Shown: positions 1 through 64,000 of the stretch, one piece after another
Numbering within the stretch: position 1 is the stretch's first letter
Layout of the letters: the number at the start of each line of letters is the position of its first letter
Assembly (NCBI GenBank): GCA_021792755.1
Contig: JAJYUA010000012.1
Span: 1 to 64,000 of the forward strand
Direction: 5' to 3'
Length of the DNA: 64,000 nt
DNA from: Pseudomonadota bacterium
GTDB taxonomy: Bacteria > Pseudomonadota > Gammaproteobacteria > Steroidobacterales > Steroidobacteraceae
Program-made: the position numbers and the translations under genes
Notes under the pieces: model-generated
Told to the model about the DNA's origin: nothing
Seen by the model: the letters and a program-made list of their open reading frames with translations, nothing else
Database searches by the model: none

Positions 1-152
1 GCTCGCTCCTCGTTCAACAACACAATCTCCGCCGCTTTGCGCATCGCTCGTTCCCCATTGATCGCCTCAATGGTAAGACAGGAATTGCGCTCATCGGTTC
101 CGTTAATTATGAAGCACTACACTAGCGAACCTGGCTGAGGAGGGGGCTGACG
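1..152. other. left edge, no assignable gene
   Basis: A reading frame on the minus strand is open to the left edge (about the first 100 bases) and could be the end of a gene cut by the window border. It shows no motif I recognise and no convincing start. A purine-rich ribosome binding site for the next feature lies at about 138-145. Confidence 0.3.
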
Positions 153-525
153 ATGCCGAATGACGAAACCAGCCTGACCCTACACAGACATCCCCTGTCG
201 TCCTACTGCTGGAAGGTGCTGTTGGCGCTTTATGAGGCGGGAACCCCGTTCCAGACTGTTCAGCTTCACGGCGTCCCGAAGGATAACAAGGCATACGCGG
301 AACTGTAGCCGATGGCGAAGATGCCTGCTGTTGTTGCAGGACGGCGAAATCGTCCTGCCCGAGACGTCGATCATCATCGACTATCTTCAGGAGCGCCATC
401 CGGGCTCGATCCGCCTGATCCCGGCCGATTCTGACGCGGCCCGCGAAGTAAGTGACGATGCCGGTGCGCGCGAACGTGGCACGGGCGAACTACTGGATGC
501 TCTAGGCCGCTCGCTGACGGCGTAA
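153..525 (+). pseudogene. glutathione S-transferase pseudogene (N-terminal thioredoxin-fold part)
   Basis: The reading starts at ATG 153 behind an AGGAGGGGG ribosome binding site and gives a typical GST start (LTLHRHPLSSYCWKVLLALY). It hits an in-frame TAG at 306-308, where the family usually has Trp (Leu-Trp-Pro). About 20 bases later the frame shifts, and the thioredoxin-fold signature continues in another frame (LPETSIIIDYLQERHPG, the glutathione-binding Pro-Glu-Ser/Thr region). The helical C-terminal domain is not visible. One nonsense change plus one frameshift mark it as dead; it probably once encoded a soluble glutathione transferase. Confidence 0.75.
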
Positions 526-880
526 GCGTGGCGGCCGATGCCATTAAGCGACCGTAGCTCATGTCGAGACACTTGGCGTCCTTACCTCCGGTGACGTTGG
601 GCCGCCCAGATCCGCTTGCCTGCCGCCGGGCGAGACCTCCTGCTGCGATGCGGGCGTGCAACGAGCCGGATTTTGTGCACCAACATGGCGTAGCACCAGT
701 ACGACAGCACCATCACGAAGGCCATCAACGGTCGCAACGCCTTCCCAACAGCGAGCTTGCCGAATAAGCGATCGGCGATATTTTGCACTATAGCAGATCG
801 ACTATAGAACACCCTCGTGGCATTGGCCGTCCGCCCGACGCCGGCTCCCGCGCTTGGGCGGGCTGTCCTATATGCCCATA
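526..880. other. non-coding, decayed stretch
   Basis: I see no supported gene here. The C-terminal half of the GST would be expected but is unrecognisable. Short open frames on both strands lack ribosome binding sites and family features. Confidence 0.4.
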
Positions 881-929
881 TGCCCTCGGGACGTAGGTGT
901 CGCAGGTTCAAATCCGGTACTCCGACCGG
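881..929 (+). pseudogene. tRNA 3'-end remnant, tRNA-Pro-like
   Basis: The bases GTCGCAGGTTCAAATCC followed by ACTCCGACC resemble the T-arm, acceptor 3' strand and discriminator of a proline tRNA. The T-stem is imperfect (GCAGG against CCGGT) and no D-arm or matching 5' acceptor strand (CGGAGTG) lies upstream. This is the kind of 3' tRNA scar left at attachment sites of integrating elements. It is not a functional tRNA. An accidental match is possible. Confidence 0.35.
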
Positions 930-1124
930 TCCAGGGAAGGCTGCTGAGCGCTGCGTAGTGCGCCGCGGACAACCACGCCAGCGGCGAGATTTTCCATATA
1001 CCGCTCGAGCGTCAACTCGCGCCGCAGGGTGTATGAGCTTGCGAAGCGGGCCTCGGCATTGATCGCCGAAAACCTCGCGTCAGCGATAAGCGACGGCATC
1101 CGGGATCTGGGTGCCAGCACGACG

Positions 1125-1451
1125 TCACTCTCGCGACGGGCGGTCCTCGACAACGCACTCGAAATGTTCGCAGCGAGCATCGAAGCGCAATAAAAGCTCC
1201 CGTGCACGTGGCGCCACGTGAGCCGCCTCGTAGTCATCTCCCGCGAAAGCCCTGATCGACTCGAGCGACTCGAATCGCGTCAAGGTCGTGAATTCGACCT
1301 GCCCGGCGGCGATGGTCCGCCGCAGAACGGAGGCGCCGTGGTAGCCCTTGATGGAGTGAATCGACGGCAGGAACGTCGCACGCAAGAATTCCTCGTAGAG
1401 GTCCGCCGTTGCCGAATTCACCGCCCAGCCTCGCCAGATTCGAACGATCAT
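1125..1451 (-). CDS. antibiotic biosynthesis monooxygenase (ABM) domain-like protein
   Basis: A 108-residue single-domain protein. The start MIVRIWRGWA, the TFLPSIHSIKGYHGASVLRR strand-loop-strand, and the EFTTLTRFESLESIRAFAGDDYEAA segment fit a ferredoxin-like alpha/beta ABM-type fold. This family includes small oxygenases and many proteins of unknown substrate. I chose ATG 1451 because a GGAGG box lies 5 bases upstream; the frame is open for 11 more codons without such support. It stands alone between decayed genes. The fold is fairly sure; the substrate is unknown. Confidence 0.7.
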   Translation of the reverse strand: MIVRIWRGWAVNSATADLYEEFLRATFLPSIHSIKGYHGASVLRRTIAAGQVEFTTLTRFESLESIRAFAGDDYEAAHVAPRARELLLRFDARCEHFECVVEDRPSRE

Positions 1452-1767
1452 CGCTGCCTCCGTAGCCAGTGGAGCAAGCATCACGGGAAACTGGAGGGAA
1501 TTATTGGCTAAAATTGGGCCGTATGCCGAGTTCTCTGCGTAGGAACGCGACCAGGTACTGGCATGATTCCGCGTGTACCAGGGCTCAGCCTGTTGCGCGC
1601 AGTTCGCTCACCACGAGTACCGGCTTCACGTCGGCGACGGATTCGGGTGGCGCAATCACTACGAGCCGCGGCATCGATAGGGAAACCCGCCCCGATAGAC
1701 TATTCGTCCTCAACCCAGGGGAAGTACAGTCGGCTCGTATGGGCTGAGCGCACCCTGGTGCCACGAC

Positions 1768-2031
1768 TTGGCGCGTTCACTGCGGCGGCAGCCCGGCATT
1801 GCGCGGCTTCTACCCGCGCTGGCGGTGGCCGCGCAATGCACTTTGTTTTCGAAGTCGCGCAAGCGCTACTGGCTCGTGGCCTTGCATCAGGACTTGAGCA
1901 TTCCCGCTTCCACCCGGGTGGCCTGTCCCGAATGCACCGGCTGGAGCGAGAAGGAGGCACGCTCTTCGTGCAACCCCCTCTCTCGGAATTCGAGACGGCG
2001 CTGCCATCACTGCGTGGCGCAGCGCGATTGA
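1768..2031 (+). pseudogene. phytanoyl-CoA dioxygenase (PhyH) family pseudogene
   Basis: One frame gives QCTLFSKSRKRYWLVALHQD and then LSIP and CTGWSEKE, closely matching the metal-binding core of bacterial PhyH-family Fe(II)/2-oxoglutarate dioxygenases, including the His-Gln-Asp triad that supplies the first two iron ligands. Around 1955 the match moves to another frame (GTLFVQPPLSEFE). After that only faint traces remain to about 2250, and the second iron-binding His and 2-oxoglutarate Arg are not identifiable. It is a frameshifted remnant in the same decayed zone as the GST. Confidence 0.65.
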
Positions 2032-2374
2032 GCCTCAGGACCCCTTCGGTGCGGCGCCGATCCGACCGCAGCGACTGTGTCGATCAGAAGCCCAGGCCCT
2101 CGTGGCGACCATCCGAGCGCTTGGCGCGTGGACGCATCGACCAATTTCGCACACGTTGTCTGCGAAATATCGCCACATCGGAAGCGACGCGACGAGCTTT
2201 ACTCATCCTTTCGCCGAGAGCCGTCTCTTTATCCTGCTTCCCCAGAGCGAACGCAGGACCGTCCGGCTGCAGCCAACGGGCTCTAAACGAGAAAATCCGG
2301 CATAATCGGCTGTGAAGAGCCATGGCCGCAAAGATGCGGTTGCAGCACGGCTCTACGGACGCCGAGTGATTTTC

Positions 2375-2902
2375 ATGAGCATGTCATTGCGCGATCAATT
2401 GTTGCAGGCGGGCTTGGTCAACGAGAGGCAGGCCAAGGAAGCGGAACGGCAGCTGCGGAAACAGGAGCGGGGGCGGCAGCAACTCCCGAAGGAAAAACGC
2501 GCGACGCCGACCGACGCCGAACTCGCTGCGCAACGCGCGCAGCTTGCCAAAGCGACCCGCGATCAGGAGCTGAGCCGTCAGCTCAAGGAGCAGGCGGACA
2601 AAAGATCCCGCCAGGCGCAGATCGAGCAACTGATCCAGCAGAATTGCCTGCCGCGGCCTCGGACCGATGAACGATACAACTTTGTGGACGGCAACAAGGT
2701 TCGCAGCATTCCCGCCGATCACCTCGTACGAGAGCGGCTCCGCCGGGGTGAGATCGCGATCGTGCGCCGCAACGCAGGCTACGAGCTCGTGCCGGCGGAG
2801 ATCGCCACCCGGATCCGCGAGCGCGATGAGGCCGCGGTGATCGCAGGCGTCACCCACGACGCGCCTGCCGATGACGGCGTGCCTGATGACCTGATGTGGT
2901 GA
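2375..2902 (+). CDS. DUF2058 family protein (YaiL-like)
   Basis: A 175-residue soluble, highly charged protein. The start MSMSLRDQLLQAGLVNERQA is the typical DUF2058 N-terminus. It is followed by a long charged helix (about residues 20-95, probably coiled coil) and the conserved C-terminal part YNFVDGNKVRSIPADHLVRERLRRG. The family is widespread in gammaproteobacteria and has been called nucleoprotein/polynucleotide-associated, but its role is not established. ATG 2375 was chosen over 2381 by similarity to YaiL. Its 3' end overlaps the convergent MarR-GNAT gene by 53 bases. Confidence 0.85.
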   Translation: MSMSLRDQLLQAGLVNERQAKEAERQLRKQERGRQQLPKEKRATPTDAELAAQRAQLAKATRDQELSRQLKEQADKRSRQAQIEQLIQQNCLPRPRTDERYNFVDGNKVRSIPADHLVRERLRRGEIAIVRRNAGYELVPAEIATRIRERDEAAVIAGVTHDAPADDGVPDDLMW

Positions 2903-3968
2903 AGCCGGCGGCATCGCGGCCGCTGAATGGCGTTCCCCCTGTTCTCTCGCTCGGTCCGTCTATTCGCGCCCAACCGGTGATCGCCACGCGCCGGACGGCG
3001 AGGGGGCATCCGTTCGGCCTGCCCCGATACCGCAAGGCGACGTCGCAGCGCTCATATCGCGAGCCGTACTTCTCCATGATCTCGGCATCGTGGCGAAAGC
3101 CCAGCTTCTCGTAGAGGTGGATCGCCGCCTCGCACCGTCTGTTGGTCAAGAGGTAGAGCGTCTTCGCATTCATCGCCGCCGCCCGATCGATGGTCGCCGC
3201 CAGCAGGAACTCGCCGGCCTTGAGGCCGCGCGCGCTGGCGCAAACGCCCATCTTCGTCAATTCGAAGCTGTCATCGCCGCTCCTGCGCAACGCGCAGGTA
3301 CCGACGATCCCGAGTCCGGCAGCCTCCACGAAAAGTATGGCGCCGCCGCAGTCGATGATGCGCCCGCGCGGATCCTGCAGCACCTCGAGGTCGCTCTCCT
3401 CCAGCTTGAACATGGAGTTGATCCATTCGGCATTGATCTCGTGAAAAGTGACGGCAAGATCATCGCTGAACTCCCGGATGAGGGGTCGCTCGGACGCGAA
3501 GCGGACCACGCGCTCGTTCAGGGGGCTGCGGGCCAGAGCGGTCTCGAGCCCCGCGATGTGCTCGAGCAGGGGCCCGGAGAGCCCGTCGCACATCTCGTTG
3601 ACCGCCGCCTTGACGCGCGGCCAGACGATCATCTTGACCCGTGCCATCACCACCCGGCCGGCCGGGGTGAGCGACAGGGTTCGCTGGCGCTGATCCAGCC
3701 CCTGCGATGCCTCGATGAGGCCGAGGCTCACGAGCTGGCTGGCGGCGCGCGTGACGCCTGGTTGGCTCGTGCCCACCGCGCCGGCCAGCTGCCCTACCGT
3801 CAAAGGCCCGCGATCGAGCGCGCTCAGCAGTGGCATGTGAGCAGGCTGCACCGTCAGCCCGGCATCCGCCCGCACCCGAGCAGCTCCGGCCTGCAGGCGT
3901 TCCGCCAGCCTCTTCAGGCGGCTGCCCACGAAGATCGGCCCCAGGTCCCGCAGGATGTCCGCTGGCAT
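2850..3968 (-). CDS. MarR-type HTH fused to GNAT acetyltransferase
   Basis: 372 residues with two domains. Residues about 5-145 form a MarR winged helix (LTVGQLAGAVGTSQPGVTRAASQL recognition region; QRQRTLSLTPAGR wing). Residues about 160-315 form a GNAT domain (INAEWINSMFKLEESD, GTCALRR, FELTKMGVCASARGLKAGEFLLAATIDRA as the acetyl-CoA loop, LYEKLGFRHDAEI). Such fusions are a known family, probably sensing a small molecule or acetylating one. ATG 3968 is preferred; the longer open frame upstream lies in the AT-rich promoter. The last 55 residues are Gly/Arg-rich, outside the GNAT fold, and run into the 3' end of the DUF2058 gene. Confidence 0.85.
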   Translation of the reverse strand: MPADILRDLGPIFVGSRLKRLAERLQAGAARVRADAGLTVQPAHMPLLSALDRGPLTVGQLAGAVGTSQPGVTRAASQLVSLGLIEASQGLDQRQRTLSLTPAGRVVMARVKMIVWPRVKAAVNEMCDGLSGPLLEHIAGLETALARSPLNERVVRFASERPLIREFSDDLAVTFHEINAEWINSMFKLEESDLEVLQDPRGRIIDCGGAILFVEAAGLGIVGTCALRRSGDDSFELTKMGVCASARGLKAGEFLLAATIDRAAAMNAKTLYLLTNRRCEAAIHLYEKLGFRHDAEIMEKYGSRYERCDVALRYRGRPNGCPLAVRRVAITGWARIDGPSERTGGTPFSGRDAAGFTTSGHQARRHRQARRG

Positions 3969-3974
3969 AGGTCC

Positions 3975-4012
3975 AACATAACGAAATATATAACGTGGTA
4001 CGATAGCCGAAA
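3975..4012 (-). promoter_or_regulatory. AT-rich promoter/operator region of the MarR-GNAT gene
   Basis: A markedly AT-rich patch in GC-rich DNA just upstream of the start. On the minus strand it reads CGTTATATATTTCGTTATG, with CGTTAT repeated 12 bases apart. It could hold the -10 element and an autoregulatory MarR site. The assignment is inferred from base composition and position only. Confidence 0.35.
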
Positions 4013-4184
4013 CCGCTGCCTGGGCACAGAGGCGCAGACCCTGGGTTACCGGACCCGGCGAGGGAAGGCGGATTGCGGGTGACAAGTTGGGCTCGAGCCG
4101 CGGATGGATGGGCGCCGATAGACTTCCACTGTGGTCTCATGCCCGGACCATCATCAGCCATCGACGGAAGAAGGAGCCGCCTTC

Positions 4185-4385
4185 ATGAAACTCATACCTC
4201 TGATCAGAAACGTCTCGCTCGGAGCCTCTGCCGGCGTCGCCCTCCTGACTGCGCTGCCGGTGTTCGGGGCAGCGGGCACCATCACAGCTGCGGGTGCGGT
4301 GGTCGGCTCACTGGTCGGGGGCATGGCGGGGTGGCTCGATACCCAGCGAGAGCAGCAAGCACGGCGGCAAAGCAACGCCGGCTAG
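4185..4385 (+). CDS. small glycine-zipper membrane protein
   Basis: A 66-residue protein with an AAGGAG ribosome binding site 9 bases before ATG 4185. Residues about 8-50 are hydrophobic with small residues spaced as in glycine-zipper segments (VSLGASAGVALLTALPVFGA, then GTITAAGAVVGSLVGGMAGWL). A charged tail follows (DTQREQQARRQ). One or two membrane helices are likely, or a lipid-associated oligomer. No homologous function is recognised. It lies alone between a MarR-GNAT and an AraC gene. Confidence 0.55.
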   Translation: MKLIPLIRNVSLGASAGVALLTALPVFGAAGTITAAGAVVGSLVGGMAGWLDTQREQQARRQSNAG

Positions 4386-4499
4386 GCATCCGCTCTCGAG
4401 ACCGGAGGGCGCTCCCGCGGACAGGCGCCGCGCCGCGGACATCCAGGGAAGGTCGCTGACTTGCGGGGAGTTCCGGTCTTTGAACGGTCGCGCCCGGAT

Positions 4500-5255
4500 T
4501 CATGGCCGGATCGGCGGGTTGCGGCGTCGCATCAAGGCCCCCGGAGTCCCGCCGAAATGCCTGCGCATCGCGTGCGTCAGGTGGGCCTGATCGCAAAAGC
4601 CCACGGACGTTGCCGCGTGGGCCACTGAGCAATCTGTCGTTGCGAGCATCCGCCCCGCGCGCTCCAGACGCCAGCGAAGCACCAGGCGATGCGGGGGCTC
4701 ATGGAACGTCGCCCGGAACGCCCTTGAAAAATAGGCGTCAGAGAGACCTGCCTCGCGGGCAAGCGCAGCGACTGACAGGCGCCCGTCGAGATTGGCGTGG
4801 ATGTAGTCGAGCACCCGGTGAGATTGAACCGCGGAAAGGCGGCCCCCGAACCGCAGCGCGCGAACTTCGGCACGCCCGTACCGCCGCAGCAGGTGCACGG
4901 CCAGGGCAAGGCACAGCGTATCGCCATAGAGGCACTCCGTAGGCCGCGCCAGTTCCGCCACGATGCGGCGCGTCAGATCGTATGCGATCGGATCCGGGAC
5001 GCCGCGGCGCGAGAGGAGCTGCTCCGAAGGCGCGCACGTACGTCCGTCGAGCAGACGGACCATCATCGTCGAGGAGAACTCGAAGGAGGCAATGTCGAAC
5101 GATTGTCTCCATCCGACACGAGTCCTCATTCCCTGGGGAATGACGTGCACGGCGCCGGGCGCCGTGAAGCCCTCGCCCCTGAGGCCTTCATCCTCCCAGG
5201 TGCCAAATACGGGCGATGAGCCGACAGACACGACGAAGCGATGTTTCGTCAACAT
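4500..5255 (-). CDS. AraC family transcriptional regulator
   Basis: 251 residues. The C-terminal ~100 residues carry the two AraC helix-turn-helix motifs: LDGRLSVAALAREAGLSDAYFSRAF, and the second with the family signature VGFCDQAHLTHAMRRHFGGTPG. The N-terminal ~145 residues are a cupin-like sensing domain (GAVHVIPQGMRTRVGW). I chose ATG 5255 (GGAAGG box 9 bases upstream) over a longer TTG start at 5288. The ligand and targets are unknown; no operon partner is adjacent, so it may be autoregulatory or act elsewhere. Confidence 0.85.
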   Translation of the reverse strand: MLTKHRFVVSVGSSPVFGTWEDEGLRGEGFTAPGAVHVIPQGMRTRVGWRQSFDIASFEFSSTMMVRLLDGRTCAPSEQLLSRRGVPDPIAYDLTRRIVAELARPTECLYGDTLCLALAVHLLRRYGRAEVRALRFGGRLSAVQSHRVLDYIHANLDGRLSVAALAREAGLSDAYFSRAFRATFHEPPHRLVLRWRLERAGRMLATTDCSVAHAATSVGFCDQAHLTHAMRRHFGGTPGALMRRRNPPIRP

Positions 5256-5302
5256 GCTTTCGAAGCCTTCCGTCGGCGGAAGCGACAAGCGCTCGACGGT
5301 GA

Positions 5303-5572
5303 CTTCGTTCGACCATCCGGCCGCGCCGGGGAGAGCTCGAACGCAGGTTCTCGCACGAGGACCTCAAGGGCGCCCGCGAATACCTGAACGAGCTTCGCCA
5401 GCAGGGCCATAGCCCCAAGCTCGAGCAGGCGGATGAGCACTGGTACGTGCGGATCCGAAAGAAGGGCTACCCCGAGCTTAATTTTGACGGCGGCCCCTAC
5501 GAGGACGCGAAAGCCGCAGCCGTACGGGGATCGGCGTGCACGGCGCTCTCGGCTCGCACGGCCGAATCATAG
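5303..5572 (+). pseudogene. 5'-truncated small hypothetical gene
   Basis: A frame open from 5303 to the TAG at 5570-5572 encodes a compact globular-looking sequence (HEDLKGAREYLNELRQQGH, then DEHWYVRIRKKGYPELNFDG). Its codon use looks genuine, but it has no ATG, GTG or TTG start and a TGA lies directly upstream. It resembles the C-terminal part of a small protein of unknown function that lost its start when the neighbouring DNA was rearranged. Confidence 0.4.
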
Positions 5573-5609
5573 ACTGCAGACCACTCCCCTTGCAGGAACG
5601 CGAACTGAC

Positions 5610-6803
5610 TCACGTGCCCGCCTCCGCGGTAACGGCGCCGGGTCCCGCATCGTTGAACAGCGAGATGTACGGGGCATAGCGGAAGCGCCGGTTGCGCGCA
5701 TAACCCGTCATCTCTTGGAGCACGCCTAGCTTGACGAGGCGAGACACGAGGCTGTTCGCCGCTGCGTAGGTCGTCCCGGTCATCTTTTGCACGTCGCCGA
5801 CGGCGACGATCGGCCGGTCAAAGAGCGATTCGAGCACCTTGTGACCGTTGCCCACTGCGCGCCCGAGTTGCGCCGTGATTGAGGAGCGGTGCTGCTCGCG
5901 CAGCTGCAGAATCCGGCGCGCCGTCTCCGCTGCTTCCCCTGCCACCTCGATTACGCCGCGCAGGAAGAAAGTCAACCAGTCCTCCCAGGCGCCGCGATCG
6001 CGCACCGCCTGCAGGTGCTCGTAGTACTCCTGTCGGTTCTGCTTGAAGAAATGGGAGAGGTAGAGCACCGGTTTGTGGAGCACGCCGCGCTCGGTGAGCA
6101 AGAAGGTGATCAGCAGCCGGCCCACGCGACCATTACCGTCAAGGAAGGGGTGGATCGTCTCGAATTGAACATGCGCCAGCGCGATCTTCACCAGCGGCGG
6201 CAGTGTATCGGGGGTGTGCAGGAAGGTCTCCAGGTTCCCCAACGCCTCCGGCACCACGTGGGGCGGCGGCGGCACGAAGGTCGCCGTGGCGAGCGTACAG
6301 CCGGCCGGGCCGATCCAGTTCTGACTGGTGCGCAGCTCGCCGGGCTGCAAGCGGCCGCCGCGTACCCCGCGCATCAGCTCCGCATGGATCTCGCGCACCA
6401 GCCGCACCGACACCGGCAACTCGTGCAGCCGCGCGAGCCCCTGGTTCATCGCCCGCACATAGTTCACCACCTCGTCCACATCGCGCGGCAGGTTCTGGTC
6501 GAGCAGCTGTGCCTCGGCTGCCAGGAGGTCCTGGAGCGAGCTTTGCGTGCCCTCGATCTGACTGGACAGCACCGCCTCCTTGCGCACGTACATGAATACG
6601 AAGAGGTCGGGATTCGGCAAGGTCAGTACCGACCCGTCGAGCCGGCCGAGGGCGCGATCGGCAGTGGAAAGCAGCCCCTGGAGCTCTCCGGTCAATTCCG
6701 GGGCTGGCTGCGGTGGCAGTGTTGCTGGAATGAAGGCGCGGTAACCGGCTGGCTGGGCGACGTACCGTCCTGCCCGGGTCGAAGCCTCGGCGCTCGTAGC
6801 CAT
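5610..6803 (-). CDS. Fic family protein, intact
   Basis: 397 residues. The Fic active-site loop is complete at about residues 216-227 (HPFLDGNGRVGR, matching HPFx(D/E)GN(G/K)R), so AMP transfer to a protein hydroxyl is expected. The inhibitory helix motif is in the N-terminal part (SSQIEGTQ, about residues 80-87), as in class II Fic proteins, whose Glu blocks ATP binding. The C-terminal ~80 residues look like a winged helix (VGDVQKMTGTTYAAANSLVSRL), suggesting DNA binding or autoregulation. ATG 6803 follows an AAAGG box. A degraded second copy lies 2.5 kb to the right. The target is unknown. Confidence 0.9.
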   Translation of the reverse strand: MATSAEASTRAGRYVAQPAGYRAFIPATLPPQPAPELTGELQGLLSTADRALGRLDGSVLTLPNPDLFVFMYVRKEAVLSSQIEGTQSSLQDLLAAEAQLLDQNLPRDVDEVVNYVRAMNQGLARLHELPVSVRLVREIHAELMRGVRGGRLQPGELRTSQNWIGPAGCTLATATFVPPPPHVVPEALGNLETFLHTPDTLPPLVKIALAHVQFETIHPFLDGNGRVGRLLITFLLTERGVLHKPVLYLSHFFKQNRQEYYEHLQAVRDRGAWEDWLTFFLRGVIEVAGEAAETARRILQLREQHRSSITAQLGRAVGNGHKVLESLFDRPIVAVGDVQKMTGTTYAAANSLVSRLVKLGVLQEMTGYARNRRFRYAPYISLFNDAGPGAVTAEAGT

Positions 6804-6887
6804 CGAGTTCGCTGCCTTTCACAAGGGACCAGCTCGTATCCATATGATAGGCTACGTTTAACAAGGACGGAAGCCGTCCGCCTTATT

Positions 6888-7304
6888 TTAGTTTCCTTTG
6901 ACCCTGCGGTTGCCTCGACGCCCGGCTTCAGAGCCCGCGACTCTTGGACAGGGCGCCCTAGGGGATTCCTCGATCACCGGGCCTGGAGCGGCGAGCTGCG
7001 GGAGCGCGCCGGCGAAAGCGGCCCGCACCTGAGCAAACCGCGCTTCGTCCAACGGCTTGCGGGACTTCACGGGATTCATGACATTAAGCCCCGACGAAGC
7101 AAGGAGTTCGGCGAGCGCCTTTTCCATCGCCGCCACCACGTCCCGTCGCCGGTCGTGCTCCCGCCGACCGCGCCCCCTGCTCTCCTTCTCGATCGGCCCG
7201 CCTCCGACAAGCCGAAATGCACACTGCTCCGGAACCACGCCGTTCTGCCTGAGATACCGCCGCAGCATGCTGCTGCTCTCGGCAAAACCGAGATGCTGTC
7301 CCAT
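6888..7304 (-). CDS. hypothetical protein, uncertain
   Basis: An Arg-rich protein of 138 residues if ATG 7304 is used; the frame stays open to a GTG at 7415. The segment HLGFAESSSMLRRYLRQNGV could be a helix-turn-helix-like fragment, followed by a charged amphipathic stretch (HDRRRDVVAAMEKALAELLA). No family is recognised and no ribosome binding site is evident. It may be a relic of a larger gene; real-gene status is doubtful. Confidence 0.3.
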   Translation of the reverse strand: MGQHLGFAESSSMLRRYLRQNGVVPEQCAFRLVGGGPIEKESRGRGRREHDRRRDVVAAMEKALAELLASSGLNVMNPVKSRKPLDEARFAQVRAAFAGALPQLAAPGPVIEESPRAPCPRVAGSEAGRRGNRRVKGN

Positions 7305-7415
7305 GCGATTGAAGGGCGACTGGGCATTGGCTCCGCGGCTGGCAGCGCTGCCAGTAGATGATTGGGTTCCGGAGCATGGGAGGAGGGCATGGAGTGTGTT
7401 CGCGCGGCCAACCAC

Positions 7416-7823
7416 AGCGTTACCACGCGGCGAGTATACAGATCAACCGCTGTGCCTATGTTCGGCACCGCACACCGAGCCCTGGCCGAGCTGTCGTATC
7501 ATACTCGAAGCACATGTTCAAACGATTCGTTGAGTCGAGCGGCTTCCGCCTGACCCCGAGCAGGCTCGAAACTGTGACGCTCAAAAGCCCGACCGTTTGA
7601 TCTGTTCGTGAACGGCGCTCGCATCAGCGAGTTGCGTTAGCTGGACTCTTGTCCACCGCTAGTCGTTAGCTCAGCCCTGATGAGCGCCTTTCGCGGCTGT
7701 CATTCGATTGCCTCCGAGGACATGAGCCATGACTAGTGCCACTGGTCATACTGAGGCCATTCGTGCGAGGAAAGTGAATGGAACCAACGTGAAAGCAACC
7801 ACGGGATTGGACGAGACTGACCC
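7416..7823. other. intergenic, possible transposase scrap
   Basis: No supported gene. The minus strand near 7391-7468 contains VDLYTRRVV, which resembles the strand around an IS3/IS481 DDE catalytic residue, but the match is too short to name an element and no inverted repeats were found. The remainder is featureless. Confidence 0.3.
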
Positions 7824-8480
7824 ATGAGTGCCCAGCTACTGCCCGCGCCCCTGACGAGGCAATCACACAGCCAACGACGCTTACCCCGGCACATCGGTTT
7901 CATTCCGGACGGCAACCGGCGATGGGCGGTGCAACACGGCCTTGCCAAGGAGCAGGGTTACGCGCGCGGCATTGCGCCCGGGCTGGCGCTCTTCGAAGCG
8001 TGTAAGGCGCTCGGCGTTGAGGAGATCTCGATCTACGGATTCACTCAGGACAACACGCGGCGACCAGCGGCGCAGGCCGAGCAATTTCGTTCCGCGTGCG
8101 TCGCCTTTGCGAAGGAGATCGCTCGCCGTGGTGCCGCCTTGCTGGTACTGGGCGACGAGCGGTCCAGGCAGTTCCCCGTCGAGCTGGCAGCGTTTCGAAC
8201 CCGCCAGGGCGAGGGCATCAATGTCAATTTTCTCGTGAACTACGGCTGGGAGTGGGACCTGAACGGCCTCAAGGAAGGCGGACTGCGGTCGGCCGATGTC
8301 TCTCGCCTGGATTTGATAGTCCGCTGGGGCGGCGGGCGGCGCTTGAGCGGCTTTTTGCCTGTGCAGTCTGTCTATGCCGACATTTTCGTGCTAGATGCGC
8401 TGTGGCCTGACTTTCAGCCGCAGCATCTGGACGCTGCGTTGGCTTGGTTGGGCCGACAGGACCGGACGCTGGGAGGCTGA
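7824..8480 (+). CDS. undecaprenyl diphosphate synthase family protein (divergent cis-prenyltransferase)
   Basis: 218 residues, shorter than UppS (about 250). It keeps the family frame: HIGFIPDGNRRWA (UppS has HIAIIMDGNGRWA, with the catalytic Asp), ISIYGFTQDN, INVNFLVNYGW, and the C-terminal SVYADIFVLDALWPDF. Differences at important places are G to R in DGNGRWA, RWGGGRRLSG where UppS has RTGGEQRISN, and Asp for the conserved Glu in YAE. It is not in the usual frr-uppS-cdsA setting, so it is probably a paralogue using a different substrate rather than the cell-wall enzyme. The start at 7824 has only a weak ribosome binding site. Confidence 0.75.
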   Translation: MSAQLLPAPLTRQSHSQRRLPRHIGFIPDGNRRWAVQHGLAKEQGYARGIAPGLALFEACKALGVEEISIYGFTQDNTRRPAAQAEQFRSACVAFAKEIARRGAALLVLGDERSRQFPVELAAFRTRQGEGINVNFLVNYGWEWDLNGLKEGGLRSADVSRLDLIVRWGGGRRLSGFLPVQSVYADIFVLDALWPDFQPQHLDAALAWLGRQDRTLGG

Positions 8481-8642
8481 TAACGGCGTGCGGCCGCATG
8501 CGCCGTCATTCCGCGCAACTAACATAGCGCTCTGGACGCAGACAGCGCTCATGATCGCGCATATCACAATCATTGGCAGTACCGTCAGCTTGGGCATCCC
8601 CTGACCCTCACTCGTAGACTACCCACACTCACATGGCGTGCA

Positions 8643-8780
8643 TCAAGGCCTCCCGCCTTGGCCTCCGACCTCCCAGGGGTTCATCACCGGCACACCCGCC
8701 GCGAGAAACGGGCCCGCATCGCGCGTGGCCACCGTGAACCCGTGCGCGGCGGCGATGGCAGCGATCTGGCCATCAGCCAT
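8643..8780 (-). pseudogene. PIN-domain toxin (VapC/FitB-like) C-terminal fragment
   Basis: A 45-codon frame whose product matches the end of PIN toxins: DGQIAAIAAAHGFTVATRDAG, then FLAAGVPVMNPWE, including the late conserved Asp region. The first ~90 residues with the first catalytic acidic residues are missing. It lies directly downstream of the HipA fragment on the same strand, which suggests an illegitimate joint between two toxin genes. Confidence 0.6.
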
Positions 8781-9123
8781 TGAGATCGCGCATCCGGCCG
8801 CACGGGCTCGACTGACGAGCCCCGCGCTCGAGCAGCTCCCAGGCTGAAATGATGGTGGCAGCCGTGCGCTCGATTCGGCGCCGCGCAGCCCCCTGCGGCA
8901 ATAAGTCGATGAGGAACGACGGCCAATGCGGGAGAGCGCGAATCCGCAGATCCACGGGCGCCCGCACGGTGAGCGCGCGATAGTCCTGGGCGTCGAGGTG
9001 CTCGACCGCGTAGTCGGTATCGTATTGAAGCCGGACCGATCCCCGCGGTGTCGAATCGGGAGTGGTCTGCAGAACGGCCGCGCATGCGTGCCAGACTCCG
9101 TCGAGGTGAATGTCGAGCTGCAT
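8773..9123 (-). pseudogene. HipA N-terminal fragment
   Basis: About 95 residues match the N-terminal subdomain of HipA-type Ser/Thr kinases (GSVRLQYDTDYAVEHLDAQD, then LPHWPSFLIDLLPQGAARRR). The kinase core with its ATP-binding and catalytic loops is absent; the frame continues into unrelated sequence and stops at 8773. Full HipA proteins have about 400-440 residues. No HipB antitoxin gene is left upstream, although operator-like palindromes are. The product would be inactive as a kinase. Confidence 0.7.
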
Positions 9124-9128
9124 AAACA

Positions 9129-9183
9129 GCAGTATACTGCGTCTTATATTCCACTCGACACGTTATTTAGCAGTATTATGCTT
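9129..9183. promoter_or_regulatory. HipB-type operator remnant (palindromes)
   Basis: Just upstream of the HipA fragment start lies a perfect 12-base palindrome, GCAGTATACTGC (9129-9140). A related half-site TAGCAGTATTATGC lies at 9169-9182. The pair sits where a HipB antitoxin would bind to repress a hip operon. The antitoxin gene itself is gone. Confidence 0.4.
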
Positions 9184-9357
9184 GTTATTGAGATAGACGT
9201 GATGACCTAGCGCCCCCCGCCGGGCTTAAGATTCTTGCTAAGTTCCGGATCACGCTTCAACCGGCCCCGAACTTACTCGCCAGCTCGCGAGTACTTTGCG
9301 ACCTCATATCCCTGAGATTGTCCGCGCGGGATATCGCGTCATCACACCCGAGCTCTT

Positions 9358-10409
9358 TCACCCGCCGGATGCCTCGGCGACATTCACGGCCGCCGCCTCC
9401 TCCTCCGCCGCCAGTGCCTCAAGGTAACGTCGGTAGACGTACACCCGATCTCGGGCGCGTCCCGTCGACTCCTTGACGATCCCAAGAGACTCGAGCTCGC
9501 TCAGCAATGAATTGACGGTCGGCGTCGTGAGGCCCGTGGCCTTTCTCAGTGCCGCCACCGTGGCGACAGGCTTGGTCTGCAGCGCCTCCTGGATCATCCG
9601 CAGCGAGCCGGCAATCCTGGGTACCGCGCGCAGTTGTGTTCGATCTTCGTGGAACACCCGCGTTACGCGTCGCCCGGTTTCGATCGCCACCTCTGCGCTG
9701 TGCCGAATCGGCTCCGCGAAAAATTCGATCCAACGCTCATAGTCCCCGTCCGCACCCACCGCGTTAAGCTCCGCGTAGTACTGTTGCCGGTGCTGCTTGA
9801 AATACAGGCTGGGATACAACAGTGGTTTGTGCAGACATGGTCGTGGCAGAGCATCAGGGTGATCAGCAAGCGCCCGACGCGGCCATTGCCGTCCAGAAAT
9901 GGGTGAATGATTTCGAACTGCACATGGGCGAGGGCCGCTTCAACGACGGGAGTGGCCGGTTCGAGCAGGTACTGCTCGAGATTCCTCAGACAGGCATCCA
10001 GGTCGGCCGGCGGCGGCGGCACGAAGGCCGCATTGCCGGGCCGAGTACCTCCGATCCAGTTCTGCGAGCGGCGAAATTCACCGGGCTGCTTCTGTGCACC
10101 GCATCCATCGGCAAGCAGGATGCCGTGCATTTCGCGTAGCAGCCGGGTCGAGAGTGGGAAGCCGCCGGCCATTCGCTCCAAACCGTGGTTCACGGCGTCG
10201 ACGTAGCGCGAGACCTCCCGTACGTCGTCATCCGGCGCGCCGGACACCGCCGCGATCTGGTGTGCCAGCAACTGATCCAGCGTCGATTGGGTACCTTCGA
10301 TCTGAGAGGAGAGGCAGCGGCGGCGACCGCCCTCATGCTGACGGCGATGGTGCGTACCGAACTGAACGATTCCGTCTGACGGCAAGCTTGTGGTGCCGCC
10401 GAAGATCAA
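9358..10409 (-). pseudogene. second Fic family gene, frameshifted
   Basis: Homologous along its length to the intact Fic gene at 5610-6803. The inhibitory motif SSQIEGTQ and the Fic loop HPFLDGNGRVGR are readable in one frame (about 9850-10310). Near 9830 the frame shifts: the expected YPSLYFKQHRQQYY and the C-terminal winged-helix part follow in another frame to the stop at 9358. The first ~60 residues are also scrambled by a shift near 10315. Two separate lesions make it a pseudogene, probably an old duplicate or independent acquisition. Confidence 0.8.
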
Positions 10410-10543
10410 CGGTGCGCGCTCCTCGGGCTCCGAGCAGCGGGCGTCCGCTTCGAACAGGAGTCCAGAAGGTCAGGCAGACTGGAGCTGCCGGTTTCACGCC
10501 GCTCGGTGGAGCAGCAAGACTCGGTTCGGCGCCAATCGATGGA

Positions 10544-11179
10544 TCAGTCGGGTTGCGGCATGCGAAACAGAGCGTCCCGCTGAATCTGGAAGTAGTCCGT
10601 TCGCCCTCCGCCGCGCAGCACGGGAGCCGCCGCCGCCGTATCGTACAGGCCCTTACGCAGCAGGCGGTGCGCGATGTGCACACCCACCACCTCGCCCAGG
10701 ATCAGCCATGTCGATAGCGTGCCGCCCGAGGCATCGCGTAGCGCAACGATCTGGGAGAGGCGGCATTCCAGATTGACCGGACTCTCCGCGACCCGGGGCG
10801 CTGCGATATTCGCGGAGGGAGCGGATGTCAGCTCCGCCAGGTGAAATTCATCGGTATCGGACGAGACGGTTGCGCTGGTCGCATTCATTCGCTCCGTGAG
10901 GTCCCGGGTAACAAGATTCCAGACGAACTCACCGGTCTTCTCGGCATTGCGCAGGGTGTCCTTGGAGCCAAGGCTCGCGAAGCCGATGATCGGCGGCCGG
11001 TAATTGAAGAGGTTGAAGAAGCTGTACGGCGCCAGATTCCGGTGACCCGCGCCGTCGTGAGTCGAGATCCAGCCGATGGGGCGCGGCGCGATGATCGATC
11101 CCAGCGGGTCGTGCGCCAGTCCGTGACCCTTTTGCGGATCGTACCAGTACCGATCGCTCTCGAGACTCGTGCCGCTCAT
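10544..11179 (-). CDS. flavin reductase family protein (FMN-binding split barrel)
   Basis: 211 residues. Family features: YDPQKGHGLAHDPLGSIIAPRPIGWIST near the N-terminus, NLAPYSFFNLFNYRPPIIGFAS, NAEKTGEFVWNLV, and a C-terminal region binding FMN (LILGEVVGVHI). Members reduce or bind FMN with NAD(P)H and often support two-component oxygenases. Its ATG overlaps the stop of the upstream SRPBCC gene (ATGA), so it is the third gene of an ArsR-SRPBCC-flavin reductase operon. The substrate is unknown. Confidence 0.85.
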   Translation of the reverse strand: MSGTSLESDRYWYDPQKGHGLAHDPLGSIIAPRPIGWISTHDGAGHRNLAPYSFFNLFNYRPPIIGFASLGSKDTLRNAEKTGEFVWNLVTRDLTERMNATSATVSSDTDEFHLAELTSAPSANIAAPRVAESPVNLECRLSQIVALRDASGGTLSTWLILGEVVGVHIAHRLLRKGLYDTAAAAPVLRGGGRTDYFQIQRDALFRMPQPD

Positions 11180-11628
11180 GCCGGAGTTCCGGTCACGCGC
11201 TCGAGCCGCTCCAGCACCCTCGGCCAGCCCCCAGACATCGTCGCGTAAGCCGAGGCATTCCGCGGCCCGAACCCGGTGTGCTCCATCCGAACCCGCGTCC
11301 CGCCGGATACGGGCGTGAGCGTCCATTCGACGATGCTGTCGAGAGCGGTGCCGTGGCCGAAGGTCTGGACCGAGCCTCCCTTCCACGTATACACGAGCCG
11401 ACTCGGCGGCTCGAAGGTGGTGATCTCGCAGTCGACGAGTCCATTCCAGTTACCCATCGGCTTGGCGTGAAACTGAAACCGCGCGCCCAGGCGCGGCTCG
11501 AAATCATTCTCCATCAGCCACTCCGCGATGAGCGAGGACTGGGTCAGGGCGCGCCAGATCTTCTCCGGCGGGTAGGGCATCGTCCGCTCGAGCACGATCG
11601 AGCGAGTAGCCGGGGAAATGTTGGTCAT
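11176..11628 (-). CDS. SRPBCC (AHSA1-like) domain protein
   Basis: 150 residues of START/AHSA1 type: MPYPPEKIWRALTQSSLIAEWLMENDF, LGARFQFHAKPMG, the ...RLVYTWKGG... strand, WTLTPVSGGTRVRMEHTGF and GGWPRVLERLE at the end. Such proteins hold hydrophobic ligands in a helix-grip cavity. It is the middle gene of the operon: its start overlaps the ArsR stop and its stop overlaps the flavin reductase start, each by ATGA. ArsR-AHSA1 pairs are common, and the ArsR probably controls it. Confidence 0.9.
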   Translation of the reverse strand: MTNISPATRSIVLERTMPYPPEKIWRALTQSSLIAEWLMENDFEPRLGARFQFHAKPMGNWNGLVDCEITTFEPPSRLVYTWKGGSVQTFGHGTALDSIVEWTLTPVSGGTRVRMEHTGFGPRNASAYATMSGGWPRVLERLERVTGTPA

Positions 11629-11993
11629 CAGTCCATCCTCTGCAGAAGATCTTCAAGACGATCGAGCCGCTCACGCCAGAAAGCCCCATACAGGCTCAGC
11701 CAGTCCACGAGCGGCGAGAGGCTCTGCGCCTCGGCACGGTAGTGTGTTTCCCGTCCCGCGTGCCGATCCCGGACGAGACCCGCCGACTTGAGCACGGCGA
11801 GGTGCTTCGAGACGGCAGGCTGCGAGATCCCGGCGTAGCGGGTGAGCATCCATACGGTCTGCTCGCCTTCACGGCACAGCCGCTCGAAGAGGGAGCGGCG
11901 CGTCGGGTCGGCCAAGGTTCTGAACACGTCGGCGGCGGAAGCGGTCTTCACGGTAATAAATAGCTGTACAGTTATGCGATTAATGATAACCAT
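11628..11993 (-). CDS. ArsR family transcriptional regulator
   Basis: 121 residues with a winged helix-turn-helix: VFRTLADPTRRSLFERLC, MLTRYAGISQPAVSKHLAVLKSAGLV, then the wing RDRHAGRETHYRAE. No metal-binding ELCVCDL-type Cys motif is present, so it is not an arsenic sensor; it belongs to the group paired with SRPBCC proteins. The start MVIINR at 11993 is typical of relatives. It heads the operon and probably represses it. Confidence 0.9.
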   Translation of the reverse strand: MVIINRITVQLFITVKTASAADVFRTLADPTRRSLFERLCREGEQTVWMLTRYAGISQPAVSKHLAVLKSAGLVRDRHAGRETHYRAEAQSLSPLVDWLSLYGAFWRERLDRLEDLLQRMD

Positions 11994-12036
11994 GTGGCTA
12001 TCTGTTAGTCAAGCCGCGGGCGGCTTACGAGGGTGA

Positions 12037-12219
12037 ACGGACCGGGGGTATCTGGTCGATCTGACCGAGTTGCAGGCGCTCTATTGCGAGCTCGCGAACG
12101 CCTGCCCCGACAAATGGAACTACGATCGCCTGGGAAATCGCGAGGTGCACCGGCACCTCGCGAGCCGCGATGTCGAACTGCAGCGGTGGATCGACGACTA
12201 CGGTCTACGTCGACTGTGA
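12037..12219 (+). pseudogene. 5'-truncated small hypothetical gene
   Basis: A frame open between a TGA at 12034 and the TGA at 12217 gives a coherent small helical protein (LTELQALYCELANACPDKWN, then DRLGNREVHRHLASRDVELQ and RWIDDYGLRRL). No start codon is present in frame, so the beginning is lost. I know of no function for this type. Confidence 0.35.
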
Positions 12220-12309
12220 GTTTCCGAGAGACTGACCAGCCGTACGGTCAGAGGCGCGGCTGCGACACCCACCGCGATAGGAACGGTTCCGGGCTTCCGA
12301 CGGATGCCG

Positions 12310-12555
12310 TTACCGCTGATCCTTGGCCGGCGCCGGAATCTTCGGCGCCCGGCGGAGGAACTTCAGCATGTCCTTCGGCTTCGCCGTTCCCGCGCGCTCG
12401 CGCAGGAACTCTCGCGCGGTGCGCAGACACCCGACCTTCTCGGCCACGGCGGCGGCGATGAACGGGTTGAGGGAAACCCCGTCACTCGCCGCGAGCCCGG
12501 CCGCCGCCTTCTTGACCGATGCCGGCCGCTTCAGGGGATAGGTGCTCTTACTCAT
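12310..12555 (-). CDS. ribbon-helix-helix antitoxin (HicB/toxin-antitoxin type)
   Basis: 81 residues. The start STYPLKRPASVKKAAAGLAA followed by DGVSLNPFIAAAVAEKVG is a classic ribbon-helix-helix DNA-binding unit of toxin-antitoxin antidotes; the tail (FLRERAGTAKPKDMLKFLRR) is the usual toxin-binding part. It looks complete. Its ATG overlaps the TGA of the PIN fragment upstream (ATGA), so toxin precedes antitoxin. With the toxin truncated it may now be an orphan repressor. Confidence 0.75.
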   Translation of the reverse strand: MSKSTYPLKRPASVKKAAAGLAASDGVSLNPFIAAAVAEKVGCLRTAREFLRERAGTAKPKDMLKFLRRAPKIPAPAKDQR

Positions 12556-12735
12556 GTCTTGATCCTCTTCAGGAACGCGCCGGGCGTCACCGCCTCAATC
12601 CCGAACTCCCCGATCGCCGGCTGGAAGTGGCGCACATTATGCGTGACGATCGCCTTCCCCCTGCCAGTGTCCGCGGCCTCGAGCACGCTCGCGTCATCGG
12701 GATCGGCGAGCGGGACGCCTTTCGCCGGGACCGGG
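12552..12735 (-). pseudogene. PIN-domain toxin C-terminal fragment
   Basis: The last ~60 codons of a PIN toxin remain: PLADPDDASVLEAADTGRGK, then AIVTHNVRHFQPAIGEFGIE and TPGAFLKRI. They retain the DPDD motif and the TxNxxxF region that follow the catalytic centre. The N-terminal half with the first catalytic Asp is replaced by a DUF2285-type sequence. The stop overlaps the antitoxin start. Confidence 0.65.
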
Positions 12736-13060
12736 AAGCCACCGGGCCAGCGACGATCAGCTCGCGGTATTCCCCGGCCGTCAGCGCCTGCGCCCTACGG
12801 ATGAGATACCGCGCCTGGGTGCGCAGGGCGCCGTCCGGCTGCCAGCTGCGAGCGGCGGCGGCTCCGGAAGAGCGCAACCGCCAGTTCGCGCAGGGAGGCG
12901 CCAGCCGCCAGGCCATCGAGAACCCGCAGCGCGCGTGTGCGAAAGGGGTCCCTCCGGCCGGGACGCTCGCGAGTGATCCCTCTCGCCCTGCACCCGCACC
13001 CATCCCTCTGCAATCCCCGCCCGCCGGATGACGCACGGGGTGCGAATTTTTGCAAATCCG
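12736..13060 (-). pseudogene. DUF2285-type protein remnant, frameshifted
   Basis: In one frame RDPFRTRALRVLDGLAAGAS and LRELAVALF, then in another frame DGALRTQARYLIRRAQALTA and GEYRELIVAG, reproduce the helix-turn-helix-like DUF2285 pattern (biased towards alphaproteobacterial and mobile-element genomes). The frame changes near 12870. The start is not identifiable. It is joined to a PIN toxin tail at about 12735. Confidence 0.5.
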
Positions 13061-13123
13061 TTCCCGATCACGAGCGCTGATTCCGGGGTCCATCTCGCCT
13101 GCGGACGCAGTGCTCCTCGCCGT

Positions 13124-14029
13124 TCAAGGCTCACCGCCAACAGGCTCGATGCACAGGCCTTTCAAGCGCTCAGGATCCATCACGACCTCGATGACGCCTA
13201 TCACTTCCCTCTCGACGGTGAACAGGAAGGCCACCACGGGTTTGCCGCCGGGAGCCCACATCGCGCCGAAATGACCATTGATCAGCGCCAGTCGTGCGCC
13301 GGTCGCCCGACCTTTGAAGGTCTCGGCCACCTTTTCTCCTCCGCGAATCTCCCTTTCAAAGGGCGGCGCTCCCTTGGCGCGATTCCGTGCGGCGATCTTC
13401 ACTGCAGTGGCATCCGCATAAAGGGTGGCGTCGGGGGCGAGAAGGCGAAGCAACGCGGCAAAGTCCCGCTCCCTGGAGGCCGCGAGAAAGGCGGACACGA
13501 CTTCCCGTTCGCGCACGCCTTCAGCAACCGATGACCGGCTCCTTCCTCGCACCTTCCGGCGCGCTCGGCTGGCAAGCTGCTTGGCTGCCACTTCCGATCG
13601 ATCGAGGATGGCGCCGATTTCCTTGAAGGAAATATCGAAGATGTCATGAAGCACGAATGCGATACGTTCCATCGGCGTCAGTGTGTCGAGTACCACAAGG
13701 AGCGCCGGGCCCACGGAGTCGGCCAGCATCACATCGGACTCCGGTGTCCGGGAGTCACTGTCCTCTGAGCGATCCGGGCTGACGCGGCCGATCGCTTCCA
13801 ATTTCGCCTTTCGCGAGCGCAGGACATCCAAACAGACCCTGGCCACCACCGTAGTGAGCCAGCCGCGCAGATTCTCGATGCGCTCCGCATCAGTACCCGT
13901 CAATCTCAGCCATGCCTCTTGAATGGCGTCATCGGCCTCGGACGAGGACCCGAGCATCCGGCAGGCCAGCGCGCGCAGCTGAGATCTGCTTTCCTGAAAT
14001 TTCTTGGCGAGCCAGTCGCTCTCCTTCAT
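13124..14029 (-). CDS. ECF41-type RNA polymerase sigma factor (SigJ-like)
   Basis: 301 residues. Region 2 is at about residues 12-80 (QLRALACRMLGSSSEADDAI, QEAWLRLT, GWLTTVVARVCLDVLRSRKA); region 4 at about 108-165 (LTPMERIAFVLHDIFDISFKEIGAILDRSE). A SnoaL-like domain fills the last ~110 residues, the mark of ECF41, where it acts as a built-in regulator instead of an anti-sigma factor. The usual DGGGK and NPDKL motifs of that domain are altered here (DATAVK; MDPERL). It is divergent from a carboxymuconolactone decarboxylase gene, the partner typical of ECF41, with an ECF41 promoter between them. Confidence 0.9.
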   Translation of the reverse strand: MKESDWLAKKFQESRSQLRALACRMLGSSSEADDAIQEAWLRLTGTDAERIENLRGWLTTVVARVCLDVLRSRKAKLEAIGRVSPDRSEDSDSRTPESDVMLADSVGPALLVVLDTLTPMERIAFVLHDIFDISFKEIGAILDRSEVAAKQLASRARRKVRGRSRSSVAEGVREREVVSAFLAASRERDFAALLRLLAPDATLYADATAVKIAARNRAKGAPPFEREIRGGEKVAETFKGRATGARLALINGHFGAMWAPGGKPVVAFLFTVEREVIGVIEVVMDPERLKGLCIEPVGGEP

Positions 14030-14042
14030 CTTTGCGATTCCT

Positions 14043-14069
14043 CGTCACCTTTCAGCCGCGTGAACCGTC
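14043..14069 (+). promoter_or_regulatory. ECF41-type promoter (CGTCACC-N16-CGTC)
   Basis: The -35-like box CGTCACC at 14043-14049 and the -10-like box CGTC at 14066-14069 are separated by exactly 16 bases. The published ECF41 consensus is TGTCACA-N16-CGTC. It points at the CMD gene starting at 14165 and lies 14 bases from the start of the sigma gene on the other strand. Confidence 0.7.
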
Positions 14070-14164
14070 ATCCACATGACGAACGGCGGCTCCGACAGGT
14101 GACGGGCACCTGCCGACCGTCGATGCCGGAATTGCAAATCCCTGAAGGCACAGGAGAAAACCAT

Positions 14165-14617
14165 ATGCAGCCTCGAATGAAAAGCCCAGCCACGATCATC
14201 CCGGAGGCCATGGAGCCCTTTCAAGCGCTGAATTCCATCATCGCCAAGAGCGGCCTGCCGCAGAAGCTCCTCGCCCTCGTTCATCTGCGTGCCAGTCAAA
14301 TCAATGGATGCAGCGCGTGCGTCTTTGGCGGCTATCAACAGGCAAAAAGGCTCGGGGAGACCGAAAACAGAATTTCCACTGTGGCGGCCTGGCGCGAAGC
14401 CCCCTTCTATACCGATGCGGAGCGCGCAGCCTTGGACCTGACGGAAGCGGTCACCAGATTGAGCGATCGCTCCAATCCCGTATCGGACGAACTATGGGAG
14501 CAGGTGTCGAAGCACTTCAAAGAGCGGCAGCTCTCGGCCTTGCTGCTCTCGATTTGCCTGACCAATGTTTACAATAGGATCAATGTCTCGACCCGGCAAA
14601 TTGCCGGGCAGTGCTAG
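14165..14617 (+). CDS. carboxymuconolactone decarboxylase family (AhpD-like) protein
   Basis: 150 residues. The AhpD/CMD core is clear: LALVHLRASQINGCSACVFG carries the redox CxxC, followed by TVAAWREAPFYTDAERAALDLTEAV and a C-terminal NVYNRINVSTR. Relatives act as peroxidase-like thiol enzymes. Most have CxxCxxxH; here the His position is Gly (CSACVFGG), so proton relay may be changed. AGGAG precedes ATG 14165. It is controlled, by inference, by the divergent ECF41 sigma factor through the promoter at 14043-14069. Confidence 0.9.
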   Translation: MQPRMKSPATIIPEAMEPFQALNSIIAKSGLPQKLLALVHLRASQINGCSACVFGGYQQAKRLGETENRISTVAAWREAPFYTDAERAALDLTEAVTRLSDRSNPVSDELWEQVSKHFKERQLSALLLSICLTNVYNRINVSTRQIAGQC

Positions 14618-14696
14618 CCGCGAGGCGAAAGCGTTGAGTACGCCGGAGCGCTTGCCGGGACTTGGGTACGGCGTGAGAGGGCCGTGAGGGGGGGAA

Positions 14697-15065
14697 ATGA
14701 ACATCACCCTTTGGGCTTTTCAGGTTGCTCTGGCCGTGCGCACGGCCTGCGGGGCGGTATGGAAATTCTCGCATACCGCCGCGCAGACCATGCCGTCCAT
14801 CAAGGCGATACCGAACGGTGCATGGAAGACGATGGCGGTGACCGAGATATTGCTCGCGGCCGGATTGGTGATACCGGCGCTGGGCAGCCCGTTTGGCACA
14901 CTCGCTCCGTGTGCGGCCACCGCGATCGGGGGCGAGATGCTGCTGCTGTCCGGGGTGCATCTTGGCTCCGGGTCCAAACGCATGGGCCCCAGCGGCTACG
15001 GGCTCGTGATGGCCGCCGCAAGCGCTCTCCTGTCATACCGCAGGTTCGTGCCAAAGCCCTTTTGA
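14697..15065 (+). CDS. DoxX-like membrane protein
   Basis: 122 residues with four hydrophobic segments (about 4-22, 45-62, 68-85 and 98-113). The pattern FSHTAAQTMPSIKAIPNGAW between helix 1 and 2 and VTEILLAAGLVIPAL agree with the DoxX-like group of small inner-membrane proteins. A GGGGGAA sequence precedes ATG 14697. It follows the CMD gene by 79 bases and may be cotranscribed from the ECF41 promoter. Its function is unknown. Confidence 0.75.
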   Translation: MNITLWAFQVALAVRTACGAVWKFSHTAAQTMPSIKAIPNGAWKTMAVTEILLAAGLVIPALGSPFGTLAPCAATAIGGEMLLLSGVHLGSGSKRMGPSGYGLVMAAASALLSYRRFVPKPF

Positions 15066-15118
15066 GGACCCACCATGACGCTCATGCCGCAAGCCAGCCC
15101 TCACGATAGGACCGAGCG

Positions 15119-15616
15119 GTGATCAAGCCGGGCGCGGTACTGCGCTTTCAAGCCAGACTGGAAAACTGGGCCAAGGGCATGGACTACTGCGCGGTCGCCG
15201 TTCCGGCGAGGATCACGCAGGCATTGGGCACCAAGAAGGCCGTGCTCGTCATGGCCAGCCTCAACGGTTGCGAGCCATTTGAGGTGAGCTTGTTTCCCGC
15301 CGGCGGCGGGAAACACTATATGAGAGTACGGGCCCAGGCCCGAAGACACGCGAAGGTCCTGGAAGGTGACCTCGTCAAGGTTCGCATCAGAATCCTGGAT
15401 CGGCGCCAGGTGGATCTTCCCCACGATCTCATCGCGGCGCTGACGGACGCAAATGCATCGAAGAAATTCGATGCGTTGACGCCGGGGAAGAGGAGCTATG
15501 CGGTGCGCAAGATCAACGCAGCCGCTCGCCCCGAGACCAGAAAGAGACGGATCGCGGAAGCGGTGGAGTTGGCTCTAGGGGAGGCGGAGCAAAGGACAGA
15601 TCGCGGAATGCGATAG
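15119..15616 (+). CDS. DUF1905/YdeI-type protein
   Basis: 165 residues with a GTG start at 15119 and an AGGA box upstream. Residues about 5-90 are a DUF1905 beta-barrel (FQARLENWAKGMDYCAVAVP, SLNGCEPFEVSLFPAGGGKHYMRV, LEGDLVKVRIRI). Residues about 100-160 are the YdeI/OmpD-associated tail (KKFDALTPGKRSYAVRKINA, ARPETRKRRIAEAVELAL). The family has been linked to peptide and bacteriocin resistance in enterobacteria, but the mechanism is not settled. It may belong to the CMD-DoxX transcription unit. Confidence 0.85.
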   Translation: MIKPGAVLRFQARLENWAKGMDYCAVAVPARITQALGTKKAVLVMASLNGCEPFEVSLFPAGGGKHYMRVRAQARRHAKVLEGDLVKVRIRILDRRQVDLPHDLIAALTDANASKKFDALTPGKRSYAVRKINAAARPETRKRRIAEAVELALGEAEQRTDRGMR

Positions 15617-15873
15617 GCTCGCATGGACCGGGGGCTCGAACACCGGAAATGCGCCGTATACCGTGACCCAGGGAGATGGTCATTGCATGGGGCGAGGCGA
15701 TCGTGCTCCTGGCAAATTTGCTCCTGGCTCAGGGCCTTGCGCGCTGGATCGGACGGTGGGATTCTGAGCGGGCTCAACCCAAGCGAACCTGAAATCGAAT
15801 CGGAATTTGCAAGATGCCGTAATGATCTGTTTCTACTAGACTTACAGATTGTTTTAGGTCGTATGTTTGCATC

Positions 15874-16287
15874 ATGACCAGGAAGCCCCTCACCCTCCGG
15901 GATCGCATCGCCGAACGCATCCGTCGCACGCGCAAGACGGATGTCTTCCTGCGCGAGGATTTCGCCGCTTTCGGGGCCTACGATGTCGTTGGCCGCGAGC
16001 TGCGCAAGCTGGTCGGCGAAGGACTTCTCGTGCAGGTGGGCTATGGCCTCTACGCTCGCGCAAAGCCCTCGGTGCTGTCGGGCAAACCCATTCCGGTCAC
16101 CCCGCTCATCGACATTGGCTTCCAAGCGCTGCGCCGCCTGGGCTATTCGCCGCAGCCGAGCCGGGCCGCCCTGGACTACATCGAGAGACGCACGACACAA
16201 GTGCCCGCGGGTGATCGCATTGCCGTGCCCGGTGCGCGCGTGACGCGCAAGATCGCATTCGGGCCGCGCGTCATAGAGTACACATGA
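15874..16287 (+). CDS. type IV toxin-antitoxin AbiEi/DUF6088-like antitoxin
   Basis: 137 residues. The N-terminal ~65 residues form a winged helix (TDVFLREDFAAFGAYDVVGR, ELRKLVGEGLLVQVGYGLYA) typical of AbiEi-like repressors, followed by a DUF6088-type C-terminal half (ALRRLGYSPQPSRAALDYI, VTRKIAFGPRVIEYT). Such antitoxins bind their own promoter and counteract an AbiEii nucleotidyltransferase without direct binding. It looks complete. Its stop overlaps the start of the next gene (ATGA), which is the expected toxin but truncated. Confidence 0.75.
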   Translation: MTRKPLTLRDRIAERIRRTRKTDVFLREDFAAFGAYDVVGRELRKLVGEGLLVQVGYGLYARAKPSVLSGKPIPVTPLIDIGFQALRRLGYSPQPSRAALDYIERRTTQVPAGDRIAVPGARVTRKIAFGPRVIEYT

Positions 16288-16502
16288 AGCGGCTGACGCA
16301 GGCGCAGTCCGAGCTGATTGACGCCTTCCTCGCCGAACACGGCGCTCGCGTGTCGACAGCACAGCTCGAGAAGGACGGTCTCATCTGCGAGGTGTTCTCG
16401 GCCTTCACCGAGCCGGTCGCGTACCGCGAGCACGAGCCGAAGTTTGTCCTGTGCTCTGCGGCGCTGCGAGCGTTGGATAGTTGGCCAGGTGACGCTCGCT
16501 GA
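16284..16502 (+). pseudogene. AbiEii-type nucleotidyltransferase toxin, N-terminal stub
   Basis: 72 codons. The start MKRLTQAQSELIDAFLAEHG, then LEKDGLICEVFSAF and EPKFVLCS, matches the beginning of AbiEii/AbiGii toxins (about 250-300 residues). Immediately where the nucleotidyltransferase signature GGTSLSK should begin, the sequence becomes unrelated (AALRALDSW) and stops. The catalytic Asp residues are all missing, so the product cannot be an active toxin. Confidence 0.65.
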
Positions 16503-16582
16503 TCCTGCGCAACGATACGCGAACGATAGCGAGGGCGTTGGGGACCTATTGAGAGTTCGAGCCAAGCTCGGCAGACCCTGGC

Positions 16583-17962
16583 TCACTCGTCAAGCCACCT
16601 CGGCTCTGCCGTGCCGAGTTGGCGCGCCGGCCGGTCCCAGCACAGGGCTGCATCACCAATACGGATGGGAGGCAGAATTCGCTGCGCGCTTCCCCAATCT
16701 GTCCGCTCGATCTGCGCACTGCGATCAGACTCGGTCTCGGGAGCGAAGGGCACCTCCTCGCGGTCGGTCGCATGCTCGATCAGCAGCCTCGCGGTCCTGG
16801 CGAGCGACAGGCGCGCCTCGACGCCATTTCCCTCCTTCATCCTGGACGTGATGCCGCGTATCGCGGCAGCCGCCATGAGATAGCCGGTCGCATGATCGAG
16901 CGCTTGGACGGGCAGCGGCACCGGCTTGTCCGCTCCTTTCCATGTCATACCGCGCTCAGCGATGCCCGCGCTCATCTGCACGAGACTGTCGAATCCCCTG
17001 CGAGCCGCCCACGGTCCGGTCCACCCGTAGGCGCTGAGCGTCACGTCGATCAGTCCCGGCGAGAGGCTGCGCCGCGCGGCAGAATCCAGTCCCAAGCGAT
17101 CGAGCGCGCCCGGCCGGTACCCGTGCAGCAGAATATCCGCTCCGCGGAGCAGCGCTTCGAAGCGCCTGCGCCCGCGCGACTCGCGTAGATCGAGTCGCGC
17201 ACAGCGCTTGCCCAGCGTGACTTCCGGCACAACGCCCGGCTCATCCCAATCGGGCGGGTCGATGCGCAGAACCTCGGCGCCGTAGCCGGCGAGAAATCGG
17301 GTTGCGACGGGCCCCGCGAGGACGCGGGTGAGATCCAGAACACGCAATCCGCGCAGGGGACGTTCCGGCGATAAGGACCACGCCGGCCTGGCGGCCGACT
17401 CGACTGCCACCCTATGGACCAGCGGTTCAGCGGCCACGGCACGACCTTGGGCGTGCCGATCCCATTCGGCAATCGAGCGCATCTCGGCGGCGCATCCGCC
17501 GGCCTCGACGACAGCGGCTTCAAGATCGGACTTCGACCACCTCGCGACGGTGCGCGCCACGGTGTCTCTGTCAGCTCCCACGCCAAGAATCCGCACTGCC
17601 GCCGCCCGGTGATGCGGCGCGTTCGTGTGCAGCCTCACCCAGCCGTCGCGAGCCTGGTAGTCGCCTGCAATCGGATCCCAAGGCGCGGGTAGGCGCCAGT
17701 CGAGAGGCCGGAGGGAAAACCCGAACCACATGGCGCTCAACCTGCGATCGACCGCGACGCCTGCCGCCTGACCCCCGGCGTCGCGCACAAGCTCGGCGAC
17801 GGCAAGACCTGCGGTCGCGATCGAGGCGGCGGCCATGTCGGCCACCGGGAAGGCGGAGGCGAGTCCGCCCGCTGCCGTGAAGACGACCTGATCGACCGCG
17901 CCGGTCTGTCCGCCGACGGCCGACCAGGCGTTTTCCGTGAGGACACGCGCACGCTCACTCAT
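16583..17962 (-). CDS. CoA-transferase family III (CaiB/BaiF) protein
   Basis: 459 residues. The family core begins near residue 210: GLRVLDLTRVLAGPVATRFL, GAEVLRIDPPDWDEP, LGKRCARLDLRE, HGYRPGALDRLGLD and RRGFDSLVQMSAGIA, the last containing the Asp expected to form the acyl-enzyme anhydride. The first 200 residues look like a diverged half-copy of the fold (RDGWVRLHTNAPHHRAAAVR). Such enzymes move CoA between carboxylic acids in fatty-acid, steroid or carnitine breakdown. ATG 17962 was chosen; the open frame extends upstream without support. It is isolated, so the substrate is unknown. Confidence 0.85.
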   Translation of the reverse strand: MSERARVLTENAWSAVGGQTGAVDQVVFTAAGGLASAFPVADMAAASIATAGLAVAELVRDAGGQAAGVAVDRRLSAMWFGFSLRPLDWRLPAPWDPIAGDYQARDGWVRLHTNAPHHRAAAVRILGVGADRDTVARTVARWSKSDLEAAVVEAGGCAAEMRSIAEWDRHAQGRAVAAEPLVHRVAVESAARPAWSLSPERPLRGLRVLDLTRVLAGPVATRFLAGYGAEVLRIDPPDWDEPGVVPEVTLGKRCARLDLRESRGRRRFEALLRGADILLHGYRPGALDRLGLDSAARRSLSPGLIDVTLSAYGWTGPWAARRGFDSLVQMSAGIAERGMTWKGADKPVPLPVQALDHATGYLMAAAAIRGITSRMKEGNGVEARLSLARTARLLIEHATDREEVPFAPETESDRSAQIERTDWGSAQRILPPIRIGDAALCWDRPARQLGTAEPRWLDE

Positions 17963-18138
17963 CGAAACACTCCAGTCGAATGGTCGGGGTGGAACCCGGT
18001 TGCCCGGTCGCAGACACTGCGGCCCATTCTCGGAACCGTGTGGCTCCATTCTCGCTGCGCTAAAATTGGCCTCACTCTTGATGCTTTGCGTCAATGTGCG
18101 TCGAGATGGAATGATCAACGGTAGCCGAGGCGCGGGCG

Positions 18139-18854
18139 GTGCTCGGCATTCAGCCACAGACGCGGTACGCGAGCAAGATCAGGGACATCGTTGCGGCCAC
18201 AACTTCCTTCTCCAGCCTCGCTGTCTGCGGATCAGCCGGCGTAGGCTGGGTCGCAATCTGCGCCAGCGCCCAATACGTGTTGCGCGCCCTCACCCGTGCA
18301 GCGCCCTCCTCGGCCTTCGCCAGCGCGTCCGGTTGTCGCCACGATGCGAAGACGATAGCCCCTTTTATGGCGGTGTCGCGGGCGTTGCCCGCCGGCTCGC
18401 GCTCGCGCGGGAGGATACGCGCGCCTTTTTTTTGCGATCAGCGCCGCGCACAATGGCACGTGCCTATGCCCCAGGCGACGAGACGGCTGGGATGCATTTT
18501 CCGCTTGACTACCATGCCGATCCGGCCCGGGGCGCGATTTCCGCCTGGACGAACGAGATGGCGCCATTGAGCTCGGCGCATTGGCTCCTGTTCGATGGCC
18601 TGTCGGCGGCGGCCGGCAACCGGATTCCGACTCTCATGATTCATGGTCCAGGTTGTGCCCGGCCGGACAACGCCAAGGATGTGTTCGAGCGCTTTTCGGG
18701 GCCGGAAGAGCTGGTGTGGATCGAGGGCGAGCAGATCGACTTCTATGATGAGCCGCAGCAGGTTGACCCGTCCGTTGCCGCCATCCATGCTTGGTTCGGC
18801 AAGCATCTGTCCGCCCCAGGGGCCTCCCGGAAGGAGAGAACGGCTCATGACTGA
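18139..18854 (+). pseudogene. alpha/beta hydrolase (COG1073-like) pseudogene
   Basis: One frame carries the nucleophile region in degraded form (VAICASAQYVLRALTRAAP, then HDAKTIAPF). At about 18361 the match passes into another frame (PFYGGVAGVARRLALAREDT, ETAGMHFPLDYHADPARGAI, GNRIPTLMIHGPGCARPDNA, EGEQIDFYD), ending at 18854. The catalytic Gly-x-Ser-x-Gly is not preserved (CASAQ) and the N-terminus is missing. The C-terminal 134 codons from ATG 18453 are still open. The stop overlaps the start of the next gene by 8 bases. Confidence 0.75.
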
Positions 18855-19311
18855 CACCTTCAACGAAATCAGCAACCAGATCGGCGCGCTTGCCGTGCGC
18901 GTGGATGCGCGAGACTGGCGGGGGTTGCTGGCCTTATTCGACACGCACGTGCGTATAGACTACACCTCGCTCTTCGGCGGCGAGGCGCAAACGATGACGG
19001 CTGATGACCTCATCGGCACTTGGCGTCGACTTTTGCCGGGCTTCACCCACACCTCGCATCTGATCGGCGCGCCTACGGTCAAGGTGGACGGTGACCGGGC
19101 GGAGGCGTGCGCGCCGGTGACCGCCTGGCATGCGATTACCGACCAGGTCGTGGAGGGTGGCGGCATTTGGATAGTCCATGGATGCTACGACGTGGTTTTC
19201 GTCAAGCGCCACGGCGGATGGCGCCTCGCGACGCTGGTCCTGGCTCGCGCCTGGGTGGAGGGTAACCCGGAACTGCCGAAGCTCGCAGCCGAACGCGCCG
19301 CGAGGAGTTGA
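18847..19311 (+). CDS. SnoaL-like (nuclear transport factor 2 fold) protein
   Basis: 154 residues with the NTF2-like pattern: ISNQIGALAVRVDARDWRGL, LALFDTHVRIDYTSLFGGEA, DDLIGTWRRLLPGFTHTSHL, WHAITDQVVEGGGIWIVHGC and FVKRHGGWRLATLVLARAWVEGN. The fold serves small cyclases, dehydratases and ketosteroid-isomerase-like enzymes as well as ligand-binding proteins. A GGAG sequence precedes ATG 18847. It overlaps the end of the broken hydrolase, its former operon partner. Confidence 0.85.
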   Translation: MTDTFNEISNQIGALAVRVDARDWRGLLALFDTHVRIDYTSLFGGEAQTMTADDLIGTWRRLLPGFTHTSHLIGAPTVKVDGDRAEACAPVTAWHAITDQVVEGGGIWIVHGCYDVVFVKRHGGWRLATLVLARAWVEGNPELPKLAAERAARS

Positions 19312-19586
19312 AACACGGTGGGTGCTGCGTATTCCGCCCTATCGTGACCGGCCGTTCGGGCCGAACGTGACCGCTCGTTCCGCCGCTATGACGCGAACGC
19401 CGGCTTTCCTCCGACCTGCAGACCGGACATGGCGGCGGAGCGCAATCGCCGGCTGCTCGGGATCGGGACTTGCCGGTCATCGCTCCCGGTTCGGCAAGTG
19501 ATGGCACGGCGTTTTGATGAAGCGTGCACCCGACAGATAAGGAGCGGATTGACCGTCAACTCGATAGCGTCCCCTGCGCCTTTCAT

Positions 19587-20279
19587 TTAGGCATGTTCAC
19601 GCCATCGCCATTCAAGGCCGAAATACTCGCCGAGTAGCGCGCGGCCCTTCGGAGTGAGGGTCAGGGCGCGATTCTGGGAATTACGCTTCAGGCCGCATGC
19701 GGTCTGAAGCCGCTCGCAAAGCGCCGCACCGAGCCAGCCCGCAATATGCGGGCGCCCTTCCGTCCAATCGAGGCACGGACGAACAGCGGCGCGGCGCATC
19801 GCGTGCGGTGGCGACAGGTCAAGCTTGGCGAGCCATTCATGACCGGCCGCGCTGATTGCAAACCCGTCGGACCCCGCGATGACACGGCCTTTCAAGATGA
19901 GGGAGTCGCAAATCGCGACACCGAGCGCCCCGGCGATGTGATCGTAGCAGCGGCGCGCGTGCTTGAGCGCAGGCGCGAGATGCTCGGTCTTTCGCCCGGC
20001 GAGATTGGCCGCAAACGACAGTGTCTCGATCGCGTGAGCGACATCGGCGTCGCGCAGGCGATAGTATCGGTGGCGGCCGCGAGCGCTGACAGCGAGCAGC
20101 CCACCGTCAAGCAAGAGGCTCAGATGAGCGCTTGCCGCCTGCGGCGAGGCTCCTGCCTGTCTGGCGAGCTCGCCCGCCGCGCGCTCGCTCCCGTCCATCA
20201 ACACCGCCAGCATTCCGGCGCGGACCGGGTCGCCGACGAGCGCCCCCATCCGTGCAATATTGGATAGCCCCGTCGCCAT
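19587..20279 (-). CDS. ArsR-type winged-helix regulator
   Basis: 230 residues. The N-terminal ~80 residues are a winged helix (VGDPVRAGMLAVLMDGSERA, ELARQAGASPQAASAHLSLL, then the wing LLAVSARGRHRYYRL). The rest is a longer C-terminal part (LKHARRCYDHIAGALGVAIC, then WLGAALCERLQTACGLKRNS and LTLTPKGRALLGEYFGLEW) shared by a subgroup of ArsR proteins. It is divergent from a flavin reductase gene, with starts 85 bases apart, so it probably controls that gene. ATG 20279 was chosen by the typical MATGLSNIARMGALVGD beginning. Confidence 0.85.
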   Translation of the reverse strand: MATGLSNIARMGALVGDPVRAGMLAVLMDGSERAAGELARQAGASPQAASAHLSLLLDGGLLAVSARGRHRYYRLRDADVAHAIETLSFAANLAGRKTEHLAPALKHARRCYDHIAGALGVAICDSLILKGRVIAGSDGFAISAAGHEWLAKLDLSPPHAMRRAAVRPCLDWTEGRPHIAGWLGAALCERLQTACGLKRNSQNRALTLTPKGRALLGEYFGLEWRWREHA

Positions 20280-20364
20280 ATGCCCGATGATAAGGCCTGC
20301 GCGCCCATCTTCGTTACAGGACATCCTGAAACATCACGCAAGGCCGCCCTGCCAGAGTGCACCC

Positions 20365-20985
20365 ATGGACAGCCAGATTGCGGATCGCTTCGTCGCCGTC
20401 TCCCCGGAGATTCTCTATTTCGGCACGCCCGTCGCCGTCATCAGCACGGTGAACCCAGATGGCACGACCAATCTCGCCGCCATGTCGAGCTTCTGGGCGC
20501 TCGGCGACCGCTTCATGCTGGGCTTGTCGTCCCATGGCCAGAGCGGACGCAATCTCGCGCGCACAGCAGAATGCGTGCTTAATCTGCCATCGCCCGCTGA
20601 ATGGGAGCAAGTGGAACGGCTCGGTCATACCACCGGACGCCTCCCGCTCACCGACTACCACCGCCAGGCTGGCATCGTGCACGCAAAGGACAAGTTTGGC
20701 GCGTCGGGCTTCTCGCCACTGGCATCGGAGATCGTGGCGCCCCTGCGCGCGGCGCAGTGCCCCGTGCAAATCGAGGCGCGCGTGCTCGCGCAGAGCCCCT
20801 TCAGTGGCGAAGGTAGTTTCCTCCATTTCGAGGTCGAGCGACTGCGCGTGCACGCCGCCCGCGCAATCCTGGACAACGCGGGCACTCGTATCGACATCGA
20901 TGCCTGGTCGCCACTCTTCTACGTCTTCCGTCATTATTTCGGCAAGGGGAAGCGGCTCGGAAAAAGCTTTCGCGCCCGATATTGA
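20365..20985 (+). CDS. flavin reductase family protein
   Basis: 206 residues with a split-barrel FMN-binding fold: TPVAVISTVNPDGTTNLAAM, SSFWALGDRFMLGLSSHGQS, ARTAECVLNLPS and LPLTDYHRQAGIVHAKDKFG. It resembles proteins that reduce FMN or bind it for a partner oxygenase. The divergent ArsR-type gene is the likely regulator. It is different in sequence from the flavin reductase at 10544-11179. Confidence 0.85.
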   Translation: MDSQIADRFVAVSPEILYFGTPVAVISTVNPDGTTNLAAMSSFWALGDRFMLGLSSHGQSGRNLARTAECVLNLPSPAEWEQVERLGHTTGRLPLTDYHRQAGIVHAKDKFGASGFSPLASEIVAPLRAAQCPVQIEARVLAQSPFSGEGSFLHFEVERLRVHAARAILDNAGTRIDIDAWSPLFYVFRHYFGKGKRLGKSFRARY

Positions 20986-21179
20986 CCAGAGCACACCTGA
21001 GCCGACGCGGCTTTCCACAACCAGTAGTCAGTTTGCAAATTCCCGACGAATACGGCCGCTCACCTGAGCGGTCCGCGGACGCCATGGCCGGCACTTGGCC
21101 GAGAGGCCTCACCTACGGCCAGGATTGGTTTCCGGGCCGACCGGAACGTATCCGAGGACCCGCGACGCAGCTGCGCGCT

Positions 21180-21562
21180 GCGGAACTGCGCGGAGAAATG
21201 GGCTTGTGCCTGCGGATGCCCTGGCCAGGGTGCTGAGCGAAGAGGCCCTGATGCTGGCCGATGGCGGCGGCAAGGTCAGTGCGGTGTCGCATCCGCCAAG
21301 AGGCGGCGCGCTGATCGCCCGGATTTTCATCGGTTTAGCCAGACTGCCGACAAGCCGCGCCTGGCGCCTGCACCCGGCGCGCATCAACGGCCTGCCAGGC
21401 TGTTTGATCTTCGACGACGCGACCGGCCAGCGGGTGCAGACCATCGCGCTGACGCCCTCGGCCACCGGGCCAGGGCGCATCGGCACGCTCGACATCCAGC
21501 GCAATCCCGATACGCTACGGGGTGTGCTGGCCGCGCCGGCCCGCAATGGTGCATCCGGCTGA
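21180..21562 (+). pseudogene. ECF41-type sigma factor, C-terminal fragment
   Basis: The frame contains only the SnoaL-like end of an ECF41 sigma factor: ARVLSEEALMLADGGGKVSA with the DGGGK motif, ARIFIGLARLPTSRAWRLHP, INGLPGCLIFDDATGQRVQT and IQRNPDTLRGVL with the NPDKL-type motif. Sigma regions 2 and 4 are absent upstream. It lies 144 bases before a CMD gene in the orientation and order typical of the family, so it was once the partner sigma factor of that gene. Confidence 0.75.
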
Positions 21563-21615
21563 GCCGCAATAGGGCAGTGCGGCGGACGCCAACGGACATG
21601 TGGGCTTTTTGACGA

Positions 21616-21642
21616 TGTCACGAGGCGAGAGGCTGGATCGTC
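21616..21642 (+). promoter_or_regulatory. ECF41-type promoter (TGTCACG-N16-CGTC)
   Basis: TGTCACG at 21616-21622 and CGTC at 21639-21642 are separated by exactly 16 bases, matching the ECF41 consensus TGTCACA-N16-CGTC in all but one position. It lies 64 bases upstream of the CMD gene at 21707 and points towards it. Confidence 0.8.
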
Positions 21643-21706
21643 TTGAGGGTGTGGTCACACGCAATGCATCCACTCAATATCCTCCTCCTCAGGAAAGACA
21701 ACGATC

Positions 21707-22204
21707 ATGAGCCGCACCAACGAACAACCCCGCCTCGATTACGTTCAACAGTCGCCCGAGCTGGTCAAGAAGCTGCGGGACTTCAGCATGGCGATCGCCA
21801 ACAGCGGGCACATTGAGCCGGTGCTGGGCCACCTGGTGGATATCCGCGCCTCGCAGATGAACGGCTGCGCCTTCTGCCTGGACATGCACGTCAAAGAGGC
21901 CAAGCTGCACGGCGAGCGCGAGCTACGCCTGCACCACGTGGCGATTTGGCGCGAATCGCCGCTGTTTACCCCCAAGGAACGCGCCGCGCTGGCCTTGACC
22001 GAGGCGCTGACCCAGATTGCACCGACCGGCGTCTCCGACGAGCTCTATGCGAAGGTGCGCGAGCAGTTCGGCGAGCAGGAACTCTCGACGCTGGTCTTTC
22101 GCGTGATGGCCATCAACGCCTGGAACCGCGCCAACGTGGCCTTTCGCACCACGCCAGGCACGCGCGATAAGATCCTCGGTCTCGACAAGGCCGGGCTTGC
22201 CTGA
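21707..22204 (+). CDS. carboxymuconolactone decarboxylase family (AhpD-like) protein
   Basis: 165 residues with the full redox motif CAFCLDMH (CxxCxxxH) in VDIRASQMNGCAFCLDMHVK, and the usual LHHVAIWRESPLFTPKERAA, LALTEALTQIA and NAWNRANVAFRT. This predicts an alkylhydroperoxidase-like thiol activity or a small decarboxylase-fold enzyme. AGGAAAG precedes ATG 21707. It has its own ECF41-type promoter and follows the remnant of an ECF41 sigma gene. It is a paralogue of the CMD at 14165-14617, which lacks the His. Confidence 0.9.
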   Translation: MSRTNEQPRLDYVQQSPELVKKLRDFSMAIANSGHIEPVLGHLVDIRASQMNGCAFCLDMHVKEAKLHGERELRLHHVAIWRESPLFTPKERAALALTEALTQIAPTGVSDELYAKVREQFGEQELSTLVFRVMAINAWNRANVAFRTTPGTRDKILGLDKAGLA

Positions 22205-22609
22205 GCAGGTGTCGAGCCGCCCATGCCTGCCTTGCGAAGATCAACGCGGCGGTCACGAGTGGCCGTGGGGGGGGGGCTGCCCGTGGAGCGCATCGTGGAG
22301 GAAGCCAGACGGCTCGTGGAGATGTGATGCGGGGCCGACCCGATCCCCGGCTCAGGCCGGAGCACGCGAGCCCGTTCCGGCGATTTCGTTGCGCCCGGTC
22401 AGCTCCTCGACTATACTACTTGATCCGCTGCGAGCCTCTCTCGCGCGGCACCCCGGCCCATTCGCAAGCGACGGCCGCCGGCCAAGCCGGCGGGACCGGG
22501 TTATCAGATGACGACAGTCGCTCCCGCACGCGCAGGACGTCGGCCTCGGACCCTGTACGAACAGCTTGCGGTGCGGGCGGGTCGGCGACCGCGTTTCCAC
22601 CGGACAGAT
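22205..22609. other. intergenic with 10-base G run
   Basis: No complete gene. The plus strand keeps a scrap of helical coding sequence on either side of a run of ten G at 22267-22276 (KINAAVTSGR before, LPVERIVEEARRLVEM after, in different frames), as if a small gene was broken by slippage. The rest has no recognisable content. Confidence 0.35.
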
Positions 22610-22978
22610 ATGCTCTCCACGTTCAACAGCACGATGCAGTTCGGGGCCAAGCCGCTCTTCGAGCAGATCACCGCCACGTTCTCCGACGGCAACCGCTACG
22701 GCCTGATCGGTGCCAACGAGATGGGCAAGGCGACCCTGGCGCGCTGCCTGACCGGCGAGCTGACGCCCACTGCGGGCCAGATCACGAGGACGGAGAATGC
22801 CGAGCCCGGGACGCCGGTCTTCGTCTTCCACGGCCGGGAGTTCGTCGGTGGCCTTGCGAAACGGACCATCGAGGTGAGATCGGACGGCACCATCGAGGAT
22901 TTCACAGGGACATTCGACGACTACCTGACGGCAGCTCCCCTGGTGGCGGAACCGCGACCGCGCGCACGGAGACCATGA
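22610..22978 (+). pseudogene. ABC-F ATPase (YbiT-like) with internal deletion
   Basis: 122 codons in one open frame. The first ~65 residues match the start of YbiT/Ettb-type ABC-F proteins (MLSTFNSTMQFGAKPLFEQI, DGNRYGLIGAN), with the Walker A altered to GANEMGKATL (normally GANGSGKST). They then join directly to the very C-terminus of the family (FVFHGREFVGGLAKRTIEVR, TIEDFTGTFDDYLTAAP). About 400 residues, including both signature motifs, the linker and most of the second ATPase, are missing. Its TGA overlaps the start of the RIO kinase gene (ATGA), so it may still be translated and coupled to it. Confidence 0.75.
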
Positions 22979-23826
22979 AAGTACCCAAGGGCCTGCAGCC
23001 ACTGATCGATGACGGGGTCATCGATGAAGTCATCCGTTCGCTGAAGAGCGGCAAGGAAGCCACCGTCTACGTCGTGCGCTCGGGCACGCACCTTCGCTGC
23101 GCGAAGGTCTACCGGGACCTCTCGCAGCGCAGCTTCCAGAGGCGCGTGCAGTACCAGGAGGGCCGCAAGGTCCGTGGCAGCCGCGAAACCCGCGCCATGA
23201 GCCGCGGCACGCGGTTCGGCCGCAAAGAGCAGGAGCACGAATGGAAGAACGCCGAGGTCGATGCGCTCTACAGGCTCGTGGCCGCCGACGTGCGCGTCCC
23301 GCGGCCCTTCGGCTATTTCAACGATGTCTTGATCATGGAGCTCGTCACGGACGGATCGGGAGATCCGGCGCCGCGGCTCGGGGAAGTGGAGCTCACCCCG
23401 GATGTCGCGCGCGAATATCACGGATTTCTCGTGCAGCAGGTGGTGCGCATGCTGAGCCTGGGACTCATCCACGGAGATCTCTCGGAATTCAACATCCTGC
23501 TCGCGCCGGATGGACCCGTCATCATCGACCTGCCGCAGGCCGTCAACGCTTCGGGAAACAACGCCGCTTTCGCCATGCTCGAGCGCGACGTCAACAACAT
23601 CAGAAGCACGCTTGGCCGGTTCGCCCCCGAGCTGCTGCAAACCGAGTTCGCCCGCGAGATGTGGGCCCTCTATGAACAGGGCGAGCTGCACCCGGGCAGC
23701 CGCCTCACGGGCGCGGCCGGCCGCGAAGAATCCCCGGTCGACCCCGGCAGCGTCATCCAGGTGATCGAGGACGCCCGGGAAGAAGCCATGCGCCGGCGCC
23801 TCGGCCGCGAAGAACAGGTCGGATAG
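22975..23826 (+). CDS. RIO1-like atypical protein kinase (PA4780 family)
   Basis: 283 residues. The kinase core is clear: GKEATVYVV (P-loop), LRCAKVYRD (catalytic Lys), SRGTRFGRKEQEHEWKNAEV, LIHGDLSEFNILL (catalytic loop with Asp and Asn) and VIIDLPQAVNA (metal-binding Asp). The family is known from Pseudomonas as PA4780; RIO kinases act in ribosome maturation in archaea and eukaryotes, and the bacterial role is unclear. It lies 5 bases before a DEAD-box helicase gene, which suggests a joint role in ribosome or RNA processing. It is the first fully intact gene of the right half. Confidence 0.9.
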   Translation: MKVPKGLQPLIDDGVIDEVIRSLKSGKEATVYVVRSGTHLRCAKVYRDLSQRSFQRRVQYQEGRKVRGSRETRAMSRGTRFGRKEQEHEWKNAEVDALYRLVAADVRVPRPFGYFNDVLIMELVTDGSGDPAPRLGEVELTPDVAREYHGFLVQQVVRMLSLGLIHGDLSEFNILLAPDGPVIIDLPQAVNASGNNAAFAMLERDVNNIRSTLGRFAPELLQTEFAREMWALYEQGELHPGSRLTGAAGREESPVDPGSVIQVIEDAREEAMRRRLGREEQVG

Positions 23827-23831
23827 CCCCC

Positions 23832-25649
23832 ATGAGCGATGAAGAGCGACCGCCCGGATTCCGCGAACTGGGCCTCCCCGAGCCGATCCTCGCGGCGCTG
23901 GCGGCCGTCGGCTATGAGACGCCCTCCCCGATCCAGGCGCAGACGATTCCTGTGCTCCTCTGCGGCTCCGACCTCCTGGGGCAGGCCCAGACCGGCACCG
24001 GCAAGACGGCGGCCTTCGCGCTGCCGATCCTCACGCGGATCGACCTGCAGCAGGCGAGCCCGCAGGCCCTCGTGCTGGTGCCGACTCGCGAGCTCGCCAT
24101 TCAGGTCGCCGAGGCCTTCCAGCGCTACGCGGCACATCTGAAAGGCTTCCGCGTATTGCCGATCTATGGCGGCCAGAGCTATGTCCCGCAGCTAAAGGGC
24201 CTCAAGCGCGGCGCGCACGTGGTCGTGGGCACGCCCGGACGCGTCATGGACCACATGAAGCGCGGCATGCTGAAGCTCGACACCATCCGCCACATCGTGC
24301 TCGACGAGGGCGATGAGATGCTGCAGATGGGCTTCGTCGATGCGATCGAATGGATCCTGCAGCAGGCGCCCCCGCAGCGGCAGATCGCGCTCTTCTCGGC
24401 CACGCTCCCGGCGCCGATCCGGCGCATCGCGCACACGCACATGCGCGAGCCGGCGCAGATCACCATCCAGAATCGCGCCAGCACGGCGCCGAAGATTCGC
24501 CAGCGCTACTGGCTGGTGAGCGGCTTGCACAAGCTCGATGCGCTCACGCGGCTCCTGGAAGCGGAGCCCTTCGAGGCCATGCTGATCTTCGTGCGCACGA
24601 AGCTCGAGACGACCGAGCTCGCCGAACGGCTCGAGGCGCGCGGCTTCAACGTCGCCGCGTTGCACGGCGATATCCCTCAGCAGCAGCGCGAACGCACGAT
24701 CACCCGTCTGAAGGCGGGGCAGGTCGACATCGTCGTCGCGACCGACGTCGCCGCGCGGGGCCTTGACGTTGAGCGAATCTCCCACGTCGTCAACTACGAC
24801 ATTCCGTACGATTCCCAGACATACATTCACCGGATCGGTCGCACCGGTCGGGCGGGACGCAATGGGGAGGCGATCTTGTTCGTCGCGCCGCGCGAGCGCA
24901 ACATGTTGCGCATCATCGAGCGGGCGACCAAACAGTCCATCGAGCGGATGCCTCTGCCCAGCGCCTCGGACGTCAATGAGCGGCGCATTCTCAAGTTCAA
25001 ACAGACCCTCGCGAACACGGTACGCAGCGGCGAAGGCAAGGTATTCCGGCCGCTCATCGAGGAGATCGAGCGCGAGCAGAGCTTGGCCGCTGTCGAGATC
25101 GCCGCGGCGTTGGCGAGCCTGCTTCAGGGCCCGGCCCCATTCCTGTTGGCGCCCGAAGCTGGCACGCCGGGCGAGGAAGAATCATCGCCGCAGTGGCCCC
25201 GCGACGAACCGGGAAGCGACACTGGGATCGCTGCAAGGGATAGCGGGCGAACGTCCGAGCCGCGTGCGCGACACGGTTCCAAGAGGGGCCCGCGGCTCGA
25301 GGCATACCGCATCGCAGTCGGCCATGCCCACGGTGTGCAACCCGGAAATATCGTCGGCGCCATCGCGAACGAGGCTGGCCTCGAAGGCCGCGACATCGGG
25401 CACATCGACATCCGAGGCGACCACAGCTTTGTGGATCTTCCGGCCGGCATGCCAGAGGAGACTTTTGACAATCTCCAGGCCGTACGGGTGCGCGGGGTCG
25501 AGCTGCGTATCCGCCGTGTCGACTCAAAGCCCGAGCGTTCCGAGCAGCCTCCACACTCTCACCGCTCTGCCCGCGCGACGAAGCGCACAGGGATGGCGCC
25601 GCGGCAGAGCGGCGCGGGGAAACGTCGCGTCAAGCCTGCTCGCCGGTAG
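23832..25649 (+). CDS. deaD: ATP-dependent DEAD-box RNA helicase (DeaD/CsdA-like)
   Basis: 605 residues. Helicase motifs in order: Q motif YETPSPIQAQTIP, motif I AQTGTGKT, PTRELA, TPGR, motif II DEGD (instead of DEAD), SAT, FVRTK, ATDVAARGLD and HRIGRTGRAGR. The C-terminal ~100 residues include the DbpA-type RNA-binding domain (GRDIGHIDIRGDHSFVDLPA), as in DeaD/CsdA, then a basic tail. The family unwinds rRNA and mRNA duplexes, especially in the cold. The Ala-to-Gly change in motif II keeps both catalytic acids. It is cotranscribed with the RIO kinase (5-base gap). Confidence 0.93.
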   Translation: MSDEERPPGFRELGLPEPILAALAAVGYETPSPIQAQTIPVLLCGSDLLGQAQTGTGKTAAFALPILTRIDLQQASPQALVLVPTRELAIQVAEAFQRYAAHLKGFRVLPIYGGQSYVPQLKGLKRGAHVVVGTPGRVMDHMKRGMLKLDTIRHIVLDEGDEMLQMGFVDAIEWILQQAPPQRQIALFSATLPAPIRRIAHTHMREPAQITIQNRASTAPKIRQRYWLVSGLHKLDALTRLLEAEPFEAMLIFVRTKLETTELAERLEARGFNVAALHGDIPQQQRERTITRLKAGQVDIVVATDVAARGLDVERISHVVNYDIPYDSQTYIHRIGRTGRAGRNGEAILFVAPRERNMLRIIERATKQSIERMPLPSASDVNERRILKFKQTLANTVRSGEGKVFRPLIEEIEREQSLAAVEIAAALASLLQGPAPFLLAPEAGTPGEEESSPQWPRDEPGSDTGIAARDSGRTSEPRARHGSKRGPRLEAYRIAVGHAHGVQPGNIVGAIANEAGLEGRDIGHIDIRGDHSFVDLPAGMPEETFDNLQAVRVRGVELRIRRVDSKPERSEQPPHSHRSARATKRTGMAPRQSGAGKRRVKPARR

Positions 25650-25804
25650 CGCCACCCCGGCGGCTCTGCAATGCCGCAGCCGCTGGCTTTGCAACGCCGC
25701 GGGCCGGGGCGCAGACCTGCCCGTCTCATCGCCCGGCGGAACCGCGCCCGGAACAGGAGCGATTCATCTGGCAGCGCGGCCAGGAGCTTCACTACACTGT
25801 CCGC

Positions 25805-27205
25805 ATGCACTCTCCCGACCCGCGCCCGGCTCGCCATCAGCCCTCGCTGCGTTTGCTGGCCAACCAAGCCCTCAGCCGCGCGGCCGGCGCGCCGCTCGTG
25901 GGCGGGAACCGCGTGCAGCTGCTGATCGATGGCCACGCTCATTTCGAGGCCTGGGCGGGGCTGATCGAATCGGCCCGCCACTATGTGCTGCTCGAGAACT
26001 ACCTCATCGCCGACGATGCCGTCGGGCGGCGATTCCGCGACCTGCTGATCGCGCGGGCCGGTGCCGGCGTGCACGTTGCCCTGATCCACGACTGGTTCGG
26101 CACCCTTGGCAACGCCGATCGCGCGTTCTTCGTTCCGCTGCGTGCGGCCGGCGTCGCGGTGCGCGCGTTCAACCCGCCGAGACCGGAGAGCCCGCTCGGT
26201 TGGATCGGCCGCGACCACCGCAAGCTGCTCGTGGTGGACGGTCGCGTCGGCTCCATCTCCGGGGTGTGTATCTCCGCCAAGTGGCTGGGTGATACGGCCC
26301 ACGGCATCGCGCCCTGGCGCGATAGCGGCGTGGTGATCGAAGGGCCGGCGGTGGCCGACATCGAAAGCGCATTTCGGGACAGCTGGGCGGGGCTCGGAGC
26401 GCCGCTGCCCTTCACGCCGGCGCCCGTTGCGTCGCCTTGCGGCGAGGTGGCGCTGCGCGTCATCGCCACTTTGCCCGCCCATGGGGCGATGTACCGGCTG
26501 GATAGCCTGATCGCGGCCATGGCCGGCCGGAGCCTGTGGATCAGCGACGCCTACTTCGTCGGCATACCCACCTATGTGCGCGGACTGGCGGCGGCCGCCG
26601 CCGACGGCGTGGACGTTCGCCTGCTGGTGCCGGGCAGCAATAACCTGCCGGCGGTCGCCGCGCTCTCGCGCGCCGGCTACCGGCCGCTGCTCGAGGCCGG
26701 GATCCGCGTATTCGAGTGGAACGGCAGCATGATGCATGCCAAAACCGCCGTGGCCGACGGCCGTTGGGCCCGCGTGGGCTCCTCCAACCTCAACCTGTCG
26801 AGCTGGCTCGCCAACTGCGAGCTCGACGCGGCCGTCGAGGACATCGAGTTCGCTGAGCGCATGGAGGCGCAGTACCTGCACGACCTGGACAATGCCACCG
26901 AGTTGCTGCTGAAGGGCCGGCGGCCCCAGCCGCGCATGCGGGTGGCCGGCAACGCCCGCGGCGGCAGCTCCTCCCGGGCCGCAGCCGGCGCTCTGCGCCT
27001 GGCCAATACCGTGGGGGCGGCCATCTCCAACCGGCGCGTACTGGGCGACTCCGAGCGAGGCGTGCTGTCGGTCGCCGGGGGTGTGCTCGTCGGGCTCGCC
27101 GCGCTCGGCATCTGGCTGCCGCAACTGCTCGCTTGGCCGCTCGCGGCGTTCGCCGCCTGGCTGGGCTTGAGCCTGCTGTGGCGGAGGATTCGCCGGCCAC
27201 ACTGA
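25805..27205 (+). CDS. cardiolipin synthase-like phospholipase D family protein
   Basis: 466 residues with two HKD motifs: DHRKLLVVDGRVGSISG (about residues 137-153) and MMHAKTAVADGRWARVGSSN (about 310-330), which together form the active site. The N-terminal part is soluble, and the last ~45 residues contain a strongly hydrophobic stretch (VLSVAGGVLVGLAALGIWL, then LLAWPLAAFAAWLGLSLLW) that probably anchors it to the inner membrane. The usual ClsA-type N-terminal membrane helices are missing, so it resembles ClsB/ClsC-type enzymes. It would join phosphatidylglycerol units to cardiolipin. Confidence 0.85.
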   Translation: MHSPDPRPARHQPSLRLLANQALSRAAGAPLVGGNRVQLLIDGHAHFEAWAGLIESARHYVLLENYLIADDAVGRRFRDLLIARAGAGVHVALIHDWFGTLGNADRAFFVPLRAAGVAVRAFNPPRPESPLGWIGRDHRKLLVVDGRVGSISGVCISAKWLGDTAHGIAPWRDSGVVIEGPAVADIESAFRDSWAGLGAPLPFTPAPVASPCGEVALRVIATLPAHGAMYRLDSLIAAMAGRSLWISDAYFVGIPTYVRGLAAAAADGVDVRLLVPGSNNLPAVAALSRAGYRPLLEAGIRVFEWNGSMMHAKTAVADGRWARVGSSNLNLSSWLANCELDAAVEDIEFAERMEAQYLHDLDNATELLLKGRRPQPRMRVAGNARGGSSSRAAAGALRLANTVGAAISNRRVLGDSERGVLSVAGGVLVGLAALGIWLPQLLAWPLAAFAAWLGLSLLWRRIRRPH

Positions 27206-27238
27206 GCAGGCCTCGCGGACGGGCCCGCGCCCGCCTCC

Positions 27239-27838
27239 TCAGTCATCGCCAATGTGGCGAGTGTCGTTCCATAGGCGCACCACCGGCTCGCTGCGGTCGT
27301 GCTCGTAGCCCAGGGCGCTCACGCTCGCGGTGGTGAGCAGGAACAGACTACCCTCGGCCGGCGCAAGGCCCAGCCAGCGCGCCGCCAGCACCCGCAGGAT
27401 GTGCCCGCTCGATACCAGAAGCGTGTTGCCCTCGCACGCACGCACCCGAGCGATGACCCGATCGGCGCGTGTCCCGACTGCGAGCGGCGACTCCCCGCCC
27501 GGGCAGCCGTCACGAAACAACCGCCAGCCGGGCCGCTCGGCGCGAATGTCCGCCGTCCGCCGGCCCTCGTACTCCCCATAGTTCCACTCGAGCAGATCCG
27601 GGTCGGTTTGCCCCGCCGCTGCGAAGCCGGCAAGCTCGCAGGTCCGTACCGCCCGCCGCAGCGGACTGACGAGCACCTGCTCGAACCGCTCGCCGCGCAG
27701 CCGCTCGGCCAGGCGACGCGCATGGCTTTCGCCGCGCTCGGTGAGCGGAAGGTCCGACAACCCCGTGTGGCGCCCCGACAGGCTCCACTCCGTCTCTCCG
27801 TGCCGCACGAGAAATACGCTCGGTGAGTCTTTGCCCAT
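27239..27838 (-). CDS. histidine phosphatase family protein (phosphoglycerate mutase-like)
   Basis: 199 residues. The catalytic signature LVRHGETEWSLSGRHTG is at the N-terminus (phospho-accepting His), with LPLTERGESHARRLAERLRG, LLEWNYGEYEGRRTADI and the second His in LLVSSGHILRVLAARWLG. Family members are small-molecule phosphatases; the non-mutase branch is likely. ATG 27838 (MGKDSPSVFLVRHG) was chosen. It is convergent with the phospholipase D-type gene, with 33 bases between. Confidence 0.9.
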   Translation of the reverse strand: MGKDSPSVFLVRHGETEWSLSGRHTGLSDLPLTERGESHARRLAERLRGERFEQVLVSPLRRAVRTCELAGFAAAGQTDPDLLEWNYGEYEGRRTADIRAERPGWRLFRDGCPGGESPLAVGTRADRVIARVRACEGNTLLVSSGHILRVLAARWLGLAPAEGSLFLLTTASVSALGYEHDRSEPVVRLWNDTRHIGDD

Positions 27839-28132
27839 GGTGTCCTCTGCGAAGTGCCACCGCGCATCCGGGTCGAGAGCCGCGAGTATACGGCCGCCCC
27901 CGCGCGCGCGCCGAACTGCTCCGGTCCGGCCATCGGTTCGAGCCGCCAGCGCAGCACGGGCCGCGCCACCGACCCCAGGGCCCAACGCGGCCCAGCCGCC
28001 TGCGCGCACCATCGGGAAAGCTACGCATTGCGGCTTGCGCCGCGGCGGCGCGAAATAGGTCCGCATCGGACTCGGACGCCGGCGGGGTGAGCGGCACTGA
28101 CGAGTGACTTTCGGCAACCAGAGGTTCAAGCC

Positions 28133-28609
28133 ATGCGCGTACAAGAGCTCATGACCACACAGGTGAAATCGTGCGCGCCCGAGGACTCCCTCGAGCGTGC
28201 GGCGCAGCTCATGTGGGAAAACGATTGCGGGGCCCTGCCGGTGGGCGATGGCGCCGGCGCCAACCGCATCATCGGCATGATCACCGATCGCGACATCACG
28301 ATGAGTGCGTTGTTCCAACACAAAACACTGGGCGATCTCAGGGTCAAGGATGCGATGGCGAAATCGGTCGAGACCTGCCACAGCTCGGACTCGGTGGCGC
28401 AGGCGGAAAAGATCATGCGCGAGGCCCGCATCCGCCGCCTGCCGGTACTCGACGGCTCGGGCTCGCTCGTCGGCATGATCTCTCTCGCCGATCTGGCGAG
28501 GGAGGCGTACCGGGAGCGGATGCGCGAGCACAAGAACATCACCGAAACGGAAATCGGCAGCACGCTCGCCGCGATCGTCAAGCCGCCAAAGGAGGCACTG
28601 TTCGCCTGA
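28133..28609 (+). CDS. tandem CBS domain protein
   Basis: 158 residues built of two CBS domains: about 1-60 (MRVQELMTTQVKSCAPEDSL, NDCGALPVGDG, IIGMITDRDI) and about 70-130 (VKDAMAKSVETCHSSDSVAQ, RIRRLPVLDGSG, LVGMISLADLA). Paired CBS modules bind adenosyl nucleotides and sense energy state; stand-alone ones regulate partners not visible here. An AGAGG box precedes ATG 28133. Confidence 0.9.
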   Translation: MRVQELMTTQVKSCAPEDSLERAAQLMWENDCGALPVGDGAGANRIIGMITDRDITMSALFQHKTLGDLRVKDAMAKSVETCHSSDSVAQAEKIMREARIRRLPVLDGSGSLVGMISLADLAREAYRERMREHKNITETEIGSTLAAIVKPPKEALFA

Positions 28610-28912
28610 GCGGCGGCCGAGCGGCTTCGGCTCCGGGCCGCGCGCTCCGCAGCCGCATCACTTCGCCGCTGCGGGGGCCTTCGGGTGGCGTGTACCGACC
28701 TGCCGTTCCGCGGACGCTCGCAGCTCGGGCCCGGCGGACGTGTCTGCATTGCGCCGATTCCCCAGCATCCCGCCGCCCGTGCCGACCGCGGCCGCCGCGT
28801 TTATCTGCGCACGGATCTGCGCCGGGCCGAGTGCGCGCCGATCGAACGGGCCAACGCCAGAAGCAGAGGCCGACTTCGAATGCGGCAATACGCAAGCAGC
28901 CGGATCGCCGAG
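28610..28912. other. intergenic between CBS gene and zwf 3' end
   Basis: About 300 bases of very GC-rich sequence between the end of the CBS gene and the end of zwf on the other strand. It includes short GC-rich inverted repeats near 28612-28650 that could act as a bidirectional terminator. No coding content is supported. Confidence 0.35.
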
Positions 28913-30304
28913 TCAGAGCGACGCCGACTCGGCGAGATTCGGGTTGTGCCACCCCGAGGGCGGAGCGAGCCGCTCGGCTTCCCGCGGACCCCAGGTGTGA
29001 GGCTCATAGGCGTGCAGAGGCGTCGCCACCGCCAGCACCGGGTCGACGATACGCCAGGCCTCTTCCACGTAGTCCTGGCGGGCAAAGAGGGTGCGGTCGC
29101 CCGCCATCGCGTCGCTGAGCACCCGCTCATAGGCGTCCATCTCGTTCGGGCCCGCGTGGCGACTGGCCATGAGCTCCGCCGGCTGGCCGACGGCCCGCTC
29201 GTCCTCGTCCATCACGTTCAGGCCGATGGCGAGCTCGTTCACCGGGCTGATGCGCAGGCGAAAATAATTGTTGCGCGGCTCCCACGTCGGGAAGACGGTC
29301 GGCGGCCGCCGCAACTCCGCGACGACCTCGGTGCAGCTGACCGGAAGAGACTTCCCGGCGCGAATGAAGAACGGCACCCCCTGCCAGCGCCAGTTGGCGA
29401 TCTCCAGACGCAATGCCGCGAAGGTCTCGGTCCTGGAGCCGGCAGCCACGCCTTTTTCATCGAGATAGCCGCGGAATTGTCCGCGCACGAGATCGACGGC
29501 GGCGAGCGGCGGAATCGCCTTCAGCACCTTGACCTTCTCGTCGCGGATCGCCTCGCTGTCGGTGCGCACGGGCGGCTCCATCGCAAGATAGGTAAGCACC
29601 TGGAACAGGTGATTCTGGATGACGTCGCGCACCGTGCCGGTCTGGTCGTAGAACGCGCCGCGGCCCTGGATGCCGAAGTCCTCGGCCATCGTGATCTGCA
29701 CGTGGCTTATGTTGTATCGGTTCCAGAACGACTCGAGCATCGCGTTGGTAAAGCGGAAGAACGCCATGTTGTGAACGGGCCGTTTGCCGAGATAGTGGTC
29801 GATGCGAAAGACGCGGCTCTCGTCGAACACGGCATGCAGAATCCGATTGAGCTCGCGCGCCGAGTGCAGATCGCGCCCGAATGGCTTCTCGACCACCACG
29901 CGCGTTCCCGCCGCGGTGCATCCGGCCGCGGCGAGCTGCTCCACGACGACGGCGAACATCGCCGGGGGGATCGCGAGGTAGTGCGCCGGCCGCTGTGCGC
30001 CGCCGAGCGCCTTGCGAAGCGCGCGGAACGTGGCGCCGTCGCCGTAATCGCCGTCGACGTAGGCCAGAAGCGACGTCAGCTTCGCGAACGCCGCGGCGTC
30101 GACGCCGCCGCCGTGCTGCTCGAGGCTGTCGCGCGCCCGCTGCTTGAGCTGCTCCAGCGTCCAGCCCGACTTTGCGACACCGACGACCGGGACGTTCAAC
30201 GTCCCGCGCTTCACCATCGCCTGCAGCGCGGGGAAAATCTTCTTGTAGGCCAGGTCTCCGGTTGCGCCGAAGAACACCAGTGCGTCATTGCTTACATCCT
30301 GCAT
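28913..30304 (-). CDS. zwf: glucose-6-phosphate 1-dehydrogenase
   Basis: 463 residues. The NAD(P)-binding start is DALVFFGATGDLAYKKIFPA; the substrate and catalytic motif is RIDHYLGKRPVHNMAFFRF, with EKPFGRD upstream and DQTGTVRDVIQNHLFQ after it. This is the first step of the oxidative pentose phosphate/Entner-Doudoroff route, giving NADPH. A GAGGTGAAT box lies just before ATG 30304. No pgl, edd or gnd is next to it. The last ~20 residues form a family-atypical tail. Confidence 0.93.
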   Translation of the reverse strand: MQDVSNDALVFFGATGDLAYKKIFPALQAMVKRGTLNVPVVGVAKSGWTLEQLKQRARDSLEQHGGGVDAAAFAKLTSLLAYVDGDYGDGATFRALRKALGGAQRPAHYLAIPPAMFAVVVEQLAAAGCTAAGTRVVVEKPFGRDLHSARELNRILHAVFDESRVFRIDHYLGKRPVHNMAFFRFTNAMLESFWNRYNISHVQITMAEDFGIQGRGAFYDQTGTVRDVIQNHLFQVLTYLAMEPPVRTDSEAIRDEKVKVLKAIPPLAAVDLVRGQFRGYLDEKGVAAGSRTETFAALRLEIANWRWQGVPFFIRAGKSLPVSCTEVVAELRRPPTVFPTWEPRNNYFRLRISPVNELAIGLNVMDEDERAVGQPAELMASRHAGPNEMDAYERVLSDAMAGDRTLFARQDYVEEAWRIVDPVLAVATPLHAYEPHTWGPREAERLAPPSGWHNPNLAESASL

Positions 30305-30399
30305 ATTCACCTCGCGTGATCGGCCCATGGTTCGCCGCGCCGATTATCCACCCGCAGCCGCGCGGCCGCTCGTGCAAATCGAGCCGGTTCCCGCCGCTC

Positions 30400-31869
30400 T
30401 CACGACAACCACCTGCGCAAGAGCGCCGAGAGGCGCTGCACCCTCGCCCCATAGGGTGGGAAGAATATCCTCGCCACCATCACTCGCGTCTCGAGCACCG
30501 CCCGCTCGTGCGAGAACGCGCGGATGCCCCACTCCCCGTGGTAGCTGCCGATGCCGGAGTGGTTGACGCCCCCGAACGGCAGGTTGTGGTGCAGGAACTG
30601 CGCGGCCGCATGGTTCACGCAGGTGCCCCCGGCGCTGGTGCGCTCGATCAGGCGCTGTGCGGCGCGCCTGTTGCCGGTCCAGACGTACATCGCAAGTGGC
30701 TTCGGCGCCCCGTTGATCCGCTCGATCACCTCGTCGAGCGATCGGTAGGGGATGAGCGGCAGCAGCGGACCAAAGATCTCCTCCTGCATGATGCGGGCAT
30801 CCTGCGGGACGTGCGTCAACAATGTCGGGGCGATGAAGCGCCGCCCGGCGTCGGCCCCGCCCCCGTAGGGTATCTCGGCGCCGCGTGCCCGGGCATCCTC
30901 CAGGAGCGAGATCAACCGCAGCGCATGCCGCTCGTTGACGATGCGTCCGAAGTCGCGCGCCTCGAGCGCCCCGGCACCTCCATACCAGGCATCCAGACGC
31001 TGCGTGAACAGTTGCAGCACCCGCTCGTGAACCGACGCGTGCACATAGACATGATCCGGCGCGATGCAGGTCTGACCGGCATTGAGAAACTTGGTCCACG
31101 CGAGGGTCTTCACCGCAAGCGCAAGGTCGGCGGTCTCGTCGATGATCGCCGGGGACTTGCCGCCGAGCTCGAGCGTGACGCTCGCCAGGTGCTTCGCAGC
31201 GGCGGTCATCACCACCGTGCCGATCGCCGGGGAGCCGGTGAAAAACACGTGGTCGAACGGCAGCGCAAGCAATGCCTCGGCCACGGACCCATCCCCCTCG
31301 AACAGCGCGACCTCGCTCTCGTCGAAGGCCTCGCGCACGATCTCAGCAAGCACCCGCGAGCACTCGGGCGCGAGCTCCGAGGTCTTGAGGATCGCGGTGT
31401 TGCCGCAGGCCACCGCCGCGATCAACGGTCCGAGGGTGAGCACCAGCGGATAATTCCACGGCGCGATGATCAGGCACCGTCCGCGGGGCTCGCGCCGCAC
31501 CTCGGCGCGGGTACCGAGCATCAGGGCCGTGGAGCGCACGCGGCGCGGCCGCCACCAGGCCCTGAGGCGCCGGCGATGCTCGGCGAGGTCCGCCAGCAGC
31601 GGCACGAGCTCCGCGAGGTCCGTCTCGGCGGCCGGGCGGCCGAGATCGATCGAGGCGGCCTGCAGGATGTCCTTGCGATGCGCCACGAGGCTTGCCCGCA
31701 GCCGATCGAGCTTGCCGAGGCGTCCCTTCAGCGTCGAGCCGCGCAAGCGCAGCGCGGTCGCCCGCTGCGCCTCGAACACCCGGCGGATGTCAGCAGCGAG
31801 CGGCGGCGTCAAGGCACCGGGCGGCTTGCCGGAAGCGCGCTCGGAGTCGGGGGGTGCGGGTTGATGCAT
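30400..31869 (-). CDS. aldehyde dehydrogenase (coniferyl-aldehyde dehydrogenase/ALDH3-like)
   Basis: 489 residues. ALDH motifs: APWNYPLVLTLGPLIAAVACGNT (cofactor loop), FFTGSPAIGTVVM, the general-base region SVTLELGGKSP, the nucleophile in FLNAGQTCIAPDHVYV, MQEEIFGPLLPLIPY and NLPFGGVNHSGIGSYHGEWG. The short C-terminus and a hydrophobic end (ARIFFPPYG) fit the ALDH3/coniferyl aldehyde group, which oxidises aromatic or long-chain aldehydes. ATG 31869 was chosen; the frame is open further upstream. It lies tail-side of lysR on the same strand. Confidence 0.9.
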   Translation of the reverse strand: MHQPAPPDSERASGKPPGALTPPLAADIRRVFEAQRATALRLRGSTLKGRLGKLDRLRASLVAHRKDILQAASIDLGRPAAETDLAELVPLLADLAEHRRRLRAWWRPRRVRSTALMLGTRAEVRREPRGRCLIIAPWNYPLVLTLGPLIAAVACGNTAILKTSELAPECSRVLAEIVREAFDESEVALFEGDGSVAEALLALPFDHVFFTGSPAIGTVVMTAAAKHLASVTLELGGKSPAIIDETADLALAVKTLAWTKFLNAGQTCIAPDHVYVHASVHERVLQLFTQRLDAWYGGAGALEARDFGRIVNERHALRLISLLEDARARGAEIPYGGGADAGRRFIAPTLLTHVPQDARIMQEEIFGPLLPLIPYRSLDEVIERINGAPKPLAMYVWTGNRRAAQRLIERTSAGGTCVNHAAAQFLHHNLPFGGVNHSGIGSYHGEWGIRAFSHERAVLETRVMVARIFFPPYGARVQRLSALLRRWLS

Positions 31870-31954
31870 GTATGTCGTCCGCTGCAGGCGTCGTGCCGAC
31901 GGCGTAGAGTGGCCCGGAACGGCGCCCTGTTGCAATCCGGACGCCGCCGCGTGC

Positions 31955-32854
31955 TCAGCCCGCACGCCGCCCGCACGCCGCCCGCGCCTGCTCGATGAAG
32001 TTGAGCACCACCGAGGAGCGCTCATCCACCCGATAGGCGGCACCGAGCAGCGCGTGCAGCGGCTTGCCCGAAAGCGGCACATAGACCACCGTGCCCGGCT
32101 GCAGCGAGCGCATGCTCGCCGGCACGATGGAGATGCCGAGCGAGGCCGCCACCAGGTTGATGGTGGAGGACAACTGCGGCGCATGCTGGCCCACCCGGGG
32201 CGTGAAGCCCGCCGACTCGCAGGCGCTCACCACCTCATCGACCAGCCCGGGACGCACGGCGCGCGGATAAAGGATGAAGGTTTCGCCCGACAGCTCTTTC
32301 AACGCCACGCTGCGCCGCCGCGCCAGCCGGTGCCCGCCGGGCACGGCCGCCACCAGCGGCTCTTTCTCCAGCAGATCGAATGTCAACCCCCGCTCCTCGC
32401 GCAGGGGCGGGCGCACGAAACCGACATCGAGCCTTCCCTCGCGCAGCTCCATGGCCAGCTCCGTGCTCGGATGCTCCTCGAGCGAGACCTCGACCTCGGG
32501 ATACGCGGCACGGAAAGCGCGCAGCGCCGAGGTCACCAGAGGATTGAACGAGGCGGACTCCGTAAAGCCCACCCTGACCCGGCCGATGGCGCCCTTGGCC
32601 GCCGAGCGCGCGAGCCGGACGGCGTTGCGCACTTGTGCGAGGATGCGCGCGGCCTCGGCCGCGAACACGCGGCCGGCGTCCGTCAGCGCGATGCGATACG
32701 TCGAGCGGTCGATGAGCGCCACGGCGAGCTCCGCCTCGAGCGAGCGGATCTGCTGCGTGAGCGGCGGCTGGGATATGTTCAGCCGCCTGGCCGCGCGCGT
32801 GAAGTTCAACTCTTCCGCGACGGCGAGAAAGTACCTGAGGTGCCGCAGCTCCAT
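31955..32854 (-). CDS. LysR family transcriptional regulator
   Basis: 299 residues. The HTH is MELRHLRYFLAVAEELNFTR with AARRLNISQPPLTQQIRSLE; the inducer-binding domain follows from about residue 90 (IGRVRVGFTESASFNPLVTS). It belongs to the CatR/BenM-like branch by its start and HTH. ATG 32854 is chosen because a T-N11-A dyad lies just upstream at 32858-32874 and would otherwise be inside the gene. It is divergent from prpC-prpD-prpB, so it probably activates methylcitrate genes instead of the usual sigma54-type PrpR. Confidence 0.88.
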   Translation of the reverse strand: MELRHLRYFLAVAEELNFTRAARRLNISQPPLTQQIRSLEAELAVALIDRSTYRIALTDAGRVFAAEAARILAQVRNAVRLARSAAKGAIGRVRVGFTESASFNPLVTSALRAFRAAYPEVEVSLEEHPSTELAMELREGRLDVGFVRPPLREERGLTFDLLEKEPLVAAVPGGHRLARRRSVALKELSGETFILYPRAVRPGLVDEVVSACESAGFTPRVGQHAPQLSSTINLVAASLGISIVPASMRSLQPGTVVYVPLSGKPLHALLGAAYRVDERSSVVLNFIEQARAACGRRAG

Positions 32855-32857
32855 ATT

Positions 32858-32874
32858 GATATTTTTTACATATC
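32858..32874. promoter_or_regulatory. LysR-type operator (T-N11-A dyad)
   Basis: GATAT and ATATC form a perfect 5-base inverted repeat around 7 bases, which gives the LysR consensus T-N11-A. It lies in the AT-rich 102-base space between lysR and prpC, directly next to the lysR start, fitting negative autoregulation and activation of prpC. Confidence 0.55.
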
Positions 32875-32956
32875 GAGATGGCATTTTCAATATATTTTCC
32901 TTTGGCCTCTCGCCGGACTACAGTGACGGCGGGACATTCACCGAGCGGCGCCGTCC

Positions 32957-34117
32957 ATGACATCGACCGAGCAGCCGGCCGCAAGGCCGAAGCCAAAAAA
33001 GTCCGTCGCCCTCTCGGGCGTGATCGCAGGCAACACGGCGCTGTGCACCGTGGGGCGCAGTGGCAACGATCTGCACTACCGCGGCTACGACATCCTCGAG
33101 ATCGCAACGGCGTGCGAATATGAGGAGATCGCCCACCTGCTCATCCACGGCAAGCTTCCCAACCGCGCCGAGCTCGCCGCCTACAAAGCAAAGCTCAAGT
33201 CGCTTCGCGGCCTGCCGACGACCGTGCGCGCGGCGTTGGAGGTGCTGCCGGCGGCGAGCCACCCCATGGATGTGCTGCGCACCGGCGTGTCCGTCCTCGG
33301 CTGCACGCTGCCGGAGAAGGACGGCCATGACGCCGCCGGCGCGCGCGACATCGCCGACCGGCTGCTCGCCTCGCTCGGCTCCATGCTGGCGTACTGGTAC
33401 CATGCCAGTCACAACGGCCACTCACCGGTCGTGGAGACGGAGGACGATTCCATCGGGGGACATTTCCTGCACCTGCTGCACCGGCGGCCGCCGCCGCCGC
33501 CGTGGGTGCGCGCCATGCACACTTCCCTCAACCTCTACGCCGAGCACGAATTCAACGCCTCGACGTTCGCCGCGCGCGTCATCGCGGGCACGGGCTCCGA
33601 CATCTACTCGTGCATCGCGGGCGCCATCGGCGCTCTGCGGGGACCGAAGCACGGCGGCGCCAACGAAGTGGCGTTCGAGATCCAAAAGCGCTACGAGACC
33701 CCCGAAAGCGCCGAGGCGGACATCCGTGCACGCGTTGCCGCCAAGGAGGTCATCATCGGCTTCGGCCACCCGGTCTACACCATTGCCGATCCCCGCAACC
33801 AGGTGATCAAGGCGGTCGCGCGCGGGCTCGCCGAGGAGGCCGGCGACCTTTCGATGTTCGCCATCGCCGAGCGCATCGAGTCGGTGATGATGGACAGCAA
33901 GAAGATGTTCGCCAACCTCGATTGGTACTCGGCCGTGTCCTATCACCTGATGCGGGTGCCGACCGCGATGTTCACGCCACTGTTCGTCATTGCGCGCACC
34001 GCCGGCTGGGCTGCGCACGTGCTCGAGCAGCGCGCCGACGGCAAGATCATCCGCCCCACCGCCAACTACACCGGGCCCGAGCCGCAGCGCTTCGCGCCCA
34101 TCGATGGGCGCCCGTAA
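32957..34117 (+). CDS. prpC: 2-methylcitrate synthase
   Basis: 386 residues. It is closely similar to E. coli PrpC along its length: [68 protein letters not shown] (catalytic His), [18 protein letters not shown] (second His) and [14 protein letters not shown]. It joins propionyl-CoA with oxaloacetate to 2-methylcitrate. A run of five Pro codons ([10 protein letters not shown]) is a small insertion in a loop. It is first gene of a prpC-prpD-prpB operon, 20 bases before prpD. Confidence 0.95.
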
Positions 34118-34137
34118 CATCCGCACCGAACCACTCC

Positions 34138-35589
34138 ATGTCCGCACACACTGACACCGCCCGGCCCGAGCCGGACAAGGTCCTTACCGACATCGCCGAT
34201 TATGTTCTCGGCGCCGAGCCGGGCGGCGATCTTGCCTACGAGACGGCCCGGTACTGCCTGCTCGACACCCTGGGGTGCGGCCTCGAGGCGCTCGAGTACC
34301 CGGCGTGCGCCAAGCTCCTCGGGCCCATCGTGCCGGGCACGATCGTGCCGAACGGAGCGAAGGTGCCGGGCACGCGGTTGCAGCTCGATCCGGTGCAGGC
34401 GGCCTTCAACATCGGCGCCATGATCCGCTGGCTCGACTTCAACGACACCTGGCTCGCGGCCGAGTGGGGCCACCCCTCCGACAATCTGGGCGGCATTCTC
34501 GCCACCGCCGACTGGCTGTCGCGCCAGGCGGTCGCGGCCGGCCGGCAGCCGCTCGTGATGCGCGATGTGCTCACGGCCATGATCCGCGCGCACGAGATCC
34601 AGGGAGTGATCGCGCTGGAGAACAGCTTCAACCGTGTCGGCCTCGATCACGTGGTGCTGGTCAAGGTGGCCTCCACCGCGGTGGTCGGACGGCTCCTCGG
34701 CCTCACGCGCGAGGAGATCATCAACGCCGTCTCGCTCGCCTGGGTGGACGGGCAGAGCCTGCGCACTTACCGGCATGCGCCCAACGCCGGCTCGCGCAAG
34801 AGCTGGGCGGCGGGCGATGCCACCAGCCGCGCCGTGCGGCTGGCGCTGATCGCGCGCACCGGCGAGATGGGCTACCCTTCGGTGCTCACGGCGAAGACCT
34901 GGGGATTCTACGACTCGCTGTTCAGGGGTCAGCCGTTCACGTTCCAGCGCGATTTCGGCTCGTACGTGATGGAAAACGTGCTGTTCAAGATCTCCTATCC
35001 GGCGGAATTCCACGCCCAGACCGCGGTGGAAGCCGCCATGCGAGTGCACAGGCAGCTTGCCGAGATGGGTCTGACGCACGAGGCCATAGAGCACATCACC
35101 GTGCGCACCCACGAGGCCTGCGTGCGCATCATCGACAAGCATGGCCCGCTCGCCAACCCCGCCGACCGCGATCACTGCATCCAGTACATGATGGCCGTAC
35201 CGCTCATCTTCGGCCGGCTTACGGCTGCGGATTACGAGGACGGCGTGGCCGCCGACCCACGTATCGACGCTCTGCGAGCGAAGATCCAGTGCGCCGAGGA
35301 TCCGCAACTCACCCGCGACTACCACGACCCCGACAAGCGCTCCATTGCCAACGCCTTGACCGTGAGGCTCGAGGACGGCCGCACGCTGCCGGAGGTGCTG
35401 GTGGACTATCCGCTCGGCCACAGGCGCCGCCGCAGCGAGGGCATCCCGTTGCTCATCGAGAAATTCCGGCGCAATCTCGCGCGGCGCTTCCCCGAGAAGC
35501 AGCAGCGGGCCATCGCGGAGCTGTCGCTCGATGGGACGCGGTTGGGGCAAACACCAGTGCACGAGTACGTCGATTTGTACGTAATCTGA
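34138..35589 (+). CDS. prpD: 2-methylcitrate dehydratase (MmgE/PrpD)
   Basis: 483 residues, the same length as E. coli PrpD. Conserved segments: [120 protein letters not shown] and [20 protein letters not shown]. It dehydrates 2-methylcitrate to 2-methylaconitate and related isomers. No acnD/prpF is present, so this is the PrpD-type route with a housekeeping aconitase. It follows prpC by 20 bases. Confidence 0.95.
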
Positions 35590-35604
35590 CCCGGCCGCGC
35601 ACCC

Positions 35605-36510
35605 ATGAGCACTTACCTCGTTGCCGCCGATGTCCCCGCCGAGCCCGCGGGCCGGCGCTTCGCCACCCTGCTCGAGCGCGGACCGATCCTGCGCATACCG
35701 GGCGCGCACAGCGGCCTCGCGGCGCTGCAGGCGAAAGGCGCGGGCTTCGAAGCGGTCTATCTGTCCGGGGCCGCGATGAGCGCATCGATGGGCCTGCCCG
35801 ACCTCGGCATTCTCACCATCGAGGACGTGTGCTTCTTCATCCGGCAAGTCAGCCGCGCGGGGAGCCTTCCCGTACTGGTGGACGGAGACACCGGCTACGG
35901 CGAGGCGCTGAACGTCATGCACATGGTGCGCGCCTTCGAGGATGCCGGGGCGGCCGCGGTGCACATCGAGGACCAGCTGCTGCCTAAGAAATGCGGCCAC
36001 CTGAACGACAAGAAGCTCGCCGCGCCCGAGGACATGGCCGCCAAGATCGCCGCAGCCAGGCGGGCACGGCGGCATCTTTACATCATTGCTCGCACCGATG
36101 CCGCCGCGAGCGAGGGTCTCGATGGGGCGGTCTCGCGCGCCCAACGCTACCTCGCCGCCGGCGCCGACGCCATCTTCCCCGAGGCGCTCGCCAGCGAGGG
36201 GATGTTCCGCGAGTTCGCGAACCGCGTGAAAGCTCCACTGCTCGCCAACATGACGGAGTTCGGCCGCACCCCCTACTTCAGCGCCGAGGAGTTCGCGGCC
36301 CTGGGGTATCGCATGATCATCTGGCCGGTGAGCAGCCTGCGGATCGCGGCCCGGGCGCAGGAACGGCTGTACGCGGTCATCGCCCGCGAAGGCGGGCCGC
36401 GAAGCTTGATCGGCGAGATGCAGACCCGCCGGCAGCTCTACGAGACCATCGGTTACGCCGATTACGAGGCGCTCGACGCCTCCATCGTCAAGACCATCCT
36501 GCCCTCCTAG
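35605..36510 (+). CDS. prpB: 2-methylisocitrate lyase
   Basis: 301 residues of the isocitrate lyase/PEP mutase superfamily. The active-site loop KKCGHLND contains the catalytic Cys; DGDTGYGEALNVMHMVRAFE and HIEDQLLPKKCGH supply the metal-binding acids, and LLANMTEFGRTPYFSAEEFA is typical of PrpB. It splits 2-methylisocitrate into pyruvate and succinate, the last step of the cycle. It lies 15 bases after prpD; the order C-D-B differs from the common B-C-D arrangement. Confidence 0.95.
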   Translation: MSTYLVAADVPAEPAGRRFATLLERGPILRIPGAHSGLAALQAKGAGFEAVYLSGAAMSASMGLPDLGILTIEDVCFFIRQVSRAGSLPVLVDGDTGYGEALNVMHMVRAFEDAGAAAVHIEDQLLPKKCGHLNDKKLAAPEDMAAKIAAARRARRHLYIIARTDAAASEGLDGAVSRAQRYLAAGADAIFPEALASEGMFREFANRVKAPLLANMTEFGRTPYFSAEEFAALGYRMIIWPVSSLRIAARAQERLYAVIAREGGPRSLIGEMQTRRQLYETIGYADYEALDASIVKTILPS

Positions 36511-36610
36511 AAACGAGAGACTGTGCTTGCCGAGGCAGCAAGGGCAGCAGCCGATCCCCTCGGCACGCGCAGGCTGCGAGAAGCAGCTCCGCGCGTACGT
36601 CGGACCGCGC

Positions 36611-36706
36611 TTACTTGCGCCGGATGCGACGCGGGCGCAGTGTCTCCAGCGAGAACCCGACCAGCACTACGGCGGTGAGAATGATCTGAGAGATCACGAT
36701 GACCAT
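36611..36706 (-). CDS. small single-helix membrane protein (31 aa)
   Basis: A 31-residue frame with an AAAGGAA ribosome binding site 6 bases before ATG 36706. A single hydrophobic segment (VIVISQIILTAVVLVGFSL) is followed by a strongly basic end (RPRRIRRK), as in small inner-membrane proteins. There is no known function. The space between prpB and slyD holds nothing else I can support. Confidence 0.5.
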   Translation of the reverse strand: MVIVISQIILTAVVLVGFSLETLRPRRIRRK

Positions 36707-36964
36707 GATGATTCCTTTGCTCTGTGAACGGGCGCAGTCTAGGGCCCGGCGTCTTTGGCGACATGACCCTCGCGAGAGTGCGCAGCGTAGCCTGCGCGGG
36801 AGCGTTCCGAGTCTTCCTTTAGGGATAGTGGGTTTCCCGCAGCGACTGGGACGCGTCTTCGCGGGCCGGCGTGACGACCGACTCGTCCGCGGGTAAAATC
36901 GCCGCCGCACCTTTGCCCGCCGGCGTTTTCGGCGCCTGCTCATTCCCGACCCCGGAGCCCTTCG

Positions 36965-37450
36965 ATGGCCGTAGCCCCCGATTGCGTCGTGACGATCCAT
37001 TACACCCTAAAGGACGATGCGGGCACGGTGCTCGATCGCTCCTCGCCCGAGGAGCCGCTCGCCTACCTGCATGGCCACGGCAACATCATCCCGGGCCTCG
37101 AGAAGGAGCTCGATGGGAAGAATGTCGGCGATGCGCTCACGGTAACCATCGCGCCCGCTGACGGCTACGGCGAGTACGACAATCGCCTGGTGCAAAGCGT
37201 GCCGCGGCGCACGCTGCGCGGCATCAAGGACGTCAAGCCGGGCATGCGCCTGCACGCCCAAACCGCCGAGGGCGCCCGAGCCGTAACCGTGACCAAGGTG
37301 CTCGGCGACATGGTGACCCTGGACGGCAATCATCCGCTGGCGGGCAAGAGCCTGCACTTCGACGTGCGCGTCGGGGATGTCCGCCCCGCGACCGAGGAAG
37401 AGCTTTCACACGGGCACGTGCACGGCCCCAGCGATCATCACCACCATTAA
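36965..37450 (+). CDS. slyD: FKBP-type peptidyl-prolyl cis-trans isomerase (SlyD)
   Basis: 161 residues. The FKBP domain is split by the insert-in-flap (IF) chaperone domain, as in SlyD: VVTIHYTLKDDAGTVLDRSS, LAYLHGHGNIIPGLEKELDG, then the IF region (YGEYDNRLVQSVPRRTLRGI, VTLDGNHPLAGKSLHFDVRV). A short His-rich tail (HGHVHGPSDHHHH) may bind nickel. The protein folds proteins and can help deliver metals. Confidence 0.93.
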   Translation: MAVAPDCVVTIHYTLKDDAGTVLDRSSPEEPLAYLHGHGNIIPGLEKELDGKNVGDALTVTIAPADGYGEYDNRLVQSVPRRTLRGIKDVKPGMRLHAQTAEGARAVTVTKVLGDMVTLDGNHPLAGKSLHFDVRVGDVRPATEEELSHGHVHGPSDHHHH

Positions 37451-37824
37451 TGTTTCCATCCCGCGCACGGGCGTGGCGGGACTGCGCCCAACCGGCGCGC
37501 GCACGAGCTCTGAAGCCAGCCTGATTGAAGGTGATGCAGCCGGGCAAAGGTCGGCGACAGCCGATGCGCACGGAGCCGCTCGAGGTCTCACCGCCCGCAG
37601 GGAGTTGCCGCCGTTCGGCGCCGGCCGGCCCGATCATCCAGGCGCAGCTGCCGGCAATCGCGCAACGGCCGCTCGCTAAGGGCGCACCGCACCGGGGAGG
37701 CGCCCCGGGCCTCGGCAAGAACCGTCGGCCGGGCGTCCGGCCCGTATAGCGGTCCGACACGGGCCGGGCCGGATCTCCCTTTCCGGCCCTGTGCCGCTCT
37801 TCCCTGATTCGCTCCAGGGCATTC
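37451..37824. other. intergenic between slyD and aceA, with hairpin
   Basis: No coding content. A GC-rich hairpin lies at 37758-37797 (GGGCCGG at 37766-37772 pairing with CCGGCCC at 37783-37789, with extended imperfect flanks). It sits just beyond the aceA stop and could end transcription from aceBA and from slyD; no T run follows, so efficiency is uncertain. Confidence 0.4.
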
Positions 37825-39138
<1,314 letters not shown>

Positions 39139-39156
39139 GGGATGGTACTCCGGCCG

Positions 39157-40794
<1,638 letters not shown>

Positions 40795-40853
40795 GGGCGG
40801 GACTCCCTCGGCACTGTCGGTCAGGGCTCGAGCATATGCCCGTTCTGAAGAAG

Positions 40854-40891
40854 AATTTGACTAAAGAAACTTCACACTGTTAATTTCACAG
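40854..40891. repeat. three 14-bp-phased direct repeats, likely operator
   Basis: Starting at 40854, 40868 and 40882 the bases read AATTTGACT, AACTTCACA and AATTTCACA, a 14-base period. They lie in the 131-base AT-richer space between aceB and the ScfR/RamB-type gene, 60 bases from the aceB start and 35 from the regulator start. This suggests a shared binding site for that regulator. Confidence 0.5.
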
Positions 40892-40925
40892 GCAGGCCGC
40901 AACGACGGGTATCCGGGAGTCCGCC

Positions 40926-42473
40926 ATGACACCACTGCTGCGCAAGGGACACTTTCTCGGCGCCAAGCTCCGTGATCTGAGAAAGCGCAACGGTTTGACG
41001 CTCGAGGAGTTGTCGGCGCGCTGCATCCAGCGCGACGCGGAGCGCGCCCCTTCGGTTTCGTACCTCAGCATGATCGAAAGCGGCAAACGCGTTCCCTCGG
41101 CGCAGCTCCTGGAGTTGCTCTCGCAGGTCTTTCAGCGCCATCCGAGCTGGTTCCTCGATGAAAGCGGCGGATCGGAGCTGCCGGCCGTGTCCGCTCCGGC
41201 CGGCGGCGCGGCCAAAGTGCCGCTCGAGCCGGCATTCCTCTTCTCCAAGGAGGTCCTGCAGGCGGCCATCCCGGAGCTGCTGCAGCAGACCGGCACCAGC
41301 GGCCGGCAATTCGCGCACCTGCTCATCCGCTCGCATCAGGAGATGTCCCGCAACGATTTCCCGGACCTCGAGCGGGCCGCCGAGGCGGTGGGCGAGCGCA
41401 AGTTTCCGATCGGGGTCGATGATCTGATTCGCCTCACGCAGCGCCACGGGCTCGAGATCCGCTGGTTCGACCGTAAGCCGCTGCTTGCCCGCGACCAGGA
41501 GCGCGACGTGCGCAGCATGGTGCGCTCATTCTTCGAGCCGCCGCGACACATCTACGCCAACCGCGCGCTGCAGTCGGATCCGGCGCGGCTGAAGTTCGAT
41601 CTGGCGGCGCACATCGCGCACAAAGTGCTTCACGGAGGCGACGGATTGAAATCCGCGCACGCCACCGGAGGAGAGATGGGTGGCAGCCCCGAGGGCAACT
41701 CCGCCGGCGGCATGAACGCCCAGGATGTGCTGCACGCCTGGCGCGACTTCGAGTGCAGCTTCTTCGCCGGCGCGCTGCTCGCCCCGCGCGTGCCGTTCCG
41801 GCGCTTCCTGGCGCGTGAGCGCTACCGGGTAGAGGCCGGCACGCGCCTCATGCTCACGCCCGCGGTGATCATGCGGCGCATGACCAAGGTTTCACCCTAC
41901 CCCTACTGGCATTTCTTCGACGCCTACCCCCCCGGCTACCTGCGCGCGGTGTACCGCGGAAACGGAATTCCGCTGCCCTGGGGCAACATGGCGCGCATCA
42001 GCGATCCGTGTCCCAATTGGGCGGTGTTCCGCATGATCGACGGTCAGCGCGACATCGGCTCGCAGATCTCCGTGCTGCGCGACGCGGATCGCTCGCTCCT
42101 TTACTGCTGCCACTCGCGCCGGGTCCGCGACATGGCCGGCAATCCGCACGTGCTCTCGGTGGGTGTGGATCTCGCTCCCGCGCTCGATGCCAACGGAGTG
42201 TCCAGCGACCGGACGATCGATGCCATCCTCTCGGAATGCCTGCGTGCGAAGGGCGAGGCGCGCGTCCCGAAAGCCGCTCAGGCGGCGCTTCAGGCGGTCG
42301 CCAACGTGCTCAACATCGCATGGATCGAGGACGCGCTGCAGAGGCCCGCGCACATCATCTGCCCGCGCAGCTCGCGCTGCCCGCGCCCCGAGCGCTGCGA
42401 CGGGGCGAAGAGCCGCCCTTCCCGGGCGCGCGAGATCGACGAGGTGAAGGCAGAGATACTGGGGAACCCTTAG
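40926..42473 (+). CDS. XRE/ScfR (RamB-like) short-chain acyl regulator
   Basis: 515 residues. An N-terminal XRE helix-turn-helix (about 10-70: LRDLRKRNGLTLEELSARCI, YLSMIESGKRVPSAQLLELL) is followed by an ImmA/IrrE-like segment (about 210-250: HIAHKVLH, lacking the HExxH Glu, so no protease activity is expected). A DUF2083-type C-terminal half ends in a conserved Cys cluster (ICPRSSRCPRPERC). Relatives sense short-chain acyl-CoA or acetate (RamB in Corynebacterium) and control aceA/aceB or prp genes. Divergent position next to aceBA supports that role here. Confidence 0.88.
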   Translation: MTPLLRKGHFLGAKLRDLRKRNGLTLEELSARCIQRDAERAPSVSYLSMIESGKRVPSAQLLELLSQVFQRHPSWFLDESGGSELPAVSAPAGGAAKVPLEPAFLFSKEVLQAAIPELLQQTGTSGRQFAHLLIRSHQEMSRNDFPDLERAAEAVGERKFPIGVDDLIRLTQRHGLEIRWFDRKPLLARDQERDVRSMVRSFFEPPRHIYANRALQSDPARLKFDLAAHIAHKVLHGGDGLKSAHATGGEMGGSPEGNSAGGMNAQDVLHAWRDFECSFFAGALLAPRVPFRRFLARERYRVEAGTRLMLTPAVIMRRMTKVSPYPYWHFFDAYPPGYLRAVYRGNGIPLPWGNMARISDPCPNWAVFRMIDGQRDIGSQISVLRDADRSLLYCCHSRRVRDMAGNPHVLSVGVDLAPALDANGVSSDRTIDAILSECLRAKGEARVPKAAQAALQAVANVLNIAWIEDALQRPAHIICPRSSRCPRPERCDGAKSRPSRAREIDEVKAEILGNP

Positions 42474-42480
42474 CTTATTG

Positions 42481-42506
42481 GCGGAAATCGCCGAGGCGAT
42501 TTCCGC
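42481..42506. terminator. 26-base palindrome between convergent genes
   Basis: GCGGAAATCGCC and GGCGATTTCCGC form a perfect 12-base stem around GA, directly after the ScfR-like gene stop and before the 3' end of the bkd E2 gene. A 22-base block beginning in its right arm (42494-42515) recurs at 42573-42594 with one mismatch. It is probably a bidirectional terminator or an interspersed palindromic element; no T run follows. Confidence 0.5.
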
Positions 42507-42591
42507 AAGACCCTACACGTCGGCGCGGGCTCGGGAGCGGCCCGTCGCCCGCTGGGCCCTGCCGAGATCCCCAGGCGATCTCCGCAAGACC

Positions 42592-43875
42592 CTAACTCAT
42601 GAAGAGGGTCGCGGGGTGCTCCAGGCGCTCCTTCAGCGCCTGGATCATCGCCGCGGCGTCGTAACCGTCGACGAAGCGGTGATCGAACGAGGATGAGAGA
42701 TTCACCATGCGACGCACCGCGATCGCGCCCTGGAGCACCACGGGACGCTCGACGGCGCGATTGACCCCGATGATGGCCACTTCGGGCGCATTGATGATGG
42801 GCGTGCTCGCGATACCGCCGAGCTTGCCGAGACTCGTCAGGGTGAGGGTCGAGCCGGTCAGCTCCTCGCGCGCCGCCCTGTTGGCCCGTGCGGCCTCGGT
42901 GACGCGGCGCATCTCGGCGGCGAGCTCCCAGAGGGAGCGGTGCTGCGCATCGCGCACCACCGGCACCTTCAGCCCCTCGGGGGTCTGAGTGGCCACACCG
43001 ATGTGCACGGCGCGATGACGGACGATCACGCCCCGCTCGGCGTCGTAATGGGCATTACACTGCGGGAAATCCGCGACCACTCGCACCAGCGCCAGCGCAA
43101 TGAAAGGCAGGTAGGTGAGCGCCGGCGTGCCGGGCTTGAGCCTGCCGTTCAGGTACCGGCGCAGCGACTCGAGCTCGGTGACGTCGACTTCCTCGACATA
43201 TGCGAAATGCGGGATGCTGCGCTTGCTCTCGCTCATACGCTGGGCGATGAGCCGGCGTACGCCGATGACTTTGATCTCCTCGGTAGCGCCGTCCTCGCGC
43301 CGCGCGGCGCCTCGCGCGGGCGCTGCCACCGCGGGCACGGCCGCGAGCGAGGGTCGCGCAGAGGTCGCGGCGCGGGCGGCGTGCGCCTCGAGGTCCCGGC
43401 GCAGGATGCGGCCCTGGGGACCGCTTCCGCGGATCGCCTCGAGATCGATGCCCGCCTCGCGGGCCTTGCGGCGGATGGCCGGCGAGGTCATGATCCGACC
43501 GCGCTGCTCGCCAGCCGCGACGCTCGCCGCCACTGCCGGCCCATTGCCGGCACCGTTGCCCGGGACGCGCCCCGATGCCTTGCCGGCAGCGGCGTTGCGC
43601 TGCGGTGCGGGCGGGGCGCCCGTCTCCGCGCCCTCCGCGGTCTCGAACACAATCAGCTCCGAGCCCACGGCCACCATGTCGCCCGGCTGGCCGGTGGTGG
43701 AGATCACTTTGCCGCCGACCGGCGAGGGCACCTCCACTGCGGCCTTCTCGGTCATGACCTCGACCAATACCTGCTCTTCGGCGACCACATCGCCCGGCTG
43801 GACGCGCCAGCCGACGATCTCGGCCGAGACCGTACCTTCCCCCAGATCCGGCAGCTTGAATACATAGCGGCTCAC
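42592..43875 (-). CDS. bkdB: branched-chain 2-oxo acid dehydrogenase E2 (dihydrolipoyl acyltransferase)
   Basis: 427 residues. The lipoyl domain is at about 1-78 (LVEVMTEKAAVEVPSPVGGK, with the lipoylated Lys in EKA), the peripheral subunit-binding domain at about 126-165 (TSPAIRRKAREAGIDLEAIR, SGPQGRILRRDLE), and the catalytic domain after about 200, ending with SSSFDHRFVDGYDAA (catalytic His). Linkers are Ala/Pro-rich. It has a GTG start at 43875 overlapping the E1 beta stop (GTGA). It passes acyl groups from branched keto acids to CoA. No E3 (lpd) gene is in the window. Confidence 0.92.
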   Translation of the reverse strand: MSRYVFKLPDLGEGTVSAEIVGWRVQPGDVVAEEQVLVEVMTEKAAVEVPSPVGGKVISTTGQPGDMVAVGSELIVFETAEGAETGAPPAPQRNAAAGKASGRVPGNGAGNGPAVAASVAAGEQRGRIMTSPAIRRKAREAGIDLEAIRGSGPQGRILRRDLEAHAARAATSARPSLAAVPAVAAPARGAARREDGATEEIKVIGVRRLIAQRMSESKRSIPHFAYVEEVDVTELESLRRYLNGRLKPGTPALTYLPFIALALVRVVADFPQCNAHYDAERGVIVRHRAVHIGVATQTPEGLKVPVVRDAQHRSLWELAAEMRRVTEAARANRAAREELTGSTLTLTSLGKLGGIASTPIINAPEVAIIGVNRAVERPVVLQGAIAVRRMVNLSSSFDHRFVDGYDAAAMIQALKERLEHPATLFMS

Positions 43876-44888
43876 TTCGCCTCCATCACACTGTTGAGCG
43901 CCGCGACGATGCGCTGGGGTCCCGGGAAATAATCCCACTCGAAGGCGTGAGGATAGGGCGTGTCCCAGCCGGTGACACGCGCGATCGGCGCCTCAAGGTG
44001 CCAGAAGCACTCCTCCTGCACGGTAGCCGACAACTCCGCGCCGAAGCCGCTGAACCGTGTCGCCTCGTGCACGATGACGCAGCGCCCGGTCTTGCAGACC
44101 GATGCGCAGAGTGTATCTACATCAAGCGGCACCATGGAGCGCACGTCGATGATCTCGGCGTCGACTTGCGCAAGCCTTACCGCCGACTCCACCACGTGCA
44201 CCATCGTACCGTAGGTGAGCACGGTGACCTCGGTGCCCGGACGGATGATTTCGGCCTTGCCGATGGGCACGGTGTAGTGTCCCTCGGGCACCTCTCCCTT
44301 CGGGTGCGTGCTCCAGGGCACGGCGGGCTTGTGCGGATCGCCGTCAAAAGGGCCGTTGTACAGCCGCTTCGGCTCGAAGAACACCACCGGGTCCTCGTCC
44401 TCGATGCAGCTGATGAGCAATCCCTTGGCATCGTGGGGATTGGAAGGCATCACCACCTTGATGCCGCAGACGTGGGTGAAGATCCCCTCGGGGCTCTGCG
44501 AATGGGTCTGCCCGCCGCGAATACCGCCGCCACACGGCGTACGGATGGTCACCGGAGCGGAAAAGTCCCCGGCCGTCCGGTAGCGCAGCCGCGCCAGCTC
44601 GCTCACGATCTGATCGAACGCCGGATAGATGTAGTCTGCGAACTGGATCTCGGCCACCGGCCGCAGCCCGTTGACGCCCATGCCGATCGCCGCCGCGATG
44701 ATTCCGCCCTCGGCGATGGGAGTGTCGAGCACTCGGTGCTCGCCGTACTTTCTTTGCAGACCGTCGGTGCAGCGAAACACCCCGCCGAAGTATCCGACGT
44801 CCTCACCGAATACCACCACGCGCGGATCGCGCCCCAGCATCACGTCGAGGCCCGAATTGATCGCCTGCACCATGTTCATGCGGGCCAT
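43872..44888 (-). CDS. bkdA2: branched-chain 2-oxo acid dehydrogenase E1 beta subunit
   Basis: 338 residues of transketolase-like E1 beta type: MVQAINSGLDVMLGRDPRVV, VFGEDVGYFGGVFRCTDGLQ, LDTPIAEGGIIAAAIGMGVN, AEIQFADYIYPAFDQIVSEL, IRTPCGGGIRGGQTHSQSPE and VIVHEATRFSGFGAELSATV. With E1 alpha it decarboxylates 2-oxoisovalerate and relatives using thiamine diphosphate. It is the middle gene of the operon, starting 3 bases after the E1 alpha stop and overlapping E2. Confidence 0.93.
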   Translation of the reverse strand: MARMNMVQAINSGLDVMLGRDPRVVVFGEDVGYFGGVFRCTDGLQRKYGEHRVLDTPIAEGGIIAAAIGMGVNGLRPVAEIQFADYIYPAFDQIVSELARLRYRTAGDFSAPVTIRTPCGGGIRGGQTHSQSPEGIFTHVCGIKVVMPSNPHDAKGLLISCIEDEDPVVFFEPKRLYNGPFDGDPHKPAVPWSTHPKGEVPEGHYTVPIGKAEIIRPGTEVTVLTYGTMVHVVESAVRLAQVDAEIIDVRSMVPLDVDTLCASVCKTGRCVIVHEATRFSGFGAELSATVQEECFWHLEAPIARVTGWDTPYPHAFEWDYFPGPQRIVAALNSVMEAK

Positions 44889-44891
44889 CGC

Positions 44892-46187
44892 TCAACCCTC
44901 CCCGGCCAGAGTCTGGGTATCGGCATCGTGGGCCGGCGGCGCCGCCGCGGCGCGGTTCTGAACGAGACGCCCGAGCTCCTCGCGCTGGCGCTCGAGGTTG
45001 GCAGGCATCTCGTGGAACACGTCCTCGAACATGGTGAGCGGATCGAGCCAGGGTCCCTCGGTCAGGGTGCCGTAGGTCACGGCCTCCTTCCAACAGGCGG
45101 TCACGTGCGCATCGAGCTCCCTCTCGAGAGCCTGGTGGCGCTCCTCGGACCACTCCCCCAGACGGATCAGGTGCTCCCTCAAGCGCGCGATCGGATCCCC
45201 GAGAGGCCAGGCCTGCCATTCCTCCTTCGGCCGGTAGCGCGCGGGATCGTCGCTGGTCGAGTGCGCCGCGGCCCTGTAGGTAACGAGCTCGATCAAGGTC
45301 GGTCCACCGCTTGCGCGCGCCCGCTCGGCCGCCCACTGAGTGACCGCGTAAACGGCAAGAAAGTCGTTGCCGTCGACGCGTACACCGGGGATGCCGTAGC
45401 CGGGACCGCGCCGGGCGAATGTCCGATGCTCGCCGCCGGCGAAACCCTGAAAGCTCGAGATCGCCCACTGATTGTTGACCACATTCAAGATCACGGGCGC
45501 CTGGTACACCGCGGCGAATGTGAGCGCGTGGTGAAAATCAGCCTCGGCGCTCGCGCCTTCCCCGAGCCAGGCGGCGGCGATATGGTCCTCGCCCTTGATG
45601 GCCGCCGCCATCGCCCAGCCCACCGCCTGGGGGAATTGCGTGGCAAGGTTGCCGGAGATGGAAAAGATGTTGCCTGTCGCCCAGTGGTACATGATGGGCA
45701 TCTGCCGCCCGCTGCACATGTCGCGGGTGTTGGACAGGCACTGGCACATCAGGTCGACCAGGCTCTTGCCACGCACGACGAACAATCCCTGGGTGCGGTA
45801 GGAGGGGAAGAGCATGTCGCCGGGCCGCAGCGCCATCGCCTGCGCCACCGCCACGGCCTCTTCGCCGGTCGACTTCATGTAGAACGAGATGCGCCCCTGG
45901 CGCTGCATGCGCTGCATGCGATCGTCGAACAGACGCGTCAGCAGCATGTGCCGCAGCGCCACCTGCAGCTCCTCGGGCTCGAGGTGGGGATTCCACGGCC
46001 CGAGGGCCTGCCCCTGCCCATCGAGCACCCGCACCATCTCGCTGCCCAGGTGCTCGATCTCGAGGGCCGGTGCCCGGGTATCCGGACGGGCCACCGCACC
46101 GGGTGCGGAGATCTGTACGTAGCTGAAATCGGGCTTTTCCCCTGGACGGGCGGGAGGGTGGGGAACATGCAGGCGCGATTGCCTCAT
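44892..46187 (-). CDS. bkdA1: branched-chain 2-oxo acid dehydrogenase E1 alpha subunit
   Basis: 431 residues from ATG 46187; a GTG at 46205 is also possible. The thiamine diphosphate motif is LGEGASAEADFHHALTFAAV followed by LNVVNNQWAISS (GDG-type motif changed to GEG, as in many E1 alpha subunits). ISFYMKSTGEEAVAVAQAMA, YRAAAHSTSDDPARYR and the N-terminal RLHVPHPPARPGEKPDFSYV are specific for the Pseudomonas BkdA1 type rather than pyruvate dehydrogenase. It heads the operon behind a 17-base palindrome. Confidence 0.92.
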   Translation of the reverse strand: MRQSRLHVPHPPARPGEKPDFSYVQISAPGAVARPDTRAPALEIEHLGSEMVRVLDGQGQALGPWNPHLEPEELQVALRHMLLTRLFDDRMQRMQRQGRISFYMKSTGEEAVAVAQAMALRPGDMLFPSYRTQGLFVVRGKSLVDLMCQCLSNTRDMCSGRQMPIMYHWATGNIFSISGNLATQFPQAVGWAMAAAIKGEDHIAAAWLGEGASAEADFHHALTFAAVYQAPVILNVVNNQWAISSFQGFAGGEHRTFARRGPGYGIPGVRVDGNDFLAVYAVTQWAAERARASGGPTLIELVTYRAAAHSTSDDPARYRPKEEWQAWPLGDPIARLREHLIRLGEWSEERHQALERELDAHVTACWKEAVTYGTLTEGPWLDPLTMFEDVFHEMPANLERQREELGRLVQNRAAAAPPAHDADTQTLAGEG

Positions 46188-46242
46188 GGAATTCGATCTC
46201 GTCACCGCCTAAGTCTGGCGCTGTGCAAATCTTACCGCCCTA

Positions 46243-46259
46243 AACGTGCAATGCACGTT
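46243..46259. promoter_or_regulatory. 17-base palindromic operator upstream of bkd
   Basis: AACGTGCA and TGCACGTT form a perfect 8-base inverted repeat around one A, 56 bases upstream of the bkdA1 ATG, in the space shared with the SUI1 gene. The form suits a dimeric repressor or activator; which one is not known. Confidence 0.5.
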
Positions 46260-46351
46260 CCAATCCATTCGCAAACGCCGCAAGTGACGCAATGCCCGTC
46301 TCACACACGCGGTGGATTGGCGTGCTCCCGCGTCCGATCCATACTGTACGG

Positions 46352-46684
46352 GTGAAACCTCTCCAAACCGCCCGCGGCGTCGTTTTGCGCAAGGCACCGG
46401 GCCGGCCGCTGGCGCCGGCTCCCCCTAGATCCGGCCACGGCACTCAGGCGCGCGTGCGCGTCGGGCGGGAAGTCGCCGGCCGCGGGGGGAAGGGGATCTC
46501 GGTCATTACAGGCCTACCGCTCGCCGGCGCGGAACTCGAAGCACTGGCTCGCCAGCTGAAAAAGCTCTGCGGGGCGGGGGGCGGCGTACGTGAAGGCGTG
46601 ATTGAGATCCAGGGCGAGCACCGCGACCGCCTGGTCGCAGAGCTGTGCAGGCTCGGCTACGAGGCGAAGCGGTCCGGTGGCTGA
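46352..46684 (+). CDS. SUI1/eIF1 family translation factor (YciH-like)
   Basis: 110 residues from GTG 46352; an ATG at 46292 is in the same frame but would give an unusually long N-terminus compared with YciH (108). The SUI1 core is VRVGREVAGRGGKGISVITG, LPLAGAELEALARQLKKLCG and GGGVREGVIEIQGEHRDRLV. It binds ribosomes and affects initiation fidelity in bacteria; this is not established in detail. Confidence 0.88.
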   Translation: MKPLQTARGVVLRKAPGRPLAPAPPRSGHGTQARVRVGREVAGRGGKGISVITGLPLAGAELEALARQLKKLCGAGGGVREGVIEIQGEHRDRLVAELCRLGYEAKRSGG

Positions 46685-46722
46685 GATTGCGGGCGCCGAC
46701 CTTGCACCGGGACCCGCGCCTC

Positions 46723-47358
46723 TCAGCGTACGGGGCGCACCGGGTAGTGCGCAAAGATCCGCGTGACCGCCTTGTCGAGCGATCGGCTGGGGTATTTCCA
46801 CATGTGCCACGTGACCCTCGAAGCCGTGGTGCCGCTCCACACGGCCATGCGGTTGCGCGCATTGATCACCGTGACAGTCAGCGCGGCCCTGGGGATAGTC
46901 CGGACGTCATTGTAGTAGCCCCCACCCCAACCCCAACCCCAACCTGGGCCGTAGGGCCAACCGCCGCCCCAACCCCACCCCCAGCCTGGGCCCCAGCCCC
47001 AATAGCCTGCCCCATACATCGGCCCGAAGCCGCCCTCGACCACGCCGTGGGTGCTGATCCGAAAATCCACCAGCAGATCGGGTTTCTCCCCCTTCCTCAC
47101 CAGCGCATACCCGCGCGCCTCCATCTGCCGCGTGACGTCCTGCTCGAGCCGCTGGGTGGTCAGGGAATGATACGGACCCGTGTCCGTGCCCAGCCTGCGG
47201 ACGAATCCGAAAGTATGCGCACCGACCAAGTTGGCGCCCACGGCGGTCTGCGTCCGCACCGCCGGTGTCGTGGCGCAGCCGGCGAGCAGGGCAGCCCCTG
47301 CGCACAAGGCAACGAGCCTGATCTGCTTGTACGTCCCGCAGGACTTCGAGGCCATCAT
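46723..47358 (-). CDS. DUF4136 lipoprotein with Gly-Trp-rich insert
   Basis: 211 residues. A lipoprotein signal peptide ends in LLAGCATT, with Cys about residue 27. The DUF4136 fold follows (YHSLTTQRLEQDVTRQMEAR, YALVRKGEKPDLLVDFRIST). It is interrupted at about residues 118-150 by a loop almost wholly of Gly, Trp and Pro. ATG 47358 is chosen for the GGAGATACTC sequence before it. It is probably anchored in the outer membrane. DUF4136 members are of unknown function. Confidence 0.82.
   Translation of the reverse strand: MMASKSCGTYKQIRLVALCAGAALLAGCATTPAVRTQTAVGANLVGAHTFGFVRRLGTDTGPYHSLTTQRLEQDVTRQMEARGYALVRKGEKPDLLVDFRISTHGVVEGGFGPMYGAGYWGWGPGWGWGWGGGWPYGPGWGWGWGGGYYNDVRTIPRAALTVTVINARNRMAVWSGTTASRVTWHMWKYPSRSLDKAVTRIFAHYPVRPVR
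46914..47010 (-). repeat. G-rich (GGGGTT-like) repeats encoding the Gly-Trp loop
   Basis: The coding strand contains tandem GGGGTT units (about 46914-46944) and a second GGGG-rich block (about 46965-47005). They encode Gly-Trp pairs. Four or more G-runs lie close together, so the DNA or mRNA could form G-quadruplexes. Confidence 0.55.
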
Positions 47359-47448
47359 GAGTATCTCCACCAGTCTCTGACCCATTAAACGCCCCGGGGT
47401 TCCCGTCGTTGACAGGCGACGGGCTCCGCCTCCCCCGCAGGCCACCCG

Positions 47449-49818
47449 CTAAGAAGCGGGAACCACCTCGACACTGAAATCCTGCCCCGCCCACTCGCCG
47501 CTCGGCTCGAGCCGGTAGGTCAGATCGACGCTGCAGCCGCTGCGTAGCGCCCGGGTATCGATCTGCACCGTATGCAGACCCAGTGGATTGGCCGTGGTGC
47601 GGCTCTCCTGGATATTCTGCCAACCGTCGATGCTCCAGCGGAAGACGCCCGGCTCGGTCAGCGCCACCGTCAGCTCCGCCCCCTCCGGCAGGCGGCTGGT
47701 CGGCGCGTGCGCGCACCAGATCACCCGCTTCAGCGCCGGACGCCGGCCCCCGTAGCGCCGCCAGACCGGCTCCGGCCGGTCGAAGGGTCTGCCCAGCGTG
47801 CGGGACACGGCGAGCTTGATGTACTCCGCATGGGCCCAGACCAGCGGCATGGCGCCTCCGGTCGGTCGGCCGGGCCGAAGTCCCTTCGCCACGATGGCTG
47901 CGGTGTCCCAGACTTGCTCGGGCAGCATGCCGCCCGAGGAGGCCATGCGCACCATCGCCTGAAGGAGTGGCAGCGGATCGCGTCCCGCGGAGAGCTCGTA
48001 ATGACCCCGCTCGCCGGTGAGCAGCGGCCAGGCCCGGCCCCTGCCTGTGCCGTCATAGGCCGAACCGTCATCGTGCTCGCCGTAGCCGTCGTCATTGTAG
48101 CGGTGCCAGCTCGGACCGCTCGGCGTGTCCACCTTGAGCAGCGCATCGACCAATTTCACCGTCGCCGCGACCAGCTCATCGTCGGCCGACCTCAGCCCGA
48201 AGCGCACCAGCTGCAGGAAATCCACGCCGATCTGTGCCGAGGCCGGCAATCCCGGATCGACCTCCTGGTTGCGGATGGGCAGCGGGCATTGCATCGCCGC
48301 GCGGTCGCGCATCGCATCCTGCGGAGCCACGCGTACGTAATAGCCCGCAATCCCATGGCGGCGCGCGAGCGGCGTATCGGTGACCGTGGTCCACTCCTCC
48401 AGGCTCGCGTTCCAGTAGTCGGCCACCGCGAGGGCGAGCTCGCGCGCCTCACCGTCGAGGTGCGGCGCGCCGCAGACCAAAGCGGCGATGCAGGCCGCCA
48501 GGGTGAAGGTGTTGATCCCTGAGTCCTCCTCCCAACGGTCCTGGTCCGAGGCCGGACCGTTGCGCACGATGAAGGAGAGCGCTCGGTGGATCATGTCGGC
48601 CACCTCGACCCCGTCGAGCGCCCCGCGCTCGTGCAGCACGGCCGCAAGCAGCACCGGGAAGGCCGTCTCATCGAGCTGCACCGCGCCCCAGTAGGGAGTG
48701 CCTCCCAACCACAGGTTCTGATGCCAGTGACCGTCGGCGAGCTGCGTGGCACGCAGATACCGCAGCGTATCGAGCGCCTCGGTCGTGGCGCCGAAAGCCA
48801 ACAGCGCGCCGGCGCACTCGCACAGATCGCGCGGCCAGACCAGGTGATAGCCGGGCCGCTCGTCCTTCGTATTGCCCCAGGGCACGCTCAAGGAAGCCAC
48901 CATCGCGCCGAGGAAAGTCTTGTCCTGGTGCGTCCGCAGAACCATGGTCGAGAGCGTGAACTGCTCGCGGCACTCCGCCGGCAGCGAGCCGGTGACCCGC
49001 GCGCGGGCAGCGCAGTCCTCTTGCCAGCCCGTCCAGCCATCGATCTGACGCTGCCAGCACGCCTCGAACGGCTCGAACAGCGCCGATAGCGCCAGGGTAG
49101 CGGCCGACTCGGTGCTGTTGGCGAAGCCAAGCGCCAGCACGGCCTTGCGCGGCAGCTCTCCCATCAGCGCCACATTGCCCGGGCCCGCCTGCTCGTACTC
49201 CCAGCTCATCGCCCCGTTGTGCGCGAAGTCCTGCCAGCCGTCGCTCGCGCCCACATAGCCGCAGCTCGCGCGGCCCCAGGCGTCCCGCTGATCCGCTCCC
49301 ACCGCCCCGAGCGCCAGCGCAAACGGCCCCTGCTCGGCCCAGAGCAGCCGGTGGCCGCGATGCCCGGCCACGGCCGCTCGATTGTGCAAGCCAGTGCCGC
49401 CGAGATGAGGGGCGAGCAACGCATAGGGCCGCAGTCCCTCATCGCCGGTCAGCTCCACCTCCACGAGCAATACGTCGCGCTCGACGCTCGGCACGATGCG
49501 CAGCGCTAGCTGGAATCGCTCGTGCTTGTGCACTATGTGAACCGCCGGAACGCCGGGGCCCGCGAGCGTCACCGTATGGCTGTCCAGACGTTTGACCTCG
49601 ACCCAGAAATCACGTCCGTCCGCGACGATGAATCCGAGGTCGCGAATCTGCGGAATATCAATGCGCGGGTAATAGACCTCGTTGATGATACCGCCGCCAA
49701 CGGTGAACCACAGTCTCGAGGTGCCTAGCGCGCACCCGACGACGTCTTTGGCACTGCTGCACCATGTAGGAGGCAATCCCGGCGCGCCTGGCGCCTCGCC
49801 CGAGCCGGTGTCAGTCAT
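47449..49818 (-). CDS. glucoamylase (glycoside hydrolase family 15)
   Basis: 789 residues. The N-terminal ~260 residues are the beta-sandwich of bacterial GH15 (DVVGCALGTSRLWFTVGGGI, INEVYYPRIDIPQIRDLGFI). The (alpha/alpha)6 barrel follows (GYHLVWPRDLCECAGALLAF, DRWEEDSGINTFTLAACIAA with the general acid Glu, GGMLPEQVWDTAAI with the general base Glu). An extra C-terminal beta domain (about 690-789) resembles a starch-binding-type appendage. No signal peptide is evident, so it may act on internal glycogen/maltodextrins, releasing glucose that Zwf can use after phosphorylation. Confidence 0.92.
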   Translation of the reverse strand: MTDTGSGEAPGAPGLPPTWCSSAKDVVGCALGTSRLWFTVGGGIINEVYYPRIDIPQIRDLGFIVADGRDFWVEVKRLDSHTVTLAGPGVPAVHIVHKHERFQLALRIVPSVERDVLLVEVELTGDEGLRPYALLAPHLGGTGLHNRAAVAGHRGHRLLWAEQGPFALALGAVGADQRDAWGRASCGYVGASDGWQDFAHNGAMSWEYEQAGPGNVALMGELPRKAVLALGFANSTESAATLALSALFEPFEACWQRQIDGWTGWQEDCAARARVTGSLPAECREQFTLSTMVLRTHQDKTFLGAMVASLSVPWGNTKDERPGYHLVWPRDLCECAGALLAFGATTEALDTLRYLRATQLADGHWHQNLWLGGTPYWGAVQLDETAFPVLLAAVLHERGALDGVEVADMIHRALSFIVRNGPASDQDRWEEDSGINTFTLAACIAALVCGAPHLDGEARELALAVADYWNASLEEWTTVTDTPLARRHGIAGYYVRVAPQDAMRDRAAMQCPLPIRNQEVDPGLPASAQIGVDFLQLVRFGLRSADDELVAATVKLVDALLKVDTPSGPSWHRYNDDGYGEHDDGSAYDGTGRGRAWPLLTGERGHYELSAGRDPLPLLQAMVRMASSGGMLPEQVWDTAAIVAKGLRPGRPTGGAMPLVWAHAEYIKLAVSRTLGRPFDRPEPVWRRYGGRRPALKRVIWCAHAPTSRLPEGAELTVALTEPGVFRWSIDGWQNIQESRTTANPLGLHTVQIDTRALRSGCSVDLTYRLEPSGEWAGQDFSVEVVPAS

Positions 49819-49870
49819 CTAATGTGCCCTCCGCCTTCGTAAAACGTCCCGCAACCGGTTAGGATACTGC

Positions 49871-50284
49871 ATGCTCTGGCTCAAGGCATTCCACATCGTC
49901 TTCGTGGTCAGCTGGTTCGCGGGTCTGTTCTATCTGCCGCGGCTGTTCGTCTACCACTGCGCCACCACGGATGCGCCCGGCCTGGAGCGCTTCGCGCTCA
50001 TGGAACGGCGGCTGTTCGGCCTGATGAGCCTCGCCGGAGCGCTGGCGGTGACGTTCGGCCTCGCCATGGTCGCCACCGAGCCGGCGTTCCTCGAGTTCAC
50101 GTGGCTGCGCGTCAAGCTCGTCCTGGTCGCGGCGCTCATCGGCTACCACCTGTGGTGCTATGCGCTGATGCGCGCGCTGATCGAAGGACGCAACCGCCAC
50201 TCGCAGCGCTGGTTTCGCGTCTTCAACGAGGTGCCGGGGCTGCTGCTGATCGCCATCGTCGTGCTGGTGGTGGTCAAGCCTTAA
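49871..50284 (+). CDS. hemJ: protoporphyrinogen oxidase HemJ-type membrane protein
   Basis: 137 residues with four membrane helices (about 5-22, 48-68, 77-98 and 115-135). The HemJ landmarks are present: FHIVFVVSWFAGLFYLPRLF (conserved His), VYHCATTDAPG, FTWLRVKLVLVAALIGYHLW (Lys and His) and RVFNEVPGLLLIAIV. It oxidises protoporphyrinogen IX to protoporphyrin IX in heme synthesis. It ends overlapping the convergent nitroreductase gene by 4 bases. Confidence 0.88.
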   Translation: MLWLKAFHIVFVVSWFAGLFYLPRLFVYHCATTDAPGLERFALMERRLFGLMSLAGALAVTFGLAMVATEPAFLEFTWLRVKLVLVAALIGYHLWCYALMRALIEGRNRHSQRWFRVFNEVPGLLLIAIVVLVVVKP

Positions 50285-50904
50285 CCACTCGGCGACCCAT
50301 CCCGCTGCGACCGTGGCGGGGCCCCGGCCTGATCGGGCAGTCCCTGCCCCTGCCACTCGACGAGCCTGTCGCGCCACTCCGTGCGAGCCGGGGGCGCCTC
50401 CTCGGTCGCCTCCGTGCCCACGTAAAGAAACGCAACGATGCAGTCGTTGCCGTCGAGGCCGAGCGCGGCCTTGATGGTCTCGTCGTACGCGGCCGCCCCG
50501 GTCTTCCACACGGCGTTGAATCCCAGCGCCTTGGCGGCCAATAGGATATTCCCCGCGGCTGCGCCCGCCGAGAGGATCTGTTCGATCTGCGGCACCTTGG
50601 CTTTCGGGTCGCAGACCGCCGCCACCACGAGGATGAGCGGCGCCCGAAAGGCCTTGTGCCGTTCCCGAGCGAGTGCTTCCGCGGTGGAGGCCGGTCGCGC
50701 CCGCCGCAGCTGCTCGGCCATCAACTCGCCGAAGCGCTGGCGCGAGGCGCCGCGGATCGCGATGAAGCGCCACGGACGCAGCCGCCCGTGATCGGGCGCG
50801 CGCGCGGCGCTCTCGAGCAGCAGCGCCAGCGCGCCCTCGTCCGGACCGGGCTCGGCGAGCACCTTGGCCGAGCGTCTTCGCAATAACAGATCGATGGCTT
50901 GCAT
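50281..50904 (-). CDS. nitroreductase family protein (YdjA-like)
   Basis: 207 residues. FMN-binding features are LLLRRRSAKVLAEPGPDEGA, LESAARAPDHGRLRPWRFIA and GAAAGNILLAAKALGFNAVW. The short YdjA type acts as an NAD(P)H-dependent oxidoreductase. The C-terminus carries an unusual tail (GLPDQAGAPPRSQRDGSPSG) beyond the fold. It is divergent from apt, 52 bases apart. Confidence 0.9.
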   Translation of the reverse strand: MQAIDLLLRRRSAKVLAEPGPDEGALALLLESAARAPDHGRLRPWRFIAIRGASRQRFGELMAEQLRRARPASTAEALARERHKAFRAPLILVVAAVCDPKAKVPQIEQILSAGAAAGNILLAAKALGFNAVWKTGAAAYDETIKAALGLDGNDCIVAFLYVGTEATEEAPPARTEWRDRLVEWQGQGLPDQAGAPPRSQRDGSPSG

Positions 50905-50956
50905 CCATCAATGATGACACAATCATCGTCTTCCGAACCGTGTACAGTCCCCGCTC

Positions 50957-51502
50957 ATGGACACTCAGGCCCTGCAGGCGCTCAAAGACTCGATCCGTGC
51001 CATCCCCGACTACCCCAAACCCGGCGTCCTGTTCCGCGACATCACCACCCTGCTCGGCCATGCGCCCATGTTCCGGCTCGCCGTGGAGGAGTTGGCCCGC
51101 CCCTGGGTCGATGCGAGCGTCGAGCGGGTGGCCGGCATCGAGGCGCGCGGCTTTATTCTCGGCGGCGCGGTGGCCCACCGGCTTGCGGCTGGCTTTGTCC
51201 CGATCCGCAAGAAAGGCAAGTTGCCGCATGAGACGGTGCGCGTGGCCTACTCGCTGGAGTACGGAATCGATGAGATGGAAATGCATCGCGATGCGCTCGC
51301 TGCGGGCGAGCGCATCATCCTGATCGATGATCTGATCGCCACCGGCGGCACCGCCCAGGCGGCCGTGAGACTACTGCGCTCCCTTGGCGCCGAGATCCTC
51401 GCCGCCTGCTTCGTCATCGACCTGCCGGAGCTCGGCGGCGCACGCCGGCTCGAGGCGCTGGGCGTGCCGGTACGGAGTCTTGTCGCTTTTCAGGGACATT
51501 GA
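50957..51502 (+). CDS. apt: adenine phosphoribosyltransferase
   Basis: 181 residues. The PRPP-binding motif is [20 protein letters not shown]; other Apt segments are [40 protein letters not shown] and [20 protein letters not shown]. It salvages adenine with PRPP to AMP. There is no clear operon partner. Confidence 0.95.
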
Positions 51503-51630
51503 ACGGATCGAAAGATTACGTTCTATTCATCCAAGGCTTGCGCGACATTCTTCCTGGGATAATCCGGGCCGTTCCGGGGCCGCGCCCGGGGCATTTCTAA
51601 GATCGCCCGGTTCCCACTTTGGAGATGTCG

Positions 51631-51879
51631 ATGTTTAAGAAGCTCGTCCCCGTCCTCGGTGCGCTGCTGGTCGCCGGCTCGCTGGCCATCGCCCCCGTCG
51701 CGGCCATCGCCGCTCCGGCTCAGACTGCCAAGCACCATGTCGTGCACAAGAAGATGTCGCACAAGAAGGCCACCTGGCACAAGAAGGCTGCCTGGCACAA
51801 GAAGGCTGCCTGGCACAAGAAGGCCGCCCGCAAGACGATGAAGATGAAGAAGCACATGCCCATGAAGGGCAAGAAGTAA
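51631..51879 (+). CDS. small exported His/Lys-rich repeat protein
   Basis: 82 residues from ATG 51631 (TTGGAG box 7 bases upstream). A signal peptide (FKKLVPVLGALLVAGSLAIA) ends near AIA-AP. The mature protein is dominated by basic residues: HKKMSHKKATWHKKAAWHKK and so on, ending MKMKKHMPMKGKK. Trp/His spacing could bind metal or polyanions such as DNA, heparin-like polymers or polyphosphate. No family is recognised. A strong terminator follows at 51913. Confidence 0.65.
   Translation: MFKKLVPVLGALLVAGSLAIAPVAAIAAPAQTAKHHVVHKKMSHKKATWHKKAAWHKKAAWHKKAARKTMKMKKHMPMKGKK
51775..51828 (+). repeat. three tandem 18-base repeats (WHKKAA)
   Basis: Three head-to-tail 18-base units encode Trp-His-Lys-Lys-Ala-Ala. 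The first two are identical and the third differs by one base. The near identity suggests recent expansion by slippage, so the copy number may vary among strains. Confidence 0.85.
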
Positions 51880-51912
51880 GGCCTGATCCGGCCCTCATCG
51901 GCTGGATGCCCG

Positions 51913-51946
51913 AAGAGCCCCGCCCCCGCGCGGGGCTCTTTCGTTT
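51913..51946 (+). terminator. rho-independent terminator
   Basis: AAGAGCCCCGC and GCGGGGCTCTT form an 11-base stem with a 6-base loop, followed by TCGTTT. It closes the His/Lys-rich gene, 27 bases before the antiporter start. Confidence 0.8.
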
Positions 51947-51972
51947 GAGCGACTGCCCCTACAATCGAGGCC

Positions 51973-53946
51973 ATGCAGCCGCTGACCCAGGTGCTCGTCC
52001 TGCTCGCCGCAGCGGTGCTGCTGGTGACAATCGCCCGCCGGCTGGCTCTGCCGACGGCGGTCGCCTACCTTTTGGTGGGCCTGACCTTTGGACCGCATGC
52101 GCTCGCAGTCGTGGCCGGCTCGGCCACGGTCCACCTCCTTGCCGAGCTCGGCGTCGCCTTCCTGCTGTTCACGCTCGGGCTGGACTTCGCTCTACCGCGC
52201 CTGATCGCCATGCGCCGGGAGGTCTTCGGCCTCGGGGCGTTGCAGGTGATCGCCACGACCGCGGTATTCGCGGTGCTCGCGAGGCTCTGCGGGGTCGCCT
52301 GGCCCGCGGCGGCGGTAGCCGGCGGAGCGATTGCCATGAGCTCCACCGCTATCCTCCTGCACCAGCTCACCGAGCGCGCCGAGCTCAATCGCACCCACGG
52401 ACGGCTCGCCTTCAGCATGCTGCTGTTCCAGGACCTCGCCTTCGTGCCCTTCCTGGCGCTCACCTCGGCACTCGGACCGGCCGCGAGCCACCCGAGTCTG
52501 CGCGATGCCCTGATCGCCGCCGCCCTCGGCGTGCTCGCCATCGCCGCGGTCCTGGCCGCGGGACGCTGGCTGTTGCGTCCGCTGTTTCACGAGATCGCGC
52601 ACAGCCGGCTGCGCGAGCTGTTCACGCTCGCGGCGCTCCTGGTGGTGCTCGGCGCCGCCTGGGTCTCGCGTCTGACGCACCTATCGGCGGGCCTCGGCGC
52701 CTTCCTCGCCGGCATGATGCTGGCCGAGACCGAGTACCGTCATCAGCTCGATTCGGTCATTCGCCCGTTCCGCGATATCTTGCTCGGCCTGTTCTTCGTA
52801 TCGGTCGGCATGCTCCTCGATGTGCACCGGCTCGCGGGCGAGCCCGGCCGGGTGCTCGCCTTTCTCGCCGCCATCGTGGTTGTGAAGGCCGCGGTTGCGG
52901 CTCTGGTGACCCGCCCGTTCGCTCATTCGGCGTTCAAGGCGTTGCGCACGGGGCTGGTCATCTCCATCGGCGGTGAGTTCGGCGTGGCGCTCGGCAGCGT
53001 CGCGGTTGCAAGCGGATTGATTCCCCCACCCTTGGGGCAGCCGCTGCTGCTGTCGCTGGTGCTATCCATGGTGTTGAGCCCGCTCATCCTCAATCACAAC
53101 AAGCGGATCGCGCGGTTTCTGCTGCGGGAGAGAGGTCCGCCGCGAACCGCCTTCGAGCGAGAGGGAGAGGCGACGGGCGAGATCGGGCAGCGCGCGCACG
53201 TGATCCTCTGCGGATTCGGTCGGGTGGGTCAAAACGTGGCCAGAGTGCTCGAATCCCAGGGATTCGAATACATCGCGCTCGATCTGGACCCGGCGCGCAT
53301 TGCCGCGGCGCGCCAGGCGGGCGATCCGGTGATTTTCGGCGATTCGTCGGACGAGCAGATCCTCGCCCGGGCGGGACTCGATGCGGCCACCGCCGTCGTC
53401 ATCAGCTTCTCCGATCCGGCCACGGCCATCGGCATTCTGCGCACCGTGCGCCGCCAGCGCCCCGATGTTCCCGTACTCGTACGTACCCAGGACGATGCGC
53501 GCATCAAGGAACTGCAGGAAGCCGGCGCCACGGAGGTGGTGCCCGAGACGTTCGAGGCGAGCCTGATGCTGGTCTCGCACGTGCTGATGCTGCTGCAAGT
53601 GCCGGTCTCACGCGTCGTACGCACCATCGGGGATATCCGAGCTCACCGGTACTCCGTGCTGAGAAACATCGTCCGCCGCCCCGATGCGCGCCCGCTCGAT
53701 GACTCCCACGAGTTCCGCGAGGAGATCAAGTCGGTGGTCATGCCACCCGGGGCCTGGGCGGTGGGACAGACGCTGGGAGACGTGCGCAATCGGGGCGCAG
53801 AGGTTGTCTTCACCGGAGTGCGCCGCAACGGCATCCTGGGTCGAGAGCCCGTCGTCGACACTGTGTTGCGCGAGGGAGACGTCGTGGTGCTCTATGGGTT
53901 GCCGGAGGAGCTGGAGCGAGCCGAGGCGATCCTGCTGGCTGGGTGA
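51973..53946 (+). CDS. Kef-type K+/H+ antiporter with TrkA-N and TrkA-C domains
   Basis: 657 residues. About 12 membrane helices cover residues 1-385 (CPA2 family: VAYLLVGLTFGPHALAVV, LGVAFLLFTLGLDF, GAIAMSSTAILLHQLTERAE, LGAFLAGMMLAETEYRHQLD). An NAD-binding TrkA-N domain is at about 412-530 (ILCGFGRVGQNVARVLESQG) and a TrkA-C domain at the end (VMPPGAWAVGQTLGDVRNRG). It would export K+ or exchange cations for protons under electrophilic or pH stress. No KefF/KefG partner is adjacent. Confidence 0.92.
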   Translation: MQPLTQVLVLLAAAVLLVTIARRLALPTAVAYLLVGLTFGPHALAVVAGSATVHLLAELGVAFLLFTLGLDFALPRLIAMRREVFGLGALQVIATTAVFAVLARLCGVAWPAAAVAGGAIAMSSTAILLHQLTERAELNRTHGRLAFSMLLFQDLAFVPFLALTSALGPAASHPSLRDALIAAALGVLAIAAVLAAGRWLLRPLFHEIAHSRLRELFTLAALLVVLGAAWVSRLTHLSAGLGAFLAGMMLAETEYRHQLDSVIRPFRDILLGLFFVSVGMLLDVHRLAGEPGRVLAFLAAIVVVKAAVAALVTRPFAHSAFKALRTGLVISIGGEFGVALGSVAVASGLIPPPLGQPLLLSLVLSMVLSPLILNHNKRIARFLLRERGPPRTAFEREGEATGEIGQRAHVILCGFGRVGQNVARVLESQGFEYIALDLDPARIAAARQAGDPVIFGDSSDEQILARAGLDAATAVVISFSDPATAIGILRTVRRQRPDVPVLVRTQDDARIKELQEAGATEVVPETFEASLMLVSHVLMLLQVPVSRVVRTIGDIRAHRYSVLRNIVRRPDARPLDDSHEFREEIKSVVMPPGAWAVGQTLGDVRNRGAEVVFTGVRRNGILGREPVVDTVLREGDVVVLYGLPEELERAEAILLAG

Positions 53947-54040
53947 GCCGCCGCCGCCCCGGCGGCGAACGACCGGCCAGGATGGCCGGGCCGGACGCGG
54001 GCGCCAGGGATGGCTACTCGTCATATACAATGCGGCGCTC

Positions 54041-56755
54041 GTGAGCCGCAGCGACATCCAATTTCCCCCGGAGCATGCAGCGCTGCGGGAAGACGTTCAC
54101 GCCCTCGGGGACCTGATCGGACAGATCCTGCGCGAGCAGGGCGGACAGCCGCTTTTCGATCTGGTCGAGCTCGACCGCCGCGCGGCCATCGCCCGCCGCG
54201 AGGGCGACAAGCAGGCCCGGCTCGAGCTCGCCGCCTCTGTGAAGGACCGCCCCCCCGAGCTGGCTCGCGATCTGGTGCGGGCCTTTTCCATGTGGTTCAG
54301 GGCGGTCAATCTCGCCGAGAACGTGCACCGTGTCCGCCGCCGCCGCGAATACTTCCGCAGCACCGACCATCCCCAGCCAGGGGGGGTAAGAAGCGCCATC
54401 GCACAGCTGAAATCCCGCGGTCTTGCGCTCGAGGAGACGCTCTCCCTCGTCGGCGACCTGCGCATCGAGCCGGTATTCGCCGCGCACGCCCTGGCGGCGA
54501 CCCGCCGCACGCTGCTGCGCAAGCAGCTGCGCGTGGCAGAGCGCCTGCTGCGGCTTGGCCCTGGACTGACGTCGCAGGAATCGGGCAGCCTCTGGAGCGG
54601 CATCCGCTTCGAGCTCACCACCGCCTGGCAGACCGAGGACGTGCCGCGCACGCAGCTCACCGTGGGGGATGAGCGCGAGCAGATCCTTTTCTATCTGGTC
54701 GAGATCCTCTACCACGTGGTCCCGGCGTTCTACGAGGAGATCTCCCAGGCGATCTGCGAAATCTACGGCGTACCGGCCGACTCTCTCGATCTGCCCTGCA
54801 TCGTACGCTTCGGCTCCTGGGTCGGCGGGGACATGGACAGCAACCCCGACGTGCACGCCAAGACCATCCGCGAGACCTTCGCCCGGCACCAGCAACTTAT
54901 CCTCAACGCGTACTTCGAGGAATGCCAGACGCTCGCCGAGCGGCTCTCGCAGAGCGAGGAGCGAACGAGCATCTCGGCGAAGCTCGCCCAGCGCATCGAG
55001 GATTACATGCGGCTCGCTCCGGGAACTCGCAGCGCCGCGCCGGCGCGACGCGAGCGCATGCCGTACCGGCTGTTCCTGATGCAGCTCGCCAAGCGGCTGC
55101 GCCACACCTATGAAGGGCGGGCCAACGGTTACCAAGATGCGCGGCAATTCCGCGGCGACGTGCAGCTCATCGCCGACAGCCTGCTCGCCGGCAAGGGCGA
55201 GCATGCCGGACTGTTTCACATCCGCAGGCTCCTGCGCCGCATCGACACGTTCGGTTTCCATCTGGCGAGCCTCGATGTGCGCCAGCACGCGGCCGTGCTG
55301 CACCGCATCATCTCGCAGGGCGGTGACGATCCCGCCTGGCCCGATCGCACCGGCGCCGAGCGCACCCGGCTGCTCGCTGACGCTCTGAACAAGGATGCCG
55401 GCCCGCGCGTCGAGCTCGATGCGCTCGGCAAGCGCAATCTGGCCGTCTTTGAGGCCTTTGCGCAAATCCGGCACCGCTACGGACCGCGAGCCGTCGGATA
55501 TTTCATCGTCAGTGGCGCGAAGGGCCCCGATGACGTCCTGGCGGCGTTGCTGCTTGCCCGCTGGGCATCGATCTACGACAAGAACACCAACCAGGTCACG
55601 CTCGACATCGCGCCGCAGTTCGAGTCGATCGCCGCGCTCGAGCGCTCGGGGGAAATCCTGCGCGAGCTGCTCGCCGAGCCGGCCTACCGCCGGCACATCA
55701 AGGCCCGCAACCTCTGCCAGGGCGTGCTGATCGGCTACTCCGACAGCAACAAGGAAGCGGGTCCCTGCGCATCGCGGCTGTCGATCCACCAGGCACAAGC
55801 CGCGCTCGCCGAAACCATCGGATCGACCGGCCACCGCTACGTCATCATGCACGTGCGTGGCGGCAGCACCGCCCGCGGCGGCGGCCGCATCGACGCCGTG
55901 CTGAAATCAGCGCCGACGAGCGCAGTCAACGGTGTGCTGCGCCTGCGCGAGCAGGGCGAGACCATCAAGCAGGGCTACGGCCTGCGGCCGATCGCGATGC
56001 GCACCCTGGAGCGGGCCTTCAACGCTTTGAGCCTCGCCCCGACCGAGCGCAACGCGTCGGGAGTCCCCGCTGCCCATCTGGAGTGCGCCGCGACGCTCGC
56101 CTCGGCCAGCCGCGAGGCCTATCGGCGTCTGGTGTACGACGAGCACGAATTCCACGATTTCTTCCGCGCGGTGACCCCGATCGACGTCATCGAGCGGATG
56201 CAGGTCGGCTCGCGCACGGTGCACCGTCAGGAAGGCTCGGGACTTGCGGGCCTGCTGCCAGTTCCATGGGTGTTCGCCTGGACCCAGACCCGGCACATGC
56301 TGCCCGGCTGGTATGGCGCAGGCACCGGCATCGCCGCGGCGGTCGAGCGCCACGGGGCCTCACGGCTACGCGAGGCCTGCGCCCAATGGCACTTCCTGCG
56401 CCATCTCATCAACGACATCGAGGCCATGCTGGCGCGCGCGGACCTGGAAATCGCCTCCGCCTACAACGTGTTGGCGCCCGAGGGAATGCGCCGCTTCGCC
56501 GAGACGATCCGCGCCGAATACGAGCGCACCCGCGAGCAGGTGCTGTGGCTGAAGGATGCCACCGAGCTGCTCGACGGCGATCCGATGCTCCAGCGTGCCA
56601 TCCGGCTGCGCAATCCGTACATCGACCCGATGAACCTGATGCAGGTGGAGCTGCTTGCGCGCTGGCGCGCCGGCGGCGGCAACGATCGCGGCCTGTTCGA
56701 GGCGCTGCTCGCCAGCCTGACCGGCATCGCGCAGGGACTGCAGAGCACCGCCTGA
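54041..56755 (+). CDS. ppc: phosphoenolpyruvate carboxylase family protein with altered active-site motif
   Basis: 904 residues from GTG 54041 (E. coli Ppc 883). Full-length similarity: CIVRFGSWVGGDMDSNPDVH, FGFHLASLDVRQHAAVLHRI, LIGYSDSNKEAGPCASRLSI, HVRGGSTARGGGRIDAVLKS and AMLARADLEIASAYNVLA. The usual catalytic signature TAHPTE is replaced by AAHALA (EPVFAAHALAATRRTLLRKQ): His is kept, Pro-Thr-Glu is lost. The second motif GRGGSxGRGG is VRGGSTARGG. The enzyme normally adds bicarbonate to PEP to give oxaloacetate; these changes make activity uncertain. No clear ribosome binding site is seen. Confidence 0.85.
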   Translation: MSRSDIQFPPEHAALREDVHALGDLIGQILREQGGQPLFDLVELDRRAAIARREGDKQARLELAASVKDRPPELARDLVRAFSMWFRAVNLAENVHRVRRRREYFRSTDHPQPGGVRSAIAQLKSRGLALEETLSLVGDLRIEPVFAAHALAATRRTLLRKQLRVAERLLRLGPGLTSQESGSLWSGIRFELTTAWQTEDVPRTQLTVGDEREQILFYLVEILYHVVPAFYEEISQAICEIYGVPADSLDLPCIVRFGSWVGGDMDSNPDVHAKTIRETFARHQQLILNAYFEECQTLAERLSQSEERTSISAKLAQRIEDYMRLAPGTRSAAPARRERMPYRLFLMQLAKRLRHTYEGRANGYQDARQFRGDVQLIADSLLAGKGEHAGLFHIRRLLRRIDTFGFHLASLDVRQHAAVLHRIISQGGDDPAWPDRTGAERTRLLADALNKDAGPRVELDALGKRNLAVFEAFAQIRHRYGPRAVGYFIVSGAKGPDDVLAALLLARWASIYDKNTNQVTLDIAPQFESIAALERSGEILRELLAEPAYRRHIKARNLCQGVLIGYSDSNKEAGPCASRLSIHQAQAALAETIGSTGHRYVIMHVRGGSTARGGGRIDAVLKSAPTSAVNGVLRLREQGETIKQGYGLRPIAMRTLERAFNALSLAPTERNASGVPAAHLECAATLASASREAYRRLVYDEHEFHDFFRAVTPIDVIERMQVGSRTVHRQEGSGLAGLLPVPWVFAWTQTRHMLPGWYGAGTGIAAAVERHGASRLREACAQWHFLRHLINDIEAMLARADLEIASAYNVLAPEGMRRFAETIRAEYERTREQVLWLKDATELLDGDPMLQRAIRLRNPYIDPMNLMQVELLARWRAGGGNDRGLFEALLASLTGIAQGLQSTA

Positions 56756-56773
56756 TCCCCCCGGACCCGCCCC

Positions 56774-57274
56774 ATGAGCACAGACATCACCCTCCGCCCC
56801 ATCGGCCGCCATGACATCCCGCAGGTGCTCGCCTTCATCCGCGATCTGGCCCGCTACGAGCGCCTGGAGCACGAAGTCCTCGCCTCGGAGCAGGACCTGA
56901 GCGAGGCGCTGTTCGGCGAGCCTCGCTACGCCGAGGTGGTATTCGCCTGTCTCGGGCCCAAGCCGGTGGGGTTTGCGCTGTTCTTTCACAACTTCTCGAC
57001 CTTCAAGGGCCGTCCCGGCATCTACCTGGAGGATCTGTACGTGCAGCCGGAGATGCGCGGCCGGGGGATCGGGCGCAGACTCCTCGAATGGCTCGCCCGC
57101 ACGGCCCTCGAGCGGCGCTGCTCCCGCTTGGAATGGGCGGTGCTCGACTGGAACGCGCCTTCCATCGCCTTCTACGAGAGCCTCGGCGCGCGCCCGCTCG
57201 ACGAGTGGCGCACGTTCCGCCTGACAGGGTCCGCGCTCGAGCAACTCGGGCGTCGCGAGTCCCCGGACTCCTGA
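56774..57274 (+). CDS. GNAT family N-acetyltransferase
   Basis: 166 residues. The acetyl-CoA loop is LYVQPEMRGRGIGRRLLEWL, preceded by RPGIYLED and followed by NAPSIAFYESLGARPLDEWR. It resembles the spermidine/diamine acetyltransferase (SSAT-like) group by length and by the start IRPIGRHDIPQVLAFIRDLA-type pattern. The substrate is unknown. It lies 18 bases after ppc and may share its transcript. Confidence 0.9.
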   Translation: MSTDITLRPIGRHDIPQVLAFIRDLARYERLEHEVLASEQDLSEALFGEPRYAEVVFACLGPKPVGFALFFHNFSTFKGRPGIYLEDLYVQPEMRGRGIGRRLLEWLARTALERRCSRLEWAVLDWNAPSIAFYESLGARPLDEWRTFRLTGSALEQLGRRESPDS

Positions 57275-57303
57275 GGCGCCAGCCGTGCCGCTGCCGCCCG
57301 ACG

Positions 57304-57344
57304 TTGAACGAGCGCACTGAACGGGCGCTGAACGGACACTGAAC
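57304..57344. repeat. CTGAAC direct repeats at 11-base spacing
   Basis: TTGAAC at 57304 and CTGAAC at 57317, 57328 and 57339 lie in phase with about one helical turn (13, 11 and 11 bases). They are 64-104 bases upstream of the SYLF gene. Direct repeats with an 11-base period are typical binding sites of OmpR/PhoB-type response regulators. Confidence 0.5.
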
Positions 57345-57407
57345 ACGCAGCACAACTCCCGCATTGCCATGCTCTGCGGTAAGCTTCAGGCATTGGAGGC
57401 ACCTGTT

Positions 57408-58232
57408 ATGCACATTCGCTCTCGCTTGCTCTCGGCACTGGCCGGCACCCTGATCGCATTCGCGTCGATCGCCGCACACGCCCAGGCCCGTCAGGAAGGC
57501 CGGCTCCTGCTGGCCACCCAGGTGCTTAGCGACCTGCAAGGCACGCACGACCAGGGCATCCCGACGTGGCTGCTGCAGCGCGCCTACGGCATCGCGGTCA
57601 TCCCGGGCCTCACGAAGGTCGCCTTCTTCTTCGGCGGGCAGCGCGGACACGGAGTCCTGGTCGTTCGCAAGCCCGACGGGCAGTTCTCCGATCCGGTGTT
57701 CATCACCCTCACCGGCGGCAGCTTCGGCTTCCAGTGGGGCGTCCAGAAGACCGACCTCGTGCTGGTATTCACCTCGCGCAAGGGTGTCGCCGGCATACAG
57801 GGTGGCAAGCTCACGCTGGGAGCCGGCGCCTCGGTGGCGGCCGGTCCCGTGGGCCGGGAGGCCTCCGCCTCCACCGTCCAGACCTTCAACGCGGCGGTAT
57901 ACTCCTACTCGCACAACGAGGGATTGTTTGCGGGTATTTCGATCCACGGCGCGGAGATCAATGTCGACAACGGAGCGGACGCGCGCTTCTACCACCAGCC
58001 TAAGGTTCGCGCCTCGGACATCCTTTCCGGCTCGGTGGCCACCGACGATTTCGCCGCGCAGCGCTTCTTGCACGCGGTTGCGGTGGCTTCGGGCGCCGAG
58101 GCGGCCTCCTCTTCGGCTGCTGCGCCGCCCAGGGCCGCCGCGCCGGGCCCGGAGCCGGCGCAGCCGAATACGCCGGCGGCCCAGGCATTTCCCCTGCAGG
58201 ATCAGAACCCCGGCAGCAACCCGCCAAACTAG
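57408..58232 (+). CDS. SYLF domain (YSC84-like) lipid-binding protein, exported
   Basis: 274 residues. A signal peptide ends around AAHAQA (residues about 1-25). The SYLF/YSC84 domain follows (LLQRAYGIAVIPGLTKVAFF, FGGQRGHGVLVVRKPDGQFS, DPVFITLTGGSFGFQWGVQK, DLVLVFTSRKGVAGIQGGKL), known to bind lipids or phosphoinositides. The C-terminal ~50 residues are Ala/Pro-rich and disordered. GGAGG precedes ATG 57408. It is probably periplasmic and stress-related; the CTGAAC repeats upstream suggest two-component control. Confidence 0.88.
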   Translation: MHIRSRLLSALAGTLIAFASIAAHAQARQEGRLLLATQVLSDLQGTHDQGIPTWLLQRAYGIAVIPGLTKVAFFFGGQRGHGVLVVRKPDGQFSDPVFITLTGGSFGFQWGVQKTDLVLVFTSRKGVAGIQGGKLTLGAGASVAAGPVGREASASTVQTFNAAVYSYSHNEGLFAGISIHGAEINVDNGADARFYHQPKVRASDILSGSVATDDFAAQRFLHAVAVASGAEAASSSAAAPPRAAAPGPEPAQPNTPAAQAFPLQDQNPGSNPPN

Positions 58233-58513
58233 CCCGGTATGCAACGCGCTGCAGCGGGCACGACGCCGTCCCGCCCGGCCCTGCTGCGCCACGGTAGGCG
58301 AAAACGGTGGGCGAGAAACGTGATTTTGCTTGCTCGTCTGCCGCTTTCTGCGGCGGGCCCTCGCTGTGCCCATAGCGGACGCCCGGCGCCGTCCGTCCCG
58401 CCATCCCAAAGGGGGGGCCGGGGGCCTGAGGCGGGTGCGGCACGGTACCCGCAGGGGTTGCGGCAGGGTCTCCTGAACGACACCGATGCCGGCAACGGCG
58501 GGCGCGCCGCCGC

Positions 58514-59089
58514 CTAGGAGCGTTTGGCGGCCGGGTGATCCGGCGCGAGCACTTCGGCGCTGAGATAGGTACTGAGCGTCACTTGGTGCGGGATGCAGGT
58601 GGTGTGGTAGCGGATATCGCGGGTCGCGAACAGCGGCAGGAAGCTGCGCTTGAACTGCCCGATCAGCTCGCAGTCGCCGCCCTCGTCAAAGCCGGTGTTG
58701 GAGGGTGCGAGCACCACGGTATGCCAATGCGCCTGCACCTTCGGGGCTGATTTTCCGCCTTTCCCAGCCTGGGCGGCCGGCACCAGCACTTGCATGCTCA
58801 CCCTCACCCCGGGGAAGGGGCCGGGTCTTCCCATGGGACTCGAGCACGGTTCTTCGCGGACCTTGAGGTGCCGCGCGCCGAGCTTCCAGAGCATGTGCCG
58901 GATCTTGTCTCGCAGGCCGTCACAGGAGTAATGCGTCGTGAACCCCATGTAGACGAACTGGATGTGCCGGGGCACCCAGACAGCCGGCACGTGGGCTGCC
59001 CCGCCGGCCGATGTCGCCCAGGCGGGCAAGGACAGCAGGGCGCTCGCCAGCGCCACCATGGCCGATCGATGGAAAGCGGTTGCAGGCAT
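58514..59089 (-). CDS. secreted protein of unknown function
   Basis: 191 residues. A signal peptide (HRSAMVALASALLSLPAWAT) is followed by a compact mature part with several Cys (HYSCDGLRDKIRHMLWKLGA, VREEPCSSPMGRPGPFPGVR, GGDCELIGQFKRSFLPLFAT, RYHTTCIPHQVTLSTYLSAE). Four Cys could form two disulfides in the periplasm. An AGGAG sequence precedes ATG 59089. No family is recognised. Confidence 0.7.
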   Translation of the reverse strand: MPATAFHRSAMVALASALLSLPAWATSAGGAAHVPAVWVPRHIQFVYMGFTTHYSCDGLRDKIRHMLWKLGARHLKVREEPCSSPMGRPGPFPGVRVSMQVLVPAAQAGKGGKSAPKVQAHWHTVVLAPSNTGFDEGGDCELIGQFKRSFLPLFATRDIRYHTTCIPHQVTLSTYLSAEVLAPDHPAAKRS

Positions 59090-59208
59090 GACGGCTTTCT
59101 CCTCATCCCGGTCAGGGTTCAGTGCGATAGACCTCAACGGGCCGCGATCGTTCGGGTTGACCGGCGTCGGAGCAAGGCCCGGCCCGGGCGCGACCGCCTC
59201 GATCGGGG

Positions 59209-59562
59209 TCAGGTGACGTACGGGGAAACCACCATGCAGACCACGGTGACCGACAGCAATATCGCGGCAATCCGCTGCGAAACGGCTGGCGAGCGGCGCA
59301 TCGCCCCCTGCACCGCCGCCGCGGCGACGGCACACAGCGCCCCGATCGCCAGCGTCGTCGCCATCGGTCCGCTCGAGCCCCGGATCGCGATGCCCCAGAG
59401 CGCGAGGCCCGCGGCGATCGTCAATGCCGCCGCCACCATCTGCGCCCGAAACAACTTCGGCGTCAGCTCGAACAACGAGTGCGTCAGGGCGAGCGTCGAG
59501 CCGGCCCAGAACACGCCGGAGAGCGCGTGCAGCGAGAGCAGGATCATCAACAAAATGCGCAT
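59209..59562 (-). CDS. small four-helix membrane protein
   Basis: 117 residues with four hydrophobic segments (about 2-20, 40-58, 68-85 and 97-114). ATG 59562 is chosen for its GGAGGTGCCT box. The pattern (LHALSGVFWAGSTLALTHSL) recalls small CopD/DUF2269-like integral membrane proteins but does not settle a family. It lies upstream of the secreted protein gene on the same strand, 119 bases apart, possibly as an operon. Confidence 0.7.
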   Translation of the reverse strand: MRILLMILLSLHALSGVFWAGSTLALTHSLFELTPKLFRAQMVAAALTIAAGLALWGIAIRGSSGPMATTLAIGALCAVAAAAVQGAMRRSPAVSQRIAAILLSVTVVCMVVSPYVT

Positions 59563-59601
59563 AGGCACCTCCGCTGCGGCCGACGGACGGCGGCCGGCCG
59601 C

Positions 59602-60240
59602 TCAAACGACATTGGAGTAGGTGACTCCGCAGCCGCCCAGGCCGCAGTAGCCGTCCGGATTCTTGGCGAGGTACTGTTGGTGGTAATCCTCGGCATAGTA
59701 GAAGACGAGTGCGGGCCGGATCTCGGTCGTGATGGCGCCGCGGCCGGCGGCCGTGAGGCGCGCCTGGTAGGCCGTTCTGGAGGCTTCCGCGGCCCGCTGC
59801 TGCGCCTCATCGAAAGTATGGATGACCGAGCGGTACTGGGTCCCCACATCCCCCCCCTGGCGCATGCCCTGCGTGGGGTCGTGGGACTCCCAGAACGCCT
59901 TGAGCAGGTCGCCGTAGGCGATCCTGTCAGGATCGAAGATCACGCGGACCACCTCGGCATGCCCCGTGAGTCCCGTGCAGACTTCCCGGTAGGTCGGGTG
60001 GGGTGTGAAACCGCCCGCATAGCCGACCGCCGTGGAATGGACGCCCGGCAGCTGCCAGTACCGCCGTTCGGCGCCCCAGAAACAGCCCAGGCCGAACACG
60101 GCCTGATGCAGACCCGCCGGGAAAGGCGGCACGATGCGATGCCCGTTGACGTAGTGGACCTGCGGCACCTCGAGCGGGGTGTCGCGGCCGGGCAGCGCCT
60201 CGGCGGCGGTAGGCAGGACGGACTTGTTCTGCAAGGCCAT
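59602..60240 (-). CDS. msrA: peptide methionine sulfoxide reductase MsrA
   Basis: 212 residues. The active-site motif [20 protein letters not shown] contains the catalytic Cys; [40 protein letters not shown] and [25 protein letters not shown] follow. Resolving Cys residues are near the C-terminus ([15 protein letters not shown]). It repairs methionine-S-sulfoxide in oxidised proteins. The end resembles the E. coli MsrA arrangement. Confidence 0.95.
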
Positions 60241-60351
60241 GGGGCCAACCTCCTAGGGGAGCCTCGGATCGACCACGCGCGCCCGCGAAGGCTCCCTGCG
60301 CATGATAGCGGCTTGCGCCTGCGAGGGCTCGCACCTTAAGCTTCGCGCGCC

Positions 60352-60618
60352 ATGGGAATCAGCCAGCCACAGAATCTCAGCATACCCCCGATCGAGCACC
60401 AGCGACCGTACGGGGTGCGCGTCAGCCTGCCGCCGGGCGACCCGTTCCGAAAACTCCTCGGGCCGGAGTGGAACCGGGTGCATTGGTTCGCCACTTCCAA
60501 TGAGCGCGACGCTGCGCTCGCGGAGATGAGCCGGCGTCACGAGTACTCCCGCTCGGGCGACAGGCCCGCGCTGGTGTTCGAGAAGGTCGAGAACCTCGCC
60601 GAGAGCCGCGGACTCTAA
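60352..60618 (+). CDS. small hypothetical protein (88 aa)
   Basis: A soluble protein reading YGVRVSLPPGDPFRKLLGPE, HWFATSNERDAALAEMSRRH and SRSGDRPALVFEKVEN. The frame and composition look genuine and the sequence has the feel of a conserved small protein, but I recognise no family. It lies between msrA and the patatin gene with no clear partner. Confidence 0.55.
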   Translation: MGISQPQNLSIPPIEHQRPYGVRVSLPPGDPFRKLLGPEWNRVHWFATSNERDAALAEMSRRHEYSRSGDRPALVFEKVENLAESRGL

Positions 60619-60882
60619 ATCTGTAGCGCCGGATCGGGCTTGCCGGCCCGGCGCAGCCGTTGACCGGTGCCGAGCGGCGAGGGATGGTTTTTGCTCACCG
60701 TTCGCATCGCTGCGCCGTCCGCGCCGCGCGCAAGCCCCGGGCGTGCATCCTCGGCCACCCGCCCGGCGCAGCGCTGCTTCGCGGCATGCCACCGCCGCGC
60801 GCTGCGGCGGGCACCTGCCGTTGCGGGGCCTGGGCGGAGGCGTCCTCCCGCGCAGTCGCCCCAGGAGCTTTGAGCGCCTTCG

Positions 60883-63270
60883 CTAGAACGTGCGCCCCAG
60901 GAACAGGTAGAACGTCTGGTGGCCGTGGTCGTCGAAGCCGCTGCCGAGGTAAATCGGCCCCAGGAACGTGTCCAGGCCGAAGAACACGCTCGCGTCCTTG
61001 TGCATCGTGCTCCAACGGATGTCGCTCATGTTCCGCCAGACGTTGCCCGCCTCCAGCGACATCCCCAGGTACACCGGCACGTCGAGATAGCCGGGCCCAC
61101 CTCGGTCGATCTTGCGGTACAACAGCAGGCGCGCGATGCCGTAGTGCGGGCCGTACAGCGAATATTGCTTCAGTCCCGACAGGTTGAGAAAGCCCCCGAG
61201 CGGGAACTCCATGCGCAAATCGGTGGCGCGGTCGAGCAGGCTTCCGCCCGAGACCGAGAACGCCACGGTATTGCGGTCGCGCCAGGTGTGGGCGGCCAGA
61301 AAATCGAACGTCACCCGGTTGTAGCTCGACTGCGGCCCGATCACCTGGTGCGCGCTGCTCCACTGCAGCGTCGCCTGCTCGCCGGAGTGCGGAAAGTTGA
61401 TGTTGTCGAGCGTGTCGTAGCTGAAGCGCAGAAAATAGGTGAACGAGCCGAAGGGCTGCTGCGCCGGAAACGGCAGCAGCGGATCGCCCGGGTCGCCGAC
61501 GGTCAGCCGCGTATGGCCCTCCTCGCGGTACGCTCCGGCGCGCACCTCGCCCCAGTCGCTGAACTGCTTGCCGAGATCCAGGCCGTAACGGAACGTGTGT
61601 GCCCGATACACCGCTCGCAAGCTCTGGCCGATGAAATACGGCAGATCGCTCGCCTCGACCGACACCTGCGGCATCACGAACCAGCCGGAGAATTTCGAGA
61701 ACGGCAGGTACACCTCGGTCGCGAGCCGCGAGGTCTGACCGATCTCCCCGTCCGTCACCCACTCCCCGCCCGAGCGGGTGATCTCGGACATCACATAGCG
61801 GGCCGCCGCCTCGTAGGTGGCGTCACCGGAGAAGTCATCCCGCAGGCTCAAGCCGAAGCGCATGTAATTCGGGCCGATCGAGGCGCCGCGCGCGTCGATG
61901 AGCAGCCCATATCGGCCGTCCCGGCGCACCACGCGATAATCGAGCGTATCGAGGCCGCCTTGTCCATACAGCGTGGTGATGCGGCGGGCGATCGCATTGG
62001 GATTGAGGCGCTTGCCGACCATGTCGCCGAAGAGCTTCTCGATCGGCGCCGAGAACTGCGTCGAGCCCGTCTGGACCTTCACGAACTCGATGCGCGGCGG
62101 CGGCCGGCGCAGGCTCGCGCGGCGTCGCTCATAGCGCCGGTACTGCGCCGGGCTGACCGAGAAGGCCGAGAGCCGCTTGCGCATCTTCCACGCCGCGGCT
62201 TCTCCGATCGCGATCAGCTGGTTCACGTCCCCGAAGTCGAACGAGGAAATCCCGTCGAGCGTCGGCCGGATGAGCACATCGCGGGGCGTCAGCGAGGCGA
62301 GCTCCTTCCTGGACTTGCGCTCCATCAGAATCGTCAGCGCCTGGGCCGAAACGGACGCGACGCCATTGAGCTTATCGCGGGGCCGCAGCCGAGTACTCAC
62401 GTCCACCACGATCAATACATTCACCCCCATCGCCCGAGCCACATCCACCGGCACGTTGTCGGTGATGCCCCCGTCGACAAGCAATCGCCCGCTACGCGGC
62501 ACGGGCGCGAACACGCCCGGGGCGGACATGCTGGCCCGCATGGCACTGGTCAGGTCGCCCGAGTCCATGACCACCTTCTGGCCGGTCCGCAGATCCGTGG
62601 CCACGGCCCGAAAAGGGGTCGGCAGATCATTGAAATTCGTAATTCGAGCCACCGGCAGCGTCAGACGGCGCAGCATCTCGGTGAAGCTCTGTCCCTCGAT
62701 CAACCCCTGTGGCAGCACCAGATGCCAGCCCTTGACGCCGATCGGAAAATGCACCAGAAAGTTCTCATCCTCCTCCTTGCGACGCAGCGACAGATCCTGG
62801 CGCGGCGGCTGGTCCCGAAAGGCCTCCTGCCAGTTCAGCGATTTCACCACCGCCTCGATCTGCTTCGCGGTCAGACCGCTGGCGTACAGCCCTCCCACTA
62901 CGGCCCCCATGCTCGTGCCGGCAATGGCGTCGATCGGCACCCGCAGCTTCTGCAACACCCTGAGAACGCCGATGTGCGCAATGCCGCGCGCCCCGCCGCC
63001 CGAGAGCACCAAGCCGATCCGGTATCGTGGTGAGCCCGGACCCGCGGAAGCGGACCGCCGGGGGTCCGCTGGTGCGCCCGCGCTTGCGGCAGGGGGCCCC
63101 GGCGTCCCAGGCGGCCTCGAGGCCGCGCTCGCCGGCGGAAAGACGTACACCGTGGCCCGCAGGGCCTCAGTCCGTGGTGCGTGCGGCGCGGCATGCAGCA
63201 CCGGGGTCAAGCCGAGAAAAATTGCAATCCCCAGCACCCCGAGCCGGATGCTGCTCACCGCTTGTCTCAT
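60883..63270 (-). CDS. patatin-like phospholipase with C-terminal Omp85 barrel
   Basis: 795 residues. A signal peptide (about 1-27) and a Pro/Ala-rich stretch precede the patatin domain (about 83-290: IGLVLSGGGARGIAHIGVLR oxyanion loop, AIAGTSMGAVVGGLYASG nucleophile Ser, LLVDGGITDNVPVDVARAMG with the catalytic Asp). A POTRA-like segment (about 380-460: KLFGDMVGKRLNPNAIARRI) is followed by a beta-barrel (about 470-795) ending with Phe (FDDHGHQTFYLFLGRTF). This is a PlpD-like type V-related outer-membrane lipase. ATG 63270 is preferred over a longer frame. Confidence 0.9.
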   Translation of the reverse strand: MRQAVSSIRLGVLGIAIFLGLTPVLHAAPHAPRTEALRATVYVFPPASAASRPPGTPGPPAASAGAPADPRRSASAGPGSPRYRIGLVLSGGGARGIAHIGVLRVLQKLRVPIDAIAGTSMGAVVGGLYASGLTAKQIEAVVKSLNWQEAFRDQPPRQDLSLRRKEEDENFLVHFPIGVKGWHLVLPQGLIEGQSFTEMLRRLTLPVARITNFNDLPTPFRAVATDLRTGQKVVMDSGDLTSAMRASMSAPGVFAPVPRSGRLLVDGGITDNVPVDVARAMGVNVLIVVDVSTRLRPRDKLNGVASVSAQALTILMERKSRKELASLTPRDVLIRPTLDGISSFDFGDVNQLIAIGEAAAWKMRKRLSAFSVSPAQYRRYERRRASLRRPPPRIEFVKVQTGSTQFSAPIEKLFGDMVGKRLNPNAIARRITTLYGQGGLDTLDYRVVRRDGRYGLLIDARGASIGPNYMRFGLSLRDDFSGDATYEAAARYVMSEITRSGGEWVTDGEIGQTSRLATEVYLPFSKFSGWFVMPQVSVEASDLPYFIGQSLRAVYRAHTFRYGLDLGKQFSDWGEVRAGAYREEGHTRLTVGDPGDPLLPFPAQQPFGSFTYFLRFSYDTLDNINFPHSGEQATLQWSSAHQVIGPQSSYNRVTFDFLAAHTWRDRNTVAFSVSGGSLLDRATDLRMEFPLGGFLNLSGLKQYSLYGPHYGIARLLLYRKIDRGGPGYLDVPVYLGMSLEAGNVWRNMSDIRWSTMHKDASVFFGLDTFLGPIYLGSGFDDHGHQTFYLFLGRTF

Positions 63271-63373
63271 GCCGCGAGAATAGCAGCATCGCGGCGGGCT
63301 TCCTGCGGGCGTCGCGCCTCTCCCGCCGGGCAGACGTCTTGGACTGGAGCGGCAATGCGGTAGGATGCGCGCC

Positions 63374-64000
63374 ATGACGTATCTGCTGTACGCCGCCCTC
63401 CCCTATATCCTCTCGCTGGGCCTGATCATCCACTGCATGAAGACCGGCCGCAACTGGATCTGGGTCTGGGTGTTGTTGTTCCTGCCGATGATCGGCGCCC
63501 TGGCCTACGTGGCGGTGGAGATCCTCCCGGAGCTGTTCCGCAGCCACACCGCGCGCAGCACCGCACGCGGGCTGAAGAAAGCCATGGACCCGTTCGGCGA
63601 CCTGCGTCGCTTTGCGAACGAGGCCGAGCTCATCGGCAATGTGGCGAGCCGCCAGCGCTACGCCGAGGAGCTCACCCGCCACGGCCGCTATGCCGAGGCG
63701 ATCGTGCAGTATCGGCAGACCCTGACCGGCCTGTACGAGCACGACCCCAACCTCATGCTGGGGCTGGCGCGGGCTCAGTTCGGCAATGGCGAGGCATCCG
63801 CGGCGCGGGCGACGCTCGAGGAGCTCGTCCGCCGCAACCCCGACTTCCACTCCCCGGAGCGTCACCTCCTCTACGCCCGTTCGCTCGAAGCCGAAGGGAG
63901 CGTCGCCCGGGCCCTGGAGGAGTACCACGCCCTCGCGCACGCCTACCCGGGCGCCGAGGCCGCCGTCCGTTATGCGCAGTTGCTCGATCGGCAAGGTCAG
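63374..64000 (+). CDS. membrane-anchored TPR protein (partial at right edge)
   Basis: At least 209 codons, cut by the window end. Two N-terminal membrane helices (about 2-20 and 30-48: YLLYAALPYILSLGLIIHCM, NWIWVWVLLFLPMIGALAYV) resemble a PLDc_N-like segment. Tetratricopeptide-like repeats follow (RYAEELTRHGRYAEAIVQYR, LMLGLARAQFGNGEASAARA, LLYARSLEAEGSVARALEEY). It would scaffold proteins at the inner membrane. It starts at ATG 63374 and is divergent from the patatin gene. Confidence 0.8.
   Translation, partial: MTYLLYAALPYILSLGLIIHCMKTGRNWIWVWVLLFLPMIGALAYVAVEILPELFRSHTARSTARGLKKAMDPFGDLRRFANEAELIGNVASRQRYAEELTRHGRYAEAIVQYRQTLTGLYEHDPNLMLGLARAQFGNGEASAARATLEELVRRNPDFHSPERHLLYARSLEAEGSVARALEEYHALAHAYPGAEAAVRYAQLLDRQGQ

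Follow-up and report, generated by a model that had tools for sequence, protein, structure and literature searches.

The window, i.e., the whole stretch of 64,000 nucleotides analyzed here, features two CMD genes, each preceded by a two-box site of the ECF41 promoter type, and one intact ECF sigma factor gene. This raises the question of whether the sigma factor controls both CMD genes, as a preliminary description of the sequence had suggested, or only its divergent neighbor at locus 1. Several elements of that description were confirmed. Both CGTCACC-N16-CGTC (14043-14069) and TGTCACG-N16-CGTC (21616-21642) lie at the reported positions with exactly 16 bases between the boxes, and each is followed by a CMD gene (PF02627 matches at 14165-14617, E 1.1e-16, and 21707-22204, E 2.2e-19). 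Likewise, the sigma ORF at 13124-14029 (reverse strand) is intact, and the sigma factor of the second locus is only a C-terminal piece, which covers the TIGR02957 profile positions 182-278 of 281 at 21212-21520. The reported match to the ECF41 promoter holds for the spacing, while the first site is two letters and the second one letter off the published TGTCACA.

The two boxes by themselves are not special, and the significance of the sites comes from their position. With one mismatch allowed, the window contains six two-box matches versus 4.45 expected; exact TGTCAC-N17-CGTC occurs four times over the 3.76-Mb genome versus five times in the reversed control, and the pattern minus its first base 19 versus 11 times. 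As calculated from the genome-wide counts, about 1.3e-4 correctly oriented sites are expected in the 250 bp preceding any one gene. The use of the boxes alone for a genome-wide regulon search was rejected due to the lack of clear enrichment over the control, and therefore no further targets are claimed.

Facing Promoters at Locus 1

Opposite the CMD1 promoter, a further site (14104-14078, reverse strand), which was absent from the preliminary description, faces it and is directed at the sigma gene. Locus 1 is thus organized as follows:

13124-14029, reverse strand: intact ECF sigma factor gene (P0002, 301 aa) with sigma2, sigma4 and a SnoaL/NTF2-like C-terminal domain
14043-14104, both strands: face-to-face (bidirectional) promoter module, 62 bp in mirror arrangement
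14043-14069, forward strand: CMD1-side promoter with -35 box CGTCACC (14043-14049), 16 nt and -10 box CGTC (14066-14069)
14070-14077: gap of 8 bp separating the two -10 boxes
14078-14104, reverse strand: sigma-side promoter with -35 box CGTCACC (14104-14098), 16 nt and -10 box CGTC (14081-14078)
14165-14617, forward strand: CMD1 gene (150 aa, PF02627) with a CSAC motif and no His three residues later

A scan of the genome for exact facing pairs with gaps of 0-30 gave this pair only. The module shares with bidirectional promoters the pseudo-symmetric elements on both strands; it does not share one common -10 element, as its two -10 boxes lie 8 bp apart. Because transcription from the promoter of S. 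meliloti RpoE9 starts 9 nt past CGTC (PMC3616915), starts are predicted at 14078 for the CMD1-side promoter, at 14069 for the sigma-side promoter and at 21651 for the CMD2 promoter of locus 2. At locus 1, each predicted start coincides with the final base of the opposite promoter's -10 box, so that both directions would use one common melted stretch.

The favored reading, with a probability of roughly 0.72, is that locus 1 represents a self-contained unit with a 62-bp bidirectional promoter and coupled starts, and locus 2 a separate canonical remnant. From this one promoter, transcription would diverge into the genes of an ECF41-like sigma factor and of a redox enzyme of the CMD type, and locus 1 was perhaps acquired. 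The intact sigma factor probably controls CMD1, and the same holoenzyme would bind and read both strands, one direction at any moment, with each start probably blocking the other. Since the holoenzyme would be engaged in one direction only at a time, the positive feedback of the sigma factor and the expression of its target would be coupled and mutually exclusive in each initiation event.

Conservation of the 62-bp Geometry

With no spacing rule applied, facing pairs were found in 41 of 99 loci of the family of the intact sigma factor, featuring spans of 62 (33 pairs), 63 (5), 61 (1), 217 (1) and 226 bp (1). Shuffling of 85 loci in 200 rounds yielded a span of 62 in no locus. Moreover, scans that left the gap free between 0 and 30 gave 13 matches in 398 genomes (11 with gap 8; one match in the reversed control) and 14 matches in 397 genomes (13 with gap 8; none for the control among the matches listed). 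Merged, these scans comprise 18 distinct loci, window included; the 15 with gap 8 all sit between a family sigma factor and a CMD gene, versus none of the three with other gaps. The geometry of the module recurs in four phyla. One example, with a span of 62, lies on plasmid pRL11 of Rhizobium johnstonii 3841 (CMD gene RL_RS31870, sigma gene RL_RS31875).

A divergent CMD1-like gene is present in 22 of the 85 loci (window included), 20 of which feature the module. Nine further loci of the 85 contain the module and no divergent CMD1-like gene, and in the five of them that were scanned the divergent genes encode an FMN oxidoreductase (2), a flavodoxin-fold reductase (2) or a protein of the glyoxalase type (1). 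Under the patterns used, the facing pair is absent in 56 of 85 and 58 of 99 family loci, the sigma-side site in 30 and the target-side site in 42 of the 85. A number of family loci show a single half-module before the sigma gene, four carry back-to-back sites instead of facing ones (L041, L049, L050, and L088), and the M-type loci L193 and L194, near-copies of each other, have one arm only. In L197, the module is accompanied by an annotated CMD gene downstream of the sigma gene on the same strand, with no divergent gene annotated. One locus (L036), situated on the same contig as L015, was left out of all family counts. Facing pairs occur in none of 42 canonical loci, which form a weak control for the geometry because none of the 42 has a divergent CMD2-like gene.

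It is unlikely, albeit well worth weighing, that the facing geometry was inherited from one ancestor and kept by a compact intergenic region, with independent promoters and no coupling. The spacers retain a residual similarity (median identity to the window 45% versus 26% for permuted columns), and descent therefore explains part of the constancy. In addition, the sigma start codon is fixed beside the module in most loci (2 bp away in 28 of 37), and sigma70 bidirectional promoters of E. coli compete little when their activity is basal (PMC12825309). Yet 39 of the 41 pairs deviate from an outer span of 62 by no more than 1 bp, although the distances to both genes vary, from 13 to 119 bp for the CMD start (n = 30, extrapolated from alignments) and, apart from the prevailing 2 bp, with 11 (L108), 14 (window), 17 (L102) and 85 bp (L051) for the sigma start. 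Among the 37 sigma-start distances, the value of 14 for L146 is doubtful, as the tree analysis puts this start 2 bp from the module. The module is also kept at loci where the divergent gene is not a CMD gene.

The Intact Sigma Factor and Its -35 Boxes

P0002 contains the sigma2 and sigma4 regions (PF04542 and PF08281 above cut-off) and a C-terminal extension of about 100 aa, which is SnoaL-like according to the predicted structure and Foldseek, with no SnoaL Pfam match by sequence. The predicted model (mean pLDDT 89, pTM 0.58) was aligned by Foldseek to SigJ of M. tuberculosis (PDB 5xe7; E 7e-13) and to ketosteroid-isomerase/NTF2-like folds. SigJ is the best match of P0002 in sequence (E 2.3e-34) as well as in fold, but it shares 30% identity with P0002 and possesses the WLPEP linker motif; as the whole-chain TM-score is only 0.32, the domains of SigJ and of the model are not placed alike.

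DGGG and NPDKL are the names of conserved motifs in the ECF41 extension. P0002 features ADATA and DPERL instead, and IGRVSPDR at the linker place of WLPEP. Across the family, WLP[ED]P was found in 0 of 98 sigma factors versus 41 of 42 canonical ones, DGGG in 1 of 98 versus 42 of 42 and NP[DE]KL in 0 of 98 versus 39 of 42. The intact sigma factor agrees with ECF41 in the linked COE gene (CMD1, divergent) and the TGTCACA-N16-CGTC type promoter (spacing exact, 5/7 letters in the -35 box); as a correction to the preliminary description, it departs from ECF41 in WLPEP and in the curated cut-offs, both of which P0002 falls below (TIGR02957 203.7 versus 323.25 bits; NF007214 222.4 versus 271 bits). 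In the tree, it is separated from canonical ECF41 by a branch with an SH-aLRT of 100 and belongs to a sister clade.

The recognition helix of the sigma factor co-varies with the -35 boxes in 52 module loci, a set restricted to facing pairs with a span of 60-64 that includes 13 of the 15 gap-8 pattern loci. Helix residue M is accompanied by GTTAC on both arms in 6/6 loci, and where another residue takes its place, both arms carry GTCAC (46/46). Helix residue K is linked to C at base 7, on the target arm in 11/11 and on the sigma arm in 8/11 loci, versus 0/41 for other residues on either arm. The window follows this pattern with helix K and C on both arms, as do all five module loci (window included) whose sigma factor has K together with GTCAC boxes. 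The link between M and GTTAC was first noticed in two loci, and further relatives of one of these, added later, showed it on the target arm in 6/6 and on both arms in 4/6 cases. L150, to which no sigma protein could be assigned, was left out of tree and co-variation, the window copy L148 was counted as L013, and L188 entered the 99-locus geometry count but not the co-variation. In the tree, K changes three times and M twice, with only one pair on well-supported branches; because these origins are few, the co-variation is not statistically independent. It suggests a small readable code, in which two recognition-helix residues correspond to two -35 letters. The first -35 base (C versus T) was dropped as a divider of promoter types, as T, G and C all occur at this position in the family.

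A generalization to an ECF-type bidirectional class is tentative and given slightly less than an even chance. In such a class, each engagement of a shared bubble would serve either the sigma factor or the target, with positive feedback hard-wired against output, and the arrangement would have been kept nearly to the base pair in four phyla amid target swaps and joint change of the helix and both -35 boxes.

Locus 2 and the Control of CMD2

The second locus comprises the following features:

21095-21562, forward strand: ORF with the sigma stub (homology at 21212-21520), C-terminal part of a canonical ECF41 sigma factor
21616-21642, forward strand: CMD2 promoter TGTCACG-N16-CGTC, closer to the canonical ECF41 type
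21707-22204, forward strand: CMD2 gene (165 aa, PF02627) with CAFCLDMH, i.e., CxxCxxxH; open frame

The stub is canonical ECF41 and thus of a different clade from the intact sigma factor: it fits the canonical profile best (51.1 versus 9.9 bits), all 12 BLAST matches listed are canonical ECF41, and it features the motifs DGGGK and NPDTL. On a family-minus-canonical scale, the CMD2 promoter scores -5.4, which is below the whole range of the 74 family promoters (-1.1 to 10.3), versus +4.0 for both locus-1 promoters, with matrices that split the two types only moderately (leave-one-out 50/74 and 24/37). Locus 2 would accordingly be what is left of a canonical ECF41 locus of its own, with sigma and CMD gene in tandem (order >sigma>CMD>) and a broken sigma gene, and its CMD2 promoter is probably orphaned.

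The suggestion that the intact sigma factor drives CMD2 as well, in succession to the broken one, is therefore not supported; for CMD1, recurrent divergent pairs and the helix-box co-variation partly uphold the proposed control. A take-over appears improbable. P0002 is the only full-length ECF41-like sigma factor found in the genome (96% complete), the reading frame of CMD2 is still open, both promoter types have the core boxes GTCAC and CGTC, so that cross-recognition may occur, and T is the commonest first -35 base on the sigma-side arm of the family (37/52). Against these points, the stub and the intact sigma factor fall into different clades, and the CMD2 promoter is canonical-like, with G at base 7 versus the C that K-type sigma factors with GTCAC boxes feature on both arms. 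In the close relative G007 (80% complete), the region before CMD2 is replaced, CMD2 is a remnant with a stop, and no match to the intact sigma factor was found. Besides, locus 1 is missing where its flanks meet in two same-genus genomes, and its sigma factor may be a newcomer.

As a long, near-palindromic inverted repeat, the mirror sequence could also be read as the operator of some dimeric regulator in place of a sigma promoter pair, which is hardly credible. Each half features the boxes and the 16-base spacer of mapped ECF41 promoters (PMC3426412; PMC3616915), single halves precede the sigma gene in a number of family loci, and the boxes vary together with the -35-reading helix of the sigma factor itself.

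Relation to Known Systems

The system resembles ECF41 in its two-domain sigma factor with a SnoaL-like C-terminal extension, the linked CMD/oxidoreductase/epimerase gene and the promoter type (Wecke et al., 2012; PMC3426412), and differs from it by the separate clade without WLPEP, DGGG and NPDKL. Divergent ECF41 pairs with the motif before both genes were already counted in that study, which comprised 55 divergent loci, 36 of them with the motif upstream of the sigma gene and 41 with the motif upstream of the COE gene; its main text holds no description of a fixed 62-bp facing geometry that could be found. Sigma70 bidirectional promoters likewise consist of pseudo-symmetric DNA with divergent starts a few bases apart and let the polymerase bind in only one of two orientations (Warman et al., 2026; PMC12825309). 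There, however, the -10 element is shared, with distances of 18, 10 and 23 bp between starts being common, whereas the present module has two separate ECF-type -10 boxes facing each other at 8 bp, occurs in four phyla and has a sigma factor as one product; the word ECF was not found in the main text of that paper. In Pseudomonas syringae, an ECF sigma gene and a target of its product likewise diverge from one intergenic region (hrpL-hrpJ), and the sigma factor has an effect on its own transcription, but hrpL is transcribed with sigma54, and the part of the account drawn on here mentions no facing ECF promoters (PMC5263251). A SigB-like factor was bound to intergenic probes (PMC5402319). Among the matches listed in a literature search of titles and abstract openings, no ECF bidirectional or facing promoters appeared.

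Bidirectional promoters have been described for sigma70; if the favored reading is true, one would here be reserved for one alternative sigma factor and the target of that factor. The strict spacing makes the coupling testable by insertions of a few bases. The helix-box code could be useful for predicting targets of ECF41-like sigma factors and for building compact divergent switches.

The Locus-1 Segment

Locus 1 lies within a segment with two further genes:

13054-15716: locus-1 segment of about 2.66 kb, missing where both flanks meet in the same-genus genomes G020 and G061
14697-15065, forward strand: DoxX-like gene (PF13564 below cut-off)
15119-15616, forward strand: DUF1905/OmdA gene

Locus 1 may have been inserted recently. 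TTTGC stands at both junctions of the segment in the comparison with G020; because the left flank is itself repeated within the genus, the evidence for an insertion is suggestive only. A leader peptide from an ATG...TGA frame in the module was set aside, as the predicted start falls within that ATG. A scan of the segment for sigma70 promoters gave one match versus 0.4 expected.

Facing promoters at the first locus

As the preliminary description had stated, two CMD genes are each preceded by a promoter-like site with a 16-base spacing of its boxes, and an intact sigma gene and a sigma stub accompany them. With the facing pair described below added, the layout is:

13124-14029, minus strand: P0002, intact ECF41-like sigma gene
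14043-14104: facing promoter pair, 62 bp (the module)
14165-14617, plus strand: CMD1
21095-21562, plus strand: ORF of the sigma stub
21616-21642: CMD2 promoter
21707-22204, plus strand: CMD2

The two-box pattern alone occurs at chance level, with six matches in the window against 4.45 expected when one mismatch is allowed and, genome-wide (3.76 Mb), four exact occurrences vs. five of the reversed pattern; what counts is the placement before the CMD genes. The CMD1 site had been listed correctly, but a minus-strand match (CGTCACC-N16-CGTC, 14104-14078) was overlooked; it stands head-on to the CMD1 site and is directed towards the sigma gene, which starts at 14029. Both sites form the facing pair with the centre CGTC-ATCCACAT-GACG. 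The better finding is that an ECF41-like sigma factor and its target share a conserved pair of facing promoters, which this sigma factor most likely uses in both directions. Since the mapped start point of RpoE9 in S. meliloti lies 9 nt past CGTC (excerpted from PMC3616915), starts are predicted at 14078 for CMD1 and 14069 for the sigma gene, each being the last base of the opposite promoter's -10 box. Mutual exclusion of the two directions would be a strong, predicted consequence of the facing pair. Many modules further show, by eye, a frame of eight codons ahead of the sigma gene that begins with ATG, TTG or GTG and ends with TGA (e.g., L044, L045, and L053), probably a by-product of the geometry because the predicted start falls within its first codon.

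Wecke et al. (2012) counted 55 divergent loci, with the motif before the sigma gene in 36 and before the CMD/oxidoreductase/epimerase (COE) gene in 41; in the text consulted, no discussion of the spacing between the two divergent motifs was found (PMC3426412). Bidirectional sigma70 promoters have already been described, which differ, according to the text consulted, by one -10 element common to both directions (PMC12825309). Among the matches listed, no paper on facing ECF promoters was found by title or start of abstract. The novelty of the pair is provisional, as the search covered part of the matches, with subscription papers and supplements outside its scope.

Conservation of the geometry

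Relatives of P0002 comprised the best 80 of 506 confirmed stretches (44-59% identity, several phyla) and more from same-genus genomes. With any spacing allowed, 29 of 85 loci featured a facing pair, the outer-end difference being 61 in 25, 62 in three and 60 in one, while 200 shuffles of the 85 loci gave zero loci with a difference of 61. Besides the window, the module occurs in this set in Alphaproteobacteria, Actinomycetota, Chloroflexota, and Myxococcota. Inclusion of 14 plasmid loci and acceptance of GTTAC boxes led to 41 facing pairs in 41 of 99 loci, with spans of 62 (33 pairs), 63 (five), 61 (one) and, in two remote pairs, 217 and 226; back-to-back sites replaced the pair in four loci, and 58 of the 99 loci had no facing pair under the pattern used.

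Genomes were also searched independently of proteins for GTCAC-N17-CGTC-N{0,30}-GACG-N17-GTGAC. This yielded 13 matches in 13 of 398 genomes of the window's phylum (gap 8 in 11) with one control match. The order of G463, chosen because this genome was already a match, contributed 397 genomes with 14 matches, 13 of them with gap 8; nine of these 14 repeat the phylum scan. Together, 18 distinct loci were obtained, 15 of them with gap 8 (the window's own included). All 15 sit between a divergent P0002-like sigma and a CMD1-like gene, neither of which was present at the three loci with other gaps (0/3 each).

Shared descent accounts for part of this constancy, since the spacers are identical to that of the window at a median of 45% vs. 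26% for permuted columns. Nevertheless, the span is kept at module-to-CMD-start distances from 13 to 119 bp (n = 30) and at unusual distances to the sigma start (L108, 11; window, 14; L102, 17; L051, 85 bp). A divergent CMD1-like gene is found in 22 of the 85 loci, 20 of which have the module. Nine further loci carry the module without such a gene, and in five of them that were scanned the divergent gene encodes an FMN oxidoreductase (L072, L094), a flavodoxin-fold reductase (L096, L108) or a glyoxalase-type protein (L077). The Streptomyces plasmid locus L197 goes against the simple picture: the module is present, the annotated CMD gene lies downstream of the sigma gene on the same strand, and a divergent gene is not annotated.

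Co-variation of sigma helix and -35 boxes

GTTAC on both arms was at first seen in two modules, whose sigmas are the only two of 103 with methionine at one position of the region 4.2 helix. The methionine recurs in each of six further relatives of one of these two sigmas (identity 54-73%), together with GTTAC in the target-side arm. In four of the six, GTTAC occupies the sigma-side arm as well; no sigma-side arm was found in the remaining two, which are near-copies of one another. Across 52 module loci, 13 of them selected by the pattern, methionine goes with GTTAC on both arms (6/6) and its absence with GTCAC on both (46/46). Where the neighbouring residue is lysine, base 7 is C on the target arm (11/11 vs. 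0/41) and mostly on the sigma arm (8/11 vs. 0/41); the window has the lysine and C on both arms. This is consistent with one sigma factor reading both arms, but the evidence is not independent, as the tree requires few changes (three for lysine, two for methionine) with just one pair on well-supported branches. The arms are asymmetric in the base that opens the -35 box, mostly T on the sigma side (37 of the 52 loci) and mostly G on the target side (31 of 52).

Identity of the sigma factor and CMD1

P0002 features sigma2 and sigma4 domains and a well-modelled C-terminal domain. Foldseek alignments of the latter's predicted structure were obtained with SigJ of M. tuberculosis (E 7e-13, TM-score 0.32) as well as with ketosteroid-isomerase-like folds. 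WLPEP, DGGG, and NPDKL are missing in P0002 and in 98, 97, and 98 of 98 family sigmas, respectively, and P0002 scores below both curated family cut-offs. In a tree of 140 sigmas, made by a quick method with long-branch warnings on a few canonical rows, a single branch (SH-aLRT 100) splits the 98 family members from 42 canonical ones. Accordingly, P0002 belongs to an ECF41-like sister clade outside ECF41 in the narrow sense.

By sequence, CMD1 contains CSAC but lacks the histidine that belongs to the AhpD-type motif CxxCxxxH, a motif retained by CMD2; the chemistry may differ. The nearest same-genus sigmas (L014-L018, 52-55% identity) are placed behind another gene, with a YCII domain in L014. 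Upstream sites of the CGTCAC type occur in three of the five, the corresponding sequence being AGTCAC in L016 and GGTCAC in L018, and mobilisation-like ORFs lie near some. They would represent a sister sigma with another target.

The second locus

The suggested takeover of both targets by the intact sigma is not supported. The stub scores 51.1 bits on the canonical ECF41 profile vs. 9.9 on that of the P0002 family, the 12 BLAST hits listed are all canonical, and five of the 42 canonical loci share its single-strand order sigma-promoter-CMD. When promoters are scored over 13 positions as family minus canonical matrix, CMD2 obtains -5.4; the scores of the 74 family promoters span -1.1 to 10.3 and those of the 37 canonical promoters -5.0 to 2.3, with the matrices parting the groups only moderately (50/74 and 24/37 correct). 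Its CGTCTTGAGG context is found again in L162. In the close relative G007, the sequence upstream of CMD2 is replaced and the CMD2 remnant carries a stop. Thus, nothing found points to cross-control of CMD2, possible as it is in principle.

At that locus of G007 (L026, contig C87; flanks 95-97% identical), a putative PIN/antitoxin pair takes the place of the stub and of the first part of CMD2. About 86 bp directly upstream of the stub (21085-21170) recur at 75% identity elsewhere in this contig, past the CMD2 remnant; the stretch looks like a dispersed repeat, which may have helped to break the sigma gene.

History of the first locus

In the same-genus genome G020, the left flank (to window position 13053) joins the right flank (from 15717) with TTTGC in common, and the same ends adjoin in G061. 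The 2.66-kb segment between them, comprising the sigma gene, CMD1, a DoxX-like gene and a DUF1905/OmdA gene, may therefore be an insertion in the window's genome or a loss in the relatives. Caution is called for, as the left flank is partly repeated in the genus, only 50 bp of the right flank match at the junction in G020, a longer match lying on another contig, and G036 carries other sequence beside its right flank. The order sigma-CMD-DoxX is present on the Streptomyces plasmid.

Next to the segment lies a stretch (12309-12719) of which same-genus genomes carry several copies, on contigs of G020 and G036 among others; it appears to be a repeat element, and its small ORF (12310-12555) has no Pfam match. 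An AHSA1/SRPBCC gene and an ArsR regulator lie at 11176-11993. On a Tsukamurella plasmid (L198), SRPBCC, ArsR and DoxX genes adjoin a P0002-type sigma, and these genes may thus travel together.
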